NCBI RefSeq assembly: GCF_007954625.1
Contig: NZ_CP042420.1
Span: 124,001 to 188,000, forward strand
Source of the DNA: Leuconostoc lactis
GTDB taxonomy: Bacteria; Bacillota; Bacilli; Lactobacillales; Lactobacillaceae
Length of the DNA stretch: 64,000 nt
Direction of reading: 5' to 3'
The notes below the pieces were generated by a model. It had not been told where the DNA came from. It saw only the letters and a program-made list of their open reading frames with translations, and searched no databases. The translations under genes and the position numbers were made by a program. Shown in pieces: positions 1 through 64,000 of this stretch. The number at the start of each line of letters is the position of its first letter. The stretch's first letter is position 1.

Positions 1-29
1 GTAACAAATAATTCATGCCATGTCTAGCA

Positions 30-1730
30 CTATTTTGTATAAGTCATCAAATCTGCTGTGATCGTGTCAATTTTTGCTTGTGAAGCGGCTTGTGAATCAG
101 AAGTGACCCCAATATAGAACTTCAACTTTGGTTCAGTTCCTGATGGGCGTACAGCCACCCATGAGCCGTCAGCTAACCAATATTTCAAGACATTGGCTTT
201 TGGCTGTGTCAATGTTGTAACCTGGCCGTCAGCATCAGTTTCTAGACCAGTTGAGAAGTCTTGCACGCGGCTAACAGCAATCCCCCCAATCGTTTCAGGT
301 TGATGATCACGGAACTTGGCAATAATTTTTGCCATATCGTCATTTCCATGCACACCTGGGAAGTCCAAACTAATGGTCTTTTCTTCAAAATAGCCGTACT
401 TGTCAAACAAGGCTTGCAACCCATCCGCAAATGTTTGCCCTTGAGACTTATAGTAGGCCGCTACTTCTGCAAACAACACGAGGGCTTGAATGGCATCTTT
501 ATCGTGAGCAAAAGGCTTAACCAGATAGCCAAAACTCTCTTCAAAGCCAAATAAGAACGTCTTTTCTTGCGTTGCTTCATATTCATCAATGGTTGCCGCG
601 ATGTACTTAAAGCCAGTCAACACATCAGCTGTCGTTACGCCAAAGCTTTCGGCAATCTTTGAAGCGAAACGTGATGACACGATTGACGTCACAATTGCCC
701 CATTATCTGGCAATGTGCCGGTGTTTTGCTTGGCCGTTAACAAATAATTCACCAAAACAGCGGCAATTTGGTTCCCAGTCAAAACTTGGAAGGTGCCATC
801 GGCTAAACGAACCGCAGCGCCCATGCGATCAGCATCGGGATCTGTGGCAACGACAGCATCGGCACCTGTTTCCTTAGCATAAGCAATAGCCATTTCTAAT
901 GCCGCTGCATCTTCTGGATTTGGCTTGGCAACAGTTGGGAAATCCCCGTCAATCACAGCCTGTTCCTTCACAATCGTATAATTCGTAAAGCCTGCTTGTT
1001 GTAAGGCCTTTTCCCCAATATATTGACCCGTGCCGTGAAGTGGTGAGTAAACAAACTTCAATGATTGCCCTTCTTTAGCCACCAATTCCGGATCAACCGT
1101 GACCGTCTTCATAGCTGCTAAATATTTCTCATCAATGGCTTGATCAATCACTTCAACATACGTTTGTGTGTCGTCAAGTGCAATATTAAAGATATCCGAG
1201 ATGCCAGCCAATTCATTCACGACAGCATCAACGGCTTCCGGCACCATTTGGCCACCGTCTTCACCGTAAACCTTATAGCCGTTGTATTCCTTGGGGTTGT
1301 GTGATGCCGTAATCATGATACCAGCAAATGTCCCCAATTCTCGCACAGCAAAAGACAGTTCCGGCGTTGGCCGCAAGCTGCTAAAAAGATAGACTTTGAT
1401 TTGATGTGCTGACAAAACTTTAGCTGCATCTGATGCAAATTCAGGTGAAAAATGGCGTGAATCAAAGCTAATCACAACGCCACGCTTTTTCGCTTCATCC
1501 CCTTGTGACGCAATATAACGCGCTAGGGCTTCGGTGACTTGGCGTACCGTAAAGATGTTCATTCGGTTAGTTCCCGCACCCAAAACACCTCGCATACCTG
1601 CTGTTCCAAAGCTCAAATTTTGATAAAAAGCTTCTTCTTGCTGCTCTGGTGTATATGAGGCAAGCTCATCGGCCAAATAGTCAGGCAAATCTGCCGCTTG
1701 CCACTGTGCTAAAGTTTCTTGATAATGCAT
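30..1730 (-). CDS. pgcA: alpha-phosphoglucomutase / phosphomannomutase family
   Basis: Interconverts glucose-1-phosphate and glucose-6-phosphate in the cytosol. The 566-residue protein has all family landmarks: catalytic serine motif TASHNP at residues 141-146 (Ser143), metal-binding DPDADR at 297-302, the sugar-recognition stretch FGFEESFGY, and the C-terminal phosphate-binding RPSGTEPK. Length fits the long Firmicutes PgcA type. It lies downstream of the DedA gene and has its own extended -10 promoter in the short gap. With sucrose phosphorylase nearby it probably feeds phosphorolytic glucose-1-phosphate into glycolysis, and it also supplies GalU. It is complete: the stop lies 29 bases inside the window edge. 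Family assignment is secure; the preference for glucose over mannose phosphate is inferred from family. Confidence 0.95.
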   Translation of the reverse strand: MHYQETLAQWQAADLPDYLADELASYTPEQQEEAFYQNLSFGTAGMRGVLGAGTNRMNIFTVRQVTEALARYIASQGDEAKKRGVVISFDSRHFSPEFASDAAKVLSAHQIKVYLFSSLRPTPELSFAVRELGTFAGIMITASHNPKEYNGYKVYGEDGGQMVPEAVDAVVNELAGISDIFNIALDDTQTYVEVIDQAIDEKYLAAMKTVTVDPELVAKEGQSLKFVYSPLHGTGQYIGEKALQQAGFTNYTIVKEQAVIDGDFPTVAKPNPEDAAALEMAIAYAKETGADAVVATDPDADRMGAAVRLADGTFQVLTGNQIAAVLVNYLLTAKQNTGTLPDNGAIVTSIVSSRFASKIAESFGVTTADVLTGFKYIAATIDEYEATQEKTFLFGFEESFGYLVKPFAHDKDAIQALVLFAEVAAYYKSQGQTFADGLQALFDKYGYFEEKTISLDFPGVHGNDDMAKIIAKFRDHQPETIGGIAVSRVQDFSTGLETDADGQVTTLTQPKANVLKYWLADGSWVAVRPSGTEPKLKFYIGVTSDSQAASQAKIDTITADLMTYTK

Positions 1731-1759
1731 GATTTTCTCCTATAACTTATCTAATCATA

Positions 1760-1768
1760 ATTATAACA
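1760..1768 (-). promoter_or_regulatory. extended -10 promoter of pgcA
   Basis: On the minus strand the gap upstream of pgcA reads TGT followed by TATAAT, an extended -10 box about 30 bases before the start codon. A convincing -35 box is not visible. An AGGAGA ribosome site follows. Confidence 0.5.
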
Positions 1769-1776
1769 AACGTAAC

Positions 1777-2433
1777 CTATTTCCGAACTAGTAAGTTCAA
1801 GACGGCGCGTCGTAACTTTGGTGAGCGTAACCCAATAATCAAGGCAACCGCTATGACCACCAGCCCAATCGTGAGCCATTCGTGCGGGATGGCCAAATGG
1901 CCGATAAAATAACCCAGTGATGTAATGGTAAACGCCCATAAAAAGCTCGCAAACGCTGCCATTTTAATATAACTGGCAAAAGGCAATCCCAAGCGTTGCG
2001 CTAACAACGGTACCGCCACGCGAATAAACGGTAAAAAGCGTCCTAACACGATAAACAATAACCACCGTTTGGGATGGAAATCAACTGCCAACCGATCAAT
2101 GACGCCACCCGATATATACTTTTTTAAAACAGGGATGCGACCAATCTGTCGGGTTAAAAAGCCCCCAAACCAATAGTTCACAGCATCACCACAAAGTGAC
2201 GCCAAACCAAACACCAGACAATCTGCCAATAACTCCCACAAATTATGATGTAAGCCTGCGACACTCCCCACCGATGTCAAAATCGTATCGCCAGGAATAA
2301 AACCCGTGACAATACCGGCTGTTTCAACAAAAATCAGCAGAAACATCACGACAAATTTTGACCACGCAAAGGCTTGATCTGCTGACAGAATATGATTAAT
2401 GACAGTTGGTAAGTTTGAAGCTAATATGATCAT
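1777..2433 (-). CDS. DedA family (SNARE-associated / VTT domain) membrane protein
   Basis: A 218-residue polytopic membrane protein of the DedA family. Such proteins are linked to lipid flipping (undecaprenyl-phosphate or phosphatidylethanolamine) and envelope homeostasis. Visible signatures are the N-terminal FIPGDT motif (about residues 45-50), the GRFLPFIRV motif (about residues 131-139), and several hydrophobic segments through the C-terminus, which ends in a basic tail. The gene sits between sucP and pgcA on the same strand, but a terminator separates it from sucP. The substrate cannot be told from sequence. Confidence 0.88.
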   Translation of the reverse strand: MIILASNLPTVINHILSADQAFAWSKFVVMFLLIFVETAGIVTGFIPGDTILTSVGSVAGLHHNLWELLADCLVFGLASLCGDAVNYWFGGFLTRQIGRIPVLKKYISGGVIDRLAVDFHPKRWLLFIVLGRFLPFIRVAVPLLAQRLGLPFASYIKMAAFASFLWAFTITSLGYFIGHLAIPHEWLTIGLVVIAVALIIGLRSPKLRRAVLNLLVRK

Positions 2434-2467
2434 AGACAGGCCCTTTTCCTTGCCTTAATTATATACT

Positions 2468-2490
2468 AAAAAAAGCGCCAAAGCGCTTTG
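2468..2490 (-). terminator. terminator after sucP
   Basis: Minus strand: stem AAAGCG / CGCTTT with loop CTTTGG, followed by a T run, just past the sucP stop codon at 2497. Confidence 0.8.
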
Positions 2491-2496
2491 GTTACA

Positions 2497-3951
2497 TTAA
2501 GCCTGTGTATTGAAAATTTCCTTATCATTTTCAGTAACTTTGAATTGCTTTGTCGCAAAGTCAGCTGTCAAAACAGCAGTTGTTTGACCATCAGCTGATG
2601 TGCGTGTAATGATCAAATCGTTGTCACCGTTGTTTTCAACCTTAATCTCACCATCAAGGTCAAAGGCTGAACTTGTGTTACGGAAGCGAAGCAAGTCAAA
2701 CAAGTTTGACACAACTGGGCGCTTAACTGTTTCAGCAATTTCTTCAAGGTCATAATAGTGACGGTTGATGTTACGGCCTTCCTTTGTGCTTTCCAACAAT
2801 TCAAGGTCGTTTTCACCTGCCAACAAACCAACGTAATAAACTTGTGGGATACCTGGTGCAAAGATTTGTGTCGCACGTGCTAGCAAGTAAGCGGCATCGT
2901 CATTACCCAAAGCTGAGTAATAAGTTGTATTAATTTGGTAAATATCCAAGTTATTGTAGGCTGCTGATGAGAAGATCTTCTTCACGTTAGCCCCAACCTT
3001 GTACATTTCTTCCGTTGTAAAGTCTGTTTCTTCTTGTGTCAACAAGTCCTTGGCATCGACAACACCAATACCATCGTGCGTATCCAATGTTGTAAATTGC
3101 TTCATTGGGCTTTGACGCAACCAGTCAGCCAAACGGTTTGTCTTACCTGAATAAAGTGAGTACAACGTAATCAATGGCAACGCAAAGTCGTATGAATACA
3201 TGTCGTGATCTGTAATCTTGCGCACAATCTTGTAGTGTTCATGGATTTCTGGCAAAACTTCAGAACCTTCGGCTGTCAAGATTTCACGTACTTCGTTCAA
3301 AACATCCCAAATTTCTGGTTCAACGAAGAAGTCGTTTGTATCCAACTTCTTGATGGCGTAAGCAAAGGCATCCAAACGGATAACTGACGCCCCATGGCGG
3401 GCAAGGTTAATCAATGAATCCTTGATGAATTGCTTTGTCACTGGCTTTGTGACATCCAAATCCATTTGTTGGTCACCGAATGTGTTCCAAACTTGATCTG
3501 TTGTGCCGTCCGCAAAAGTTACTGGCGCAAATGGTGCCTTATCCTTACGCTTGTAGATCAAATCAATATCTTCAGCTGTTGGACGGTTTTCAGGCCAGAA
3601 TTCAGAGTACTTCAAGAACATGTCGTAGTATTCTGACTTGTCCTTCTTTTCTAAGAAGTCTTGGAAATACTTTGATTGTGGTGAAATGTGGTTCAACATG
3701 AAGTCAAACATCAAGTAGTACTTCTCAGCTAACTTATCAATGTCAGACCAGTCCCCAAACTTTGGATCAACTGTTTCATATTCTTCAGGGGCAAAGCCAC
3801 GGTCACCTGTTGATGGGAAGAATGGCAAGACGTGGACACCGCCAACAACACCATCCAATTCATTTGACAACACTTGATTCAATTCCTTCAAATTCTTACC
3901 AAGTGAGTCAGCATATGTAATGAGCATCACTTCATTGGTGAGCTTTTTCAT
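2497..3951 (-). CDS. sucP: sucrose phosphorylase (GH13 subfamily 18)
   Basis: Splits intracellular sucrose with inorganic phosphate into alpha-glucose-1-phosphate and fructose, saving one ATP per sucrose. The 484-residue length matches Leuconostoc and Bifidobacterium enzymes. The retaining GH13 catalytic triad is visible: nucleophile Asp194 in IRLDAF, acid/base Glu235 in LPEIHEHY, and transition-state Asp290 in TLDTHDGIG. There is no signal peptide, so it is cytosolic. The start is ATG with an AAAGGAG ribosome site 8-9 bases upstream. The MFS transporter gene lies 91 bases upstream in the same direction. The gap holds a separate candidate promoter whose spacer contains an inverted repeat. A terminator follows the gene. 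No sucrose PTS or regulator gene is adjacent. Confidence 0.95.
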
Positions 3952-4006
3952 GTTCGTTCTCCTTTATTTACGCTTAATTACGCTGTTTATTGTTCAGTTC
4001 ATGCTA

Positions 4007-4035
4007 CTTATATGGCGCCGCAGGTTGGCGCCCAA
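4007..4035 (-). promoter_or_regulatory. candidate sucP promoter with operator-like repeat in the spacer
   Basis: Minus strand: TTGGGC (4030-4035), a 17-base spacer, then TATAAG (4007-4012). The spacer region holds two GGCGCC hexamers (4014-4019 and 4027-4032) separated by 7 bases. They can pair as a hairpin or act as a repressor operator. There is no T run, so it is not a standard terminator. Confidence 0.5.
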
Positions 4036-4042
4036 TATGATT

Positions 4043-5239
4043 TTAAGCCTTCTTTTTACGGTTAGTAATCAACGTGACAACCGTTAAACCAAGTAGGATA
4101 AAGGCCAAAACCGGTGTTGTTGTATAAGCTGCGGAATCCGCATTACGTGTTGGATTACCCAAAATGCCAGACATAAGTGACAAAACAAATGGTTCAACGA
4201 ACACACCAACGTTAAAGCCAATCAAGATAATTGATGTCACCAATGGTTGCTTTTTCAGAGGTGCCAATTGTGGTAATTGACTAAAAATAAATGGTGAGAT
4301 CAGTTGCATTGGGAAACCAATCAACAAAACCCCAATCGTCAAGATAATAAAGTTTTGGTTTGAAAAGGCCACCAAGAAGTTTGAGACCGCCATCAACAAT
4401 AGGCCAACCTGCAACGTATAACGACCAAAGATTTTTTGAACTGTCCCATACAAGATACCACCCATCATAGCAGCAACTAACATGAAGGATAGAATCGTTG
4501 AGACCACCATACCGTTAACGCCAACATTTTGGGCCATGAATGGGAAACTCAATTGAATGGCCATATAGTCAATTACCAAGAAGGCCGCAAAGAATGCCAA
4601 GACCCAAACCATTGGGCTCATCTTAGTTGCTGGACGAATAGCTGGTGTTGTGTTGTCATCTTTTGCTTCTGCTTCATTGACCATGTCTGATGTTTCAGGC
4701 ACTTGACGATAAAAGAGGTAAAGAATTGGGAAGGCTAAGAGATAAACCAAGAAAGTCATTTGCCAACCAAAGGCCAACAACAAGCCGGCAATAAATGTCA
4801 AAACCGCTTGACCAATTTGTTCAACCGCAGCACGCCATCCCAGCATCGTGGCCCGTGTTTGTCCTTGATACATCACCGCAATCATTGATACAGCCAATGA
4901 ATTGAAAATACCTAATCCGGCCCCCAGTACCATGCGTGATACTAAAATAACGGGATAAGATGCAACGAACAATGGCACAGCACCTGCAACGCCGACCAAA
5001 ATCATCCCCAGCGCAATTGTCTTCTTATCCCCCAACTTTGCTGCGATAAAAGCACTAAATAAAACAAATATCGTCACAAAGATAGATGGTGTTGTTGATA
5101 ACGCTTGCGCCTCAGTTGCCGTAACGCCAAGTGCTTCTGCCATTTGTGGCAAAGCGCCGTTGATGGCGTAAGCACTTGTTAACATAAATGAAATACCTAA
5201 AAAGGCAATTTTAGTGAGCCATTTATCCTGACTTCTCAT
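4043..5239 (-). CDS. MFS transporter, 12-helix
   Basis: A major facilitator superfamily permease of 398 residues with about 12 hydrophobic segments and a central charged loop near the middle. A motif-A-like GDKKTIALG sits between helices 2 and 3. The reading frame is open 25 codons further upstream, but the start at 5239 is chosen because GAGGAG lies 6 bases before that ATG and the extra residues are not membrane-like. Transcription comes from a consensus promoter at 5318-5346 and may read into sucP. Sequence resembles drug-efflux-type MFS proteins. Its position before sucP allows a role in sugar or product transport, but that is inference only. Confidence 0.85.
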   Translation of the reverse strand: MRSQDKWLTKIAFLGISFMLTSAYAINGALPQMAEALGVTATEAQALSTTPSIFVTIFVLFSAFIAAKLGDKKTIALGMILVGVAGAVPLFVASYPVILVSRMVLGAGLGIFNSLAVSMIAVMYQGQTRATMLGWRAAVEQIGQAVLTFIAGLLLAFGWQMTFLVYLLAFPILYLFYRQVPETSDMVNEAEAKDDNTTPAIRPATKMSPMVWVLAFFAAFLVIDYMAIQLSFPFMAQNVGVNGMVVSTILSFMLVAAMMGGILYGTVQKIFGRYTLQVGLLLMAVSNFLVAFSNQNFIILTIGVLLIGFPMQLISPFIFSQLPQLAPLKKQPLVTSIILIGFNVGVFVEPFVLSLMSGILGNPTRNADSAAYTTTPVLAFILLGLTVVTLITNRKKKA

Positions 5240-5317
5240 TACATTCTCCTCAAATCTGATTAAAACCGGTTCCAATTTTGTTAAACAAAACATGCTTTGT
5301 GCATTTCTACACAAGTA

Positions 5318-5346
5318 ATTATAATATCCCGATTTTTAATTGTCAA
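5318..5346 (-). promoter_or_regulatory. consensus sigma-A promoter of the MFS gene
   Basis: Minus strand: TTGACA (5341-5346), 17-base spacer, TATAAT (5318-5323), a perfect match at both hexamers. It leaves a leader of about 70 bases before the chosen start codon. The rest of the upstream gap to 5461 is AT-rich with no gene. Confidence 0.85.
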
Positions 5347-5466
5347 ACGTTTTTCAAATGTAATAAATTGTGTAAATCTTTCAGAAAATTACATTTTCTT
5401 ACATTGTTGCTATAACTATCATTTAGTAATTTATATTAAAATAATGCGCTGCTCTTTTTGGCTAAA

Positions 5467-5497
5467 ATAAAAAAGCAAATTTTAACAATTTGCTTTT
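5467..5497 (-). terminator. terminator overlapping the trxB stop
   Basis: Minus strand: 11-bp stem AAAAGCAAATT / AATTTGCTTTT with a 5-base loop and a T run. The stem begins within the trxB stop codon. Confidence 0.85.
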
Positions 5498-6452
5498 ATT
5501 GCGCCGTCGGCGCTGCTGATTTTGACGGTAATTGGCTAATATAAGTGTAAGCCCCTTGACCCGCAATCCCTCCTTCTCCGACAGCTGTCGTAATTTGGCG
5601 GAGATCTTTGGCACGAACGTCACCAATTGCAAAAATACCAGGAATGGCAGTTTGCATCTTGTCGTCTGTGATAATCCAACCTTCATCATCAGTAATATTC
5701 AAATTTTCAAAGCCTTGTGTGTTGGGCTTTAAACCAACATAAATAAAGACACCACTCGCATCAATATGTGATACTTCTTGCGTTTGATTGTTGATGACAT
5801 CAAGACCAGTCACCTTTTCACCATCACCAGTAATCGCGAGTACTTCAGTAAACCAATTAAATGCCATTTTGTCACTAGCAAAAGCACGGTCTTGAATAAT
5901 TTGTTGCGCACGCAACTTATCGCGACGATGCAATACCGTGACTGACTTGGCCAAGTTTGTCAGATATAGTCCCTCTTCAATAGCAGAATCACCGCCACCA
6001 ACAACGACAACATCTTCATTACGGAAAAAGGCCCCATCACATACCGCACAGTAGCTGACACCACGGCCTTGATAGTCTTCTTCACCGTCTTTACCCAAAT
6101 GAATATGCTCAGAACCAGTCGCAATAATCACAACTTTGGCCTTGTAGTCACCCATATCCGTATGGATAAGCTTGTCTTCACCATCTAACGTGATTTCTTC
6201 AACCATACCAAAACCATATTCCGCACCAAATTGTGTTGATGAGGCATACATTTTCTCGGCCAAATCTGGTCCCAAAATCGAGTCAAAACCTGGATAGTTT
6301 TCAACTTCAGCCGTATTATTCATTTGGCCACCATAAATACCACGGTCTAACATCAAAACGGAAAGATCGGCACGTGACGCATAGGTTGCCGCCGTCATGC
6401 CGGCTGGACCAGCCCCAATAATCACAACATCATATTGCTTATAATCTGTCAA
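5496..6452 (-). CDS. trxB: thioredoxin-disulfide reductase
   Basis: NADPH-dependent flavoenzyme that reduces thioredoxin. The 318 residues show FAD-binding GAGPAG (residues 13-18), the redox pair in CAVC (Cys135 and Cys138), NADPH-binding GGGDSAIEE (about 152-160), and the C-terminal FAD motif containing GDVR. The start codon is TTG, supported by GAGGG seven bases upstream and by the normal N-terminus that follows. It is last in the run yvlD-hprK-gpsA-galU-trxB, a gene order well known in lactobacilli and leuconostocs, and ends at a strong terminator. Confidence 0.96.
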   Translation of the reverse strand: MTDYKQYDVVIIGAGPAGMTAATYASRADLSVLMLDRGIYGGQMNNTAEVENYPGFDSILGPDLAEKMYASSTQFGAEYGFGMVEEITLDGEDKLIHTDMGDYKAKVVIIATGSEHIHLGKDGEEDYQGRGVSYCAVCDGAFFRNEDVVVVGGGDSAIEEGLYLTNLAKSVTVLHRRDKLRAQQIIQDRAFASDKMAFNWFTEVLAITGDGEKVTGLDVINNQTQEVSHIDASGVFIYVGLKPNTQGFENLNITDDEGWIITDDKMQTAIPGIFAIGDVRAKDLRQITTAVGEGGIAGQGAYTYISQLPSKSAAPTAQ

Positions 6453-6530
6453 TTTGTTGCCCTCATTTCACTTACTTTTTGTTAACCCTATTTTACACGA
6501 CACAACTTGATTTGTCTCGTGATTTGAATT

Positions 6531-7403
6531 TTACAACTTAGCAGCAAGTTCCTTGATGTAGGCGCGTAATTGATCTTTGGTTTGTGGGTGCTTCAAGCCA
6601 AATTCAATATTAGTTTCTAGGAAACCAATCTTTGAGCCAATGTCATAACGATTTCCCTTGAATTCATGGGCATAAACGTGCTGACGGTTATTCAATGAAT
6701 CAATGGCATCCGTTAATTGGATTTCATTACCCTTACCAGGCGTTGTGTTTTCAAGTTCTTCAAAAATTTCCGGTGTTAACAAGTAACGCCCAATAATGGC
6801 CAAGTCAGAAGGCGCATCTTCTGGCTTAGGCTTTTCCACGAATCTCTTAACGCGGAAAAGTCCCTTTGAAGCTTCAGCAGCTGGGTCAATTACCCCGTAT
6901 TCTGACACTTGGTCATGCGGCACTCTCATGACCGCCAAAGTTGATTCACCAGTTTCTTCATAACGGTCAATCAATTGCTTTGTCAATGGCACGTCATCTT
7001 CCATCAAATCATCACCAAGCAACACGACGAAAGGTTCGTCCCCAATAAAGGCCTTGGCTGTTAAGACCGCATCCCCTAAGCCCTTTGGGTGTGACTGACG
7101 AATAAAGTACATGTTAATGTCCGTTGTTTCTTGCACAATCTTAAGTAATTCATCCTTACCCTTTTCGCGCAAGTTGTTTTCCAATTCTGGATTTGAGTCA
7201 AAGTGATCTTCAATTGATCGCTTTGACTTCCCATCAACAATAACAATCTCTTCGATACCTGAGGCAATTGCTTCACGCACGATATATTCAATCGTTGGTG
7301 TATCAACAATTGGTAACATTTCCTTTGCCAAAGCCTTTGTCGCTGGCAAAAAACGTGTGCCAAGTCCTGCTGCTGGAATAATTGCCTTACGTACTGGTTT
7401 CAT
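6531..7403 (-). CDS. galU: UTP-glucose-1-phosphate uridylyltransferase
   Basis: Makes UDP-glucose from UTP and glucose-1-phosphate for cell-wall, glycolipid and polysaccharide synthesis. The 290-residue protein begins with the nucleotidyltransferase signature [16 protein letters not shown] and has the conserved VEKP segment near residue 190. It lies 47 bases after gpsA and upstream of trxB in the same direction. It competes with PgcA for glucose-1-phosphate, including that made by sucrose phosphorylase. Assignment is firm. Confidence 0.96.
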
Positions 7404-7450
7404 AATTTATAACTCGCTTTCTTTCTTTTCAATCTAACACAAACATCATG

Positions 7451-8461
7451 CTAATCTTCAGATTTTAATGGCCGTGCCATCAAATCAGCAATCGCTTGTG
7501 CTAATGGTTTATCTTCATACAACACTTGATAAATCGCTGTCGTAATCGGCATATCAACTTGATAAGTTTTGGCAAAATCGTACACGGCTTTCGTCGTGTT
7601 GACGCCTTCAATCACCATGCCCATGTCTTCGGTTACCTGGGCCAGGGTTTTGCCTTGTCCAAGTCCCATACCAGCGCGATAGTTTCGTGAATTTGGTGAC
7701 ATGCCTGTCACAATTAAATCCCCGATACCCGCTAATTCATAGAGCGTTTCTTCTTTGGCACCCATGGCCAACCCAAGCGCCCGCATTTCCACTAAACTAC
7801 GGGTCAACAAGGCAGCTTGTGCATTAGCACCATACCCTAGTCCAACTAACGCGCCTGAGCCGATGGCAACAATATTTTTCAAGGCTGCAAACAACTCTGA
7901 ACCAAGTAAATCATGATTGGTATAGGCGCGGAAAGTTTGATTTGATAAAACTGTTTGCAACAACTTAGCTGCTGCTTCGTCCTCACTCCCAATCGATACC
8001 GCCGTTAGATCATGTCGAATAACATCTTCAGCGTGTGACGGTCCTGATACTACTGCAATTGCTGACCGATAAGTAGCTGGTATTTCTTCAGCCATCATTT
8101 CAGAAATGCGCTTGTAAGTCCCTTGTTCGAGACCCTTAGTCGCATGTGCCAAAATGACTGTCTGTTGTTGCGCAGTTAAGACGTCAGCTAGTTGTTGGGC
8201 TACTTCGCGGACTGCTTTAGTCGGCACCACACTCAAGACAATCTCAACATCCGCCACGGCTTCAGCCATGTCACTGGTAGCCACTAACTGTTCTGACAAC
8301 TGTGCTTGTGGCAGATACTTGTCATTGGTATGTTGGGTGTTAATTTCAACTGCTTGATCTGGGTTATGTGTCCATAAACGTACATCATGCCCGTTTTCTG
8401 CAGCGGTATTTGCTAAAGCTGTGCCCCAAGACCCTGCACCGAGTACGGCCAGTTTAGTCAT
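7451..8461 (-). CDS. gpsA: glycerol-3-phosphate dehydrogenase, NAD(P)-dependent
   Basis: Reduces dihydroxyacetone phosphate to sn-glycerol-3-phosphate, the backbone for membrane phospholipids. The 336-residue protein starts with the Rossmann motif GAGSWGTALA and has the conserved catalytic-domain stretch LKNIVAIGSGALVGLG. The frame is open a further 40 codons upstream, but that part lies inside hprK and is not homologous. The start at 8461 overlaps the hprK stop by 8 bases, showing translational coupling. In most relatives lgt lies between hprK and gpsA; here it is absent. Confidence 0.95.
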   Translation of the reverse strand: MTKLAVLGAGSWGTALANTAAENGHDVRLWTHNPDQAVEINTQHTNDKYLPQAQLSEQLVATSDMAEAVADVEIVLSVVPTKAVREVAQQLADVLTAQQQTVILAHATKGLEQGTYKRISEMMAEEIPATYRSAIAVVSGPSHAEDVIRHDLTAVSIGSEDEAAAKLLQTVLSNQTFRAYTNHDLLGSELFAALKNIVAIGSGALVGLGYGANAQAALLTRSLVEMRALGLAMGAKEETLYELAGIGDLIVTGMSPNSRNYRAGMGLGQGKTLAQVTEDMGMVIEGVNTTKAVYDFAKTYQVDMPITTAIYQVLYEDKPLAQAIADLMARPLKSED

Positions 8462-9416
8462 GTTTGTTCTCCAAATCTTTCTTTTCGTTCTTGGCCATTT
8501 CAGCAGCCATTCGTGCTTCAAGCGTTTTAAGCGGATCAATGCCCATATTAGCCGTGCGGAACTTGACTGCCGCCGCATCAATCACACTCGCTGTATTACG
8601 CCCAGGTGTAACTGGCACAACCATGCGCTTGATTTTCACCCCTAAAATTTCCAACGTATCATTATCATTGCCTAAGCGGTCAAAGTTTGCTTCACCAATT
8701 TTACCGTTTGAGAGATGAATATTCACCGCGATTGTGGCGTGTGAACGCACGGCCACAGCACCGTAAACTTGTTGCACGTCAATAATACCAACACCACGTA
8801 CTTCCATCATATTTCGGAGGACGTCGCTTGGTTCACCAATTAAACGTTCTTCATCTTCTTGATAAATATCCACACGATCATCGGCAACCAAACGCGCTTT
8901 ATCCTGTTGAATCAACTCCAAGGCCGCTTCTGTTTTACCAATTCCGGCATCACCAGTAATCAAAACACCCAAGCCATACACGTCAATCAAGACGCCATGT
9001 ACGCTTTCTCGGGGTGACAATTGACCACCCAAATAGTACGTCATATTCGACAAAATACGTGAAGAGGTTAGCGTTGATGTCAAAATTGGAATATGTGCCT
9101 CTTCAGCTGCCTGCTTCAGTTCATCACTGATTGGTAAGCCGGTTGACACCACAAACGCTGGCGTCGTCGCATCAGCCATCCGGCGATAGACCATCAAAAG
9201 CTCATCGTGTCCCATCCGTTCTGAAAAGGACGTCTCAGTAATCCCAAGCAATTGCACACGTTCAGGCGCATAATAATTAAAATACCCCGTCATTTCTAGA
9301 CCAGGACGTGAAATGTCTGCAGTGGTAATTGGCCGATCTAAATACTGCTCCCCAGACACAATTTCTAATCGGGTATGATCAACCAACTGTTTTACTGTCA
9401 CTGAATTCTGTATCAT
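8454..9416 (-). CDS. hprK: HPr kinase/phosphorylase
   Basis: Phosphorylates and dephosphorylates Ser46 of HPr, giving the CcpA co-repressor that drives carbon catabolite control in Firmicutes. The 320 residues show the N-terminal HPrK domain, conserved His140, the Walker A loop GDAGIGKT at 155-162, and the family signature around EVRGVGIIDV near residue 200. The Shine-Dalgarno sequence is weak. The preceding gene is a YvlD-like protein 22 bases away, and a cre-like site lies in the leader of the pair. The stop overlaps the gpsA start. Confidence 0.96.
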   Translation of the reverse strand: MIQNSVTVKQLVDHTRLEIVSGEQYLDRPITTADISRPGLEMTGYFNYYAPERVQLLGITETSFSERMGHDELLMVYRRMADATTPAFVVSTGLPISDELKQAAEEAHIPILTSTLTSSRILSNMTYYLGGQLSPRESVHGVLIDVYGLGVLITGDAGIGKTEAALELIQQDKARLVADDRVDIYQEDEERLIGEPSDVLRNMMEVRGVGIIDVQQVYGAVAVRSHATIAVNIHLSNGKIGEANFDRLGNDNDTLEILGVKIKRMVVPVTPGRNTASVIDAAAVKFRTANMGIDPLKTLEARMAAEMAKNEKKDLENKHD

Positions 9417-9438
9417 ACTACTATCTTTCTCAATCTAT

Positions 9439-9774
9439 TTATACATCGGAGGTCAATATTGTATTCACAATCGATAACACAATTGCCATTAAAATTGCCC
9501 AACCAAAACCGGCAAAAGCGAAGCCACCCACTAACAATGTTGTCATTTCTAATAGCAAGGCATTAATAATAATTGTAAATAAGCCAAAAGTCATGATGTT
9601 GAGTGGCAACGTTAAGAGTAATAATACTGGCTTAATCAGCATGTTTAGCAACGCCAATACAAAGGCCGCGCCTAAAGCCGTCAGCCAGTTCTCAACGCTA
9701 AACCCGCTGGGAAATAGCGTTGCTGTCACCATAAAGATAATCATCGTGGTGACTAATCTTGCAATAAACGGCAT
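9439..9774 (-). CDS. YvlD-like / phage holin superfamily IV membrane protein
   Basis: A 111-residue protein made almost entirely of four hydrophobic segments, matching the small YvlD family (holin superfamily IV name in databases). In many Firmicutes it lies just before hprK, as here. Despite the name there are no phage genes near it. A role in envelope stress has been suggested for relatives, but function is unknown. A strong GGAGGGGG ribosome site lies immediately upstream. Confidence 0.8.
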   Translation of the reverse strand: MPFIARLVTTMIIFMVTATLFPSGFSVENWLTALGAAFVLALLNMLIKPVLLLLTLPLNIMTFGLFTIIINALLLEMTTLLVGGFAFAGFGWAILMAIVLSIVNTILTSDV

Positions 9775-9793
9775 AGGCCCCCTCCAGTAATCA

Positions 9794-9810
9794 TGTAAGC
9801 GCTTTAAACA
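9794..9810 (-). promoter_or_regulatory. cre-like site (CcpA) in the yvlD-hprK leader
   Basis: The minus strand contains TTAAAGCGCTTACA, matching 13 of 14 positions of the consensus TGWAARCGYTWNCW; the mismatch is at base 2. It lies about 40-55 bases downstream of the -10 box, a position that usually gives repression. If real, CcpA would feed back on the kinase that controls its own co-repressor. Confidence 0.6.
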
Positions 9811-9847
9811 TTGATATAAAGCATCTTATCGGAAACGTTATAAATTC

Positions 9848-9856
9848 ATTATACCA
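9848..9856 (-). promoter_or_regulatory. extended -10 promoter for yvlD-hprK-gpsA-galU-trxB
   Basis: Minus strand TGG followed by a perfect TATAAT. The -35 region is poor, so the extended -10 probably carries the promoter. Confidence 0.6.
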
Positions 9857-9878
9857 AATATTTAAATATGATGAGTAG

Positions 9879-9913
9879 AAAAAATGACTGAACGAGCTGT
9901 TCAGTCATTTTTC
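9879..9913 (-). terminator. terminator after phoU
   Basis: A 12-bp perfect stem (arms 9882-9893 and 9899-9910) with a 5-base loop. The minus-strand T run ends the pst-phoU transcript. The other strand also has a short T run. Confidence 0.88.
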
Positions 9914-9958
9914 TGCCATCATTGCTACAAAACCGAGGGCAATGATGGGGATTATAGG

Positions 9959-10633
9959 TTAAATAAAGTAATTGTAGCCAGGGTTTAATTCAATAATTTT
10001 ACCTGTGCGCTTATAAACGATCCACTCCGCGATATCGATAGTATAGTCCCCAATGCGCTTCAAGTAACCCGCAATCACCAAATAATCAGCCGCTGAATCG
10101 ACCAATTCTGGATCATCCTTCATGCCTTTTACGGAATCCAAACGGACTTTAGCCGCCCGATTTGACCATGATTGGTTTTCTTCAGCAATTGTTTCCGCGC
10201 CTAAAGCGTCATTTTTAACGTAGTAATCCATCACACGAGAAACCATTGTTGCCACTTGTTCGCCGATTTCACCCAATTCTTTTTCGACACTAGGAATATG
10301 CTTAGTGCCTTTCACACGAATGGTTGAATTGGCAATGTTACGCGCTTGATCACCCATACGTTCTAGGACTGAAACAGCCTTTAAAATCGTCACGATTTCA
10401 CGCAAATCAGTCGTCACGGGTTGATACAAGGCAATCATTTCAAATGTCTTCTTTTCAATGGCCGCTTCGCGTTCATTAATCTTATGATCATTTTCCAAAA
10501 TGGCCTTCGCCCCCTCGCGATCATGATCGACAAATGATTGCACTGCCTTTTGAATCGTTTGGGCGACAAGCATCCCCATTTCTGTAAATGAATTATCTAA
10601 GTCAGCTAATTCTTCATCAAATAAACGTCGCAT
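9959..10633 (-). CDS. phoU: phosphate signalling regulator PhoU
   Basis: Cytoplasmic helical protein that links Pst transporter activity to the PhoR kinase and represses the regulon when phosphate is plentiful. The 224-residue protein is the standard length and consists of two three-helix PhoU repeats (about residues 15-105 and 115-210). Residues such as ERMGDQARNIA and KRIGDYTIDIAEW are the two metal-binding repeats. It is last in the operon, 18 bases after pstB2, and a terminator follows. Confidence 0.96.
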   Translation of the reverse strand: MRRLFDEELADLDNSFTEMGMLVAQTIQKAVQSFVDHDREGAKAILENDHKINEREAAIEKKTFEMIALYQPVTTDLREIVTILKAVSVLERMGDQARNIANSTIRVKGTKHIPSVEKELGEIGEQVATMVSRVMDYYVKNDALGAETIAEENQSWSNRAAKVRLDSVKGMKDDPELVDSAADYLVIAGYLKRIGDYTIDIAEWIVYKRTGKIIELNPGYNYFI

Positions 10634-10651
10634 ATTGTTTCTCCTTTATGC

Positions 10652-11422
10652 TTAGCCAAAACGGCCACTGATGTAATCTTGTGTTTCTTGGCGCTGTGGG
10701 TTTAAGAAGATGTTTTTCGTTGCATCCACTTCAATCAAATTACCACTTAGGAAAAATGCTGTGCGATCTGATAGACGTGATGCTTGAGACATCGAATGTG
10801 TCACAATAATCATCGCATAATCATTTCTTAAATTCAACAACGTTTCTTCAATGTTGTGACTTGATACGGGATCCAAAGCTGATGTGGGTTCATCTAACAA
10901 TAACAACTCTGGTGAGGTAGCCAGCACACGGGCAATGGATACACGTTGCTGTTGGCCACCTGATAAGCCTAATGCTGACTTGTGCAAATCATCTTTCACT
11001 TCATCCCAAACGGACGCTTGACGTAGCGCTTTTTCAACGGCTTCATCCAGCACCGTTTTATCGCGAACACCGTCTAAGCGCAACCCAAAGATGACATTTT
11101 CATAGATTGAAAATGGAAATGGATTAGGTTGTTGGAAGACCATCCCAATACGCTTACGCAATTCAACTGTATCCGTTGTTGGCGCATAAATATTGGTCCC
11201 ATTAAAGTCAAACGTGCCGGTGACCGTAATGTTATCTTCCAAATCATGCATCCGGTTTAGCGCCCGCAAATAAGTAGACTTCCCTGATCCAGAAGGCCCA
11301 ATGAGCGCCGTAATGCCTTTTTCTGGAAATGTGAGGTTAATGCCATGCAAGGCCTCTTTTTTACCGTACCATAATTTCACATCGCGCGTTTCAAGAATAT
11401 TCTTTTGTGTACTCTCTGTCAT
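10652..11422 (-). CDS. pstB2: phosphate ABC transporter ATPase PstB (second copy)
   Basis: Nucleotide-binding subunit of the high-affinity phosphate importer. The 256 residues include Walker [10 protein letters not shown] (about 42-50), signature LSGGQQQR, and Walker [13 protein letters not shown]. The start overlaps the preceding pstB1 stop by 4 bases. Tandem pstB genes are common in lactic acid bacteria; whether the two form a heterodimer is not shown by sequence. Confidence 0.95.
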
Positions 11423-12258
11423 CCGAAGTTCCCCGATATATAATCATTTGTTAGCGCAACTTTTGGCCGTGTAAAGATTTTACGTGTTAAATCATATTCA
11501 ATGACTTTTCCCATGTGGAAGAACGCCGTGTAGTCACTAATACGCGCTGCTTGTTGCATGTTGTGCGTCACAATAATGATCGTATACTTGTTTTTCAACT
11601 CAAGCAGTGTGTCTTCAACTTGTGCTGACGAAATTGGGTCAAGCGCACTTGACGGTTCATCGAGCAACAAAATATCTGGCTTCAATGCCAATGCGCGGGC
11701 AATCACCAACCGTTGGGCTTGTCCACCTGACAAAGCGAGGGCTGACTTGTTTAATTCATCTTTTACTTCGTCCCACAAAGCAGCTTGACGCAAACTTGTT
11801 TCAACAATTTCGTCTAATTCTTGCTTGTCAGTTACCCCACGTTGTGTCAACGCAAAGGTAATGTTGTTATAAATTGACTTTGCAAACGGATTCGGACGTT
11901 GGAAAACCATGCCAATATGGCGGCGCATTTCGTAAACATCAATCGCTTTCGTATTAATGTCAACACCGCGGTACATAATATTCCCTTTAACTGTCGCCAC
12001 GCCATCATTCATGCGGTTCAAAGACCGTAAAAAGGTTGACTTACCGGAACCAGAGGCACCGATTAAACTCGTAATTTTGTAACGTTCAAACGCTAAATCA
12101 CCTTCACTCAAGGCCAAGTTATCACCATAATAAACTTGCAAATCATGTGTTGACAACGCAATTTCATGCTTTTCAGGTGACATGTTATAGATATAGCGTT
12201 CGGGCTGCTCATCCGAAATAAATTCACTGACTGGTTTTAAATCAATCGTATTTGCCAT
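11419..12258 (-). CDS. pstB1: phosphate ABC transporter ATPase PstB (first copy)
   Basis: The other PstB ATPase, 279 residues, about 25 residues longer at the N-terminus than pstB2. It has Walker [10 protein letters not shown] (about residues 67-75), signature ALSGGQAQR and Walker [12 protein letters not shown]. It is clearly a paralogue of pstB2 but diverged. It is separated from pstA by 91 bases holding a small hairpin with arms AGCCT / AGGCT but no gene. Confidence 0.95.
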
Positions 12259-12349
12259 TTTTTCTCCATAAAGCCTACAATCAGGCTGTCCTATTGCCTA
12301 GTAGCTGACTGTGACAACTGTTTCTTTCAATAAACTCACAAAGCTCACA

Positions 12350-13234
12350 TTAAGCACTGGTAAGCTTTTTGTGTAACTTTGTGCCCAGCTTACGTGCACT
12401 GAAGTTAAACAATAAGACAACAATGATCAACACCGCTGAGGAACCAGCAGAAACTGCACTCACGTCAGGCATAATCCCTTCAGAATTAATTTTCCAAATA
12501 TGCACCGCCAAAGTTTCGGCCGGACGCATTGGGTTTAGCGGACTAGAAATGTTGAATGGATTCCAGTCGCTGAAGTTCAAAGCTGGGGCAGATTGTCCCG
12601 CTGTATAAATCAAGGCCGCCGCTTCACCAAACACACGACCAGCAGACAAGACAACACCGGTGACAATTGAAGGCACCGCTGCTGGTAAGATGACATGAAT
12701 CACTGTTTCCCAGCGTGATAGGCCTAATGCTGAGCCGGCTTCACGTTGCAAGTTTGGAATTTGTGCCAAACTGGTTTCAATTGAGCGTGTCAACAAAGGT
12801 AAGTTGAAAAATGTGAGGGCGATGGCCCCAGACAAAATTGAAAAGCCTAAATGGAATTTCACCACAAACAACAAGAAACCAAACAAGCCGACAACAACTG
12901 ATGGCAATGAACTCAAAATTTCGATTGCTGTCCGAACAATTGTTGTCAAAGGGCCCTTGCGGGCATATTCATTCAAGTAAATTGCCGCAGCTAAAGCGAT
13001 TGGAAAACTAATCGCCATGGCAAGCACTAACAAGTAAAACGAGTTAAACAATTGCACCCCAATACCACCGCCAGCTTCAAAGGCTTTGGCTGGTGCCGTC
13101 AAGAAATGCCATGACAAGTGTGGTACGCCACGAACTAAAATAAAGGCGAGCATGGCCGCTAAGATTAGCGCAACAATCCCAGAAATCATATAAATGATGC
13201 CTGTGGCGATTTTATCAGCAGTTTTTGCATTCAT
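12350..13234 (-). CDS. pstA: phosphate ABC transporter permease PstA
   Basis: Inner-membrane permease of the Pst importer, 294 residues, with about six hydrophobic segments and the binding-protein-dependent transport (EAA) loop around EAGSALGLSRWETVIHVILP. Its start codon overlaps the pstC stop by one base (TAATG), showing coupling. It pairs with PstC. Confidence 0.95.
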   Translation of the reverse strand: MNAKTADKIATGIIYMISGIVALILAAMLAFILVRGVPHLSWHFLTAPAKAFEAGGGIGVQLFNSFYLLVLAMAISFPIALAAAIYLNEYARKGPLTTIVRTAIEILSSLPSVVVGLFGFLLFVVKFHLGFSILSGAIALTFFNLPLLTRSIETSLAQIPNLQREAGSALGLSRWETVIHVILPAAVPSIVTGVVLSAGRVFGEAAALIYTAGQSAPALNFSDWNPFNISSPLNPMRPAETLAVHIWKINSEGIMPDVSAVSAGSSAVLIIVVLLFNFSARKLGTKLHKKLTSA

Positions 13235-14157
13235 TATTTCATTTCCCCTTTGCGTCCAATAGCGCGCACAATCAAGTTAAAGACAAGTGACATCAATAGC
13301 AAGATCATGGCCAAAGTCCACAAGACATTATTTTGTAGTGAGCCCATAACTGTGTTACCAATCCCCATTGTCAAGACAGAAGTCAAGGTTGAGGCTGGTG
13401 AAATCAGGTTCTGTGGCATCAATGCCGCGTTACCAATAACCATTTGGACGGCCAAGGCTTCACCAAACGCACGCGCCATACCAAAGACAATCGCTGTCAA
13501 AATACCTGGGGTTGCCGCACGCAAGATGACTTTATAAATCATTTGCCAACGCGTCGCCCCAATCGCCAAAGCTGATTCACGGTAATGACGTGGCACTGAT
13601 TTCAACGTATCCACCGTCATTGACGTAATCGTTGGTAAGATCATGACGAATAACACAATAGTACCCGATAAGATACCAAATCCTGATCCACCAAACACTG
13701 TCCGAATAAATGGCACAACCACCGTTAAGCCGATGAAACCATAAACAACTGATGGAATACCAACCAGCAATTCAATAATTGGTTGCATGATTTTTGTCCC
13801 ACGCTTTTGTGCAATTTCAGTCATAAAGAGGGCCGTCCCAATTGCAAATGGTGTGGCAACAATTGCGGCTAAAAACGTGACCAAGAACGAGCCCATGATC
13901 ATTGGCATCGCCCCGACATAAGGCTGTTTTGTTTGTGGATTAATCACTGATGGATTCCAAGTTGTGCCAAAGAGAAATTCCTTCACACTGACACCATCTT
14001 GGAAAAATGTTGATAGTCCACGGCTCATAACGAAAGCAAAAATTGAAACGACAACAAGCACGATCAAGGCCAACGCTGACAAACTAATTGCCCGCCCCAT
14101 TGCGTCTTGCTTCGTTGATTCTGACTTTTGCATCAACTTTTTTGTAATGTTATCCAT
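13234..14157 (-). CDS. pstC: phosphate ABC transporter permease PstC
   Basis: Inner-membrane permease, 307 residues, about six transmembrane segments. The EAA-type loop is visible around ESALAIGATRWQMIYKVILR. The first hydrophobic segment is at about residues 27-50, and the soluble loop between segments 1 and 2 is typical of PstC. It lies 83 bases after pstS2 and is followed by pstA. Confidence 0.95.
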   Translation of the reverse strand: MDNITKKLMQKSESTKQDAMGRAISLSALALIVLVVVSIFAFVMSRGLSTFFQDGVSVKEFLFGTTWNPSVINPQTKQPYVGAMPMIMGSFLVTFLAAIVATPFAIGTALFMTEIAQKRGTKIMQPIIELLVGIPSVVYGFIGLTVVVPFIRTVFGGSGFGILSGTIVLFVMILPTITSMTVDTLKSVPRHYRESALAIGATRWQMIYKVILRAATPGILTAIVFGMARAFGEALAVQMVIGNAALMPQNLISPASTLTSVLTMGIGNTVMGSLQNNVLWTLAMILLLMSLVFNLIVRAIGRKGEMK

Positions 14158-14240
14158 TTTATCTCCAAAGTATTTGACGAGTGGTTATCCACTGTCTACT
14201 ATATTTCAAATGCTGTTCTGATGTGATTAGCACACAATAG

Positions 14241-15134
14241 CTAAACATCACATTCTTTTTTTATAATCTGGCCGTCGACTTGACGAATAACTCGCATATC
14301 ATGAACTGAGATATAGCCCAACTTTGGCACCAAAGTCTTTTGGATTTTTTCTGATGTTAAATAGTCCAAGAACTTGGCGACACGCTTGGTTGGTTGCCCG
14401 TTCGTATACACGTGCTCATACGACCAAATCGGATACCGACCAGTAATGACATTGCTGTTGGTTGGCTTGACATGGTCAATTGTCGGTGCCACAACGGTAT
14501 TGTTGATGTACCCAAAGGCTGCATAAGAGATGGCACCAGGTGTTGTCGCGACAATTGATCGCACCATACCAGATGAATCTTGTTCTTGCGCTGAAGTACT
14601 CTTATCACCCATCAAACCAAACTTTTCAAAGGTTGCCCGTGTTCCTGAGCCCGCGGCACGATTGATGATCACGATTGGTAAATCACGCCCACCGACTTGA
14701 CGCCAGTTCGTCACTTTACCTGTGAAAATCTCACGCAATTGTTGGGTGCTCAAGTTGGTCACCCCATTTTCTTTATTTAATAACGGTGTAATGCCAACGA
14801 CAGCCACTTGATGGTCGACTAACTTCGTCGCATCAATCCCTGACTTTTCTTCGGCAAATACATCTGCGTTTCCTAAATCAACCGCGCCTTGTGCGACTTG
14901 ACTTAGACCGGTACCCGTACCGCCACCTTGCACATTCACAAATGTCCCAAGATTAACTTTCGTGTATTCTTCTCCGGCAGCTTCTACCAATGGTTGTAAG
15001 GCCGTTGAACCGACAGCCGTGATTGATGTGCCTGATGCACTTTTATCACGTGTAATGTAACCTGCGCCAATGGCCGCAATAAGACCCACGATGACGATTG
15101 TTGATACAATCGTCCCGCGATGTGATTTCGACAT
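14241..15134 (-). CDS. pstS2: phosphate-binding protein PstS (second copy)
   Basis: Extracytoplasmic receptor that delivers phosphate to PstCA. The start at 15134 gives 297 residues and is chosen because GGGAGG lies 7 bases before it; an upstream in-frame ATG overlaps that ribosome site. The phosphate-binding signatures GSTALQPL, GGGTGTGLSQ and NRAAGSGTR are present. The N-terminus has a membrane segment (about residues 9-27) but no lipobox cysteine, so it would be held as an uncleaved membrane anchor or released. It is similar along its length to pstS1, so the two are paralogues. Pho-box-like repeats lie upstream. Confidence 0.93.
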   Translation of the reverse strand: MSKSHRGTIVSTIVIVGLIAAIGAGYITRDKSASGTSITAVGSTALQPLVEAAGEEYTKVNLGTFVNVQGGGTGTGLSQVAQGAVDLGNADVFAEEKSGIDATKLVDHQVAVVGITPLLNKENGVTNLSTQQLREIFTGKVTNWRQVGGRDLPIVIINRAAGSGTRATFEKFGLMGDKSTSAQEQDSSGMVRSIVATTPGAISYAAFGYINNTVVAPTIDHVKPTNSNVITGRYPIWSYEHVYTNGQPTKRVAKFLDYLTSEKIQKTLVPKLGYISVHDMRVIRQVDGQIIKKECDV

Positions 15135-15193
15135 GTTGATGCCTCCCAAGATTTAACTACAATAACTACTACTCTCCTATTATCTTAAAGTTA

Positions 15194-15232
15194 TGTAAAT
15201 GTCATCGCGGGTGAATGTAAAGGTTGTGTCAA
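15194..15232 (-). promoter_or_regulatory. Pho-box-like repeats before pstS2
   Basis: Minus strand TTGACA (15227-15232), TTTACA (15216-15221) and TTTACA (15194-15199) fall on an 11-base grid (11, then 22). ATGACA abuts the last repeat. This fits the direct TTHACA repeats bound by PhoP in Firmicutes. Confidence 0.6.
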
Positions 15233-15239
15233 GAAATAT

Positions 15240-16595
15240 TTACAAAGGTAACGTCACACTGATTGTTGTGCCCACCGCAACTTGTGATTGCACTTTAATT
15301 TCGCCATTGTGCTTATTGACAATTTCATTAACAATGGCTAACCCTAAGCCCGTGCCACTGGCAATTTTGCGTTGTCGTGATTCATCCCCACGATAAAATC
15401 GTTCAAAAATACGTGATTGCTGATTCGTAGGAATCCCAATACCCGTATCTTTAACATTTAACTGCCAATGCTGATGATCCTTGTAAGCCGTGACGTGAAT
15501 GTCGCCACCTTGGACATTATATTTCACTGCATTAACAATCAAGTTTTGTAAAATCATCTCCACGTCTGTTTTGAGGCCACGAATGATAAAATCATCGGGC
15601 ACGTCATTACGTAATTGCACAGCTTTGGTTTCCGCCAGTGGCATCACATGCTGCCATTGTTCGGCCACCATATCATGAATCACTAACTCCGTCTGCACAG
15701 CCTCTCGCTTTTGTTGCACACGTGATAACGAGAGAATATCATTGACCAATGACGATAGCCGTTTGGCTTCCTGCGCTACAATATCCAAAAACATCTCCCG
15801 CGTGGCTTGGTCTGCACCGGCCGGCCCTTGTAATGTTTCGATAAATCCCGTAATTGCTGTTAGCGGTGTTTTTAACTCATGAGACGCATTCGCCAAAAAG
15901 TCAGACTGCATCCGCTCAACTTGTAAGACCGACGTTAGGTCATAAATAATGATCATGACTTCCGCATGTTTCAGATTACCTTGGTGATACAAAGTACTCA
16001 CTTCATACTGTTTCATATCACCATTAATTTGCAAATTTAAAATCGATTGTTGATTTTTTTGCGTATTAAACGTTTGGGTAATGAGCTCAGAGAGCGTGAA
16101 CTGTCGAATCACCATACTTTCGGCAATAGGCGTTTCGGGGCGTTGAATCCCTAACAGGTCAGCCGCCGTTTCATTAAACACATCAATGGTATGCGCGCGA
16201 TTAATATTAATCACCCCAACTGGTAAGCTCGCCAGCAATGACTGGTAGTTTGTGACATCACGTTGTGCTGCTTGGCGTGCTTGCTCAATCCGATGTTGCA
16301 TCACATTAAATTGCTGAATTAAGGCGTAATAAGGCGATCCTGGTTCCGCCAACACGCCTCTTGGTGTCTCACCAGCAACCGTATCGGCCATCCGTTTTTG
16401 CATGACTTTTAATTCTTGTTGTTGGCGATTTTCCAAAAAATTAGCCCATATGACAATGACAAAAGTTGCCAAAGTCATGATTAAAACAAGCAACAGCCAC
16501 TGTCTTAAGCGTAGCTGCAATAGACTACTCATCACGCCACAGCAAACAAAATTGATCAACCAAAACGATAGAAATTTTAATAATTTTTTTGTCAT
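15240..16595 (-). CDS. phoR: phosphate sensor histidine kinase PhoR
   Basis: Membrane histidine kinase partner of PhoP. The 451 residues carry two hydrophobic segments (about 8-25 and 32-53) joined by only a few residues, so there is no large extracellular sensor. Next come a HAMP/linker region, a PAS-like domain (about 115-220), the phospho-acceptor His239 in ASHELKTPL, and an ATPase domain with GTGLGLAIV. The lack of an outside sensor suggests that phosphate state reaches it through PstSCAB and PhoU. The gene sits unusually between two pstS genes, after a terminator. Its start has GGAG 7 bases upstream. Confidence 0.94.
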   Translation of the reverse strand: MTKKLLKFLSFWLINFVCCGVMSSLLQLRLRQWLLLVLIMTLATFVIVIWANFLENRQQQELKVMQKRMADTVAGETPRGVLAEPGSPYYALIQQFNVMQHRIEQARQAAQRDVTNYQSLLASLPVGVININRAHTIDVFNETAADLLGIQRPETPIAESMVIRQFTLSELITQTFNTQKNQQSILNLQINGDMKQYEVSTLYHQGNLKHAEVMIIIYDLTSVLQVERMQSDFLANASHELKTPLTAITGFIETLQGPAGADQATREMFLDIVAQEAKRLSSLVNDILSLSRVQQKREAVQTELVIHDMVAEQWQHVMPLAETKAVQLRNDVPDDFIIRGLKTDVEMILQNLIVNAVKYNVQGGDIHVTAYKDHQHWQLNVKDTGIGIPTNQQSRIFERFYRGDESRQRKIASGTGLGLAIVNEIVNKHNGEIKVQSQVAVGTTISVTLPL

Positions 16596-16615
16596 TACCT
16601 TACTCCAATATCTCT

Positions 16616-16624
16616 ATCATAACA
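16616..16624 (-). promoter_or_regulatory. candidate phoR promoter inside the terminator tail
   Basis: Minus strand TGT followed by TATGAT, an extended -10 box directly in the T run of the pstS1 terminator and about 20 bases before the phoR start. The resulting leader would be very short. Confidence 0.35.
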
Positions 16625-16647
16625 AAAAAGCCCGCTGACGCGGACTT
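16624..16647 (-). terminator. terminator between pstS1 and phoR
   Basis: Minus strand stem AAGTCCGC / GCGGGCTT with loop GTCA and a T run (one G-T pair). It should make pstS1 mRNA more abundant than the downstream phoR-pst message. Confidence 0.85.
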
Positions 16648-16663
16648 TGAAAAATGACTTAAA

Positions 16664-17572
16664 TTAGTTTTTTGTAACCTTGCCTGACGCATCACGTGTC
16701 ACTTTCATATCCGTCAAACCAATGTAACCAAGCTTTGGCACGATTGACTTTTGTACTTCCTTAGTTGTGAAGTAATCCAAGAATGCCTTAGTGGCACCTG
16801 TAGCGTCACCCTTTGTATACATATGTTCGTATGCCCAGATTGGCCATGAATTGTCTTCAACATTCTTTGTATCAGGCGTTACCTTGTCAATGTTAAGCGC
16901 CTTGATACCAGAAGCATCCAAGTAAGCAAAGGCTAGGTATGAAATAGCCCCTGGTGTTGTTGACACGATCTTTTGAACCGTACCGTTAGAATCTTGTTCT
17001 GTTGCTTGAACAGCATTTTGACCGTCTAACACATTCTTTTCAAAGACAGCGCGTGTCCCTGAACCAGTAGCACGGTTAACCACAACGATCTTTTCGTCTT
17101 TACCGCCCACTTCTTTCCAGTTCGTAATCTTACCAGTGAAGATGTCACGCAATTGGGTCTTTGACAAATTTGACACTTGCACATCTGAGTTCACAACTGG
17201 TGCAATACCAACAACTGCGACTTTGTGATCCTTCAACTTAGAAGCATCAACACCAGACTTTTCTTCAGCAAAGACGTCCGAGTTACCGATTTGTGCTGAG
17301 CCACTCGCAACTTGACTCAAACCAGCACCTGAACCACCACCTTGAACTGTCACTGTCACACCAGGATTTTTTTGTTGGAATGACGTTGCAACTTGTTCTG
17401 CCAATGGTTGCAAGGCCGTCGATCCTAAGGCAAGCACCTTACCACTGAGATTAGAAGTGGTTGTTTTTTGTGTGTCTTGCTTAGTCGTACTTTGATTTGA
17501 ATTGGCATACAATGCCACACCTGCTGCGATAACGACAACACCGCCGATAACACCGACAACTGCTTTGTTCAT
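16664..17572 (-). CDS. pstS1: phosphate-binding protein PstS (first copy)
   Basis: Extracytoplasmic phosphate receptor, 302 residues. It has the signatures GSTALQPL, GGGSGAGLSQ and NRATGSGTR. The N-terminus is a hydrophobic segment (about residues 5-24) followed by a Ser/Thr/Gln-rich linker, with no cysteine and therefore no lipobox. It lies directly after phoP and is cut off from phoR by a terminator, so it may be the highly expressed copy. Pho-box-like repeats lie in the gap between phoP and this gene. Confidence 0.94.
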   Translation of the reverse strand: MNKAVVGVIGGVVVIAAGVALYANSNQSTTKQDTQKTTTSNLSGKVLALGSTALQPLAEQVATSFQQKNPGVTVTVQGGGSGAGLSQVASGSAQIGNSDVFAEEKSGVDASKLKDHKVAVVGIAPVVNSDVQVSNLSKTQLRDIFTGKITNWKEVGGKDEKIVVVNRATGSGTRAVFEKNVLDGQNAVQATEQDSNGTVQKIVSTTPGAISYLAFAYLDASGIKALNIDKVTPDTKNVEDNSWPIWAYEHMYTKGDATGATKAFLDYFTTKEVQKSIVPKLGYIGLTDMKVTRDASGKVTKN

Positions 17573-17708
17573 GAGTAATTCTCCCTTGTCTAAGGCTTCA
17601 TTGAAGCGTATGTAGTGTAAACTTGGTTGTAGTAGTGGCTCTTGGGTGCCAGTCCTTGTTTACAAGTTATATACTACCGACGCTGTGTCAAAGAACTAGG
17701 CACAAACC

Positions 17709-17735
17709 TGTCATCATTATGTAAATCATTGTAAA
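17709..17735 (-). promoter_or_regulatory. Pho-box-like repeats before pstS1
   Basis: Minus strand TTTACA (17730-17735), TTTACA (17720-17725) and ATGACA (17709-17714) are spaced 10 and 11 bases apart, as in PhoP boxes. A TTGACA hexamer follows at 17686-17691. The first repeat is also part of a perfect 6-bp hairpin at 17731-17746. Confidence 0.65.
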
Positions 17736-17750
17736 GTCATCTTTACGCGG

Positions 17751-18440
17751 CTAAACCACCATGGTATAGCCGAAACCACGAACCGTTTTCAGGAGCACTG
17801 GCGACTTCGGGTTGGTTTCAATTTTTTCCCGTAAATTACTAATATGCATATCAACCATACGGCTTTCACCCGTATATTCATAGCCCCACACTGCCGTTAA
17901 AATCGTCTCACGATCAATGACACGTCCGATACGTTGGGCAAAATAGAGCAACAATTCATATTCTCGCGGGGTCAACGTCAAAATCTTATCAGCCTTGGTC
18001 ACAACCTTCTTATTATCATCAATGACCAGATCCTGAATCTTGATGATATCCGCCTCTTCAGAGACTTGATGATCAACTTGTGAACGACGCAACACCGCTT
18101 TTAAACGCGCGATGACTTCTCTTGGACTAAACGGCTTAGTAATATAATCATCTGCCCCAAGTTCTAGACCAAACACTCGATCAAATTCATCCCCTTTGGC
18201 AGTGACCAAAATCACTGGGGTACTAATCTTATCTTGACGTAAGGTTTTCAAAACCGTCATACCATCCATGCCTGGTAGCATCAAATCTAGCAAAATAGCA
18301 TCGAATTGTTGTTGACTGGCTAATTGGTAAGCCGTCTGGCCATCTTCTGCCACTGTGACGTCATAATTATTCTCTTCCAAGTTATATTGCAATAACGTTG
18401 AAATTGCTGCTTCATCATCCACTACTAAAATTTTTGTCAT
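17751..18440 (-). CDS. phoP: phosphate regulon response regulator PhoP
   Basis: OmpR-family transcription factor, 229 residues. The receiver domain (about 1-118) has phospho-acceptor Asp52 in LLDLMLPG. The C-terminal winged helix (about 130-228) includes LTPREYELLLYF and RMVDMHISNLREKIE. It is the first gene of the phosphate locus. Its cognate kinase phoR is not adjacent but lies after pstS1. No clear Pho box is seen upstream of phoP, so strong autoregulation is not evident. Confidence 0.95.
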   Translation of the reverse strand: MTKILVVDDEAAISTLLQYNLEENNYDVTVAEDGQTAYQLASQQQFDAILLDLMLPGMDGMTVLKTLRQDKISTPVILVTAKGDEFDRVFGLELGADDYITKPFSPREVIARLKAVLRRSQVDHQVSEEADIIKIQDLVIDDNKKVVTKADKILTLTPREYELLLYFAQRIGRVIDRETILTAVWGYEYTGESRMVDMHISNLREKIETNPKSPVLLKTVRGFGYTMVV

Positions 18441-18506
18441 GATCCCAACACACCTTTTTTAATTATGATGTCTGCCTCTCTAATTGTTTGCTTAATTGCA
18501 TTGTAA

Positions 18507-18541
18507 CAAAAAAAATGGACACGCCCTAGCGTTTCCATTTA
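18507..18541 (-). terminator. terminator after recA
   Basis: Minus strand stem with arms 18529-18539 and 18514-18524 (one internal mismatch), loop of 4, and a T run of about 8. It separates recA from phoP. Confidence 0.85.
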
Positions 18542-18554
18542 TTCTTTACAGGAT

Positions 18555-19700
18555 TTATACAATTGGTTCGTCCGTTAAATCATCATCTTCATCAGCGACC
18601 AATGTCAATGTTTCTGGGGCTTCAATTACCTCATCATCAGTCTCTTCTACTAACAACTCGCCATCACCAATGCCAAAGGCGTTACGGACTTTAGCATAGA
18701 TTTCTTGACGCATCGCAGCATTTTCTGGTGCATCCAAGAATTCTTTCGCTTTTTCACGACCTTGGCCAACTTTGACATCACCGTAATAGTAAAAGGCACC
18801 GGCTTTGCGGATAATTTCTTGTTCCGCACCGAGATCCAAAATTTCACCAGTTTGTGAAATGCCCTTTCCGTACATGATATCAACTTCAGCAACCTTAAAT
18901 GGTGGCGCCACCTTGTTCTTAACCACTTTGACTTTGGTTAAGTTTCCGGTCACATCTGTGCCATCTTTAATTTGGGTTGAACGACGAACTTCCAAACGGA
19001 TCGTTGAATAGAATTTCAACGCACGTCCACCCGGCGTCGTTTCTGGGTTACCAAACATGACACCGATCTTTTCACGAATTTGGTTGATAAAAATCGCAAC
19101 TGTACCAGTACGGTTCAATGTACCCGCCAGTTTACGCAAAGCTTGGCTCATCAAACGGGCTTGCAAGCCAACGTGTGAGTCGCCCATTTCCCCTTCGATT
19201 TCTGCACGTGGTACTAACGCTGCCACAGAATCCACAACGATGATATCCACTGCCCCAGATTGTACCAAAGCATCAGCAATTTCTAACCCTTGTTCCCCAG
19301 TATCTGGTTGTGACAAAAGCAATTCATCTTTTTTAACACCCAAAGCTTCAGCGTATTTCACATCCAAGGCATTTTCGGCATCAATATAGGCAGCTGTGCC
19401 ACCAGCTTTTTGCACTTCGGCAACAGCGTGTAAGGCCAACGTTGTTTTACCAGAAGATTCTGGTCCATAAATTTCAATAATACGTCCCTTAGGATAGCCA
19501 CCAACGCCTAAAGCAACATCTAGCTTAACTGATCCTGAAGGATAAGTCTCAACTTGTGTCAGCGCATTATCCCCTAACAGCATGATTGATCCCTTACCGA
19601 AATTTTTTTCGATACGCTTTAAAGCCTCATCAAGTGCCGCCTTACGGCCGCTTGCTTGACTGTCTTTATCGTCTTTTTTAGTCGTCTTTTTTGTGACCAT
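18555..19700 (-). CDS. recA: recombinase RecA
   Basis: Strand-exchange recombinase and SOS co-protease, 381 residues. It has Walker [10 protein letters not shown], the core QANALDV-type stretch, the L1/L2 loop region with [17 protein letters not shown], and an acidic C-terminal tail rich in Asp and Glu. A Lys/Asp-rich N-terminal extension of about 20 residues precedes the domain. It is monocistronic, with its own LexA box, promoter and terminator. In many lactobacilli cinA lies between pgsA and recA; here it is absent. Confidence 0.97.
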
Positions 19701-19731
19701 TTTTAGCTAACTCCTTTTATCTTACCTCAAT

Positions 19732-19760
19732 AGTGTACCTGTTTCTAAACGTAAAAGCAA
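19732..19760 (-). promoter_or_regulatory. recA promoter
   Basis: Minus strand TTGCTT (19755-19760), 17-base spacer, TACACT (19732-19737), with AAAGGAG ribosome site downstream. Confidence 0.65.
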
Positions 19761-19768
19761 GCATTTAA

Positions 19769-19782
19769 CGAACAATTGTTCG
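19769..19782 (-). promoter_or_regulatory. LexA (SOS) box of recA
   Basis: CGAACAATTGTTCG is a perfect palindrome fitting the Firmicutes LexA consensus CGAAC-N4-GTTCG. It lies 8 bases upstream of the recA -35 box. Confidence 0.88.
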
Positions 19783-19810
19783 ACAGCGTTCGTACCTTAT
19801 TTGATGATAC

Positions 19811-19834
19811 GAAAAAAGCGCTTATCGCGCTTTT
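19811..19834 (-). terminator. terminator at the end of pgsA
   Basis: Stem AAAAAGCGC / GCGCTTTTT with a 5-base loop and T run on the minus strand, touching the pgsA stop codon. Confidence 0.85.
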
Positions 19835-20415
19835 TATAGACCGTCGGAAAAGACTACTCGGTTCTGCCAGAAATAGTCAATGCCTGAATAAATTGTAAAG
19901 ATAACCGCAATCCACAATAAGATTTCACCAATGGGCAACCCAATTGCAGTAAATGGGACATCTTTGAGATATAAAAAGAAAATCGCAAACATTTGCGAGA
20001 AAGTCTTAATTTTACCCGGCATCTGTGCCGCTAAGACTTTACCATTATTTTCTACAATTAAGGTACGTAAACCAGTAACGGCTAGTTCCCGAATCACAAT
20101 CACAGCTGTCATCCAAGCTGGTACCACGTTGAACCCAGTCAAAAAGATCAAGGCTGTCATGACCAACAACTTATCGGCCAACGGATCGGCAAACTTACCA
20201 AAATTCGTCACCAGATGTTGGCGACGGGCAATTTGACCATCCAAAAAATCCGTGATTGATGCTACCGCAAACACAATGGCAGCAAGCAACCAATTGAGTG
20301 GCAACATCACACCTGTCACGTCAAGTGATTGCCACGCATAAGGTACCGATAATAATAGGATAAAAACAGGAATAAGAATAATACGAAAAACAGTGAGTTG
20401 ATTTGGCAGATTCAT
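19834..20415 (-). CDS. pgsA: CDP-diacylglycerol-glycerol-3-phosphate 3-phosphatidyltransferase
   Basis: Makes phosphatidylglycerol-phosphate, the committed step to phosphatidylglycerol and cardiolipin. The 193-residue membrane protein holds the CDP-alcohol phosphatidyltransferase motif with DG, AR, G and two Asp residues in order at about residues 63-88. It has several hydrophobic helices. The gene follows rodZ by 9 bases, with an AAGGGG ribosome site. cls lies in the same gene run, so two steps of the same lipid pathway are close together. Confidence 0.95.
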   Translation of the reverse strand: MNLPNQLTVFRIILIPVFILLLSVPYAWQSLDVTGVMLPLNWLLAAIVFAVASITDFLDGQIARRQHLVTNFGKFADPLADKLLVMTALIFLTGFNVVPAWMTAVIVIRELAVTGLRTLIVENNGKVLAAQMPGKIKTFSQMFAIFFLYLKDVPFTAIGLPIGEILLWIAVIFTIYSGIDYFWQNRVVFSDGL

Positions 20416-20424
20416 AATGGCCCC

Positions 20425-21303
20425 TTATTTATTGAGATTGAACAAAACGTTCCAAAACGGCGTTGCCGTTCCGATAACTGTTACCTTTTGATCATCAAAG
20501 GTCATCGTTGCATTGGCAACATTGGTGAATTGAACATTCACCGCGTTAGTACCAGCAGGCACATCAATCGTTTTATCGGCCTTGACCAGTTCATTTAACA
20601 ACACAGTTGTCCCAACTGTCACTTTCACGTTGGTCCCAACACCCTGTGCTGAAACTTTAATCGTGTGTTGCTTATCGGCTTGCCCCGATAGGTTATAAAT
20701 CGTTGTTTGCAACGCCGTATTCTGTTCTGGCGTACCAAGTGTCACCTTAGGTTCTGGCTTCTTTTCTTCAGGCTTTTTTGATGACGACGCAGCGCTAGAA
20801 GCATCACTGCTACTGCTACTTGGTATCGTTGAAGTCGATACTGACACATTGCCACTATCACTATTTTGTTGGTCATTATTACCAAGATGCGTCATAGCAA
20901 ACCAAACCGCAACGAGGCCAACTAAAATAAAAATAGCCAACCAAACCTTTGGTAACATGTCAGAAAATTTTGAACGCGGTGACGGATTAGGATTTGTCCC
21001 CGCACGCACTACCCCATCATTATCACGATGAGCCCGACTCAAGTCACGACTTCTCGAGATTGAAGGTGGCGTTGTTTCCCCTAGCAACGTCTCTGGATTT
21101 AAGCCCACTGCAATCGCATATTGGCGAATAAAGGCGCGCACATAAAAATCCCCAGGCAAAATGCTTAGGTTATTATTTTCAATGGCCTCCAGATAACGTG
21201 CTTGAATCTTAGTTGCTGCTTGCACGTCTTCTAAAGATAAATTTTTCGCCAGACGCGCAGCTTTTAACTGTTCGCCTATTTGATTCGTCAAAGTTTCACT
21301 CAT
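20425..21303 (-). CDS. rodZ: RodZ-like helix-turn-helix membrane protein
   Basis: Cytoskeleton-associated protein that links MreB to the membrane. The 292 residues comprise an N-terminal HTH_25 domain (about 8-75), a basic juxtamembrane region, a single transmembrane helix (about 118-138), a low-complexity Ser-rich linker, and an extracytoplasmic beta-rich RodZ C-terminal domain (about 190-290). Database names for this type include YmfM. It lies 13 bases after yfmH, in the order yfmF-yfmH-rodZ-pgsA known in many Firmicutes. Confidence 0.9.
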   Translation of the reverse strand: MSETLTNQIGEQLKAARLAKNLSLEDVQAATKIQARYLEAIENNNLSILPGDFYVRAFIRQYAIAVGLNPETLLGETTPPSISRSRDLSRAHRDNDGVVRAGTNPNPSPRSKFSDMLPKVWLAIFILVGLVAVWFAMTHLGNNDQQNSDSGNVSVSTSTIPSSSSSDASSAASSSKKPEEKKPEPKVTLGTPEQNTALQTTIYNLSGQADKQHTIKVSAQGVGTNVKVTVGTTVLLNELVKADKTIDVPAGTNAVNVQFTNVANATMTFDDQKVTVIGTATPFWNVLFNLNK

Positions 21304-21316
21304 AATTTGTCCAATG

Positions 21317-22588
21317 TTATTTTTTCAGAACAAAACGTTGTAAAGTCGCGTTCTGATATATTTTTTCAGCACTATCTAGTATATCACTATATGTTAAGTC
21401 TTGTAAAAGCATCACCTTATCAAATAAGTTTGTCCCAAATAACACATCATCCCCCCGTAAAGCGATACTTTCTAATGCATTTAAACGTTGGATGCCCTCT
21501 CCAAGTGTCGCACGGCGTAACGATTCAAACGCCGATTCGCCATGTGCCAAAATGGTTTTATATTGCGCAATTTGTGACTGAATAGCAGTCGTTAGTGCGT
21601 CATATTCAGTTGTTTCCGCAAAGAAACTCACAAATTGATACGCATGCATCAAATCAAATGATGTCTCAAACTCCGTATCGATAATACCTTTATTATACAG
21701 GTTTTGATACCAGTCTGTCTGCTCTCCAAACAAAATATCCGCCAAGATATCAGCTGCTAGCGTTAATTTGGTTGCCGCTTCACCCGTCACATCAAGTTTT
21801 GGTAACCGAATACCTAATGCAATTTTTGGCCGCGATACATCAAACTTTTGAATCGCTTCCTTTTTTGTTGGCTCAGGGATTGCTGGCTCGAATCGACGGA
21901 CGTTGACTGCTTCAATCGCCTTTGTGGCCTGATTGGCCGTCACCAGTGCCAGCACTTCATCTGGATCAAAATGACCAACCACCTGCAAAGTCATTTGATT
22001 GGGTTGATAAAAGGCTCGATGAATTTGGTACAGCAGTTCCGGTGTAATTTGTGCAATGGAGGCTTTTGTCCCCGCAATATCTTCGGCAATTGGCGCACCC
22101 GGATACAAGAGTTCCAGCAAGCCCATATAAATGGCCCAGTTGGCATCATCATCATACATCTGAATTTCTTGACCGATAATGCCCTGTTCTTTGGCCACCG
22201 TTTGTGCACTAAAGTAAGGTGTTTGCACAAAATCAAGCAAATGCGCAAGGGCTGGCAAAACGTTTTGCGTCGTTGAAAACAGATAACTCGTTTGATACGG
22301 GTTCGTAAACGCGTTGGCATCCGCACCTAATTCACCAAACCGCGTAAAGGCATCCCCATCAGCCTTCTCAAAAAGTTTGTGTTCAAGAAAGTGGGCTGTC
22401 CCAGCTGGAATTGTAATCGGTGCTTCATCATTGATTTGAAATTGGCGTGCCAATGACCCAAATGGTGTCGTTAATACCGCAAATGTTTTATGATAATTTG
22501 GCTTTGGTACCATAACCACAGTTAGCCCGTTAGGTAACTCGGTCGTTAAAACTGTTTCTTTTAATTTTGGATATGTCTTTTCTATCAT
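21317..22588 (-). CDS. yfmH: M16 family metallopeptidase, active-type (YfmH)
   Basis: A 423-residue protein of the insulinase/pitrilysin (M16) family. The zinc-binding motif HXXEH is present as HFLEH, with the distal glutamate expected about 75 residues later, so this member should be catalytic. The start at 22588 overlaps the yfmF stop by 4 bases and has GAGGCGG just upstream; the longer open frame is inside yfmF. Databases connect YfmF/YfmH with EF-P 5-aminopentanol modification. The peptide substrate is not known. Confidence 0.9.
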   Translation of the reverse strand: MIEKTYPKLKETVLTTELPNGLTVVMVPKPNYHKTFAVLTTPFGSLARQFQINDEAPITIPAGTAHFLEHKLFEKADGDAFTRFGELGADANAFTNPYQTSYLFSTTQNVLPALAHLLDFVQTPYFSAQTVAKEQGIIGQEIQMYDDDANWAIYMGLLELLYPGAPIAEDIAGTKASIAQITPELLYQIHRAFYQPNQMTLQVVGHFDPDEVLALVTANQATKAIEAVNVRRFEPAIPEPTKKEAIQKFDVSRPKIALGIRLPKLDVTGEAATKLTLAADILADILFGEQTDWYQNLYNKGIIDTEFETSFDLMHAYQFVSFFAETTEYDALTTAIQSQIAQYKTILAHGESAFESLRRATLGEGIQRLNALESIALRGDDVLFGTNLFDKVMLLQDLTYSDILDSAEKIYQNATLQRFVLKK

Positions 22589-23853
22589 GCATCCGCCTCT
22601 GGCATCAATGTAAATCTTCCTTGTAAAATCACTTGGTCGGCCAATGCACTCACTTGCGCTGGTGTTACCGCTTGAATAGCCGCTACCCACTCCGCTGTGC
22701 TGGTCTCACGTTGTGTTAACAATCGAGAAAAGACAAGTTCAATTTCACTATTAGGTGAATCTTGTTGACTTAAATAATCGTTAATTAAGCTCGTTTTAAT
22801 CGCATCAAAGATTTCGTCACTAAATTCACCCGCTTGAATCGCTTGCAATTCGGCTTGAATCATGCGATCCGTCTGTGCGACCTTATCCGCATCTAAACCT
22901 GCTGCCACTGTCATAAAGCCAGTATCATGCTGCCAACGTGAGTAGATACTATAAGCCAACGAGGCTTTTTCCCGAATATTGGTAAACAACTTAGATAACG
23001 CTGAACCACCAAATAAAGCGTTGAGCACTAAGGCTGTAAAGCGCTTTGGATCATCTGGTGGCAAACTCAACTGATAAGATAGCGTCAGGATGGCCTGATT
23101 AATATCTAATTGTGCTTCCGACAATTCAACGGTAGCTGGTCGTAGGCCTTGACGATAAAATGGCTGTAATACCATTTCACGGCGCGCTTGTAGTGGCCAT
23201 TTTGCTAATTCAGCCACCACACGCTCAGCGTCAATATCACCGTACACAACAATATTGACTGAATCATTGGCAATCATCTGTTGATACGTCGCCAAAACGT
23301 CAGTCGCCGTTAACTGTTCAACATCACGCACTTGACCAGAAGATGGTAACCGCATGGCCGGCGCACTATAGGTCAGTTCTCGCAGTTTCAACATAGCATA
23401 GCGGCGCTTATCATCAGGTAGACTTGCTAATTCGTTGATCAAACTTTGACGTTCTTTATCAAACGTCGCTTGATCAAACTGATCCCCCGTCACCAGCGGT
23501 TCAAAAATCATATCCCGTAAAAAAGCAAAAGCATCCCCAAGGAGATGTTCTGCATGGTCAATATAAGTGGGCGCAGGCAATTGTAAATGGTAACGCACAT
23601 GGTGTGTTTGGCCAAAACGCACCACATCTGTTTGAAACTGAGCACCATACAAATCAATCGTTTTTTGCGCAACGGCTTGTTGGTCGGGATACTTTTGCGA
23701 ACTGACAGCGGTCAAGTAAGACAATAATGCCCGCGCCGAAATGGTATGCGTCAGTAACGGCGCCGCAAAATCGACAGCAATGTGTAGGGTTTTAAATTGT
23801 GTTGTTGGGTGAACAACAAGTGTCACACCAGGCTTAAGTTGTATTTTTTTCAT
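22585..23853 (-). CDS. yfmF: M16 family peptidase-like protein, non-catalytic type (YfmF)
   Basis: Partner of YfmH, 422 residues. It has the M16 fold, but the HXXEH motif is not present at the expected place, so it probably serves as the inactive subunit of a heterodimer. The start at 23853 overlaps the cls stop by 4 bases (ATGA); there is no good ribosome site, so translation is probably coupled to cls. The extra 16 upstream codons in the open frame lie inside cls. Confidence 0.88.
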   Translation of the reverse strand: MKKIQLKPGVTLVVHPTTQFKTLHIAVDFAAPLLTHTISARALLSYLTAVSSQKYPDQQAVAQKTIDLYGAQFQTDVVRFGQTHHVRYHLQLPAPTYIDHAEHLLGDAFAFLRDMIFEPLVTGDQFDQATFDKERQSLINELASLPDDKRRYAMLKLRELTYSAPAMRLPSSGQVRDVEQLTATDVLATYQQMIANDSVNIVVYGDIDAERVVAELAKWPLQARREMVLQPFYRQGLRPATVELSEAQLDINQAILTLSYQLSLPPDDPKRFTALVLNALFGGSALSKLFTNIREKASLAYSIYSRWQHDTGFMTVAAGLDADKVAQTDRMIQAELQAIQAGEFSDEIFDAIKTSLINDYLSQQDSPNSEIELVFSRLLTQRETSTAEWVAAIQAVTPAQVSALADQVILQGRFTLMPEADA

Positions 23854-25304
23854 AGTATTGGTGAGAAGAGTCGGCTGAACTTTTGAATAAATTTCATCCA
23901 ATATGACTGATTCTCAAAATCCTCAATTGTCAATTTTTTTGACACTAAAATGTCTTGTTCAAACTGTTCTTCTAACTGTGTTGCAAACTCTGGATCATAG
24001 ACAAACGCATTGGCTTCAAAATTCAATGAGAATGACCGAATATCCATATTGGCTGACCCAACGGTGCCAATTTCATGATCGATGGTGACTGCCTTACTGT
24101 GTAAGAAACCAGCATCATAACGATACACTTCCGCTCCCATGGCAATTAATTCTTGTGCATAATACTGTGTTGCCCGATAAACGAACGGATGATCTGGCAT
24201 ATCCGGAATCATCAAACGCACCCGAACACCTGACATAATCGCGATTTCTAAGGTTTCTAGTACGGCTGAGTCCGGAATGAAATACGGTGTTTGAATCGTA
24301 ATTTCTGAACGAGCCGAAGCAAACATCCGCATAAAGCCTTGTTTAATTTGCTTTAAATCATTATCTGGCCCACTCGATACAATTTGAACCATCGCACGTC
24401 CGGACAATTCCTCAATTTCAGGAAAGTAGCCGGCAGTATCGACAAGTAATTCGTTTTCTTCAGCCGTGGCATTCCAATCCATCAAGAAACGACTTTGCAG
24501 TGATAAGACCGCATCACCATGAATCCGCAGATGCGTATCCCGCCAATGCCCAAACTTTTTAGAACGATCAACGTACTGGTCCCCAACGTTTAACCCACCG
24601 ATGTAACCGATTTTACCATCAATGATAGCAATCTTACGATGATTTCGGAAATTAAATCGCAAGGTCAAAAGCTGGAAGCGACGCATTAAGAATGGCGCTA
24701 CCACCCCACCTGCTTCACGCAAACGCTTATACATGTCACGATGTTGACCATGCGAACCAAATTGATCAAAAATCACATGCACGTCCACACCTTCGCGCGC
24801 TTTTTGCGTCAACAAATCGACTAATTGGTTCCCAATTTTATCATCATCAATCGTAAAGTACTCCAGATGGACATGATGCGTGGCCTGCCGAATGTCTTCA
24901 AACAACGCCTTAAATTTATCCGGTCCATTGGTAAAAATTTTAATCTTGTTACCACGCGTTAAGACTGACTCATCTGTGCGTAAAAACAAGTTCGCCAACT
25001 CAGTGGCTGAATCTGGAATCGGTAATAATTGCTCAATCGCTTCTAGCTGTCGCCGTTGGTTATCCGCGATTTGATCCAATCCAAGTTGTTCTTGTGTCCG
25101 TAAGCGAAATATCCGCTTATCAGAAATGCGACTGCCAACAAAGAAGAAAATGATAAACCCTAACACGGGTAACAGAATCAAGACTAATAACCACGCCCAG
25201 ATTGATGCAATATCACGTTGTTGACTAAAAACAGTAATAATCGCCCCAAATGTGTTGGCAACTAAAAGAATTAAAAGGATTATCCACAATGAATCTCCTA
25301 GCAT
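23850..25304 (-). CDS. cls: cardiolipin synthase
   Basis: Condenses two phosphatidylglycerols to cardiolipin. It has two N-terminal membrane helices and two phospholipase-D HKD motifs, HRKIAIIDG (about residue 220) and HSKAVTIDH (about 400). The start is uncertain. An ATG at 25304 has GAGG six bases upstream (484 residues). An upstream ATG at 25316 adds four residues. A TTG about 18 bases further in has AGGAG nearby. It begins the run cls-yfmF-yfmH-rodZ-pgsA. Confidence 0.93.
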   Translation of the reverse strand: MLGDSLWIILLILLVANTFGAIITVFSQQRDIASIWAWLLVLILLPVLGFIIFFFVGSRISDKRIFRLRTQEQLGLDQIADNQRRQLEAIEQLLPIPDSATELANLFLRTDESVLTRGNKIKIFTNGPDKFKALFEDIRQATHHVHLEYFTIDDDKIGNQLVDLLTQKAREGVDVHVIFDQFGSHGQHRDMYKRLREAGGVVAPFLMRRFQLLTLRFNFRNHRKIAIIDGKIGYIGGLNVGDQYVDRSKKFGHWRDTHLRIHGDAVLSLQSRFLMDWNATAEENELLVDTAGYFPEIEELSGRAMVQIVSSGPDNDLKQIKQGFMRMFASARSEITIQTPYFIPDSAVLETLEIAIMSGVRVRLMIPDMPDHPFVYRATQYYAQELIAMGAEVYRYDAGFLHSKAVTIDHEIGTVGSANMDIRSFSLNFEANAFVYDPEFATQLEEQFEQDILVSKKLTIEDFENQSYWMKFIQKFSRLFSPIL

Positions 25305-25391
25305 CTCACACCTCATTATCTCTCTATAATAATAGTACTAGTTTAACATTTTTTACGGTAGTATGACAAAATTGATGCTGTCAATGGCCGC

Positions 25392-25426
25392 AAAAAAGCC
25401 AAAGTGATGTACCACTTTGGCTTTTT
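25392..25426 (-). terminator. terminator after the amino-acid ABC operon
   Basis: A 14-bp perfect stem around a 5-base loop, with T runs on both strands, just after the binding-protein gene ending at 25430. Confidence 0.9.
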
Positions 25427-25429
25427 AAC

Positions 25430-26284
25430 TTATTTTGAGAACCATTTATTTTCAATTTGCGTTAAGCGCCCATCTTTTTTAAAGGCTGCTAACGTTTGAT
25501 CGACTGCTTCTCGTAATTGATTATCGGACTTTCGGAAACCGACTGCCGTTTGATCAATTGGGAAATCACCAACAGTCACAGTGTAATCCTTTGGATTTGG
25601 TTGGTGGGCAACGTAATAACGCGCATAATCTTCATCAATTAACAGCCCATCAATGCGCCCAGCATTCAAATCATTGAACGCTTTGTCAAAGGTATCATAC
25701 CCAACCACCTGCTGGTCTTTCACGTATTGCTTAAGGACCTTTGGATACTTGTTAAAGCCTTCATCACCACTAGAAGCCGTTTGGTCGCCCAAGACTTTAT
25801 CCTTCATATCTGAGAAACGATTAATGTTATTTTTCTTAAGCGTTACCAGTACTTGAGTCGCCTTGTGGTAAGGCTTAGAAAAGGCCACCTGCTTTTCACG
25901 TGCTTTGATCACCGTATAGCCATTCCAGATCGCATCGATATTCCCAGTATTCAGCTCGGTTTCTTTCATCGACCAATCAATGGGCTGCCATTTGACTTTA
26001 ATGCCCATCGTTTTAAAGACTGCCGTCGCCAAATCAACATCAAACCCAACAATGTTCCCCTCTTTATCACGGAAACCCATTGGTACAAATGTATCATCCA
26101 ACCCAATCGTAATTTGTTTGGCTTTCTTGATACGTGCCCAGTCTGCCGTTTGGGTGGTTTGTTGTTCATTTTGCGCAGTTCGCTTCGCACCACTGCTTAA
26201 ACTCATCGCCGCCCAAATCACAACACCAACAAAGAGCAGCCCGACTAACGTATTGACAATAATTTTTTTCTTCATACTTACCAT
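25430..26284 (-). CDS. amino-acid ABC transporter substrate-binding protein, probable histidine
   Basis: Family 3 extracellular solute-binding protein, 284 residues. The N-terminal membrane segment (about 8-28) has no lipobox cysteine. It is followed by the usual GLDDTFVPMGF and GFDVDLATAV ligand-domain stretches. The start codon overlaps the ATPase gene stop by one base, with GGAGG 11 bases upstream. It is third in the operon behind the T-box leader, whose specifier reads CAC. Substrate is therefore inferred to be histidine, as for T-box-controlled HisXYZ-type transporters predicted in Lactobacillales. It is not proven by the protein itself. Confidence 0.88.
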   Translation of the reverse strand: MVSMKKKIIVNTLVGLLFVGVVIWAAMSLSSGAKRTAQNEQQTTQTADWARIKKAKQITIGLDDTFVPMGFRDKEGNIVGFDVDLATAVFKTMGIKVKWQPIDWSMKETELNTGNIDAIWNGYTVIKAREKQVAFSKPYHKATQVLVTLKKNNINRFSDMKDKVLGDQTASSGDEGFNKYPKVLKQYVKDQQVVGYDTFDKAFNDLNAGRIDGLLIDEDYARYYVAHQPNPKDYTVTVGDFPIDQTAVGFRKSDNQLREAVDQTLAAFKKDGRLTQIENKWFSK

Positions 26285-26922
26285 CAGCGACTGACCTCCG
26301 TTGCAAAATCAAACACGCGATCCGATACCATTTCTGCAAAAGGTTGATCGTGCGTAATAATCAACTGCGTCACACCTTGCGCTTTGAGCGTTTTCACGAC
26401 TTCCGCAACCTGCTTAGTTGACGCCTCATCTAAACCACTGGTTGGTTCATCATAGGCCAAAATTTTGGGATCCATTGCCAACGCCCGTGCAATCGCAACC
26501 CGCTGTTTTTGCCCACCCGATAGTTGGTAGGGATATAACGCTGCCTTATCAGCCATACCAAGCGTGGTTAACAACGCTGTCGCCTTGGCCTTAGCCGCAT
26601 CACGTGACAGCCGGCTTACGTTAATGGGCGCGAGCATAATATTTTCAATCACGGTGTAGTTTGGAAAAAGATTAAAATCTTGAAAGATCAAACCAACCTT
26701 CGCATCCGCACGCGTGCCGTCAATGGCTAGCTGTTCACCGTTGAGGCGTACTTCACCAGCATCGGCCGTTTCCAGACCAGCTAAAATTTTAATCAAGGTT
26801 GTTTTACCAATACCTGATGGGCCGACAATACTGAGTACTTCACCATCTGCTACCGATAAATCCAACGCTTTAAAAATTGTATTTGTGGTATATGTTTTCG
26901 TTAACTGTTTAATTTCTAACAT
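26284..26922 (-). CDS. amino-acid ABC transporter ATPase
   Basis: Nucleotide-binding subunit, 212 residues, shorter than the usual 240 or so of polar amino-acid transporters. It keeps Walker A GPSGIGKTT (about 34-42), signature LSGGQKQR and Walker B ILAYDEPTSGLD. The gene lies three bases after the permease. It drives uptake with the adjacent permease and binding protein. Confidence 0.93.
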   Translation of the reverse strand: MLEIKQLTKTYTTNTIFKALDLSVADGEVLSIVGPSGIGKTTLIKILAGLETADAGEVRLNGEQLAIDGTRADAKVGLIFQDFNLFPNYTVIENIMLAPINVSRLSRDAAKAKATALLTTLGMADKAALYPYQLSGGQKQRVAIARALAMDPKILAYDEPTSGLDEASTKQVAEVVKTLKAQGVTQLIITHDQPFAEMVSDRVFDFATEVSR

Positions 26923-26925
26923 CGC

Positions 26926-27567
26926 TTATCTCCAACTATTCAATCGCGTTTCACTACGGCGTAAGAGGACTGTCACAACGGCCGTCATCAGCAAATAAAT
27001 CAGCCCAACCAACAAATAAGGCACCAACGTCACATCACGGCTAGCCGCAATGTTTCCTGCTCGTAACAAGTCACCCAAACCGATGACATAAACTAATGAC
27101 GTATCTTTAACCAAATTAATCACTTCATTACCAAATGATGGCACGATAATTTTAATCACTTGTGGCAAGATAATCTTGAAAAATGTTTGGACGCGCGTAA
27201 AGCCTAATACTTTCGCAGCGTCATATTGGCCACGCGGAATTGCTTGCAACCCACCACGGAAAATTTCGGCGAGATAAGCTGCATAGTTGACGATAAAGGC
27301 AATCGCAGCAGCTTCAAAACGGGGAAAAGTAATGCCCATCATCCCCAAACCATAATAGACGAAAATCAGTTGCAACAGGAGCGGTGTCCCCCGCATCACC
27401 CAGATATAACCATTAATCAACCAGCGAATGGTAAAATAAGGTGATTTCATCCCCAATGCCACAATAATACCTAATGGCACCGACCCAATAATGGTAATAA
27501 AGAAAACCCCTAACGTCATTTTCAACCCTGACATTAAACTGGGCAAAATTTCTAACAAATAATTCAT
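26926..27567 (-). CDS. amino-acid ABC transporter permease
   Basis: HisMQ-type permease, 213 residues, with five or so hydrophobic segments, the GTPLLLQLIFVYYG stretch and the EAA loop around FRGGLQAIPRGQYDAAKVLG. A single permease gene implies a homodimer. It is first in the operon, with AAAGGAG upstream and the T-box leader in front. Confidence 0.93.
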   Translation of the reverse strand: MNYLLEILPSLMSGLKMTLGVFFITIIGSVPLGIIVALGMKSPYFTIRWLINGYIWVMRGTPLLLQLIFVYYGLGMMGITFPRFEAAAIAFIVNYAAYLAEIFRGGLQAIPRGQYDAAKVLGFTRVQTFFKIILPQVIKIIVPSFGNEVINLVKDTSLVYVIGLGDLLRAGNIAASRDVTLVPYLLVGLIYLLMTAVVTVLLRRSETRLNSWR

Positions 27568-27608
27568 CCTACTCTCCTTTGCGCGATATTGATTAACTTT
27601 AAGCGATT

Positions 27609-27644
27609 AAAAAAGTCCCCTTGCAAAATAACTTGCAAGAGGAC
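27609..27644 (-). terminator. second (proximal) T-box terminator
   Basis: Minus strand 12-bp stem (arms 27633-27644 and 27615-27626, one G-T pair), loop of 6, then six T. It is closest to the structural genes. Confidence 0.88.
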
Positions 27645-27651
27645 GCGTCAG

Positions 27652-27665
27652 CGTGGTGCCACCTC
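27652..27665 (-). promoter_or_regulatory. second T-box sequence
   Basis: Minus strand GAGGTGGCACCACG, matching the T-box core AGGTGGNACC. A hairpin with arms AATTTTGT / ACAAAATT precedes it, like a Stem III. Confidence 0.82.
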
Positions 27666-27723
27666 AGATTCTAATTTTGTTCACACAAAATTACTCCGTC
27701 AGTCTTTTGGTTTAATGGTTGCA

Positions 27724-27763
27724 AAAACGCCCTCTGAATACAGGTGTATTCAGAGGGCGTTTT
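27724..27763 (-). terminator. first (distal) T-box terminator
   Basis: A nearly perfect 18-19 bp palindromic stem ending in a T run on the minus strand, directly after the first T-box. Confidence 0.92.
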
Positions 27764-27778
27764 CCGCGGTGCCACCTC
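27764..27778 (-). promoter_or_regulatory. first T-box sequence
   Basis: Minus strand GAGGTGGCACCGCGG, a full match to the canonical T-box that pairs with the tRNA acceptor end. Confidence 0.93.
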
Positions 27779-27983
27779 TTATCGCAAAACCATCACTGGT
27801 AGTTGCCTCAATAAGTCAAAAGACTGTTTGCGATAACGGGCAAAACCGATATGACCTACTCGATTCAATCATACACTCACAGATGTGTTTCAACTAACAC
27901 CACTGTTTGCTCACACTACCCGCAAACTCCCTTAAAGTGATGCTAATCTACTCTTCCGCTCAACGTTTTTTAATATAAAGCTT

Positions 27984-28011
27984 AGTATAATCTATTTTTT
28001 TATTTTGTCAA
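27984..28011 (-). promoter_or_regulatory. promoter of the T-box leader and transporter operon
   Basis: Minus strand TTGACA (28006-28011), 16-base spacer, TATACT (27984-27989), immediately after the mreD stop. Confidence 0.8.
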
Positions 28012-28015
28012 GCAC

Positions 28016-28543
28016 TTATCTCAAAAACTGGAATAAGGACCAGACTGGATAATAACCTAATGCCGCAATCGTCAGATTCAAGGCTACCGTTGGCAATACT
28101 TCATAAAGGAAAAACGATACCAAACTCACATTAGCAATCCCAATAATAAAACCAGCCATATAGGTGATGAGCAAATAAGTCACCAACCCAATCAATAGTA
28201 ACGTCATCCCACTCAACAAACGTTCATCCAAATAGGCATGTAGTTGTTTCATGGCCCCAACAGCCCCTAAAAAGGCTACCGTGTAAGTCCCAAAGATGCC
28301 CGTATAATACATATCAAAGAGCACCCCAATAATAATGGTATATAGCCAAATTGGCACTTCATTTTCCGCATCAAATTGAATGGCATAAAACAACCAAATC
28401 AACGTTAGTACTGGTAACACATGCCATGGAAAAGCGGTAAAAATACCACCCATGGCAGCCATTAAATCACCATCTACAAATAGGAAAAAGAGCAATAAGA
28501 CTGGGAAAACTACCCGCAAACGTGTTAATTGCCAAAAAGCCAT
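28016..28543 (-). CDS. mreD: rod shape-determining protein MreD
   Basis: Membrane component of the elongasome, 175 residues, with five or so hydrophobic segments and the weakly conserved MreD pattern. Its start abuts and overlaps the mreC stop by one base, so the two are coupled. The identification rests on size, hydrophobicity and the mreBCD order. Confidence 0.88.
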   Translation of the reverse strand: MAFWQLTRLRVVFPVLLLFFLFVDGDLMAAMGGIFTAFPWHVLPVLTLIWLFYAIQFDAENEVPIWLYTIIIGVLFDMYYTGIFGTYTVAFLGAVGAMKQLHAYLDERLLSGMTLLLIGLVTYLLITYMAGFIIGIANVSLVSFFLYEVLPTVALNLTIAALGYYPVWSLFQFLR

Positions 28544-29400
28544 TATTGCGCTCCAATCTCTGATACGGCCACCACTACTGTGGTGATATTACCTAAATCA
28601 GCCGCCGGTTCAATATAAATGCGCTTTGACAAACCGTAGTCATCCTTGGTAACTTTCGCTACTTTACCAACGTACAAACCAGATGGGATCACACCACCCA
28701 AGCCAGATGTTTCCACTAGGTCACCAGCTTTAATTTCATTATCCGACGTGACTTGTCCCATGATTAATTGGTTCGTTTCGCGATCAAAGTCTGTCACAAT
28801 CCCATTGACATCCCCTTTATTACCTTTAATAGTAATGGCAAAACGGTTGGCATCTTCCCCAGTATCAGAAATCAGTGCCACTTTGGCATTCGTTGTATTG
28901 ACTTCACTAATACGGCCAATAATACCGGAACCAGCCAAAACGGGCATACCCTTTTTCAAGCCAGATTTACTACCCTTGTTAATTACTAATTGTGATTGCC
29001 AAGTGGTTGGTGACCGACTAATAGTCACGGCAGTAACCGTTTTGAAATCCGTTAAGGTCGCTTCCAACTTTAACTGTTTTTTCAGCTCGCGGTTTTCTTC
29101 CTCAACAGTTTGCAAGCGCACTTTATCTTGTGCAAATTCATCAATTTTAGCCTTTAAAGCGCGATTTTCTTCAAATGTATCCAATAGATTCCCAATACTA
29201 TTAGCCGTCCGACCAATTGCTGTTGTCGGTACCGCAATCACGCGACTTACACCACCCGCTAAATCATTGCTAAAACGTTGAATAAATGGCGGTGTATTGG
29301 TACGCTTCGCCCACCAGTTTGATCCGGCAATTAAGCCAACAATGACAATAAAAGCAATAATAATTGTTACAACTGCGCGAGATGAAAAAATTTTACGCAT
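28543..29400 (-). CDS. mreC: rod shape-determining protein MreC
   Basis: Bitopic elongasome scaffold, 285 residues. It has one N-terminal transmembrane helix (about 10-28), a coiled coil (about 70-110, Glu/Lys/Leu-rich), and the beta-barrel MreC domain including the LVETSGLGGVIPSGL stretch near 230-245. The ribosome site AGGGG lies 8 bases upstream. It follows mreB after a gap holding a terminator, so it may be expressed below mreB level. Confidence 0.94.
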   Translation of the reverse strand: MRKIFSSRAVVTIIIAFIVIVGLIAGSNWWAKRTNTPPFIQRFSNDLAGGVSRVIAVPTTAIGRTANSIGNLLDTFEENRALKAKIDEFAQDKVRLQTVEEENRELKKQLKLEATLTDFKTVTAVTISRSPTTWQSQLVINKGSKSGLKKGMPVLAGSGIIGRISEVNTTNAKVALISDTGEDANRFAITIKGNKGDVNGIVTDFDRETNQLIMGQVTSDNEIKAGDLVETSGLGGVIPSGLYVGKVAKVTKDDYGLSKRIYIEPAADLGNITTVVVAVSEIGAQ

Positions 29401-29420
29401 TTTGTTGTCCCCTTGTTTAA

Positions 29421-29450
29421 AAAATAAAAGCGCAGCGCAAGCGCTACGCT
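29421..29450 (-). terminator. terminator after mreB
   Basis: Minus strand stem AGCGTAGCGC / GCGCTGCGCT followed by a T-rich tail. It lies between mreB and mreC, so readthrough into mreCD is probably partial. Confidence 0.75.
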
Positions 29451-29474
29451 AGTGTACAATATGCCAACAACTGA

Positions 29475-30482
29475 TTATCCTTGTCGCATCACATCAATTG
29501 ACTTTAACGCCTCACCAGTGCCAATGGCCACTGCATCGAGTGGTTCATTAGCAATTAAGACTGGCACTTTGGTTGCTTCTTGAATAATCTTATCAAAATC
29601 ACGTAAGAAAGCACCACCACCCGTTAAGACCATCCCGTGGTCAATGACATCGGCGGCGATTTCTGGTTGTGTTGATTCTAACGTTTCACGAATGGCAACG
29701 ACAATTTCTTGCACAGGTTCTTGAATGGCCAATGCCACATCTTCCGCTGTCACATCAATTGTCTTAGGCAAACCTGTCAACAAATCGCGACCACGGACTG
29801 AAGCATTTGGCAATGTGCGTGCTAATTCAAGCGACGCTGCCCCAATTTCAATCTTTAAACGTTCCGCAGTTGGTTCACCAATGGTCACGTTGTACTTATT
29901 ACGTACAAAATTGGCAATGGCTTCATCTAACTTGTCGCCGGCGATACGAATTGAACGGCTTGAAACAATACCACCAAGTGAAATCGTGGCCACGTCCGTT
30001 GTGCCACCACCCATATCCACAACCATTGAACCAGTTGGATCCATGACGGGCAAACCAGCCCCGACAGCAGCGGCAAATGGTTCTTCAATGACATACGCAT
30101 CACGCGCACCAGCCACACGTGCGGCATCAATCACCGCACGACGTTCAACAGCTGTCACACCTGCAGGCACCCCAATTGTGACGTATGGCTTACCAATACG
30201 ACCACCCAATGCCTTTTGCAAATAATAACGAATCATGGCAACCGTTGTATCGTAATCAGCAATCACACCATCACGCATTGGTCGAATAGCAGCAATACTT
30301 GCCGGTGTCCGGCCAAGCATATCCTTGGCTTCTGATCCGACTGCAACGACTTCATTCGTTTGTGTGTTACGTGCGACCACAGACGGCTCACGCAAAACAA
30401 TGCCGCGTCCTTCAATATATACATATGTATTGGCTGTACCAAGATCGATACCAACGTTTCGTTGTCCAAATGAAAATGCCAC
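29475..30482 (-). CDS. mreB: rod shape-determining protein MreB
   Basis: Actin-like ATPase that guides lateral cell-wall synthesis, 335 residues. It has the phosphate-1 loop [10 protein letters not shown] (about 11-20), phosphate-2 [10 protein letters not shown] (about 160-169) and an adenosine loop with GGGAFLRD. The start codon is GTG, supported by GAGGGG 7 bases upstream. Many Weissella and Leuconostoc cells are short rods or ovoid, consistent with a retained MreBCD set. Confidence 0.95.
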
Positions 30483-30552
30483 TATGCTGCCCCTCTTTTG
30501 TACCTGTTATTGTGAAAAATACGCATGACTTAAATTATGCTTAACTTATAGT

Positions 30553-30561
30553 ATTGTAGCA
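30553..30561 (-). promoter_or_regulatory. extended -10 promoter of mreB
   Basis: Minus strand TGC followed by TACAAT, about 70 bases before the mreB start. Confidence 0.4.
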
Positions 30562-30583
30562 TAAAAAACAATGATGTTGCCGA

Positions 30584-30757
30584 TTAATTTGCGCGGACAT
30601 ATTTAATATGCCCACCTTTACCCGCAATGCCGCGAATGCGATTTTGGGATGGGAAGTCACGCCAAACTTGTTGAAATGCCGGAAAAGTTTCTGGCGTAAT
30701 GTCAATTTCATCAATTTTACCGTCACGTAAATCATTTAATAATGTTTCATAATCCAT
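30584..30757 (-). CDS. small conserved-looking protein, 57 residues, function unknown
   Basis: A short open frame with ATG at 30757 and a strong GAGGTG ribosome site 5 bases before it. The product starts MDYETLLNDL, is acidic in its first half (motif RDGKIDEIDI) and basic and Gly-rich at its end (IRGIAGKGGHIKYVRAN). It has no membrane segment or signal peptide. It lies between divergent clpL and mreB, on the mreB strand. Codon use looks like the neighbours, so it is probably a real gene. I do not recognise the family. Confidence 0.75.
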   Translation of the reverse strand: MDYETLLNDLRDGKIDEIDITPETFPAFQQVWRDFPSQNRIRGIAGKGGHIKYVRAN

Positions 30758-30793
30758 AATTTCACCTCTAGTCCATTATACAACAAATTCATT

Positions 30794-30820
30794 TTAGCAC
30801 TCGTTAAATAAGAGTGCTAA
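30794..30820 (+). promoter_or_regulatory. CIRCE element (HrcA operator) of clpL
   Basis: Perfect inverted repeat TTAGCACTC, nine bases, GAGTGCTAA. This is the full HrcA operator and lies just upstream of the clpL promoter, so heat-shock control by HrcA is expected. Confidence 0.95.
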
Positions 30821-30826
30821 ATTTAA

Positions 30827-30854
30827 TTGTCATTTAATCTTAACCTGGTATACT
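30827..30854 (+). promoter_or_regulatory. clpL promoter
   Basis: TTGTCA (30827-30832), 16-base spacer, TATACT (30849-30854). Confidence 0.75.
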
Positions 30855-30882
30855 ATAGGTAAGCTATAGAAAGGAAAGTATC

Positions 30883-30948
30883 GTGCATTTTAGCGGTACA
30901 CTTAATAATTATGGCATCACAAGACCCATTCGGATTTGGAAATATTAA
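30883..30948 (+). CDS. possible 21-residue leader peptide overlapping the clpL start
   Basis: GTG at 30883 follows AAAGGAAAG by 4 bases, the best ribosome site in the clpL leader, and opens a 21-codon frame that ends inside clpL in a different frame. By contrast, the clpL ATG at 30911 lacks a clear ribosome site. Translation of the small frame could bring ribosomes to the clpL start. Equally, it may be an accident or a sign of a sequence error near the start. Confidence 0.3.
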
Positions 30949-32977
30949 TTTTGATGATATGATGCGCGCCATGAATGAGCAAATGCAGGCCGCACAAAAT
31001 GGTCAACAAGCCAACTTTGGCACTCAACAAAAAAATAAAAAAGATAAACAAAATAATCGCTCAACACTACTCGACGAATTTGGAATTAATTTAACACAAC
31101 AAGCCCGTGACGGTAAGTTAGATCCGGTTATCGGTCGTGATAGCGAAATTTCCCGCACCATCGAGATATTAAATCGTCGTACCAAGAATAATCCTGTGCT
31201 TATCGGGGAACCAGGTGTTGGTAAAACAGCTGTTGTTGAAGGACTCGCACAAGCAATTGTTCACAATAAAGTCCCTGAAAAATTGCAATCAAAAGAGATT
31301 ATCCGACTTGACATGTCTGCGCTTGTGCAAGGTACGGCAATGCGTGGTCAGTTTGAAGCCCGTATGCGGCAACTGATGCAAGAAGTCGCCGACAATGACG
31401 ATATCATTTTGTTTATTGACGAAGTGCATGAAATCATGGGTGCCGGTAATGCCGAAGGTGGCATGGATGCTGGTAACATCCTAAAACCTGCTTTGGCGCG
31501 TGGTGAATTCCAATTGATTGGCGCCACGACTTTAAACGAATACCGTAAAATTGAAAAAGATGGCGCGATTGCTCGTCGGTTCCAACCTGTACAGGTAAAC
31601 GAACCTTCAATGGCTGCCACAATTAAGATTTTAGAAGGGATTCAGCAACGTTACGAAGATTACCACCATGTTGTTTACACAGATGAAGCGATTGCTGCCG
31701 CGGTATCATTATCCGACCGTTACTTGCCAGAACGCTTCTTGCCAGACAAAGCGATTGATTTAATTGATGAAGCCGGTTCACGGAAGAACTTGTCTATGAA
31801 AATTGCTGATCCTAAAGCGATTCAGGCCAAAATCGACTCAGCCGACAAGCTCAAACAAGCAGCGATCGATCAAGAAAACTTTGAGAAAGCCAGCTATTGG
31901 CGTGATCAAGTCAACCAACTCGAATCGCAAAAAGCACAAGTTGAAGCCCATCCAGAAATGTTTAAGCCACAACCTGTCACTGAACAAGATATCCTAACAA
32001 TCATCGAAGATAAAACGGACATTCCAGTTGGTGACTTGAAAGATAACGAAGCAAACCAACTTCGCGAGTTAGATGCGCACTTGTCAGCCCATGTGATTGG
32101 TCAAGATGCGGCCGTACAAACTGTGGCGAAAGCCATTCGTCGTAATCGTATTGGTTTGACCAAGTCCGGTCGCCCAATTGGCTCATTCCTCTTTGTCGGT
32201 CCAACCGGCGTTGGTAAAACTGAATTAGCCAAGCAATTGGCCAAAGAAATGTTTGGCAGCAAAGACGCTTTGATTCGCTTTGATATGTCAGAGTATATGG
32301 AAAAGCATGCGGTATCGAAAATGATCGGTGCCCCTGCTGGTTATGTAGGCTATGAAGAAGCTGGCCAACTGACAGAGCAAGTCCGTCGCCGTCCTTATTC
32401 CCTCGTCCTCATTGACGAAGTGGAAAAGGCGCATCCAGATGTGATGAATATGTTCTTACAAATTTTGGATGATGGTCGCTTGACCGATGCCCAAGGCCAT
32501 GTCGTTAGCTTTAAAGATACAGTGATTATCATGACGTCAAACGCTGGTTCCACAGATACCGGTAACACGCCAATGGGCTTCAATCAAATTGATGCCCAAA
32601 GCAAGTTACTCCAACGTTTGGAAAATTATTTCCGTCCTGAATTCTTAAATCGTTTTGATGATATTGTGGAATTCGATCAATTGACGCAAGACCATCTCCT
32701 CACAATCGTTGACTTACTGTTAGCCGATATGAACGCTAATTTGGCAGATAATCAACTCCACGTCACGGTAAGCGACGCTGCAAAGCAACAACTCGCCAAG
32801 CTGGGTTATAACCCAGCTCTAGGCGCACGGCCACTACGTCGTGTCATTCAAGATCAAATCGCCGATCAACTGGCTGATTATTATCTATTACATCCTGAAA
32901 GTACCAATTTGTACGCTGATTTGGATGCTGAAACAAATCAAATTATTATTTCCGAAGAAGCCTACGTTAAGGCATAA
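30911..32977 (+). CDS. clpL: Hsp100 ATPase ClpL
   Basis: Stress-induced disaggregase/chaperone of lactic acid bacteria, 688 residues. A short Asn/Gln-rich N-terminal region replaces the ClpA/B N-domain. Two AAA+ modules follow, with Walker A GEPGVGKT (99-106) and GPTGVGKT (about 430-437) and Walker B LFIDEVHE and LIDEVEKA. A short coiled coil in the middle region lies near residues 300-345. It is the only gene of normal size on the plus strand here. CIRCE and promoter lie upstream and a bidirectional terminator downstream. The start is the first ATG in frame with the domain; its ribosome site is weak. Confidence 0.95.
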
Positions 32978-32978
32978 G

Positions 32979-33012
32979 AAAAGCACGTTCTCGTTTGAGA
33001 ACGTGCTTTTTT
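32979..33012. terminator. bidirectional terminator between clpL and the YiiX-like gene
   Basis: A 14-bp stem AAAAGCACGTTCTC / GAGAACGTGCTTTT around loop GTTT, with T runs on both strands. It serves the convergent genes on both sides. Confidence 0.93.
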
Positions 33013-33523
33013 ATAAGCTGCCAAGAAAGGTCAATTGTGACGATTTGGCCATCGCCTCTGGATTAGAACCAGGTAGGCCAACCGGTACCGCCACACCTAA
33101 TTGGTCATAATAAGCTCGCCAATAGGCCGAAATATCATGGGTAGCATCGTGAAAACGTAACGGCTGCGGTTCGAACGGTAACAGGTCACCAAAGGCAACT
33201 TCAACCAATTCAGAACAATACAGTCCCGCACCATCTGGATAGAAAGTAGCGTTATACGGTTGCCCAAGATACGTTTTCGCACGGGCAATGACCGTCGTGA
33301 CATCATCAACCTGTGGGCGATAAACATCCGGCCGACCAAATTCCGCTTGGAATTGCGCCAAATCCTGCATGGCCACACCATAGCGCGGACTCGCATGGAT
33401 GACAGTCTGGTCATCCACAGCAATGCCAACATGCACATAAGTTCCCGTCGATGCAGCAATGGCTTCATCCATGGGTTCATGTTGATTTTTGATAAACAGT
33501 AAATCCCCAGCTTGTAATGCCAT
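33011..33523 (-). CDS. YiiX/YebB-like permuted NlpC/P60 hydrolase
   Basis: A 170-residue papain-like protein with the circularly permuted order: an early conserved His in YVHVGIAV (about residue 31) and a later catalytic Cys in LYCSELVE (about residue 103). Similar proteins are annotated as YiiX family amidases or thioesterases acting on lipid or peptidoglycan substrates. There is no signal peptide, so it is likely cytoplasmic. It lies 25 bases downstream of purA and likely shares its transcript. Function is unassigned. Confidence 0.8.
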   Translation of the reverse strand: MALQAGDLLFIKNQHEPMDEAIAASTGTYVHVGIAVDDQTVIHASPRYGVAMQDLAQFQAEFGRPDVYRPQVDDVTTVIARAKTYLGQPYNATFYPDGAGLYCSELVEVAFGDLLPFEPQPLRFHDATHDISAYWRAYYDQLGVAVPVGLPGSNPEAMAKSSQLTFLGSL

Positions 33524-33548
33524 GCTTATCCCTCTGCTATTTGCGCTG

Positions 33549-34832
33549 TTATTGCCAAACAGGACTCATCAAATGTGTTTCTTCTGGCTTTGGTCCAACT
33601 GCAAAGCTCAACAGTTCAACTGACAGTAATTCAGAAATACGCTTTAAGTAACGTTGAGCGTTTTCTGGCAATTCATCAAATGATTGCACACCTGTAATAT
33701 CTTCGTCCCAGCCAGGCAATGTTTCATAATTCACATCAAGCCCTTCAAACCATGTATCAGATGCTGGGAAATGATGAATTTCTTCACCCTTATACGTGTA
33801 AGATGTCGCAATCTTCAATTCTTTCAAACCAGACAAAACGTCAAGTGAATTGATCGCCAACTTTGTCAAACCAGACACTTGAACAGCGTGACGCAAAGCG
33901 ACGGCATCTAACCAACCAATACGACGTGGACGCTTTGTGACCACACCATATTCATGACCAACTTCACGAATATGATCGGCAATATCATCGTGTAATTCTG
34001 TTGGGAATGGGCCTTCACCAACACGTGACGTGTAGGCCTTAATAACACCAACCACATCTTGGATTTGGTTAGGACCAACACCGGCCCCGTTCATTACCCC
34101 ACCGGCTGTTGGGTTTGAACTTGTCACATAAGGATATGTGCCATGATCCACATCAAGCATGATACCTTGCGCACCTTCAAAGACAACACGCTTGTTGTTA
34201 TCCATAAGTTGCCCCAATAGATAAGAAGTATCTGTGACATAAGGTGCCAATTGACGACCATATTCAACATAAGTTGAATAAATCGTGTCATAATCAAGTG
34301 TTTCTTCGCCATATAACTTTGTCAATTGCGCATTTTTGAATGGCAAATATTCTTTCAAAAGCTTAGCAAAGACTTCGGGATCAACCAAGTCAGCCATGCG
34401 GATGCCGACACGTGAAATTTTATCCGTGTAAGCTGGTCCGATACCCTTCTTTGTTGTTCCGATACGGTTATTTGATGATGATTCTGCTGCTTTATCAAGC
34501 GCAATATGATAAGGCATGATGACATGTGCGCGATTTGAAATACGCAAATTATCAACTGAAATACCCTTTGATTGCACTTCGGCAATTTCAGCCAACAAGG
34601 CTTCGGGATTGACCACCACACCATTACCAATAACTGCTAGTTGTCCCTCAGTTAAGATACCTGAAGGCAATGCTGACAATTCAAACTTGGTGTCACCATG
34701 CCAGATTGTGTGACCCGCGTTATTGCCACCTTGATAGCGGACAACGGCATCTGCGTCTTCCGCAAAAAAGTCAACAATCTTTCCCTTACCTTCATCGCCC
34801 CATTGCGAACCGACAACAATTACACCAGACAT
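33549..34832 (-). CDS. purA: adenylosuccinate synthetase
   Basis: Joins IMP and aspartate using GTP, the first committed step to AMP. The 427-residue protein has the P-loop-like GDEGKGK (residues 11-17), the conserved NNAGHTI stretch and C-terminal base-binding residues typical of PurA. It is not in a pur operon; the next gene on the transcript is the YiiX-like hydrolase. A leader of roughly 110-130 bases with competing stems and a CGAACATT PurR-box-like element lie upstream. AGGAGAAAA is the ribosome site. Confidence 0.96.
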
Positions 34833-34871
34833 ATATTTTTCTCCTAGAACACCAACAGCTGCTTTCAGACG

Positions 34872-34953
34872 GGATAGGTTTGTCGGAGAAAACCATGTGA
34901 TTCAAAATCGACAGAGTTTGTTTGCACCTATCCGTGAGTGTCCCTCTGCGGAT
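34872..34953 (-). promoter_or_regulatory. structured purA leader with competing stems
   Basis: On the RNA (minus) strand, CGGATAGGT (34926-34934) can pair with ACCTATCC (34872-34879), enclosing an inner stem TGTCG / CGACA (34909-34913 and 34881-34885). The same CGGAT (34930-34934) can instead pair with ATCCG (34949-34953), enclosing an AGAG/CTC mini-stem. The two folds exclude each other. It does not match the purine, PRPP, ZTP or T-box consensus patterns I know. Confidence 0.5.
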
Positions 34954-34966
34954 GTCCATTTTATTT

Positions 34967-35011
34967 TTTAGTAAAACACGAACATTATGTATTACAACGC
35001 CTTTTACTAAA
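34967..35011. promoter_or_regulatory. purA operator region: 10-bp inverted repeat around a PurR-box-like CGAACATT
   Basis: TTTAGTAAAA (34967-34976) and TTTTACTAAA (35002-35011) form a perfect inverted repeat. The 25-base spacer holds ACGAACATT, close to the PurR box core CCGAACWWT. A weak -10 (CATAAT) falls in the same spacer. The rest of the gap to hisC (to 35118) shows no gene. Confidence 0.5.
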
Positions 35012-35118
35012 CCATTTTACCATACAAACCTTCATAACGATAGTGTTAATTTCACAAAATAAATTCGTCATATGCGCTATCGGCAATCATAACGCTTACA
35101 ACAAGGTCTGAATATTTT

Positions 35119-36183
35119 TTAAAGTTGTACTAAGATGTCGCGCATCCCCGCATTATCTGCTGGTGTGCCCAAGGCAATCCGCAGCCAAGTATCGCTTAAA
35201 CGATCATTGACTTGATAGCCGTGGGATAGCAGTTGTTCACCAACGCGTTTGGTGTCTCCGACTTGAAGCCAAATAAAATTTGTTTGCGACGCGTAAAATT
35301 TAAACCCATTATCACGCAAGAAATCTTGGAATATCGTGCGTTCATGTTGGACCTTTTTAACGACGTCCTGTAAATAGGATTGGTCGTCTAAGGCTGCCGC
35401 CCCACCGACAATTTGATACGTATTGAGGTTGTAAGGCAGCCGTACTGCTTGCATAACGGGATAAAGTGGTGCGGTCATGATGCCATAGCCTACGCGCAAA
35501 TTAGCGACACCATAGGCCTTAGACAGCGTCCTGAGAACCACCAAATTAGGATAACGGCTGACATCACCAGCTAAAGTAGCGTCAGGCGCATCCACGAAGT
35601 CATAATACGCTTCATCCACCACCAAAACGACCGATTCAGGCAACTGTTCCAAAAAGGCCAAAATATCAGCACGTGTTTCAAAAACACCAGTCGGGTTGTT
35701 TGGGTTCGCCAACCAAACCATTTCGGTACGGTCGTCGACTGCCGCCAACATCCCTGCAAAATCAACATGACCAGTTTCGTCATCAACTGGGACTTGCTTA
35801 GTCGTTGCTTGCTCGATTTGTGCATGTAGCGCATATTCCCCAAAAGTGGGTGACGGCACAACCATATTACCACCAGGGGTTAATACCGTACGCGTTAGTA
35901 ATTGAATCAGTTCATCAGCACCAACGCCAAAGACCAAATTTTCAGGATCAATATTTTCTAAAGCCGCGACTTTTTCACGTAAAAGTGTGGCCTGCCCGTC
36001 AGGATAAAAACCTAGCACATCATCTGGGATAGCACGAATGGCCTCACCAACTTTTGGTGATGGGCCATAAGGCGATTCATTGGCCGATAAGCGCGCCAAA
36101 TGGTCGAGTTGATACTTTTCTTTCACGATATCAGCTGGTAGTTCCGCCTGATAAGCCGTTAAGTTTTTGATTGCTTCTTTCAA
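35119..36183 (-). CDS. hisC: histidinol-phosphate aminotransferase family protein
   Basis: PLP-dependent fold-type I aminotransferase, 354 residues. It has the lysine motif TLSKAYGVANLRVGYG (about 219-234) and the substrate Asn in NPNNPTG. The start codon is TTG with GAGG 8 bases upstream. No other his gene is in the window. Orphan HisC copies in lactic acid bacteria often also act on aromatic amino acids, so the true substrate could be either. It is transcribed from an extended -10 promoter at 36226-36234, separated from the HAD gene by a terminator. Confidence 0.9.
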   Translation of the reverse strand: MKEAIKNLTAYQAELPADIVKEKYQLDHLARLSANESPYGPSPKVGEAIRAIPDDVLGFYPDGQATLLREKVAALENIDPENLVFGVGADELIQLLTRTVLTPGGNMVVPSPTFGEYALHAQIEQATTKQVPVDDETGHVDFAGMLAAVDDRTEMVWLANPNNPTGVFETRADILAFLEQLPESVVLVVDEAYYDFVDAPDATLAGDVSRYPNLVVLRTLSKAYGVANLRVGYGIMTAPLYPVMQAVRLPYNLNTYQIVGGAAALDDQSYLQDVVKKVQHERTIFQDFLRDNGFKFYASQTNFIWLQVGDTKRVGEQLLSHGYQVNDRLSDTWLRIALGTPADNAGMRDILVQL

Positions 36184-36225
36184 TATCCTTGCCTCTTTCT
36201 CATCTAAAACTAATTAATTTTATTT

Positions 36226-36234
36226 ATCATACCA
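36226..36234 (-). promoter_or_regulatory. extended -10 promoter of hisC
   Basis: Minus strand TGG followed by TATGAT, about 45 bases before the hisC TTG start. Confidence 0.5.
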
Positions 36235-36243
36235 TTTTGACAA

Positions 36244-36267
36244 TAAAAAAACACGCCGTAGCGTGTT
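36244..36267 (-). terminator. terminator after the HAD phosphatase gene
   Basis: Minus strand stem AACACGC / GCGTGTT with loop TACG and a seven-base T run, beginning within the stop codon region. Confidence 0.88.
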
Positions 36268-37069
36268 AAATTTTTTCAAGAATTGTTTTTAAAACACCGT
36301 CATGATTATTGTCCGCGACACTTAACGCAAAGCCGCGATTCAAGATTTCTGGATCAGAATTTGTCATTGCCACTGGGTGACCAACATATTCTAACATTTC
36401 CAAATCATTGAGACCGTCACCAAAAGCCATGATATCAGCAGGCGCGATGCTTAACTTATCGGCCATAAATGACAACGCTGTTGCCTTGTTCACTTCTGGG
36501 TTGACAATATCAATAGCGCCATAACCAGACGTTGTCACATGGACTTTGCTGCCCAAAACAGTCTTCACATCCTGCATAAATTCATTTGCCGCATGTGGCA
36601 GAACCAATGAAATCTTTAAAATTGGTTCATTAATTTCGCTCACATCATCAATGATTTGCAAATTTTCAAAATAAGCGTGTGCTAACTTGAGGTACTTCTC
36701 ACTTGGTCGTTTGATAATCATAAAGGATTGATTAGCTGCGACAAAAGCCACACCAAGTTCTAATTGATCAGTATATTTGTCAGTCAATTGCGCAACGGTC
36801 GCTAATGCTGAGTGTGGTACGTCCCATACGTGGGCCAACTCACCATTGATGATGACTTCTGCACCATTGTTGGCAATTAATTGATATTGTCCAGCAAAGT
36901 GCTTAAAGTAATCATGCACTTTTTGGACATGATTACCTGTTGCCACAACAAATTGAATATCTTGGGCATGTAACTTATCCAGCACTTCCTGGAACAATGC
37001 TTCATTAAACGTTTTATCATCTCTTAGAAACGTTGCATCAAGATCTGATGCAATTAATTTGACTGACAT
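36266..37069 (-). CDS. Cof-type HAD hydrolase
   Basis: A 267-residue HAD superfamily phosphatase of the Cof/YbjI type with a C2B cap. It has motif I ASDLDATFL (nucleophile Asp10, acid Asp12), motif III Lys in the middle, and motif IV GDGLNDLEML. In motif I the common sequence DxDGT is DLDAT, a Gly to Ala change. Likely substrates are sugar phosphates or FMN, not resolvable here. It is last in the ffh transcript after the small membrane protein, with GGGG ribosome site. Confidence 0.88.
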   Translation of the reverse strand: MSVKLIASDLDATFLRDDKTFNEALFQEVLDKLHAQDIQFVVATGNHVQKVHDYFKHFAGQYQLIANNGAEVIINGELAHVWDVPHSALATVAQLTDKYTDQLELGVAFVAANQSFMIIKRPSEKYLKLAHAYFENLQIIDDVSEINEPILKISLVLPHAANEFMQDVKTVLGSKVHVTTSGYGAIDIVNPEVNKATALSFMADKLSIAPADIMAFGDGLNDLEMLEYVGHPVAMTNSDPEILNRGFALSVADNNHDGVLKTILEKI

Positions 37070-37109
37070 ATTTCCCCTTTACTGTCTATTCTTTTTTAAC
37101 AATAATCCC

Positions 37110-37289
37110 CTAGCGTTGTAGCCACCAAGTTAAAAAACGGATCAGAGCAAAAACTAAAATGGCAGGTATTAACGCACCAATAATCGCCAAAGCGATTGCT
37201 GGTAGTGTGCTATGTTGCATGTTGAGTAAATTTGACCCCAACATCACGACAAAGATAAACGTGGGTAATACCCGTTCTAACTTGGCCAT
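37110..37289 (-). CDS. small membrane protein, 59 residues, function unknown
   Basis: ATG at 37289 overlaps the ffh stop by one base (TAATG), so it is coupled to ffh. The product begins MAKLERVLPTFIFVVMLGSN. It has a first hydrophobic segment (about 8-22), a short Gln/His-containing loop, and a second long hydrophobic segment (about 29-52), ending WWLQR. Two helices with both ends inside is the likely topology. It precedes the HAD gene by 40 bases. I do not recognise a family. Confidence 0.72.
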   Translation of the reverse strand: MAKLERVLPTFIFVVMLGSNLLNMQHSTLPAIALAIIGALIPAILVFALIRFLTWWLQR

Positions 37290-38764
37290 TACTTTCTACC
37301 ACGCTTCTTTTTGGCCTTTTGCAAGCGACGCGCAGCTTGCTTCATCGCAAAGTTTTGTACCTTTTGACCGAAGTTACCCGTTGGCATGCCACCGCCCATG
37401 CCGCCCATAAGAGACGACATATCCATACCGGCACCACCCAGCATCTTATCAATGCCGCCAAAGTTGCCATTCGTTGCTTGATTCATCATCTTGCGCATTT
37501 GATCAAATTGCTTAATCATGCGGTTCACTTCAACAATTGGACGACCAGCACCGGCAGCTAAACGGCGCCGACGTGATGGATTGATGAGATCTGGGTTTTC
37601 ACGTTCGGCTGGTGTCATTGAGTTCACGATGGCTTCCAAATGTGCAAATTGCTTAGCATCAATATTGAGGTTAGCCAAAGCAGGGTTATTGGCCATACCT
37701 GGAATCATTTTTAACAAATCTTCCATTGGGCCCATCTTTTGCACTTGCTTCAATTGTGACACAAAATCATTGAAGTCAAATGTGTTTTGACGCATCTTTT
37801 CAAGCTGTTTAGCCTGTTCTTCTTCGTCAAAATCACGTTGGGCCTTTTCAATCAATGTGAGGACATCACCCATCCCCAAGATTCGTGACGCCATGCGATC
37901 AGGATAAAAGACATCCAAATCCGTTGGCTTTTCCCCTTGTCCGACAAACTTAATTGGCTTACCAGTCACATCACGAATTGACAACGCGGCCCCACCACGG
38001 GTATCGCCATCAAGCTTTGTAAGCACAACCCCAGTTAAGTCAAGGGCTTCAGCAAAACCCTTTGCCGTTTCGGCAGCGTTTTGTCCCGTCATAGCATCAA
38101 CTGTCAACAAGATTTCATCTGGTTGGGCAATCTCAGCCACATCTTTTAATTCTTGCATCAAGACTTCGTCAATTTGCAAACGACCGGCCGTATCAATAAA
38201 GACATAGTCGTTCTTATTTTCCGCAGCCTTTGCAAGTCCTTGGCGCACGATTTCACGTGGGTCAACGTCAGTACCTAGTTGGAAAACTGGGATATCCAAA
38301 TCACGACCCAAAATTTCTAACTGATCAATGGCAGCAGGCCGATAAACATCGGCTGCAATCAACAAAGGACGTGCCTTTTCTTCAGTTTTTAATTTGTAAG
38401 CCAATTTGGCAACTGTCGTCGTCTTACCTGCACCTTGCAAACCAGCCATCATAATGATTGTTGGAATTTTTGGTGACTTGTTCAACGGTACGGCTTCTTC
38501 ACCCATAGTTGCCGTCAATTCATCATTCACGATTTTGACAACTTGCTGCGCTGGGTTCAAACCTTCTAAAATATCGGCGCCGCTGGCCTTTTCACGGACA
38601 TTGGCCACAAACTTTTTCACCGTGTCATAATTGACGTCGGCTTCCAGCAAGGCCAAACGAATTTCGCGCATCGTTGCGCGTAAGTCTTCTTCACTAACAC
38701 GACCACGGCCGGTCAGGTTTTTCATTGCCTTGGATAGGCGTTCAGTTAAATTTTCAAATGCCAT
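37289..38764 (-). CDS. ffh: signal recognition particle protein Ffh
   Basis: GTPase that binds signal sequences and 4.5S/scRNA. The 491 residues comprise the N domain, the G domain with GLQGAGKTTT (about 107-116), DTAGR and TKLDGD motifs, and a Met-rich M domain with a C-terminal Gly/Met tail and basic end. It lies after ylxM with a 64-base gap. Its receptor FtsY is encoded two genes upstream. Confidence 0.96.
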   Translation of the reverse strand: MAFENLTERLSKAMKNLTGRGRVSEEDLRATMREIRLALLEADVNYDTVKKFVANVREKASGADILEGLNPAQQVVKIVNDELTATMGEEAVPLNKSPKIPTIIMMAGLQGAGKTTTVAKLAYKLKTEEKARPLLIAADVYRPAAIDQLEILGRDLDIPVFQLGTDVDPREIVRQGLAKAAENKNDYVFIDTAGRLQIDEVLMQELKDVAEIAQPDEILLTVDAMTGQNAAETAKGFAEALDLTGVVLTKLDGDTRGGAALSIRDVTGKPIKFVGQGEKPTDLDVFYPDRMASRILGMGDVLTLIEKAQRDFDEEEQAKQLEKMRQNTFDFNDFVSQLKQVQKMGPMEDLLKMIPGMANNPALANLNIDAKQFAHLEAIVNSMTPAERENPDLINPSRRRRLAAGAGRPIVEVNRMIKQFDQMRKMMNQATNGNFGGIDKMLGGAGMDMSSLMGGMGGGMPTGNFGQKVQNFAMKQAARRLQKAKKKRGRK

Positions 38765-38828
38765 AATCTTTGTATAGTACCATACTGTTGCCAGCGGTAC
38801 TATATCTCCCCTTTTTAGCGTCTTGGCA

Positions 38829-39173
38829 CTAGTCTTCTATTTCATGCGCCATTAATTGTGACACCAGCTGCTTTAACTGGTCATCTTTATTATAATACAA
38901 GCTAATATAATCTTGCACTTGCTGCTCAATGGCCGCGCGCGCCTCAAAGTCTGCTTGTAAATGCAAGACTTGTTCGTATTTGACTAATTGATCAATGCCA
39001 CGCTTAATATTGTCCGACACAGCTTGTCGACTGACATGCTCTGCTTCCGCAATTTCAACAATGGAATAATCATCTTCAAAATAATAACGCAAATAATCCT
39101 GCTGTTTGAGCGTCAATAAGCCACCATAAAAGCCAAATAACCGCGTAATCTGATTTTTCTCTGCGAAATTCAT
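38829..39173 (-). CDS. ylxM: YlxM/p13-like DNA-binding protein (UPF0122)
   Basis: A 114-residue helix-turn-helix protein whose second half of the HTH reads VSRQAVSDNIKRG, typical of the YlxM family. Its gene is usually next to ffh and ftsY, as here, and relatives modulate SRP. The start overlaps the ftsY stop by 4 bases. Confidence 0.9.
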   Translation of the reverse strand: MNFAEKNQITRLFGFYGGLLTLKQQDYLRYYFEDDYSIVEIAEAEHVSRQAVSDNIKRGIDQLVKYEQVLHLQADFEARAAIEQQVQDYISLYYNKDDQLKQLVSQLMAHEIED

Positions 39174-40438
39174 GCGATTAAGTCCTTAAAGAGACCATAA
39201 ATGAATTCTTCTGGTTTGAATTCACGCAAATCTTGCGCTTTTTCACCAAAACCAATCCATTTCACAGGCAATTGCATCTCGTTACGAATGGCAAACACAA
39301 TCCCACCTTTGGCCGTCCCGTCCATCTTAGTTAACACAATGCCTGTGACATCCGATGAATCCTTAAAGAGTTTGGCTTGCTGCAACGCATTTTGACCCGT
39401 CGTCGCATCCAAAACAAGCAAGACTTCATGTGGTGCATCTGGAATTTCGCGTTGAATAATGCGCTTCATCTTTTCCAACTCTTGCATCAAGTTCACGTTG
39501 TTTTGCAAACGACCCGCCGTATCCACAAACAAAATATCATAATGTTCATCACGCGCCTTAGCAACGGCTTCGTACACAACCGATGCAGGATCTGCCTTTT
39601 CTTTACCAGCAACCACTGGGACATGGGCGCGTTCGCCCCATTCTTGTAGCTGCTTGGTGGCGCCAGCACGGAAAGTATCAGCGGCTGCCAGTAACACGGA
39701 CTTGCCTTGTTGTTGATACTTTGTGGCTAACTTCCCAATCGTGGTTGTTTTACCCACACCATTGACACCGACGAACAAGATAACAGTGGTGCCATTGGCG
39801 TTAAAATGCATTGTCGCATCTTCATTGACGCCATCAGCTTCATACATGTCAACCATTTTTTTAATGATGACTTGTTTCACATCTTCTGGTCGCTTGGCAT
39901 TGGCAAGCTTGACTTCTTCACGCAATTCATCTGAAATCTTGATGGCCATGTCAAAACCAACATCAGCGCCAACCAACGTTTCTTCAAGTTCTTCAAAAAA
40001 GTTTTCATCTACCGAACGGAAATTAGCCAAAAATTGGTTGAACTTGGCGGCGAAACCGGTCCGTGTCTTGGTCAAACCTTGTGTATAGATTTCCTGTTCG
40101 GTCACAACTTCGGCTTCGGCTTCGGCTTCGGCTTCGGCTTCGGCTTCGGCTTCGGCTTCGGCTTCGGCTTCGGCTTCGGCTTCGGCTTCGGCTTCGGCTT
40201 CGGCTTCGGCTTCGGCTTCGGCTTCGGCTTCGGCTTCGGCTTCGGCTTCGGCTTCGGCTTCGGCTAATGGTGACACAGTCTCGTTTGATGTGTCAACCGT
40301 TGTTGTCACCGTTTCAATTTCTGATGTCTTGGCATCAGTTGTTACCGCCGCATCATCCGTCGTGCTGGTCGTCGTTTCTTCAGTTGGTGCTTCGTGATTG
40401 GCCGCAGTTTTCTTACGGAAAATATCAAATAATCCCAT
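39170..40438 (-). CDS. ftsY: signal recognition particle receptor FtsY with extended acidic repeat
   Basis: SRP receptor GTPase that docks Ffh-ribosome complexes at the membrane. The 422 residues have a basic N-terminus (MGLFDIFRKK), a Thr/Glu-rich region, then a pure Ala-Glu dipeptide repeat at about residues 59-111, followed by the N and G domains (about 118-420) with GVNGVGKTTT, DTAGR and TKMDG motifs. The A domain of FtsY is normally acidic and variable, but the 26-copy AE run encoded by an identical hexanucleotide is extreme. Length of the conserved NG part is normal. The gene ends in overlap with ylxM and begins just after smc. Confidence 0.95.
   Translation of the reverse strand: MGLFDIFRKKTAANHEAPTEETTTSTTDDAAVTTDAKTSEIETVTTTVDTSNETVSPLAEAEAEAEAEAEAEAEAEAEAEAEAEAEAEAEAEAEAEAEAEAEAEAEAEAEVVTEQEIYTQGLTKTRTGFAAKFNQFLANFRSVDENFFEELEETLVGADVGFDMAIKISDELREEVKLANAKRPEDVKQVIIKKMVDMYEADGVNEDATMHFNANGTTVILFVGVNGVGKTTTIGKLATKYQQQGKSVLLAAADTFRAGATKQLQEWGERAHVPVVAGKEKADPASVVYEAVAKARDEHYDILFVDTAGRLQNNVNLMQELEKMKRIIQREIPDAPHEVLLVLDATTGQNALQQAKLFKDSSDVTGIVLTKMDGTAKGGIVFAIRNEMQLPVKWIGFGEKAQDLREFKPEEFIYGLFKDLIA
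40108..40263 (-). repeat. 26 perfect tandem copies of a hexanucleotide within ftsY
   Basis: The plus strand reads CTTCGG 26 times without a single change over 156 bases. On the coding strand it is GCCGAA, giving (Ala-Glu)26. The unit is a multiple of three, so copy-number slippage changes length but not frame. It also opens long shadow frames on the other strand. Confidence 0.97.
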
Positions 40439-40440
40439 CG

Positions 40441-43400
40441 TTAACCTACACTTTCTGTTACTTTATCTAAATCGACTGCAATCATTTTTGACACACCCGC
40501 CTCTTGCATGGTCACGCCATACAACAGGTTGGCTTTCATCATCGTCCCTTTCCGATGGGTAATGACAATAAATTGGGTACCGCCAGCAAAATCTAACAAA
40601 TACTTGGCAAAGCGACTTACGTTTGCTTCATCCAAAGCTGCTTCCGCCTCATCAAACACCACAAAAGGTACTGGCCGGACATGCAAAATGGCGAAAAGTA
40701 ACGTCATGGCAGTCAAGGCCTTTTCACCACCTGACAACAAGCTCATTTGTTGGAACTTTTTTCCTGGTGGTTGGGCAATGATATCAATGCCTGTGGTCAA
40801 CAAGTGCTTAGGATCCGTCAAACGAATCTCAGCCTGTCCACCACCAAACATTTGTGCAAAAGTTTCTGAGAAACGCGCTGCAATGGCGTCAAAAGTCGTT
40901 TTAAACCGGACCCGCACTTCGTCATCCATTTCGTCAATTGTTTGGAGCAAAATTTCTTTTGCTTGTCGTAAATCATCGCGCTGTTGTGTTAAAAAGTCAA
41001 AGCGTGCTTTAACCGCTTCATATTCTTCAATCGCACCCAGGTTAACCGTCCCAATCTCGTCTAAACCACGTTTAACGAGTGCAAGTTGTTCAGTAATAGC
41101 TGGCAATTCCTGCACATCATGCGTCCCAATAATATCGACGATGTCGACTGTCTCATATTGCGTCAATAATTGTGATTGACTATTGTCGAGTTGCGTTTCA
41201 AGGCGTGCTAATTGGGCGGCCAATTGACTCTGAACCCCAGTCTGTGTCCGCAAGGTCTCTTGTTGCGTGGCTAGCTGTTCTTCCAGCAATATTACCTCAT
41301 CTGACAGCAGCGCAATTCGCTGTGTTGTGGCGTCACACGTCTGTTGGGCTGTCGCTAAACGGGCTGTGGTTGCTGCAATCACAGCATCATTTTGGCTATT
41401 ATCTTTGGCAGCCTGTAATTGTGCTTGTAAGTCAGCCAACGTGTGGGCTAATGCAGCTTGTTGCTGCAATAAGTCCTCATGTTGTGTTTGCAGTAATTGC
41501 ACTTGGCTGGTCACACTATCGCGTTGGGCTTGCACTGTCGCATAAGCCGTTTGTACGGCTACTTTTTCGGCATTAGAGACTTCTGATTGCTGTGAAATAT
41601 CCTGCAGTTCAGCATTTAAGCGGGTTGTCTCCGCCTCTTGTTGGACCTTTGCGGCTGACGCCTCTGCCAATGCCGCTTGATTTTGTGTAGCCTGCGTTTG
41701 GCCTTCGGCCAATTGTGTAGCCAGCTCGTTTAATTCAAACTGCAAAGCTTGGACAACACGGGCTTGCTGTTTGACCGCATCTTGGCGGCGTGATAATTCA
41801 TAATCGACCTTAGCCGTTTCATTTTTAGCCGTGGCGAATGCGGCCTCAGCCGTCTGCAAAGCTTCGCGTAGCTGGTCACCAGTGGCGCGCTGTGCTTGTA
41901 GTTGTTGTTCAAGCGTTTGGGCTTGCGTGGCTAATTCATCCACACGGGCCGTGAGTTGCTTCAATTCCGTCTGACGACTTAAAATCGTGGCCCCGCGTTG
42001 TTGGTTGGCCCCACCAGTTAGCGAGCCACCCGCGTTAACAACTTGGCCATCAAGGCTCACCACGCGGAAACGATATTGACCCGCTCGTGCGATTTGTGTT
42101 GCGTCATCTAGTGTGGCTGCCACAACGGTATTTCCCAACAAATTACCGCCAATACCAGCCATACCTGCCGGCATCGTGACCAGATCTTCTGCAATCCCAA
42201 TGAAGCCTGGCATCTCTTTAATACGCTCAATACCAGTCAAACGCCGTGGCTTAATGGTATCGATGGGTAAAATCGTGACCCGCCCCGCCCGTTTTTGCGT
42301 CAAATAACGAATCACCTGCTTCGCCGTGTCGGTTGTATCCACCACGATTTGCTGTAATGCGCCACCAAGGACCGTTTCAATTGCCTTGGTATAGTCACTT
42401 GGTACTGCTAACAATTCAGCGACCACACCTTTGATCCCTGGAAACTGTCCTCGAACCGCTGGCTGCATGACAGCACGGACACCTTGATAAAAGCCAGCGT
42501 ACTCATCTAACGCATGCAACGCATCGCGTTGGCTTTTGGCCTTATTTAAATCATTTAAGGCCGCATACCATTGCTTTTCATTTTGTTGATAACTTTGCGT
42601 CTCTTGGGCCAATTGTTGCTTGAGATTGGTGACCTCTGTTGACAAAGCCGTCAGATTGCTGTCATCAACTGTTGTTGATGCGTCACCAGCAGTAGCTGCC
42701 AACAATTCTTCATGCGTCGCCATTTCCTGTTGCAACCGTTGCTGGAGAATTTGTTGCCGACTCTGCAACGCTTGTTGTGTCTTGTCATCATGTTGTAACG
42801 CATTATGTAAGGCGGCAATGGTTTGCATCGTTTGAATATACGCATGCCGGTTCTTCTCAAGGTCAGCTTCAAGTGCTGCTTGCTGAGTCGCAGACGCTTG
42901 GTTGTCAAAAGCAGTCAGTTGTCGTTTTAACACTTGGCGTTTCTGCGTTAGTGCCGTTTGTTGTGCCGTCACCGCTTGCAGTTGTGCATCAAGATCGGTC
43001 ACACGTGCAGCAATCTCTTGTGCGCGAACTTGTTGGTCAGCAATTTTCCCCTGTAGGGTTTCCAGCTGCTGAGAACTGAGGTTTTGCGCCCCAATGAGTC
43101 GCTCACGTGCTTGCGTTTCTTGCAAAATAGTGGCTTGCAAGGCATCACGCGTTTTTTGTTCGTTGACACGTTCTTGCCGTTTTTGCGTTAAGGTTTGATT
43201 GAGCGCATCGACGGTTGTCTTGGTATGATTCACTTGCGCATCTTGGCGGGTGAGTTCAGCCGTCGCTTGCGCCTTTTGTTCAACTAATGCTTGTTGTGTC
43301 AGCGCTAACCGAAGACGATCTAACGTGTCAAAGCGCGCTTTTTGGGCGATATAATCCGTTGCCTGTGCAGATTGTTCAGCTAATGGGTCAATCCGGCCTT

Positions 43401-43995
43401 CAATTTCATGAATAATGTCGGCCACGCGCGCTAAATTATCAGTTGTTTGTTGTAACTCTTTTTGTGCACGTTGTTTATTTTGTTTATATTGATAAACACC
43501 TGCGACTTCTTCGATAATACTGCGACGGTCTTCTGGTTTGGCATTAAAAATGCTTTCCACCCGACCCTGTGAAATAATTGAAAAACTTTCCCGTCCCAAG
43601 CCAGTATCCATAAATAGTTCATGAATATCTCGCAAGCGACTTTCCACGCCATTAATTTGATAGCTACTCTCACCGGAGCGATACAATTTACGGGTGATAC
43701 GAATTTCACTAAAATCTGATTTGATATAGTGATCGGTGTTATCAAAAGTCATCGAGACCTCGGCCCGATTTAAAGCGGGTCGGGTATTGGTCCCGCCAAA
43801 AATGATGTCTGCCATTTTGGTACCGCGCAAATCTTTGGCACTCTGCTCACCCATCACCCAACGTATCGCTTCGATAATATTTGATTTTCCGGAACCATTC
43901 GGCCCGACAATGCCAGTCATGCCTGGCATAAATTCAATAACCGTTTTATCAGCAAAAGACTTAAAGCCACTGATTTCAAGGGATTTAAGTTTCAT
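40441..43995 (-). CDS. smc: chromosome segregation ATPase SMC
   Basis: Condensin core subunit, 1184 residues. It has Walker A GPNGSGKSN (about 32-40), two long coiled coils (about 170-500 and 670-1020), a hinge domain around 510-640, the ABC signature LSGGEKALTAM and Walker B FVVFDEAEAALDEANV near the C-terminus. Ala/Gln-rich coiled coils are typical of Lactobacillales. It lies 4 bases after rnc and 2 bases before ftsY, in the conserved rnc-smc-ftsY order. The partner scpA/scpB genes are not in the window. Confidence 0.97.
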   Translation of the reverse strand: MKLKSLEISGFKSFADKTVIEFMPGMTGIVGPNGSGKSNIIEAIRWVMGEQSAKDLRGTKMADIIFGGTNTRPALNRAEVSMTFDNTDHYIKSDFSEIRITRKLYRSGESSYQINGVESRLRDIHELFMDTGLGRESFSIISQGRVESIFNAKPEDRRSIIEEVAGVYQYKQNKQRAQKELQQTTDNLARVADIIHEIEGRIDPLAEQSAQATDYIAQKARFDTLDRLRLALTQQALVEQKAQATAELTRQDAQVNHTKTTVDALNQTLTQKRQERVNEQKTRDALQATILQETQARERLIGAQNLSSQQLETLQGKIADQQVRAQEIAARVTDLDAQLQAVTAQQTALTQKRQVLKRQLTAFDNQASATQQAALEADLEKNRHAYIQTMQTIAALHNALQHDDKTQQALQSRQQILQQRLQQEMATHEELLAATAGDASTTVDDSNLTALSTEVTNLKQQLAQETQSYQQNEKQWYAALNDLNKAKSQRDALHALDEYAGFYQGVRAVMQPAVRGQFPGIKGVVAELLAVPSDYTKAIETVLGGALQQIVVDTTDTAKQVIRYLTQKRAGRVTILPIDTIKPRRLTGIERIKEMPGFIGIAEDLVTMPAGMAGIGGNLLGNTVVAATLDDATQIARAGQYRFRVVSLDGQVVNAGGSLTGGANQQRGATILSRQTELKQLTARVDELATQAQTLEQQLQAQRATGDQLREALQTAEAAFATAKNETAKVDYELSRRQDAVKQQARVVQALQFELNELATQLAEGQTQATQNQAALAEASAAKVQQEAETTRLNAELQDISQQSEVSNAEKVAVQTAYATVQAQRDSVTSQVQLLQTQHEDLLQQQAALAHTLADLQAQLQAAKDNSQNDAVIAATTARLATAQQTCDATTQRIALLSDEVILLEEQLATQQETLRTQTGVQSQLAAQLARLETQLDNSQSQLLTQYETVDIVDIIGTHDVQELPAITEQLALVKRGLDEIGTVNLGAIEEYEAVKARFDFLTQQRDDLRQAKEILLQTIDEMDDEVRVRFKTTFDAIAARFSETFAQMFGGGQAEIRLTDPKHLLTTGIDIIAQPPGKKFQQMSLLSGGEKALTAMTLLFAILHVRPVPFVVFDEAEAALDEANVSRFAKYLLDFAGGTQFIVITHRKGTMMKANLLYGVTMQEAGVSKMIAVDLDKVTESVG

Positions 43996-43999
43996 AAGC

Positions 44000-44722
44000 T
44001 TATTTTTCTTCCAATAGTTTTAAGGCTGCCCGGGCAGCAGCCTTTTCTGCATCTTTAATCGACTTACCGGTCCCACGGGCCAACTCACGTCCATCAACAG
44101 AGACGCTCGCTTCAAATACCTGTGTTTTATCAGCCAGGGCTTGCTCACGCTCTGTCTGGTAATCAATGACGACCGCCCCGTTAACTTGCAACTTTTCTTG
44201 TAAGCGACTTTTAAAGTCAATAAAGCGGTCAAAAAAGCCGGTATCAATGGCGGCAAATAACGTGCGCTCTAAAAATTCTTGCACAGCGTCTGCCCCTTGA
44301 TCCAAATATAATGCGCCAATAAAGGCTTCCCAGATATCTTCCAACAAAGAGTCACGTTCACGCGCACCAGACATTTCCTCACCTTTACCCAAGCGCACAG
44401 CTTCGTTTAAGTGAACTAAACGTGAGAAGTGGGCGAATGACCGTGTCTGCACCATGGCAATACGCATTTCAGTTAACTGCCCTTCATGCCAATCGGGATA
44501 GCGCTTAAACAAATATTCGGCAACAGAAACTTGCATCACCGAATCACCTAAAAATTCTAAACGTTGGTAATCCCGACCAGGTTCGTTAGGATGTTCGTTC
44601 AGGTAGTTACGCTGGGTAAGCGCTTCTAGTAATAAGTCCTCATCATGAAATACAATATTGAATTCGGTCCGTAAGTATTGTTTAAAACTGTCTTGTGACA
44701 CGATTTTATCCTTTGAAGTCAT
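44000..44722 (-). CDS. rnc: ribonuclease III
   Basis: Double-strand-specific endoribonuclease for rRNA and mRNA processing, 240 residues. The catalytic signature RLEFLGDSVMQVSVAEYLF (about 53-71) carries the metal-binding Glu and Asp. The C-terminal dsRNA-binding domain (about 165-238) ends in KAAARAALKLL. It starts a transcript after the glmM terminator. Confidence 0.96.
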   Translation of the reverse strand: MTSKDKIVSQDSFKQYLRTEFNIVFHDEDLLLEALTQRNYLNEHPNEPGRDYQRLEFLGDSVMQVSVAEYLFKRYPDWHEGQLTEMRIAMVQTRSFAHFSRLVHLNEAVRLGKGEEMSGARERDSLLEDIWEAFIGALYLDQGADAVQEFLERTLFAAIDTGFFDRFIDFKSRLQEKLQVNGAVVIDYQTEREQALADKTQVFEASVSVDGRELARGTGKSIKDAEKAAARAALKLLEEK

Positions 44723-44743
44723 AGTTTGATACTTTATTATAAC

Positions 44744-44779
44744 AAAAAAAGCCCCCTGTTTATCACAAACTTGGGACTT
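44744..44779 (-). terminator. terminator after glmM
   Basis: Minus strand stem AAGTCCC / GGGGCTT (one G-T pair), with inner pair GTTT / AAAC and a seven-base T run. It separates glmM from rnc. Confidence 0.82.
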
Positions 44780-44787
44780 CCTTCGTC

Positions 44788-46152
44788 TTAGCCGTTGGCA
44801 CGTTCACGCACAACTGCTGCAATTTCTTCAACGTATTCATCAACTTGTTCAATTGTTGGTGCTTCAGCCATGACGCGTAAGAGTGACTCCGTCCCTGATG
44901 CACGGACAAGCACACGACCATCACCAGCCATTTTCATTTCCACTTCAGCAATTTTTGCGATGACTGCTGGGTCTTGTTGAATCGCAATCTTATCTGCAAC
45001 GGGAATGTTCACTAACTTTTGTGGATAAATTTGGACTTCAGCTGCCAATTCTGACAGCTTCTTGCCAGTTTCTTTCATCACATAAAGGAGCTGCAATGCT
45101 GTGAGCAAGCCATCACCCGTTGTCGCCCAGTCACTAAAAATAATGTGACCTGACTGTTCACCACCAAGATTGTAGCCAGATGCCAGCATTTCGGCCATCA
45201 CATAACGGTCACCCACAGCAGTCTTCACACTCGTCATCCCGTGTTCAGACAATGCCTTGTAAAAACCAATATTACTCATCACAGTTGAGACCACAGTATG
45301 GTGCTTCAAACGCCCCTGTGCATCCATAAACTTCCCGACGATGTACATAATCTTGTCACCATCGACAATTTCACCATTTTCATCAACCGCAATCAATCGA
45401 TCACCATCGCCATCAAAAGCCAAGCCGGCCTGAACATCATTTTCCGTCACAAAGGCTGCCAAGGCTTCTGGATGGGTTGAGCCGACACCGTCATTAATGT
45501 TGAGCCCATTTGGTTCTGTCCCCATCATCACAAAGTCAGCATTCAAATCAGCAAACAGATGCGCTAGCAACCCACTCGTTGCGCCATTAGCACCATCAAG
45601 CGCAATACGCATCCCTTCCAAATCAGTTGGAATTGTTTTTTGCAAAAAGCTCAAATACTTCAAAGCGCCTTCTGGGTAATTATTCACAACCCCCAAGCCG
45701 GCTGCGCTTGGACGTGGCAAATCATCGACCGGACTATCAAGTAATTGTTCAATCTCAAATTCTAGTTCATCGGATAATTTGAACCCATCATTACCGAAAA
45801 ATTTAATTCCATTATCAGCTGCCGGATTATGTGAAGCAGTGATTTGTACGCCGGCATCGGCTTCAAGGTTTTGTACCAAAAATGCCACCGCTGGTGTTGT
45901 AATCACACCTAAACGCAACACATCAATCCCAACTGACAAGAAGCCAGCAATAATGGCTTGTTGTAGCATTTCACCTGAAATACGTGTATCACGGCCAACA
46001 ATAACGACTGGCTTCTTATCATCTTGTGCGTGGCGTGTCAAAATAGCCCCACCAGCACGTCCGAGACGGAAAGCCAATTCTGGCGTTAACGTGTCATTCG
46101 CAATACCACGTACACCGTCTGTTCCAAAATATTTTAATTTAATTTCTGACAT
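44788..46152 (-). CDS. glmM: phosphoglucosamine mutase
   Basis: Converts glucosamine-6-phosphate to glucosamine-1-phosphate for UDP-GlcNAc and peptidoglycan. The 454 residues have the catalytic TASHNP (Ser about 104), metal motif DGDGDR (about 243-248) and C-terminal RASGTE. It is last in murB-nhaP-cdaA-cdaR-glmM. The cdaA-cdaR-glmM unit is conserved in Firmicutes, and GlmM is known in relatives to inhibit CdaA by direct contact. Confidence 0.96.
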
Positions 46153-46170
46153 TGTTTTGTCCTGTTCTTT

Positions 46171-47193
46171 TTAATTCGTTGAATGACTAGAAGACGAGGC
46201 ACTCGTATCGGAAGATGAACTACTGCTCTGCTCCCCATCCCCCGTGCCTTGTGCCACTTGTGCCGTCACAGATTTGACATCATATCGGACAATGCCGGCA
46301 ATCGCCGGTAACGTCACCGTCAATGTGCCATTACCTTGAACTTGCGAGACATCAATCGGCACGCTCAGTTCACTCATAGCATTAAGTATATCAGAAGCAC
46401 CATATGCCGTCACACTTTTTGGATCAAATGTGACCTGGTATTTGTTGCTGCCGGCGTTTTTAAGTGCTGGTGTCAGTGATAATTTCTTACTGTCTGACGG
46501 TGTCACAACCATCGTCACAGTGGTTGACCGTTGGTCGAAATTCACTTCAACCACCTGACCATCCTTATCATAAGCCACCAACCGAACAACCTTGATAACT
46601 GTATCTTTAATCCCTGATTGTAAGGCTACTTGTGCGACAACTGTCGAAACTGCGTCAACATTCGTCTTTGGGCCGCTGATTGTCACGCGCTTTGGATCAC
46701 TCACCACCTCGCTGACAGTGTAACCCTGCGCAATTTTACTCTGATCATAATTAACGTGAATTGGTAATGTGACGGCGGCTTTCTTAGCAATCGTGACCGT
46801 AATCTTTTGTGGTGTTACCGTGGATGTCAACGAGGCATTCACCCCGCGCAACGCAACTGTTACCGTATGCTTTCCCGGTTTTAAACCACGAAGGTCGGCA
46901 CTGGCTTGAATATCATTGCGACTTTGGGTGGCAGAAATTAAGGCCCCTGATCCTTCAATATCAACAGATACCGTTGCTGGCGCGCCAACAGCGACATAAT
47001 TATCACTATCAAATTGCAAATTCAACGGGACTTTTAAGGTCGCCTTTTTTTCCGGTATCAACGTCGAAAAGTTATCCGACCCATTAGACGTGAGACTCGC
47101 CGTTTTGGTGCTTAACACGTACGCTGATAGGAGAATTGCGATCACTAATGAGATGACGAGATTAACAATTTTTGACTGGCCAACTTTTTTCAT
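46171..47193 (-). CDS. cdaR: c-di-AMP cyclase regulator CdaR (YbbR domains)
   Basis: Membrane-anchored extracytoplasmic regulator of CdaA, 340 residues. It has one N-terminal transmembrane helix (about 8-27), then three or four YbbR repeats and a Ser-rich C-terminal tail. The start at 47193 overlaps the cdaA stop by 4 bases and has GGGAGG 8 bases before; the nine extra upstream codons in the frame fall in cdaA. It should hold CdaA at the membrane. Confidence 0.93.
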   Translation of the reverse strand: MKKVGQSKIVNLVISLVIAILLSAYVLSTKTASLTSNGSDNFSTLIPEKKATLKVPLNLQFDSDNYVAVGAPATVSVDIEGSGALISATQSRNDIQASADLRGLKPGKHTVTVALRGVNASLTSTVTPQKITVTIAKKAAVTLPIHVNYDQSKIAQGYTVSEVVSDPKRVTISGPKTNVDAVSTVVAQVALQSGIKDTVIKVVRLVAYDKDGQVVEVNFDQRSTTVTMVVTPSDSKKLSLTPALKNAGSNKYQVTFDPKSVTAYGASDILNAMSELSVPIDVSQVQGNGTLTVTLPAIAGIVRYDVKSVTAQVAQGTGDGEQSSSSSSDTSASSSSHSTN

Positions 47194-48008
47194 GAGGCTG
47201 ACCTCCCTTTCTTTTGCCACCAGTGCTTTTTAGCCGCCAAATCTTCATCGGATGCCAAGAACTGATGTTTGAAGAAGTTGAGGTAGCTTTCCTGATCCAT
47301 ACGGCGTAATAAATCGCCATTTTGCGTGATGGATATTTCACCGGTTTCTTCCGACACCACCACCGTAATGGCATCACTGGCTTCCGAAATACCAACTGCA
47401 GCGCGATGACGTGTGCCTAATTCTTTGGGAATTCGGACACTTTCAGAAAGTGGCAAATAAGCGGCAGCGGCAGCAATGCGATCTTTACTAATAATCACGG
47501 CGCCATCATGTAGTGGCGTATTGGGAATAAAAGTATTAATCAGTAATTGACCCGAAATTGCCGCATCCAACTTGATACCAGTTTTAATGTAGTCATCTAG
47601 CTGCGTCTCACGTTCAATCGTAATTAAGGCACCAATACGCCGTTTTGACATATACTGTAATGCATCATCTAAACTCTTGATGAGTTGATTTTCTTCTGCA
47701 TTGTCAACATGTGATCGCCGTAACGTCAAGCCACGCCCTAACGTTTCCAGACCACGACGAATTTCTTGCTGAAAAATCACCACCAAGGCAATTGGCGCCC
47801 AAGTAATCAATTGATCCATGACCCACGACAAGGTTGTGAGGCCTAAGTACCAACTCACCACTTTGACCAGAATAATCGCCCCGACGCCAAATAAAATTTG
47901 GAGTGCACGCGTGCCTTCAACAAATTGAATAATCTTATAGAGTAAGAACCAAATAATAATAATATCAACCGCGTGCATGAGGTTGGAAATGGTTAAGTAC
48001 GATAGCAT
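47190..48008 (-). CDS. cdaA: diadenylate cyclase CdaA
   Basis: Makes c-di-AMP from ATP, an essential second messenger for potassium and wall homeostasis. The 272-residue protein has three N-terminal transmembrane helices and a DisA_N (DAC) domain with the catalytic motifs DGA (in LHDGAVIISKDR) and RHR (in GTRHRAAVG). The start at 48008 is chosen for AAGGA upstream; the frame is open for 14 more codons. It is coupled to cdaR. A NhaP-like antiporter gene lies just upstream on the same transcript. Confidence 0.95.
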   Translation of the reverse strand: MLSYLTISNLMHAVDIIIIWFLLYKIIQFVEGTRALQILFGVGAIILVKVVSWYLGLTTLSWVMDQLITWAPIALVVIFQQEIRRGLETLGRGLTLRRSHVDNAEENQLIKSLDDALQYMSKRRIGALITIERETQLDDYIKTGIKLDAAISGQLLINTFIPNTPLHDGAVIISKDRIAAAAAYLPLSESVRIPKELGTRHRAAVGISEASDAITVVVSEETGEISITQNGDLLRRMDQESYLNFFKHQFLASDEDLAAKKHWWQKKGRSAS

Positions 48009-48072
48009 AGGTTTTCCTTTACTGAATTTTAAGCAATAACTTAACGGCAATAATACGATGAACTCAGTTGTC

Positions 48073-50169
48073 CTATTCTTCGTTTTTACCTGCTAGCGCT
48101 GCCGTTTCCGCATAGTTGATAAACTGACGAATATTGATGCCCGCTTGACGCGTAATTCGGCCTTGTTCGTAAAGATCTTGAATCGTCTCACGTTGGGCAT
48201 TTAAAGCGAGTAATTCAAGCTCCATGCGCTGTTTATCATCTAATTCACGCTGTTCTGGTGTATCTGGATGTTTTTCATGTTCAATTTGATAGCGGTAAAC
48301 CACAATCAATTCATAGGCATTTTGTCTTTCCATACGGTGCAAAACAGTATCGCCATCGTACTTCTCCATATGCTGAGACAACGCCTTAATCGCAGCCTTG
48401 GCCATTTCACGAATCGCTAATGAGGTTTCCGCTTTAAACTGTTTGTTCGATTCATCTGACAACCAAATACGAACACTACGCAAAGCCCGCCGTGTTAAAA
48501 TACGGACCCAATGCGCGGAATTATCAAACTTTTTATCCGCCCCAATGAGTTTTTCGAGGCGTTCTAGACGACGAGATTGAATGGAGAAAATTAAAATTGA
48601 AATTTTCTCTTCAACCAATAACTGCTGCAAGCGATTGCGTTGGGCATCTAAAGCAATCCGACGCAATTCTGAGTTATCAAATTGGGCATCCTCGGGTTTT
48701 TCACCCATAAGCTGTTCGCGAATTTGGGTAATTGTGGCTTGCTTACGCGTAATCAATTCATAAACCACGGCTCGGTTCGTATCATTTTGTTGCTCACGCA
48801 ATGTTTCAATACCCACCTGAATGGCAAAAATACGCGCGCGTGATTCTGATAATTCAGCTTCACGACCTTCACCCGTTTCCGGCAACTCAGCGTCGGAAAT
48901 TTCTGGCTGCGTAAAGTCGTGTGATGACCGGACTTTCGTGACAATTGGCAACATAATCGTCGCGACTAATAAACTAATAATCACGACAACAGCCGCAATG
49001 AAAATCAACAAATCACGCTGTGGAAATGCCGAACCATCTTGGATAACGGCTGGTACAGTCATGACCGCCGCCATCGTCACCGCCCCACGAACACCCGTTA
49101 GACCCGAAATAATCGCCATTTTAAACGTGGGTTTTTGATCACGATTGCGTAAATACCACACCACCTGATTGCCATACGCCCACAATGTCCGAATGGTAAA
49201 AATAATGAGCCAAACAATCACACCATAGAGAATCGCTTGTCCGGTATGAATTTGTGCATTTTTGACAACCGCCACCACAATGGGTGGTAAACCAATTCCC
49301 AACAACACGAAAATAATCCCGTTGAGCAAATACACAAAGATTTCCCATGTGCGTACGGCTGTCACCGAAATTTCTGGATGCCGGGCGTTGATATGCTGAT
49401 CGCTTAAAATTTTAGTCAGTACACCACCAGCAACAACGGCAATCACGCCTGATGCATGAAAAACGGCTTCGGCTGTCCAATAAATCAAAAAAGGTGCTAA
49501 CAACGTCATCACGGTATGGAAAACGACATCATTTAACCCCACCCGATCAAATGTATCACGTAACCAGCTGAGCAGACTTCCCAAGGCTAAACCAACGATG
49601 AGACCCATGAAGGTCATCCAGAAAAAGTTCGTCACCGCTTGTCCGATTAAAAATGTCCCCATCACGGTAGCTTTAATGGCGGTGTTAAAACTCACCAAAC
49701 CACTCGCATCGTTAATCAAACTCTCACCAGCAACAATGTGTAAGACACTTTCTGGCAATTTTACACGTTTGGCGATAGCCTGTACCGCCACCGGATCAGT
49801 TGGCGACACGACAGCCGCCAACGCTAGGGCCACCGAGTTTGGCAGTTGCGGCATCAACAAGTGAATAAAGTATCCACCAATTAACGTCGTGAGGAGGACT
49901 AACAGGATAGCATTTCCCAAGATGGGGCCACGTAGCTCCCATAATTCACGTTTTGGAAAGCGCCAAGCATCATTGTAAAGCAACGGTGCCACAAACAATA
50001 ACATGAACCAATGCGCGTCAATGTCGACATTAACCCCTAAAAATAGCGATAAGAACAAGCCAATCACAATTTGAAAAAGACTAATCGGCACTTCCGGCAC
50101 AAAGTGCGAAATAATATTAGAGAAAGTCACTGAAACAATCAGAATAACGACCAATTCAAGTATCAACAT
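48073..50169 (-). CDS. NhaP-type cation/proton antiporter (CPA1)
   Basis: Sodium (or potassium)/proton antiporter, 698 residues. The membrane part (about 1-410, 12 or so helices) has the family motifs SPTDPVAV and GESLINDASGLV. A long hydrophilic C-terminal region (about 420-698) with heptad-like, charged helices follows, probably a regulatory domain; no clear RCK or CBS motif is seen. It lies between murB (3-base gap) and cdaA (64-base gap). Shared transcription with the c-di-AMP cyclase fits the role of that messenger in ion control, but binding is not shown. Confidence 0.9.
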   Translation of the reverse strand: MLILELVVILIVSVTFSNIISHFVPEVPISLFQIVIGLFLSLFLGVNVDIDAHWFMLLFVAPLLYNDAWRFPKRELWELRGPILGNAILLVLLTTLIGGYFIHLLMPQLPNSVALALAAVVSPTDPVAVQAIAKRVKLPESVLHIVAGESLINDASGLVSFNTAIKATVMGTFLIGQAVTNFFWMTFMGLIVGLALGSLLSWLRDTFDRVGLNDVVFHTVMTLLAPFLIYWTAEAVFHASGVIAVVAGGVLTKILSDQHINARHPEISVTAVRTWEIFVYLLNGIIFVLLGIGLPPIVVAVVKNAQIHTGQAILYGVIVWLIIFTIRTLWAYGNQVVWYLRNRDQKPTFKMAIISGLTGVRGAVTMAAVMTVPAVIQDGSAFPQRDLLIFIAAVVVIISLLVATIMLPIVTKVRSSHDFTQPEISDAELPETGEGREAELSESRARIFAIQVGIETLREQQNDTNRAVVYELITRKQATITQIREQLMGEKPEDAQFDNSELRRIALDAQRNRLQQLLVEEKISILIFSIQSRRLERLEKLIGADKKFDNSAHWVRILTRRALRSVRIWLSDESNKQFKAETSLAIREMAKAAIKALSQHMEKYDGDTVLHRMERQNAYELIVVYRYQIEHEKHPDTPEQRELDDKQRMELELLALNAQRETIQDLYEQGRITRQAGINIRQFINYAETAALAGKNEE

Positions 50170-50172
50170 CGT

Positions 50173-51051
50173 TTATCTTTCTCCTATAATACGTACTTCT
50201 GTCTCCAGTGTTACGCCGTACTTTGCTTTAACGGTCGCTTGCACCAAATGAATTAAATCTTCATAATCATTGCCTGTACCATTAGCAACGTTGACCATAA
50301 ATCCTGCATGTTTTTTCGACACTTCAACCCCGCCGACGCGTGTCCCTTGTAAGCCGGAATCCATAATTAACTTCCCCGCAAAATAACCCGTTGGTCGCTT
50401 AAAGACCGACCCATTGGAAGGGTAATTCAACGGTTGCTTATTAGCCCGTCGGAAATTATTATCATCCATACGTGCCTGAATAGCTGCTTTATCATCTGAC
50501 TTGAGCGTAAAGGTCGCACTGACAATCACGCCCCCGTTTTCTTGGAAAACGGATTGACGATACCCAAAGTTCAGCGCATCTGCTGCAAAAGTTTGCAAAG
50601 ACCCGTCTGGCATAATGGCTGTCACCGACGTGGCAACCATATCGGTTTGTCCGCCATAAGCCCCAGCGTTCATAAAGATGGCACCACCAACTGAGCCAGG
50701 AATGCCTGCGCCCCATTCCATCCCCGTCAACCCATGTTCCAAGGCAATTTCTGTCACGAGAATTAAATCTGCACCGGCATCAGCGGTGATTGTCTCGCCG
50801 CTGACTTGAATCTCTCGCAGTTCGTGCAACAAAATCACCAAACCGCGTAGCCCCCCATTGCGCACTACTAAATTAGATAGACGGCCAAAAACATGGATCG
50901 GGTATTGGGCTGACCGCGCCCAAGCCAATAGTGCTTGCAATTCGGCCAGTGTCTTAGGAATCGCTAAATAATCCACCACGCCGCCCACCTGTGTGTGGGC
51001 ATAAGGCGCTAGTGGTTGATTTTTTAATATTGTTATATTTTCTATTGTCAT
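50173..51051 (-). CDS. murB: UDP-N-acetylenolpyruvoylglucosamine reductase
   Basis: FAD- and NADPH-dependent enzyme that reduces UDP-GlcNAc-enolpyruvate to UDP-MurNAc. The 292 residues fit the type II MurB. Motifs include the FAD-binding GRLSNLVVRNGGLRG and the catalytic-region stretches AGIPGSVGGAIFMNAG and YPSNGSVFKRP. It starts the murB-nhaP-cdaA-cdaR-glmM run and has an extended -10 promoter. Confidence 0.96.
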   Translation of the reverse strand: MTIENITILKNQPLAPYAHTQVGGVVDYLAIPKTLAELQALLAWARSAQYPIHVFGRLSNLVVRNGGLRGLVILLHELREIQVSGETITADAGADLILVTEIALEHGLTGMEWGAGIPGSVGGAIFMNAGAYGGQTDMVATSVTAIMPDGSLQTFAADALNFGYRQSVFQENGGVIVSATFTLKSDDKAAIQARMDDNNFRRANKQPLNYPSNGSVFKRPTGYFAGKLIMDSGLQGTRVGGVEVSKKHAGFMVNVANGTGNDYEDLIHLVQATVKAKYGVTLETEVRIIGER

Positions 51052-51083
51052 TTTCTAAATCTCAGCTCCGAATCTATATTTCT

Positions 51084-51092
51084 ATTCTACCA
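51084..51092 (-). promoter_or_regulatory. extended -10 promoter of murB
   Basis: Minus strand TGG followed by TAGAAT, about 30 bases before the murB start. The -35 box is poor. Confidence 0.45.
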
Positions 51093-51121
51093 AACTTTGC
51101 GCCCAACCACGCACATTGCAC

Positions 51122-51166
51122 AAAAAAAGCTTGACATATCGCCACTTGGCTAAGTCAAGCTTTTTT
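51122..51166 (-). terminator. terminator after ndk
   Basis: Minus strand stem AAGCTTGAC / GTCAAGCTT extended by A-T pairs, with an inner GCCA / TGGC mini-stem and a T run of seven. Confidence 0.88.
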
Positions 51167-51169
51167 GGA

Positions 51170-51583
51170 TTAATCAAACCAGAGCGCAATTTCACGCTTG
51201 GCTGCAGTCTCACTATCTGATCCATGGACCAGATTCATAATAGCGGCAGCATCCCATGCACGTGCTAAGTCACCGCGAATTGTACCAGGCAAGGCTTTAG
51301 TTGGATCTGTGGCCCCCATCATATTCCGCCAGCCAGCAATGATTTCATTGCCTTCACCAATCATGGCAACAACCGGACCAGACGTCATATAAGTGACCAA
51401 ATCGGGATAAAAAGGCTTGTCAACATGTTCTGCGTAGTGCTGCGCCAACAATTCTGGTGTTGGCGTTAACATCTTCATGTCAACAATCTGATAGCCCTTG
51501 GCCTCAATACGTCGAATGATTTCACCTACTTTAGCCCGTTGTACACCGTCTGGCTTAATCATCATAAAGGTACGTTCTGTCAT
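51170..51583 (-). CDS. ndk: nucleoside-diphosphate kinase
   Basis: Equilibrates nucleoside di- and triphosphates. The 137-residue protein has the catalytic His in NLVHGSDS (about residue 119-120) and the N-terminal TFMMIKPDGVQRA signature. It is monocistronic, with its own promoter (51624-51652), GGGAGG ribosome site and terminator. Many lactobacilli lack ndk; it is intact here. Confidence 0.95.
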   Translation of the reverse strand: MTERTFMMIKPDGVQRAKVGEIIRRIEAKGYQIVDMKMLTPTPELLAQHYAEHVDKPFYPDLVTYMTSGPVVAMIGEGNEIIAGWRNMMGATDPTKALPGTIRGDLARAWDAAAIMNLVHGSDSETAAKREIALWFD

Positions 51584-51623
51584 GGTTTTGTCCTCCCAAT
51601 GAGTTGTATCTGTATTTACTCCT

Positions 51624-51652
51624 ATTGTACACGAACAAGAAACCGCTTACAA
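51624..51652 (-). promoter_or_regulatory. ndk promoter
   Basis: Minus strand TTGTAA (51647-51652), 17-base spacer, TACAAT (51624-51629), with TG before the -10. Confidence 0.72.
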
Positions 51653-51657
51653 CGTGT

Positions 51658-52173
51658 TTAACGCGCTGTTTTTTTAACATCTTCTGGTCGGTAAGTCATG
51701 GCCATGCCCTTTAAAATATTGCGAAGGTAACGGTCACCAGCCGGCTTATAGTTGCGGTGATCTGGCCGGCGCAATACGGCACTTAATTCGTTATTGGAAA
51801 TGGTAATGCCTGCAGTTTCTAAAAAGCCAAGATAATCATCACTCGTGTAAGACATCGCAATTTTCAGCTTTTTCATGACAACGTTATTAATGTCATCTTC
51901 TTTTGTCATATCAAAAGTTGGTGGTACTGGCTTGAGATCAGCCCCGATTTTCTGGCCACGCTGTGAAATAATCAAGCCATTCATAAAAGTTTCTAAAGTA
52001 TGCATATCAACCTTTTCATCGCGTGGTGTCCCTTCGGCTTGCTTGGTGAGCAACGCCGTCAATTGCGCTTCATCAAGCGTGATGCCACCCAATTCAAAAA
52101 TTTTGAGCATGTCAGTCTTTTTAATATTGAGTGCGTAACGTAAACGAATGATAATATCGTTATTATTCATCAT
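51658..52173 (-). CDS. DUF1456 family protein (YehS-like)
   Basis: A 171-residue cytoplasmic protein made of two similar DUF1456 repeats. The repeats (starting MNNNDIIIRLRYALNI and INNVVMKKLKIAMSY) each contain a helix and an LxLRRPDHRNY-type segment in the second. Function is unknown; relatives are widespread single-copy genes. It lies 38 bases downstream of mutL, probably on the mutSL transcript. Two consecutive Met codons are at the start; the first or second may be used. Confidence 0.85.
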   Translation of the reverse strand: MMNNNDIIIRLRYALNIKKTDMLKIFELGGITLDEAQLTALLTKQAEGTPRDEKVDMHTLETFMNGLIISQRGQKIGADLKPVPPTFDMTKEDDINNVVMKKLKIAMSYTSDDYLGFLETAGITISNNELSAVLRRPDHRNYKPAGDRYLRNILKGMAMTYRPEDVKKTAR

Positions 52174-52211
52174 ATTTCTCCTAGTATGTACCGCGCAAAT
52201 CTGCGCTGCGT

Positions 52212-54209
52212 TTAGTATGGATGGTTATCGTAGGTTTCCCATTTTTCATGCGCATCTTGAATGCGCTTAAACATTTTTTCCATCTCAGTTAAAGTAAATT
52301 GTGTTAACACGGGACGGCCATGAGGACAATTATACGGATTTTCAGCTTGTGATAATGTTTCCAGCAAGGTGCGTGCTTGGCTATCTGATAAATGCATATT
52401 AGCCCGAATGGCCCGCTTACAACTCATCATAATCGCCGTCCGTTCACGAAATTCAGCTACGGTCAGATGACCATCACGAAGTAACCAATCAATCATTTCA
52501 CGAATCGTCTCGGCCACTTGTTCTTTGGCAAACCAAGTCGGATGTTCCCGGACAATGAGTGTATTGGGACCAAACGTTTCCAGATGTAACCCAACGGCCG
52601 CTAAATCAGCTGCATAATCAGCGATTTTTAGCATATCTGACGTGGCGTAATTCAGGGTAATTGGGACGAGTAACCGCTGTTGGTCAGCTGACACGTCACC
52701 AATGATTTGGCGATAGTATTCATAATTGACCCGTTCCTGTGCGGCGTGTTGGTCAATTAAAAATAAGCCGGTTTCATTTTGTGCAAAGAGAAAAGTGCCA
52801 TGCATTTGCCCAATGTAAGCCAAGGTTGGAAAGCCACTCGGCCGTGTTGGTGTCACGTCTAACGTTTCCTGAACGGCCTTCTCGGTCGGTGCTTGATACG
52901 GCATTGCTGGTTCTGTTACTTGATTGACGACTGCCGGTTGTTCAAAGACAGTTAGTGTCGGTTCGTTAGCGTATTTTGCCGCAAATGCTTGCACAGCGTC
53001 ACTAGTGAGTTGCGTCCGATTCGTAATGTGAATCACCCGTGCTGGGCTATCGACTGCTGTCTCGGTTAACTTGGCGGGTTCAATCGGTTGGGTGACGACA
53101 GTATCACTGGTCGTTACCCACGGTGCTCGCTGGGTGGGGTGCTGTTGTGGTGTTGGTCGATCATGTGAGGCGATGACCGACTGCTGACCATACAAATTTT
53201 CATAGGCATCCGGAATTAAATTTTCTTGGGCTAAACGTGCCTTAATCGTCTCCACGAGTAACGCTGATAGTTCGTCTTCCTTAGCTAAACGAATTTCGGA
53301 TTTTTGCGGGTGGACATTGACATCAATCAATAAGGGATCCGTATTGATATTGATGACGCCCATCGGAAAACGCCCGACCATCAACTTGGAACCATAGCCG
53401 CGAATGACGGCATTAGAAACGGCAAAATTTTTAATAAAGCGACCGTTAATCAGTACTGTCAAATACTCACGTGACCCGCGCGTTAATTCTGGTAAGGACA
53501 CAAAGCCAGTGATATTAAATGTATCATCTTCACCAGCAATCGCTAACATTTTTTGGGCCACATCACGCCCGTAAATTGCCGCAATGACCTGTTGTTGATT
53601 GCCATTGCCAGTAGTTTTTAACAAGGGTCGATTATCAGCTGTGACAGTAAATGCAATATTCGTATAGGCCAAGGCCAACCGATTCATAATATCAGTGATG
53701 CGCGATAATTCTGTTTGTGGGCGTTTGAGGTATTTCAATCTAGCCGGTGTATTATAAAACAAATCACGAACCGAAATCACGGTACCACGTCGGCCATTGG
53801 CTGGGGTCACCTGCACTTCCTTCCCACCCTTGATGTGATACATCACACCTGCCGGCGCCGTCTCAGTTGTGGTGTTCAGCGTCACATCGGCAATGGCTGC
53901 AATAGACGGCAACGCTTCGCCACGAAAGCCCAGCGACACAATGTTAAATAAGTCATGCCGATCCGTAATTTTACTGGTGGCATGCCGCGTGAACGCTAAG
54001 GGCACATCTTCTGGATCAATCCCTGTGCCATTATCCACGACACGAATCAGTGATTGGCCGGCATTTTCAACCACCACATCAATTTGGGTGGCCCCAGCAT
54101 CAATCGCATTTTCAACTAATTCCTTGACAACACTGGCCGGTCGTTCAATGACCTCACCCGCTGCGATTTGGTTCGCTAATAAGTTTGAGAGTTCATGTAT
54201 TTTTCCCAT
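52212..54209 (-). CDS. mutL: DNA mismatch repair protein MutL
   Basis: ATPase and endonuclease that links MutS to strand removal, 665 residues. N-terminal GHKL ATPase motifs are ENAIDAGAT, DNGTGI and GFRGEALPSI. A variable linker (about 340-450) is followed by the C-terminal endonuclease domain with DQHAAQERVNYE, an exact DQHAX2EX4E metal motif, plus CKRAIRAN and CPHGRP. MutL is therefore of the nicking type, as expected in an organism without MutH. It lies 28 bases after mutS. Confidence 0.96.
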   Translation of the reverse strand: MGKIHELSNLLANQIAAGEVIERPASVVKELVENAIDAGATQIDVVVENAGQSLIRVVDNGTGIDPEDVPLAFTRHATSKITDRHDLFNIVSLGFRGEALPSIAAIADVTLNTTTETAPAGVMYHIKGGKEVQVTPANGRRGTVISVRDLFYNTPARLKYLKRPQTELSRITDIMNRLALAYTNIAFTVTADNRPLLKTTGNGNQQQVIAAIYGRDVAQKMLAIAGEDDTFNITGFVSLPELTRGSREYLTVLINGRFIKNFAVSNAVIRGYGSKLMVGRFPMGVININTDPLLIDVNVHPQKSEIRLAKEDELSALLVETIKARLAQENLIPDAYENLYGQQSVIASHDRPTPQQHPTQRAPWVTTSDTVVTQPIEPAKLTETAVDSPARVIHITNRTQLTSDAVQAFAAKYANEPTLTVFEQPAVVNQVTEPAMPYQAPTEKAVQETLDVTPTRPSGFPTLAYIGQMHGTFLFAQNETGLFLIDQHAAQERVNYEYYRQIIGDVSADQQRLLVPITLNYATSDMLKIADYAADLAAVGLHLETFGPNTLIVREHPTWFAKEQVAETIREMIDWLLRDGHLTVAEFRERTAIMMSCKRAIRANMHLSDSQARTLLETLSQAENPYNCPHGRPVLTQFTLTEMEKMFKRIQDAHEKWETYDNHPY

Positions 54210-54237
54210 TTAACGTCCGTGCAACGTGGCACGCCTC

Positions 54238-56832
54238 CTACTGTCGCATTTTCTTCAAGGTATGCAATGCGTTCATCGCATCAATCGGTGTCATGTTTAA
54301 AATATCTAACTGATCTAATTGCGCTAACAATTGTTGGGTCTTGTCATCAGTTGTGGCCACATCAAATAATGGCACCTGTTCGGCTAACTGTTGCGCTGAC
54401 GCAGTAGGCTCTGGTGCAACGGGTTCACTCGCCACGACAACTGATTTTTGGTTTTCAAGTTGTGACAAAATGTGCGTCGCATTGGCAATTAATTCATCAG
54501 GTAAGCCGGCTAACGCAGCCACGTGAATCCCGTAAGACTTGTCCGCAGGACCTGTTTGAATTTGATGTAAGAAATGCAATTGGCCATCCGCATCTTCAAC
54601 AGCACCGACATGAACATTGGCAATACCAGCATGTTGATCAGCCAACACCGTCAGTTCATGATAGTGGGTTGAAAACAATGTTTTGGCATGCACATGCGTA
54701 TTTAAAAACTCAATAATCGCCTGTGCCAAAGCCATCCCGTCATAGGTTGCTGTGCCCCGACCCAATTCGTCAAATAAAATCAACGAATGCGCCGTCGCTT
54801 CTTGCAACGCGTGGTTGGCCTCTGCCATTTCTACCATAAAGGTTGACTGTCCCATAGCCATATCGTCATTGGCCCCAATACGCGTAAAGATTTGATCAAA
54901 GATGGGTAACTCAGCCGCTGAGGCAGGCACAAAACTACCCATTTGTGCCAAAATGACAATCAAAGCTAATTCCCGCATGTAGGTTGACTTACCCGCCATA
55001 TTTGGCCCCGTAATCAATTGCATATTAGTTTGATCATCCAGCATGACATCATTGGCCACAAATTCACCAGCCGGCAACAAAGATTCAACAACCGGATGTC
55101 GACCCTGCTCAATGGCAATGTGATTACCAGTAGTAAAGACTGGTCGGACAAAACGGCGATTGTCCGCAACATCAGCTAACGCCGCCAGCACGTCTAAACG
55201 TGCGACTTGCTGAGCTAACGTCTGCAAACGCCCAATCCCAGCCTTCACATGGTCACGAACGGTAACAAACAAATCATACTCGCGTTCGGTTTGCTTGGCT
55301 TGGGCTTCAATAATCAGCCGTTCATGTGCCTTCAGTTCAGGCGTGACAAACCGTTCCGCGTTGGTCAAAGTTTGCAGGCGTTCATACCGATTTTCCGCTA
55401 ATTTCCCAATATTGGCTTTGGTCACTTCGATAAAGTAACCGAAGTTCTTATTATACCCGACTTTCAATGACCCAATGCCAGTCGCGGCGCGTTCATCAGC
55501 TTCTAATTGCGCCAGCCACTGCTGATTATCGGTGAGCACTTGACGATACTCATCAATTTTGGCATCAAAACCATTTTTGATAATGTTGCCTTCACGCACA
55601 CTAATTGGCGGTTCGTCCATAATGGCATCATCAATCAGGGTAGCTAAGTCGCCCATATCATCGAGCTGTTGCCCAACTGCTTGAAGTAAACTGTGCGATT
55701 CTGCTAAAGTCGCTTTTATCGCCGGAATTGCGCGCAATGAGCGTTTTAACTGGACGAGTTCACGCGCATTCATAGTCCCCATCGCTGCGCGTGCTGCCAA
55801 ACGTTCCAAATCATAGACCGACTTCAAATGATCTTGTAACGTGCCTCGGGTAAAAAAGTCAGCTTGGAAAGCTTGTACAAGTTCCAGTCGTGCTTCAATA
55901 TCAGCCTGTACCCGTAACGGTTTCAACACCCATTGTTTCAATAAACGGCCGCCCATTGCTGTATGGGTTTCGTCAATTAACCCCAGTAATGAGCCCGCCC
56001 GTTTTTTGGTACGAGTATTTTCGACCAAATCTAAATTAATCCGGGTATCTTGATTAAATTTCAGGTAAGCTAACCGCTCATAACTTTCCGCGGGCACAAT
56101 ATGTTCGAGGTTACGACGTTGGGTATCAAAAATATACCCTAACAACATCGTCGTGACCGCAACTTCTAACGGATGCGTGAGATTTTGCGTCAAAAAACTA
56201 ATCGTTGCGGACGATGCTACTTCCGTTTGCGTCGAAATGACTAACCCATGCTCGCCTAATTTCGTTGCCATTTGTTGCTTGATCGTCTCGGGATCATTTT
56301 GGCGTAAAACGACTTCCTTCACTTCCAACGACCGTAATTCATCTACGACATCATTAAATTGTTGGCTGGTTGTGGCTTTCAATTCACCGGTCGATAAATC
56401 AATATAAGCCATGGCCCAAGCCTGGCCATCCGGTAATACGGCCGCCAAATAATTGTTTTGTTTATCTGAACCGGCGCCACCCGATAACTTTGTCCCTGGT
56501 GTAATGAGTTGGACAACATCGCGTTTCACCATACCTTTGGCTACGGCAGCATCTTCCATTTGTTCCACAATGGCAACCTTATGACCCTGATCAACTAAAA
56601 TATCGATATAGTTTTGCGCCGCATGATGGGGGATACCGGCCATCGGCACCGGATTTTCAGAATTTTTATTCCGCGCTGTTAACGTCAATTCCAGCAATTT
56701 TGCCCCTTGAATGGCGTCTTCTTCAAATAATTCGTAAAAATCACCTAAGCGATAAAAAACGAACGCATCTGGATATTGCGCTTTAATTTCGTGATATTGC
56801 ACCATCATGGGGGTGTCAGCTGGTTTAGCCAT
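54238..56832 (-). CDS. mutS: DNA mismatch repair protein MutS
   Basis: Mismatch sensor ATPase, 864 residues. It has the mismatch-probing FYE motif in RLGDFYELF near residue 33, Walker A GPNMAGKST (about 609-617), Walker B and signature ILFDELGRGTATYDGMA. The start at 56832 is chosen over a TTG at 56850 because GAGGAG lies between them as the ribosome site. It follows recG by about 40 bases. Confidence 0.96.
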   Translation of the reverse strand: MAKPADTPMMVQYHEIKAQYPDAFVFYRLGDFYELFEEDAIQGAKLLELTLTARNKNSENPVPMAGIPHHAAQNYIDILVDQGHKVAIVEQMEDAAVAKGMVKRDVVQLITPGTKLSGGAGSDKQNNYLAAVLPDGQAWAMAYIDLSTGELKATTSQQFNDVVDELRSLEVKEVVLRQNDPETIKQQMATKLGEHGLVISTQTEVASSATISFLTQNLTHPLEVAVTTMLLGYIFDTQRRNLEHIVPAESYERLAYLKFNQDTRINLDLVENTRTKKRAGSLLGLIDETHTAMGGRLLKQWVLKPLRVQADIEARLELVQAFQADFFTRGTLQDHLKSVYDLERLAARAAMGTMNARELVQLKRSLRAIPAIKATLAESHSLLQAVGQQLDDMGDLATLIDDAIMDEPPISVREGNIIKNGFDAKIDEYRQVLTDNQQWLAQLEADERAATGIGSLKVGYNKNFGYFIEVTKANIGKLAENRYERLQTLTNAERFVTPELKAHERLIIEAQAKQTEREYDLFVTVRDHVKAGIGRLQTLAQQVARLDVLAALADVADNRRFVRPVFTTGNHIAIEQGRHPVVESLLPAGEFVANDVMLDDQTNMQLITGPNMAGKSTYMRELALIVILAQMGSFVPASAAELPIFDQIFTRIGANDDMAMGQSTFMVEMAEANHALQEATAHSLILFDELGRGTATYDGMALAQAIIEFLNTHVHAKTLFSTHYHELTVLADQHAGIANVHVGAVEDADGQLHFLHQIQTGPADKSYGIHVAALAGLPDELIANATHILSQLENQKSVVVASEPVAPEPTASAQQLAEQVPLFDVATTDDKTQQLLAQLDQLDILNMTPIDAMNALHTLKKMRQ

Positions 56833-56871
56833 CGGTAGGTATCTCCTCAATCATCTTTTCTTTCACTTTGC

Positions 56872-58902
56872 TTAATCAAAATGGCGATAGCGCGCCATCG
56901 TACGTGATAAATAAGCAACTAATGCTTGGTTTTCTGGCTGTTGGTCCCAATTTTCCTGACTCACTAACGCTATCGCTTCCTGTTGGGCAATTTCCATCAT
57001 CGTCAGATCCTTGATTGGATCACCCACAACAAATTCTGGGACGCCGGACTGTTTGGTACCTAAAATATCACCAGAACCACGTAATTCCAAATCTTTTTGC
57101 GCCAAAACAAACCCATTAGTCGTCGCCACCATCGCATCTAAACGGGCTGTGCCGTAATCGGTTTTAGGGTCCGCTATCAGCAACGTATACGATTGCCGAC
57201 TACCACGACCAACACGGCCGCGCAGTTGATGCAGTTGCGCTAACCCGAAGCGATCAGCATCTAAAATCAACATAATGCTGGCATTGGGCACATCCACCCC
57301 AACTTCAATCACTGTTGTGGCCACCAAAACTTGAATCCGATTGGCCTTAAAATCAGCCATTAACTGCTTTTTTTCATCATTTGATAAGCGGCCGTGTAAC
57401 AGACCAATCGTATATTCTGGCAATTCTAACTGCATCGCTTCATACATAGCGGTCGCATTTTGCACATCCAGTGACTCCGACTCTTCAATCAAAGGTGTCA
57501 CGATGTAGGCTTGTGCCCCGTCATCCAGTTGTTGTTTCACAAATGCCAAAGCGGCATCTAACTGATTATGACTCAGCCGTTTGGTGGCAATGGCTTTACG
57601 GCCACTAGGTAATTGGTCAATAATGGACACATCCATCTCACCGTAGGCTGTGATTGACAATGTACGTGGAATAGGGGTCGCCGTCATCGCCAAAATATCC
57701 GGATTAACCCCATTTTCACGTAACGCGGCTCGTTGGTTCACACCAAAACGATGCTGTTCATCAATCACCGCTAGCCCTAAATGGTGGAATGCCACGTCTG
57801 GTTGTAGCAACGCATGTGTCCCAACTAAAATGTCAATCTCACCGTTCTCAAGGTCCTCTAAAATTTGTCGTCGCGCCGCAGCACGCAAACCACTAGTCAG
57901 CAACTCAATGCGCAATTGTACACCCGCACGATCAAATAACTGTGCTAAATTCAACGCGTGTTGTTGCGCTAAAATTTCCGTTGGTGCCATAATGGCAGCT
58001 TGTAGCCCTGCCGTCACGACAGCATACATCGCCATGGCCGCCACAACCGTTTTTCCGGAACCAACATCCCCTTGTAGTAAGCGATTCATGTGCCGTGGCC
58101 GATGCTGATCTTGCAAAATTTCCGCAATCACCTTTTTTTGTGCGGTGGTTAGTGTAAATGGCAATCCTGCCTCAAACTTTTTGAGCGCTTGTGCATCATA
58201 GGCAATGCCTTCACCCGCAAATTTTTGATCCGCCAACTTCAACAGTTGTAAACGCATTTGGAAAATAAAAAATTCTTCAAAGGCCGCACTCCGACGTGCT
58301 GCTTTCGCAGCTGGCATGTCAGTAGGAAAATGCATGTGTTCAATTTGAGTATTGCGGTCTAATAACCGATACTTCTGCCGTAAACTAAGCGGCACGAGAT
58401 CCGGCATCGTCCAACGGACATCCGCCCAGGCCAATTCGACTAAATTCCGAATTGTCTTCGCCGTGATTTGTTTAGAGGCCGGATAAATTGGATCTAAAGC
58501 ATTTGCCGTGGCATTAATCATTTTCATGCCCGTTAGTGCTGCTTTCGCAGCATTATACGTCCCATATACAGCCACTTCCTGACCAACAGCGATATTTTGT
58601 GCTAACCAAGGCTGATTAAAAAACGTCACGCGAACATTTTCGTGTTCAATGAGTAAGCCAAAGCGCGTTTGGTTTTTCTTGCCAAAACGGGTCACCACTG
58701 GGGGCGCACTCACCACACCCTTGAAGGTCACCTTCTCGCCATCCAAGGTTTCTGACGGCCGTCGTTCGCCTAAATCTTCATAGCGAAACGGAAAATATCC
58801 CAATAAATCTTCAATGGTAAAAATATCAAGTTCATGTAAAGCTGCCAAGCGCTTTGGGCCAACGCCTGGTAAAATATCCACATTTTCAACCGGTGTCATC
58901 AT
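56872..58902 (-). CDS. recG: ATP-dependent DNA helicase RecG
   Basis: Branch-migration helicase for stalled forks, 676 residues. It has the N-terminal wedge/OB domain (about 55-150), Walker A GDVGSGKT (about 280-287), the DEQH box VIDEQHRFG, motif III TATPIPRTL and a C-terminal helicase domain with QLRGRVGRG. Two Met codons start the protein and no ribosome site precedes them; an extended -10 box ends only six bases before the first ATG, so the mRNA may be leaderless. It heads recG-mutS-mutL-DUF1456. Confidence 0.96.
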   Translation of the reverse strand: MMTPVENVDILPGVGPKRLAALHELDIFTIEDLLGYFPFRYEDLGERRPSETLDGEKVTFKGVVSAPPVVTRFGKKNQTRFGLLIEHENVRVTFFNQPWLAQNIAVGQEVAVYGTYNAAKAALTGMKMINATANALDPIYPASKQITAKTIRNLVELAWADVRWTMPDLVPLSLRQKYRLLDRNTQIEHMHFPTDMPAAKAARRSAAFEEFFIFQMRLQLLKLADQKFAGEGIAYDAQALKKFEAGLPFTLTTAQKKVIAEILQDQHRPRHMNRLLQGDVGSGKTVVAAMAMYAVVTAGLQAAIMAPTEILAQQHALNLAQLFDRAGVQLRIELLTSGLRAAARRQILEDLENGEIDILVGTHALLQPDVAFHHLGLAVIDEQHRFGVNQRAALRENGVNPDILAMTATPIPRTLSITAYGEMDVSIIDQLPSGRKAIATKRLSHNQLDAALAFVKQQLDDGAQAYIVTPLIEESESLDVQNATAMYEAMQLELPEYTIGLLHGRLSNDEKKQLMADFKANRIQVLVATTVIEVGVDVPNASIMLILDADRFGLAQLHQLRGRVGRGSRQSYTLLIADPKTDYGTARLDAMVATTNGFVLAQKDLELRGSGDILGTKQSGVPEFVVGDPIKDLTMMEIAQQEAIALVSQENWDQQPENQALVAYLSRTMARYRHFD

Positions 58903-58908
58903 GTTATT

Positions 58909-58917
58909 ATTGTATCA
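58909..58917 (-). promoter_or_regulatory. extended -10 promoter of recG, implying a leaderless mRNA
   Basis: Minus strand TGA followed by TACAAT. Only six bases (AATAAC) separate it from the ATG at 58902, so the transcript would begin at or very near the start codon. Confidence 0.5.
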
Positions 58918-58926
58918 TTTTGCTTG

Positions 58927-58963
58927 AAAAAAAGGCGACCAGCTCATGAGCCGATTGCCTTTT
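58927..58963 (-). terminator. terminator after the pilus operon
   Basis: Minus strand stem AAAAGGC / GCCTTTT with inner stem GCTC / GAGC and a seven-base T run. It follows the sortase gene by about 55 bases. Confidence 0.82.
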
Positions 58964-59016
58964 CCCCTATCCGTGTTGCCCGTTAACTTTTGGCAGTCAG
59001 CAAGAGACATCTAGTA

Positions 59017-59829
59017 TCAGACTGATCGTCGCCAACGCCACCAAAACCAACAGATTTGACCGCCAAGCGCCATCCCAATGGCTAGCAATATCCCAGCTTG
59101 CTTGAGATTTTCTGACTGAATCGTTTGTGTCATTTTTTTCTGAAAACGCGGCTGATACGGCACGCGCCTACCCGTCACCAGTAGACGATGTGAATTGATC
59201 ATGTATGGCGTACACGTCACTAATGTCAGCAAGTCCTGCTGAGGTTGACGTTGTATCACCTGAAAATCAGCTGGTCGCACCACTTGCGTCATAAAAATTT
59301 GATAGGCTAATTTTTTATCCCCAAGCGTTAAAATCACAATATCCCCTGACTTAACACGATTAAGATTGGTGAATAGCACTCTCGAGGCCAAGCCACGGTG
59401 CCCCGCAATGACACAATGCGTCCCAACCCCACCAGTTGGACTATCCATATTTTGTAGCACCGTTGCCCCATAGGTTAAGGTTACCTCGTTGGTATTTTTA
59501 AATAGTGGCGTATATAACCCAATACTTGGCACTGTGATACTGCCAAGCAATTGTTGTTTTAAAACAATTTGTTGTGGCGGGGTAGCATTTGAAAACGGAT
59601 CTGCTACCTCGTCGCCGTGATCGTTTGGTTGACTCGGCTGACTAGTTCCCTGTTGTTGTCGTGCTAATGTTGTTAACCGCTGTTGATCGATAAAATGATT
59701 AACTGCGCTAACATAAAATGGATAAGTCGCAATCAAAAAGCCAAGGATAAAAATACCAGCAAACAGCCACCGAAACCAATATGACCGGTGGTTTTGTGCT
59801 AATGTCATAACATCGTCTTTCTTATTCAC
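59017..59829 (-). CDS. srtC: class C (pilin-polymerising) sortase
   Basis: Membrane transpeptidase that joins pilin subunits, 270 residues. It has an N-terminal transmembrane helix (about 20-42) and a C-terminal one (about 245-262), the usual two-anchor class C topology. The lid motif DPF (77-79) is present. The catalytic triad is His144 (IAGHRG), Cys206 (LVTCTPY) and Arg215 (SHRLLV). The start is GTG with no clear ribosome site; an ATG eight codons in is possible. It lies 3 bases after the backbone pilin gene. Confidence 0.94.
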   Translation of the reverse strand: MNKKDDVMTLAQNHRSYWFRWLFAGIFILGFLIATYPFYVSAVNHFIDQQRLTTLARQQQGTSQPSQPNDHGDEVADPFSNATPPQQIVLKQQLLGSITVPSIGLYTPLFKNTNEVTLTYGATVLQNMDSPTGGVGTHCVIAGHRGLASRVLFTNLNRVKSGDIVILTLGDKKLAYQIFMTQVVRPADFQVIQRQPQQDLLTLVTCTPYMINSHRLLVTGRRVPYQPRFQKKMTQTIQSENLKQAGILLAIGMALGGQICWFWWRWRRSV

Positions 59830-59832
59830 ACA

Positions 59833-61344
59833 TTAAATCGTGTGGTGTTTTTTATACCACCAAGCAGCCCCAACCATCAATACCACGCCCATACCTAAGA
59901 AAATATAAACGCCAACACCACCAGTGGCTGGCAGCAAGCCCTTTTTGGTGTTTTCAATGGTAATGGTTTGCGCACTCGCATAGCTACCTTTGGTCACATT
60001 AAACGGCACTGGTTTTGCCAAGCGTGCATACCCCGTTGGTGCTTGTATTTCAAGTAAGGCATAGTATTGGTTATTCGGCAATTTTGCTGAATAGATCAAA
60101 TTTTGCAAGCTTAGCATACCTTGTGAATCCGTCACATATCCTGTGGCCTGATTGGCACTTGTTGCCCACTGGTAACTGCCATCGGTAGCTTGATTCGCAT
60201 AAGCTATGATATTTTCTTGATGATCAACCTTGACTAGTTGGAAAACAGCCCCAGCCAGCCTGGCTTGACTTTGTTTATCCACTTTAACAAAGGTAGCACC
60301 GCCAGTATAGATTTTTAACCCGTCACCTTCGGTCGTGACGACTTCCTGATCAACGGTGAAAGTAGCGGCGTTCGTCAAGCCTTTTTCTGGTGCGGCGGCT
60401 TTGGTTAACATAGCATCGTAGGTAACGACTAACTGTTTTCCTGCCATTGCTGTCATACGAGTAGTTTTTGGGTTAAATGTGATTCTAAACCCTTTGCCCT
60501 CTTTTGTCGTTGCAGTTGTTGCCGTCACTTGGTAGTCCGTTCCTTGGACTAACCCATCGATTTTGACGGTACTCGCCACGTCATCAATGCCTAAATTTGG
60601 GGTATCAACGACGTTGAACGTTGATTTATCTTGGATATTCCAAGGGACTGCCACTTGTAATTGATAACTAAACGTTTGGCCAATAGTAGCATTATAGATT
60701 TTTGAGCCATCGGGTAAATTCACCGTCAAATCGGCCTTACTTTGTGCGGTCAAATCTTTTGAAAAGGCGTTCGTCTGTTCATTTTTAGGATAAATATGGA
60801 TATTTGGGTTAATCTGCATATCTGATCCAGGTTGATAAATTGGTAAAGCTAAAACACTCGGCGTGGCACGTTGTGTAATATTACTTGAAGAATTGGTTTC
60901 TAAAAACAAATAAACCTTGTCCTTGTCACCATCTTTGGCCGCTAAATTAGCAAACGTCGCATTGCCGTCTTGACCCGTTGTCGCGTCTGACAACTTCGTC
61001 ACATAACTTGGGACAGTTTTTTGCGCATCCTGTTGCATTGTTGCCACAGCATTTTGTGCAGTTTGGCCCGTTTGGCGTAACCGTAAATACTGTGCTGTGA
61101 CATCATACGCTGTAACGGTGACATTTGCTAAAGGCGTCCCGCCAAAATCGTTATCAACCACACCAGAATTTTCTTTGTTAGCTGGAACTTGGCCTGTCTC
61201 AAATCCCCGCATGTGTAAGGTAACAGTAACTGTACTTGGTGTTGTATCTGCAGATACAGCCCCGCTGAACGCACCGATAATTGTTGCGATCAAAATGGGC
61301 AATAAGCCAATGGCTACTAGTTTTGACCAGATACTACTTTTCAT
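59833..61344 (-). CDS. LPXTG pilus backbone protein
   Basis: Major pilin, 503 residues. It has a signal peptide (about 1-32), the pilin motif YPKN (185-188; its Lys joins the next subunit), a fimbrial isopeptide/D2 domain (about 205-340), a Cna-B-like domain with E-box LLEIQAPTGY near 430, LPATG at 471-475, a hydrophobic helix and a basic tail. The start overlaps the minor pilin stop by 11 bases. It is a substrate of the adjacent sortase. Confidence 0.93.
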   Translation of the reverse strand: MKSSIWSKLVAIGLLPILIATIIGAFSGAVSADTTPSTVTVTLHMRGFETGQVPANKENSGVVDNDFGGTPLANVTVTAYDVTAQYLRLRQTGQTAQNAVATMQQDAQKTVPSYVTKLSDATTGQDGNATFANLAAKDGDKDKVYLFLETNSSSNITQRATPSVLALPIYQPGSDMQINPNIHIYPKNEQTNAFSKDLTAQSKADLTVNLPDGSKIYNATIGQTFSYQLQVAVPWNIQDKSTFNVVDTPNLGIDDVASTVKIDGLVQGTDYQVTATTATTKEGKGFRITFNPKTTRMTAMAGKQLVVTYDAMLTKAAAPEKGLTNAATFTVDQEVVTTEGDGLKIYTGGATFVKVDKQSQARLAGAVFQLVKVDHQENIIAYANQATDGSYQWATSANQATGYVTDSQGMLSLQNLIYSAKLPNNQYYALLEIQAPTGYARLAKPVPFNVTKGSYASAQTITIENTKKGLLPATGGVGVYIFLGMGVVLMVGAAWWYKKHHTI

Positions 61345-62398
61345 GATTTAATCCTCTCTTCGTATATAACCCAACTAACACGACAAAACTCATGACCAAA
61401 ATAGTTAGGCCAATCAGGGACATCATCGCCTTGGCTTGTCCTGTTGCTGGTAACTGAGTGGTGCCTTGTTTTTGTGCATTGATAACGCGCGGTTGAGCCG
61501 TTGTCATCACCGTATTGGGTAACTGACCAGCGGCTGTTTGCCACAATGGCTCACCGTTCAAACGCATCGGTGTTAATGGCGTATGATCTGCTACTACGGG
61601 TACGTCCAACTGAATGGCCCGCGCAGCCGGTGATATCAGATAATTCGGTTGGGTTTGAACTTCCTCAAAAAAATACCGGCCTGCTGGTAACTGGCAATCT
61701 TGCAGTATCACCAAGCCTTGGCTATCGGATACAATCTTTTTGACCCGCGAATCTTGTTTGGGTGTGGTGCTCTGACACCAATCACCCGTTTGCGTCAGAT
61801 AGTATTTTTGTCGTTGTCGGCGCTGATATAACACAAAACGCACCGCTGACAAAGGGATTTCCCCTTTATTTTGCGTTCGTCCATACTTAAAAAAATATGG
61901 CTGGTGTTTTAAAACCGTCGACTTGGTTTGAATCGTTGCTGGTTGTGCCAACCCGACATAATCAGCCATTTTGATAACCATTGGATCAGCCAACACTTGA
62001 TCGGTTTGACCATTTTGCGTCACAGCATCCGGCTGGCGTTGCACAATCAGATAAGTCTTGTCACCTGCTTGCGGGACATGAAACACAAGTTGTCCTGATG
62101 CATCCGTTACTTGCGAATCAACTAACGCCAAATGCTGATCTTGGATCACCGTCTGAATGGTCTGCGCTTGTGTTTTCAGCGTCTGGTTATAATGGTGATC
62201 TTGATGATGGGCCGCTGCCAAATTTGACATGTCATACAAATCAAAGCGTGTCCGTTGCTTGGTCTGATGCACAACTTGATGTTGCAACGCAATGGTCGTA
62301 TCAGTTTGATTTTGTGCCAATACTGGCCAGTTAAATTGCCAACTTAGCAAGCCAAACAAGCAACAACCCGTTAAAAAGTACAGCATCTTTTTAATCAT
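61334..62398 (-). CDS. LPXTG minor (basal) pilin
   Basis: A 354-residue surface protein with a signal peptide (about 1-28), beta-rich middle, a degenerate E-box YFFEEVQTQPNYL near 255, LPATG at 316-320, a hydrophobic helix and a basic tail. There is no YPKN-type motif, so it should be a terminator or base subunit rather than the shaft. It overlaps the tip gene stop by 4 bases and the backbone start by 11 bases. Confidence 0.88.
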   Translation of the reverse strand: MIKKMLYFLTGCCLFGLLSWQFNWPVLAQNQTDTTIALQHQVVHQTKQRTRFDLYDMSNLAAAHHQDHHYNQTLKTQAQTIQTVIQDQHLALVDSQVTDASGQLVFHVPQAGDKTYLIVQRQPDAVTQNGQTDQVLADPMVIKMADYVGLAQPATIQTKSTVLKHQPYFFKYGRTQNKGEIPLSAVRFVLYQRRQRQKYYLTQTGDWCQSTTPKQDSRVKKIVSDSQGLVILQDCQLPAGRYFFEEVQTQPNYLISPAARAIQLDVPVVADHTPLTPMRLNGEPLWQTAAGQLPNTVMTTAQPRVINAQKQGTTQLPATGQAKAMMSLIGLTILVMSFVVLVGLYTKRGLNHEK

Positions 62399-64000
62399 TT
62401 TTTCTGCCTCCGGCGTTGGCCATACTGGTAACCCGAATGAAGCAAGAAACCGACACTCAGTAAACCACCAGCCACCATCAAATAAGGTAACTGACCAGCC
62501 CCACCTGTGTTTGGCAAAACGGCTTGATTCCGATTTGGAACTTGCAAGATAACTTGATTATCAGTTTGATCGTTGGTTAACTTGGTGGCCCACTGTTTAG
62601 TCCCACCGGTCACTTGGACACGGCCATCTGGCGAAATGACCATCACGATTGGTTCGGCAGGTAAGTAACCTTGAGGCGCTTGACGTTCGGTCAAGGTGTA
62701 AGTACCTGGGGTTAAATGCATCACGGTAAATGCTGTGCCATGTCGATTGGCTTTAAGGGTTAGCATCTCACCCGTTAGCGCTTTAAGCTCAAATTGTGCG
62801 CCTGACACAGGTAGGGTTGTCTGGGCATCCGTCTTTTTCACCACTAATTTGAATGGCTTAATGGGATTATTTTGCGTTAATTTGACAACATTAGTTTGAC
62901 TGGCATTATGCGATAATGTCTGGTCAATTGAAAAACCATCCTTAACGCCATCACCGTCTGATTCAGGCGCAGTCGCTGTAATGGCTTGCCCATCACTTAA
63001 CCACTGCCCGTCTGTCGTCAGCGTTAAATGATACGTGGTTTTGGCCATTTGAAACCCACTGGGTGACTGAGTTTCTTGAATGGTGTAGTCGCCTGGTGTC
63101 AACAGCTGGCATTGGCCCGGCTGAACCGTCAGGACCTGCTGACCATCTGAAGATGATACGGTAAACGTCGCACCTTTGACGGGTGATGTTGTCCCTTGGG
63201 CGATTTTGTCAATCATTAAGCCATATTGGCAATTTGTTACCGTCGCCTGATTACCTTGTTGCGTAATTTGTGTCACGTAACCCGCTGTCTGCTCATTTAA
63301 AACCTGATAATCGAATGCTTGGCCTTGGTTATTATAGGCGGGTAGCCACACCGATTGCCCGTCTTGCATGCTTTGGGCGACTGTCTTTTGCCAATTTTCC
63401 GTAGCTGTTAGCTGTCCAACCGCCCGCCAATCAGTTAACTGATCAGCCACTTTTCGCCCAATGCCAAACTGAATTTGGTCGGGTCGTTTTGTGCGATCAA
63501 TATCATCCACCCATTTTTTAGTCACCTGCAACTTGGTTCCGGCTGCTTTAGCAGAAGGTATACCAAAGGCCACTGCGGCGTCTTTTTCAGTTGGGGTTAA
63601 TGACGTTTGCCCACTCACTTGGTACCAAAAATCAGGTTGAAAGTTTTGCGCTTCCGTCTTGAGATGGACCTGATAATGCAGCTGAATCTCTTGATCTTGC
63701 CCCAGATTCAGGTTGTTAACGGTCACTTGTTGGGTATCACGTGTCACACTTGGTAAGTTATCAACCACTTTTTTACCCACACTGGTCACGGTAAATGCTG
63801 TGTCCGCATATGTAAATTGTTCACCAATCGGATTATGCACCGTCCCGTTTTTTACCGTATAAAACTCACTTAAGACACTATTGACTTGACCTGCTAAATA
63901 AGTGCCAACGTCATCTAACGTATTAGCATCTTGATAGTGGCCAGGTGTTGCGAGTAATGCCATGCGTTCACGTACTTGCGTTTTGGTTAAATACATGTGA
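62395..64000 (-). CDS. LPXTG pilus tip adhesin, N-terminus beyond the window
   Basis: Partial gene: the frame is still open at the window edge, so the ATG at 63996 is not the likely start. The visible 535 or so residues begin in the end of a probable von Willebrand A domain, shown by VKNGTVHNPIGE, as in tip pilins. Three Cna-B domains follow with E-boxes YQVLNEQTAGY, YTIQETQSPSGF and YTLTERQAPQGY, then LPNTG, a hydrophobic helix and a basic tail. It is the first of the four pilus genes seen; the promoter lies outside. Confidence 0.88.
   Translation of the reverse strand, partial: HMYLTKTQVRERMALLATPGHYQDANTLDDVGTYLAGQVNSVLSEFYTVKNGTVHNPIGEQFTYADTAFTVTSVGKKVVDNLPSVTRDTQQVTVNNLNLGQDQEIQLHYQVHLKTEAQNFQPDFWYQVSGQTSLTPTEKDAAVAFGIPSAKAAGTKLQVTKKWVDDIDRTKRPDQIQFGIGRKVADQLTDWRAVGQLTATENWQKTVAQSMQDGQSVWLPAYNNQGQAFDYQVLNEQTAGYVTQITQQGNQATVTNCQYGLMIDKIAQGTTSPVKGATFTVSSSDGQQVLTVQPGQCQLLTPGDYTIQETQSPSGFQMAKTTYHLTLTTDGQWLSDGQAITATAPESDGDGVKDGFSIDQTLSHNASQTNVVKLTQNNPIKPFKLVVKKTDAQTTLPVSGAQFELKALTGEMLTLKANRHGTAFTVMHLTPGTYTLTERQAPQGYLPAEPIVMVISPDGRVQVTGGTKQWATKLTNDQTDNQVILQVPNRNQAVLPNTGGAGQLPYLMVAGGLLSVGFLLHSGYQYGQRRRQKK

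Follow-up and report, generated by a model that had tools for sequence, protein, structure and literature searches.

In the available part of one review, the discriminator of a T-box is described as being made up of Stem III, the purines on either side of it and the antiterminator, a unit that is necessary and sufficient for sensing aminoacylation (PMC7583486). Regulatory regions mostly contain a single T-box; a tandem is reported before the histidine transporter of five Enterococcus species, and His T-boxes on hisYZX are listed for Leuconostoc among others (PMC9413887, accessible part). BCAA operons with tandem T-boxes need two uncharged tRNAs, according to the part of PMC12452182 that was available. 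Partially tandem T-boxes are mentioned in the accessible text of the review cited first, where their mode of action is called unknown (PMC7583486); the suspicion in a first-pass annotation of the present locus, that partial duplication might already be known, was thus well placed.

The leader at 27972-27609 on the minus strand of the Leuconostoc lactis window (the whole 64-kb stretch of DNA that was analysed) comprises one complete His T-box and a second discriminator module without Stem I, and the first-pass observation of such a layout is confirmed. Read on the minus strand from 28011 to 27567, the locus opens with a promoter-like site, continues as a leader some 400 nt long and ends where an ABC transporter operon begins; mreD is the gene upstream of the leader. 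Both T-box cores and both terminators were found on the minus strand exactly where they had been proposed, with a CAC specifier as expected for the histidine type and, also as claimed, a strong terminator after each core (Table 1).

Table 1. Features of the leader and the downstream operon, in the order of transcription.
Feature	Position	Strand	Evidence
Promoter-like TTGACA-16-TATACT, directly 3' of the mreD stop codon	27984..28011	-	11/12 consensus letters
Module 1, complete T-box (Stem I, II, IIA/B, III, antiterminator)	27750..27972	-	RF00230, 106.4 bits
Specifier CAC (His), in Stem I	27885..27887	-	sequence reading, RF00230 match
Stem IIA/B: CGG hairpin + CCCGUUA; loop UUUUGC complementary to GCAAA	27827..27848	-	sequence, RF00230 alignment
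Strand A (CAGUC) + loop UUUU, linker hairpin	27818..27826	-	sequence, A:A'' tests
Strand A' (GACU), local partner of A	27814..27817	-	4 pairs
Stem III of module 1, purines GAG just 5'	27784..27806	-	minimum-energy fold, z -0.9 (weak alone)
Antiterminator 1, T-box core 27764-27778 inside	27752..27779	-	sequence, RF00230
Terminator 1 (T1)	27724..27763	-	-29.3 kcal/mol, z -11.3
Strand A'' (AAAAGACUG), complementary to A + loop, opens module 2	27700..27708	-	complementarity tests
Purines GGAG + Stem III of module 2	27672..27697	-	covariation, 19 leaders
Antiterminator 2, T-box core 27652-27665 inside	27639..27665	-	covariation, 19 leaders
Terminator 2 (T2), with U run	27609..27644	-	-20.2 kcal/mol, z -6.6; terminator scan
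Ribosome binding site AAAGGAGAG	27572..27580	-	sequence reading
ABC transporter permease, hisY-like	26926..27567	-	PF00528; TIGR01726
ABC transporter ATPase	26284..26922	-	PF00005
Substrate-binding protein, family 3	25430..26284	-	PF00497

The RF00230 match of module 1 spans model positions 1-219 and exceeds the gathering score of 93; it is the sole Rfam match at gathering scores within the window. The host genome holds 18 T-box matches at E <= 0.001, two of which pass the cut-off, and the best score is that of the present leader. The promoter scan returned one such site against an average of 1.2 in shuffles, which is weak by itself; TTGACA is kept in 20 of 20 aligned leaders. The pseudoknot of Stem IIA/B was read by eye. 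The linker hairpin formed by A, its loop and A' sits between Stem IIA/B and Stem III of module 1, and its four A:A' pairs are invariant across 19 leaders, hence without covariation; the position of the following Stem III agrees with RF00230, yet the alignment there has three non-standard pairs. From its anatomy, module 1 is predicted to set an antiterminator against a competing intrinsic terminator. The fold energies of T1 and T2 were each reached by none of 200 shuffles; a simple terminator scan listed only T2, with T1 absent.

The operon downstream is probably a hisYZX-like histidine transporter. Its permease is 99% identical to a Leuconostoc lactis permease, and TIGR01726 is the sole NCBIfam model over its cut-off for this protein. 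No family model above cut-off names histidine, the models giving an amino-acid transporter; the histidine assignment is made because of the CAC specifier and the listing in the accessible part of PMC9413887.

For comparison, a permease match was found in 59 of 60 relatives, and loci were taken from the best 30. All 19 same-genus leaders (L019-L037, the present one included) have both cores. Two cores 83-138 nt apart were found in 176 of 397 Lactobacillaceae genomes and 18 of 40 genera, a count that includes at least one genome (G029) whose sole match is not T-box-like and misses five Leuconostoc genomes with off-pattern cores (G003, G006, G011, G012, G018). A chance layout was ruled out, the pattern read backwards having matched in one of the 397 family genomes. 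The pattern also occurs in 50 of 105 genomes and 10 of 17 genera of another family of the same order (f3, by our inference Enterococcaceae), and in 18 of 398 genomes from a sample of the class, part of them not T-boxes. Single-core leaders were seen, for instance, in Convivina, Fructobacillus, Liquorilactobacillus and Oenococcus. Among 102 unique double leaders, 89 precede a hisY-like permease, as do all 22 tested f3 leaders, two of which belong to the 89. The specifier pattern CACA(A/C/T)C is matched in 79 of these 89; nine of the other ten have CAC at the specifier site, and L162 has CAC at the end of the inspected stretch.

For the 13 other double leaders, downstream genes were assigned by eye from protein starts: L189, L190 and L192-L197 precede genes of DAHP synthase or chorismate mutase type, L154 (a Lactobacillaceae genome) an APC-type permease and L205 an NSS-type transporter; in L202 and L203 the gene is alaS-like and the second core would fall inside it, and the gene behind L191 is of no clear type. 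L189, L190 and L192-L197 all belong to family f14 of the class sample, and their cores are closely spaced. Complementarity of the kind described below for A and A'' was absent at p <= 0.05 in seven of these eight (the exception being L189, p 0.033), and the f14 double cores look like an independent partial duplication that works differently.

Several other leaders depart from the layout. In L. fallax (L038; placed in another genus) core 2 is degenerate and reads TGGGAAC, and core 2 of Secundilactobacillus hailunensis (L074) is degenerate as well; by eye, an A''-like segment and a Stem III-like hairpin are kept in L074 and in L038/L066 with core 2 altered, and in both species the second check may be on its way out. 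L046 and L048 carry two T-box cores about 350 and 270 nt apart upstream of the permease, and are perhaps complete tandem T-boxes, an alternative to partial duplication. In L028 and L029 (tentatively L. gelidum KCTC 3527 and L. inhae KCTC 3774), antiterminator 1 is one C short (ACGCCTCT vs ACGCCCTCT); a draft sequencing error is possible, since L. inhae DSM 15101 (L051) keeps the C.

Between T1 and core 2 of the L. lactis leader lie 58 bases with a 9-bp Stem III hairpin, in agreement with the roughly 58 bases with a Stem III-like hairpin claimed in the first-pass annotation. That annotation had also claimed that a second Stem I is lacking and had named in advance the finding of one by a covariance model as refutation; the RF00230 search of module 2 (27735-27560) found neither Stem I nor Stem II nor a specifier there. 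Module 2 alone aligned to model positions 131-219 only, with the 5' end cut, at 24.5 bits (E 0.00059), below the gathering score of 93, and the matched part is Stem III and the antiterminator. A complete tandem T-box was ruled out at this locus, a second full sensor not having been found and core 2 lying only 58 nt from T1.

In an alignment of 19 Leuconostoc leaders, the 26 pairs of A:A'', Stem III-2 and antiterminator 2 are paired in 99.6% of cells, and in 41-52% when the module 2 pairing is slid out of register. Six of these pairs, in 18 cells, are changed on both sides, compared with 2.8 pairs and 4.3 cells in shuffles; four belong to Stem III-2, one to antiterminator 2 and one to A:A'', so that the covariation support for module 2 comes mostly from Stem III-2. 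The pairs of Stem III-2 thus covary within Leuconostoc, with four of nine changed on both sides and 100% of cells paired; antiterminator 2 is likewise paired in 100% of cells, and one of its pairs goes from C-G to U-A in two leaders. As judged from this alignment, module 2 is under selection. AAG or GAG stands 5' of Stem III in both modules of 89/89 double leaders, and AA stands 3' of Stem III, before the core, in 73/89 for module 1 and 87/89 for module 2, these motifs being so short that chance contributes to the counts.

Module 2 hence carries the features of a T-box discriminator, i.e. the purines, Stem III, the AA and a UGGNACC bulge between two helices, and the duplicated unit looks like a discriminator domain plus its own terminator, given the definition of the discriminator as Stem III with purines and antiterminator in the accessible part of PMC7583486. 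It seems quite improbable that module 2 is a backup terminator which lowers the leak only, with core 2 a relic out of contact with tRNA: T2 is strong and core 2 is degenerate in L. fallax (L038) and S. hailunensis (L074), as such a reading would have it, but core 2, antiterminator 2, Stem III-2 and the purines are otherwise conserved and both helices covary, whereas a pure terminator needs no such parts and would keep the operon shut. It is highly improbable that a second uncharged tRNA binds core 2 in trans with no Stem I involved. Such binding would demand a complete T-box core and a Stem III, and both are there; set against it, decoding is assigned to an obligate Stem I (PMC7583486, accessible part), module 2 without a specifier could not tell tRNA-His from other tRNAs, and the fourth base of the core varies.

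The fourth base of UGGN (27774-27771 and 27661-27658), which pairs with the discriminator base of the tRNA, is A, C or T in core 1 of 89/89 and in core 2 of 88/89 double leaders; the single-core leaders of Convivina and Fructobacillus have G. Bacterial tRNA-His has C73 paired with G-1, and the non-G base may reflect this pairing. One pattern search for a tRNA-His gene found none, and tRNA-His was absent among the ARAGORN tRNAs in the scanned loci (part of 45 places).

Strand A with its loop (CAGUCUUUU, 27826-27818) is complementary to A'' (AAAAGACUG, 27708-27700), a pairing that was missing from the first-pass annotation. In Secundilactobacillus (L067) GAAGUUUA faces UAAACUUC, in Lacticaseibacillus (L077) GUGGUUGAAAAAC faces GUUUUUCAACCAC, and in L030 (tentatively L. 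citreum) a loop G is matched by a C in A''. Across 18 groups the letters of A and A'' differ and complementarity is kept, above most cross-group swaps: in the gapped test (see below) the own A'' beats on average 87% of the A'' from other groups in f3, and 95-100% in the remaining 17 groups. Because the leaders are related, their numbers are not counts of independent events, and the between-group swap is the fairer measure.

A first test, based on RNAduplex energies in wide windows, gave a weak result, with p <= 0.05 in 29 of 102, we think because terminator strands entered the window; the contiguous-helix and local-alignment tests were chosen afterwards, when the pairing had also already been spotted by eye. 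With 300 mononucleotide shuffles per leader, a contiguous A:A'' helix was supported at p <= 0.05 in 72 and at p <= 0.01 in 53 of the 87 Lactobacillaceae his-transporter leaders (median score 11.0, vs 6.4 in shuffles), and at p <= 0.05 in one of the 15 remaining double-core stretches, among which two f3 his-transporter leaders failed the test. The end of A'' lies 33-36 nt 5' of core 2 in 79 of the 87. The gapped (local-alignment) test gave z > 2 in 78 of the 89 double leaders, and in one of 14 leaders without a nearby second core; two of these 14 controls (L046, L048) carry a farther second core, two (L063, L064) are alike, and three leaders with a degenerate core 2 (L038, L066, L074; z 0.7, 0.5, 2.2) were excluded from them. 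In L. fallax, A'' is visible by eye with z 0.7 and 0.5 in the gapped test. The own A:A'' score exceeded that of the reversed A'' window in 85/89, of the Stem III-2 window in 88/89 and of a window upstream of A in 87/89.

The pairing is not equally strong throughout. Eight of the 11 leaders (of 89) with z below 2 are from Leuconostoc, where five of the nine A:A'' pairs never vary and one pair has a two-sided change, in one sequence; in L036 and L037 the helix is down to 5 bp, by eye. In f3, five of 22 leaders have z > 2, and at the usual place most matches span 5-8 bp. The best uninterrupted helix has its A'' side off the usual place in L047, L164, L167, L177, L179 and L198, and its A side in L138. 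In two f3 leaders (L207, L223), the segment that opens module 2 matches more than A; its complementarity, though interrupted, extends over the entire A-loop-A' hairpin and the purines 3' of it.

Alternatively, the helix could be no more than a scaffold, or could have been left over passively when A' was duplicated, with both modules read by the same tRNA and RNA flexibility allowing its acceptor end to get to core 2 with no strand exchange. A'' is placed as A' is in module 1, common descent explains part of the likeness, and A:A'' is weak in f3 and in L036/L037; we nevertheless rate this reading as unlikely. A'' covers at least three loop letters of the A-A' hairpin in 73/89 leaders (68/80 for those with A'' at the usual place), for which a passive copy is insufficient, since a copied A' would complement A and not the loop; A'' also tracks the group-specific changes of A in the swap control. 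The best A:A'' score is higher than that of A:A' in 89/89 leaders, and by at least 3 in 71, in a comparison that flatters A:A'', whose score is a maximum over a window, and in which the A-A' hairpin was picked automatically and is doubtful in some rows.

In 73 of the 89 leaders (helix score >= 9; local hairpin of >= 4 bp found) the geometry was compared: the distance from the end of A' to core 1 equals that from the end of A'' to core 2 within 1 nt in 69, with a median of 35 nt for both. As these core distances are equal, A:A'' would rebuild the A:A' junction with module 2 in place of module 1. When ViennaRNA was given module 1 and antiterminator 2 with T2 omitted, the mean probability of A:A'' was above 0.5 in 61/89 leaders and below 0.1 in 21/89, and 0.87 in the L. 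lactis leader. The minimum-energy fold of the whole L. lactis leader with T2, computed without tRNA, has A:A' and not A:A''.

Taking the anatomy, its conservation, the covariation of module 2, the complementarity and the equal geometry as read from the sequence, we infer a strand exchange, a relay of the tRNA and an effect on the response. We regard it as fairly probable that this His T-box combines a single decoding domain, made up of Stem I, II and IIA/B, with two discriminator modules that can replace one another, each with its own terminator, and that a swap from A:A' to A:A'' makes the change. In the standard T-box step, tRNA-His would bind at the CAC codon; discriminator 1, as long as A pairs with A', would lie beside the decoding domain and probe the 3' end of the tRNA, and a charged tRNA would lead to termination at T1. 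On read-through of T1, A'' would emerge, displace A' and pair with A and the loop, which would loop out module 1 and bring discriminator 2 into the same position, about 35 nt from helix to core; the tRNA that is already bound, or one binding anew to that Stem I, would be probed again ahead of T2. A'' is transcribed about 90 nt before the end of T2, so the exchange can precede the second decision, and because transcripts stopped at T1 are without A'', T1 must be read through before A:A'' can play a part, as would suit a relay of the decoding domain and its tRNA to discriminator 2. The first-pass interpretation is supported in part, including its proposal that one specifier serves both decisions, which the A:A'' helix strengthens.

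Checking twice in succession would reduce basal read-through and provide a proofreading step. With the same tRNA still bound, the two checks would multiply the chance of stopping a polymerase that was wrongly let pass, with less leak; should the tRNA be replaced between T1 and T2, a steeper response to the charged fraction may result as well. To the full reading, i.e. one sensor with two exchangeable platforms, a swap that passes the same tRNA on, and kinetic proofreading on hisYZX in many Lactobacillaceae genera, we give an even chance. If true, this would provide a natural example of a single RNA sensor used for two consecutive transcription decisions, and RNA switches with little leak could readily be built on its plan.

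Duplicated terminator-antiterminator elements in T-boxes are reportedly described in a comparative paper by Vitreschak et al. 2008 (RNA 14:717); the leader fits this class, with one Stem I and two such elements. To our knowledge, the A:A'' strand exchange is not part of that description. No description of the exchange was found in the accessible text of the open-access literature searched, which leaves subscription papers largely outside and novelty not proven. The partially tandem T-box is a known kind, and the A:A'' helix is new here; it offers a concrete candidate mechanism for half-duplicated T-boxes, with sharp mutational predictions, in lactic acid bacteria, which are themselves widespread.

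Module 1 belongs in full to the transcriptional His T-boxes of RF00230 that lie on hisYZX in Lactobacillales (PMC9413887), with the same kind of operon and the same specifier; what sets the L. lactis leader apart is the extra discriminator and terminator, which come with no second Stem I. In its accessible part, the typology of tandem riboswitches (PMC9481103) names pairs of aptamers that act on a single platform, and complete units placed one after the other. The present leader has in common with it a series of two expression platforms; one aptamer serving two platforms in turn was not seen in that part, where Table 1 is hard to read. With the complete tandem T-boxes of trp, thrS and BCAA operons (PMC12452182, available part) the leader shares two successive terminators of the same family; in those tandems each unit has its own sensor, whereas the L. 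lactis leader has one.
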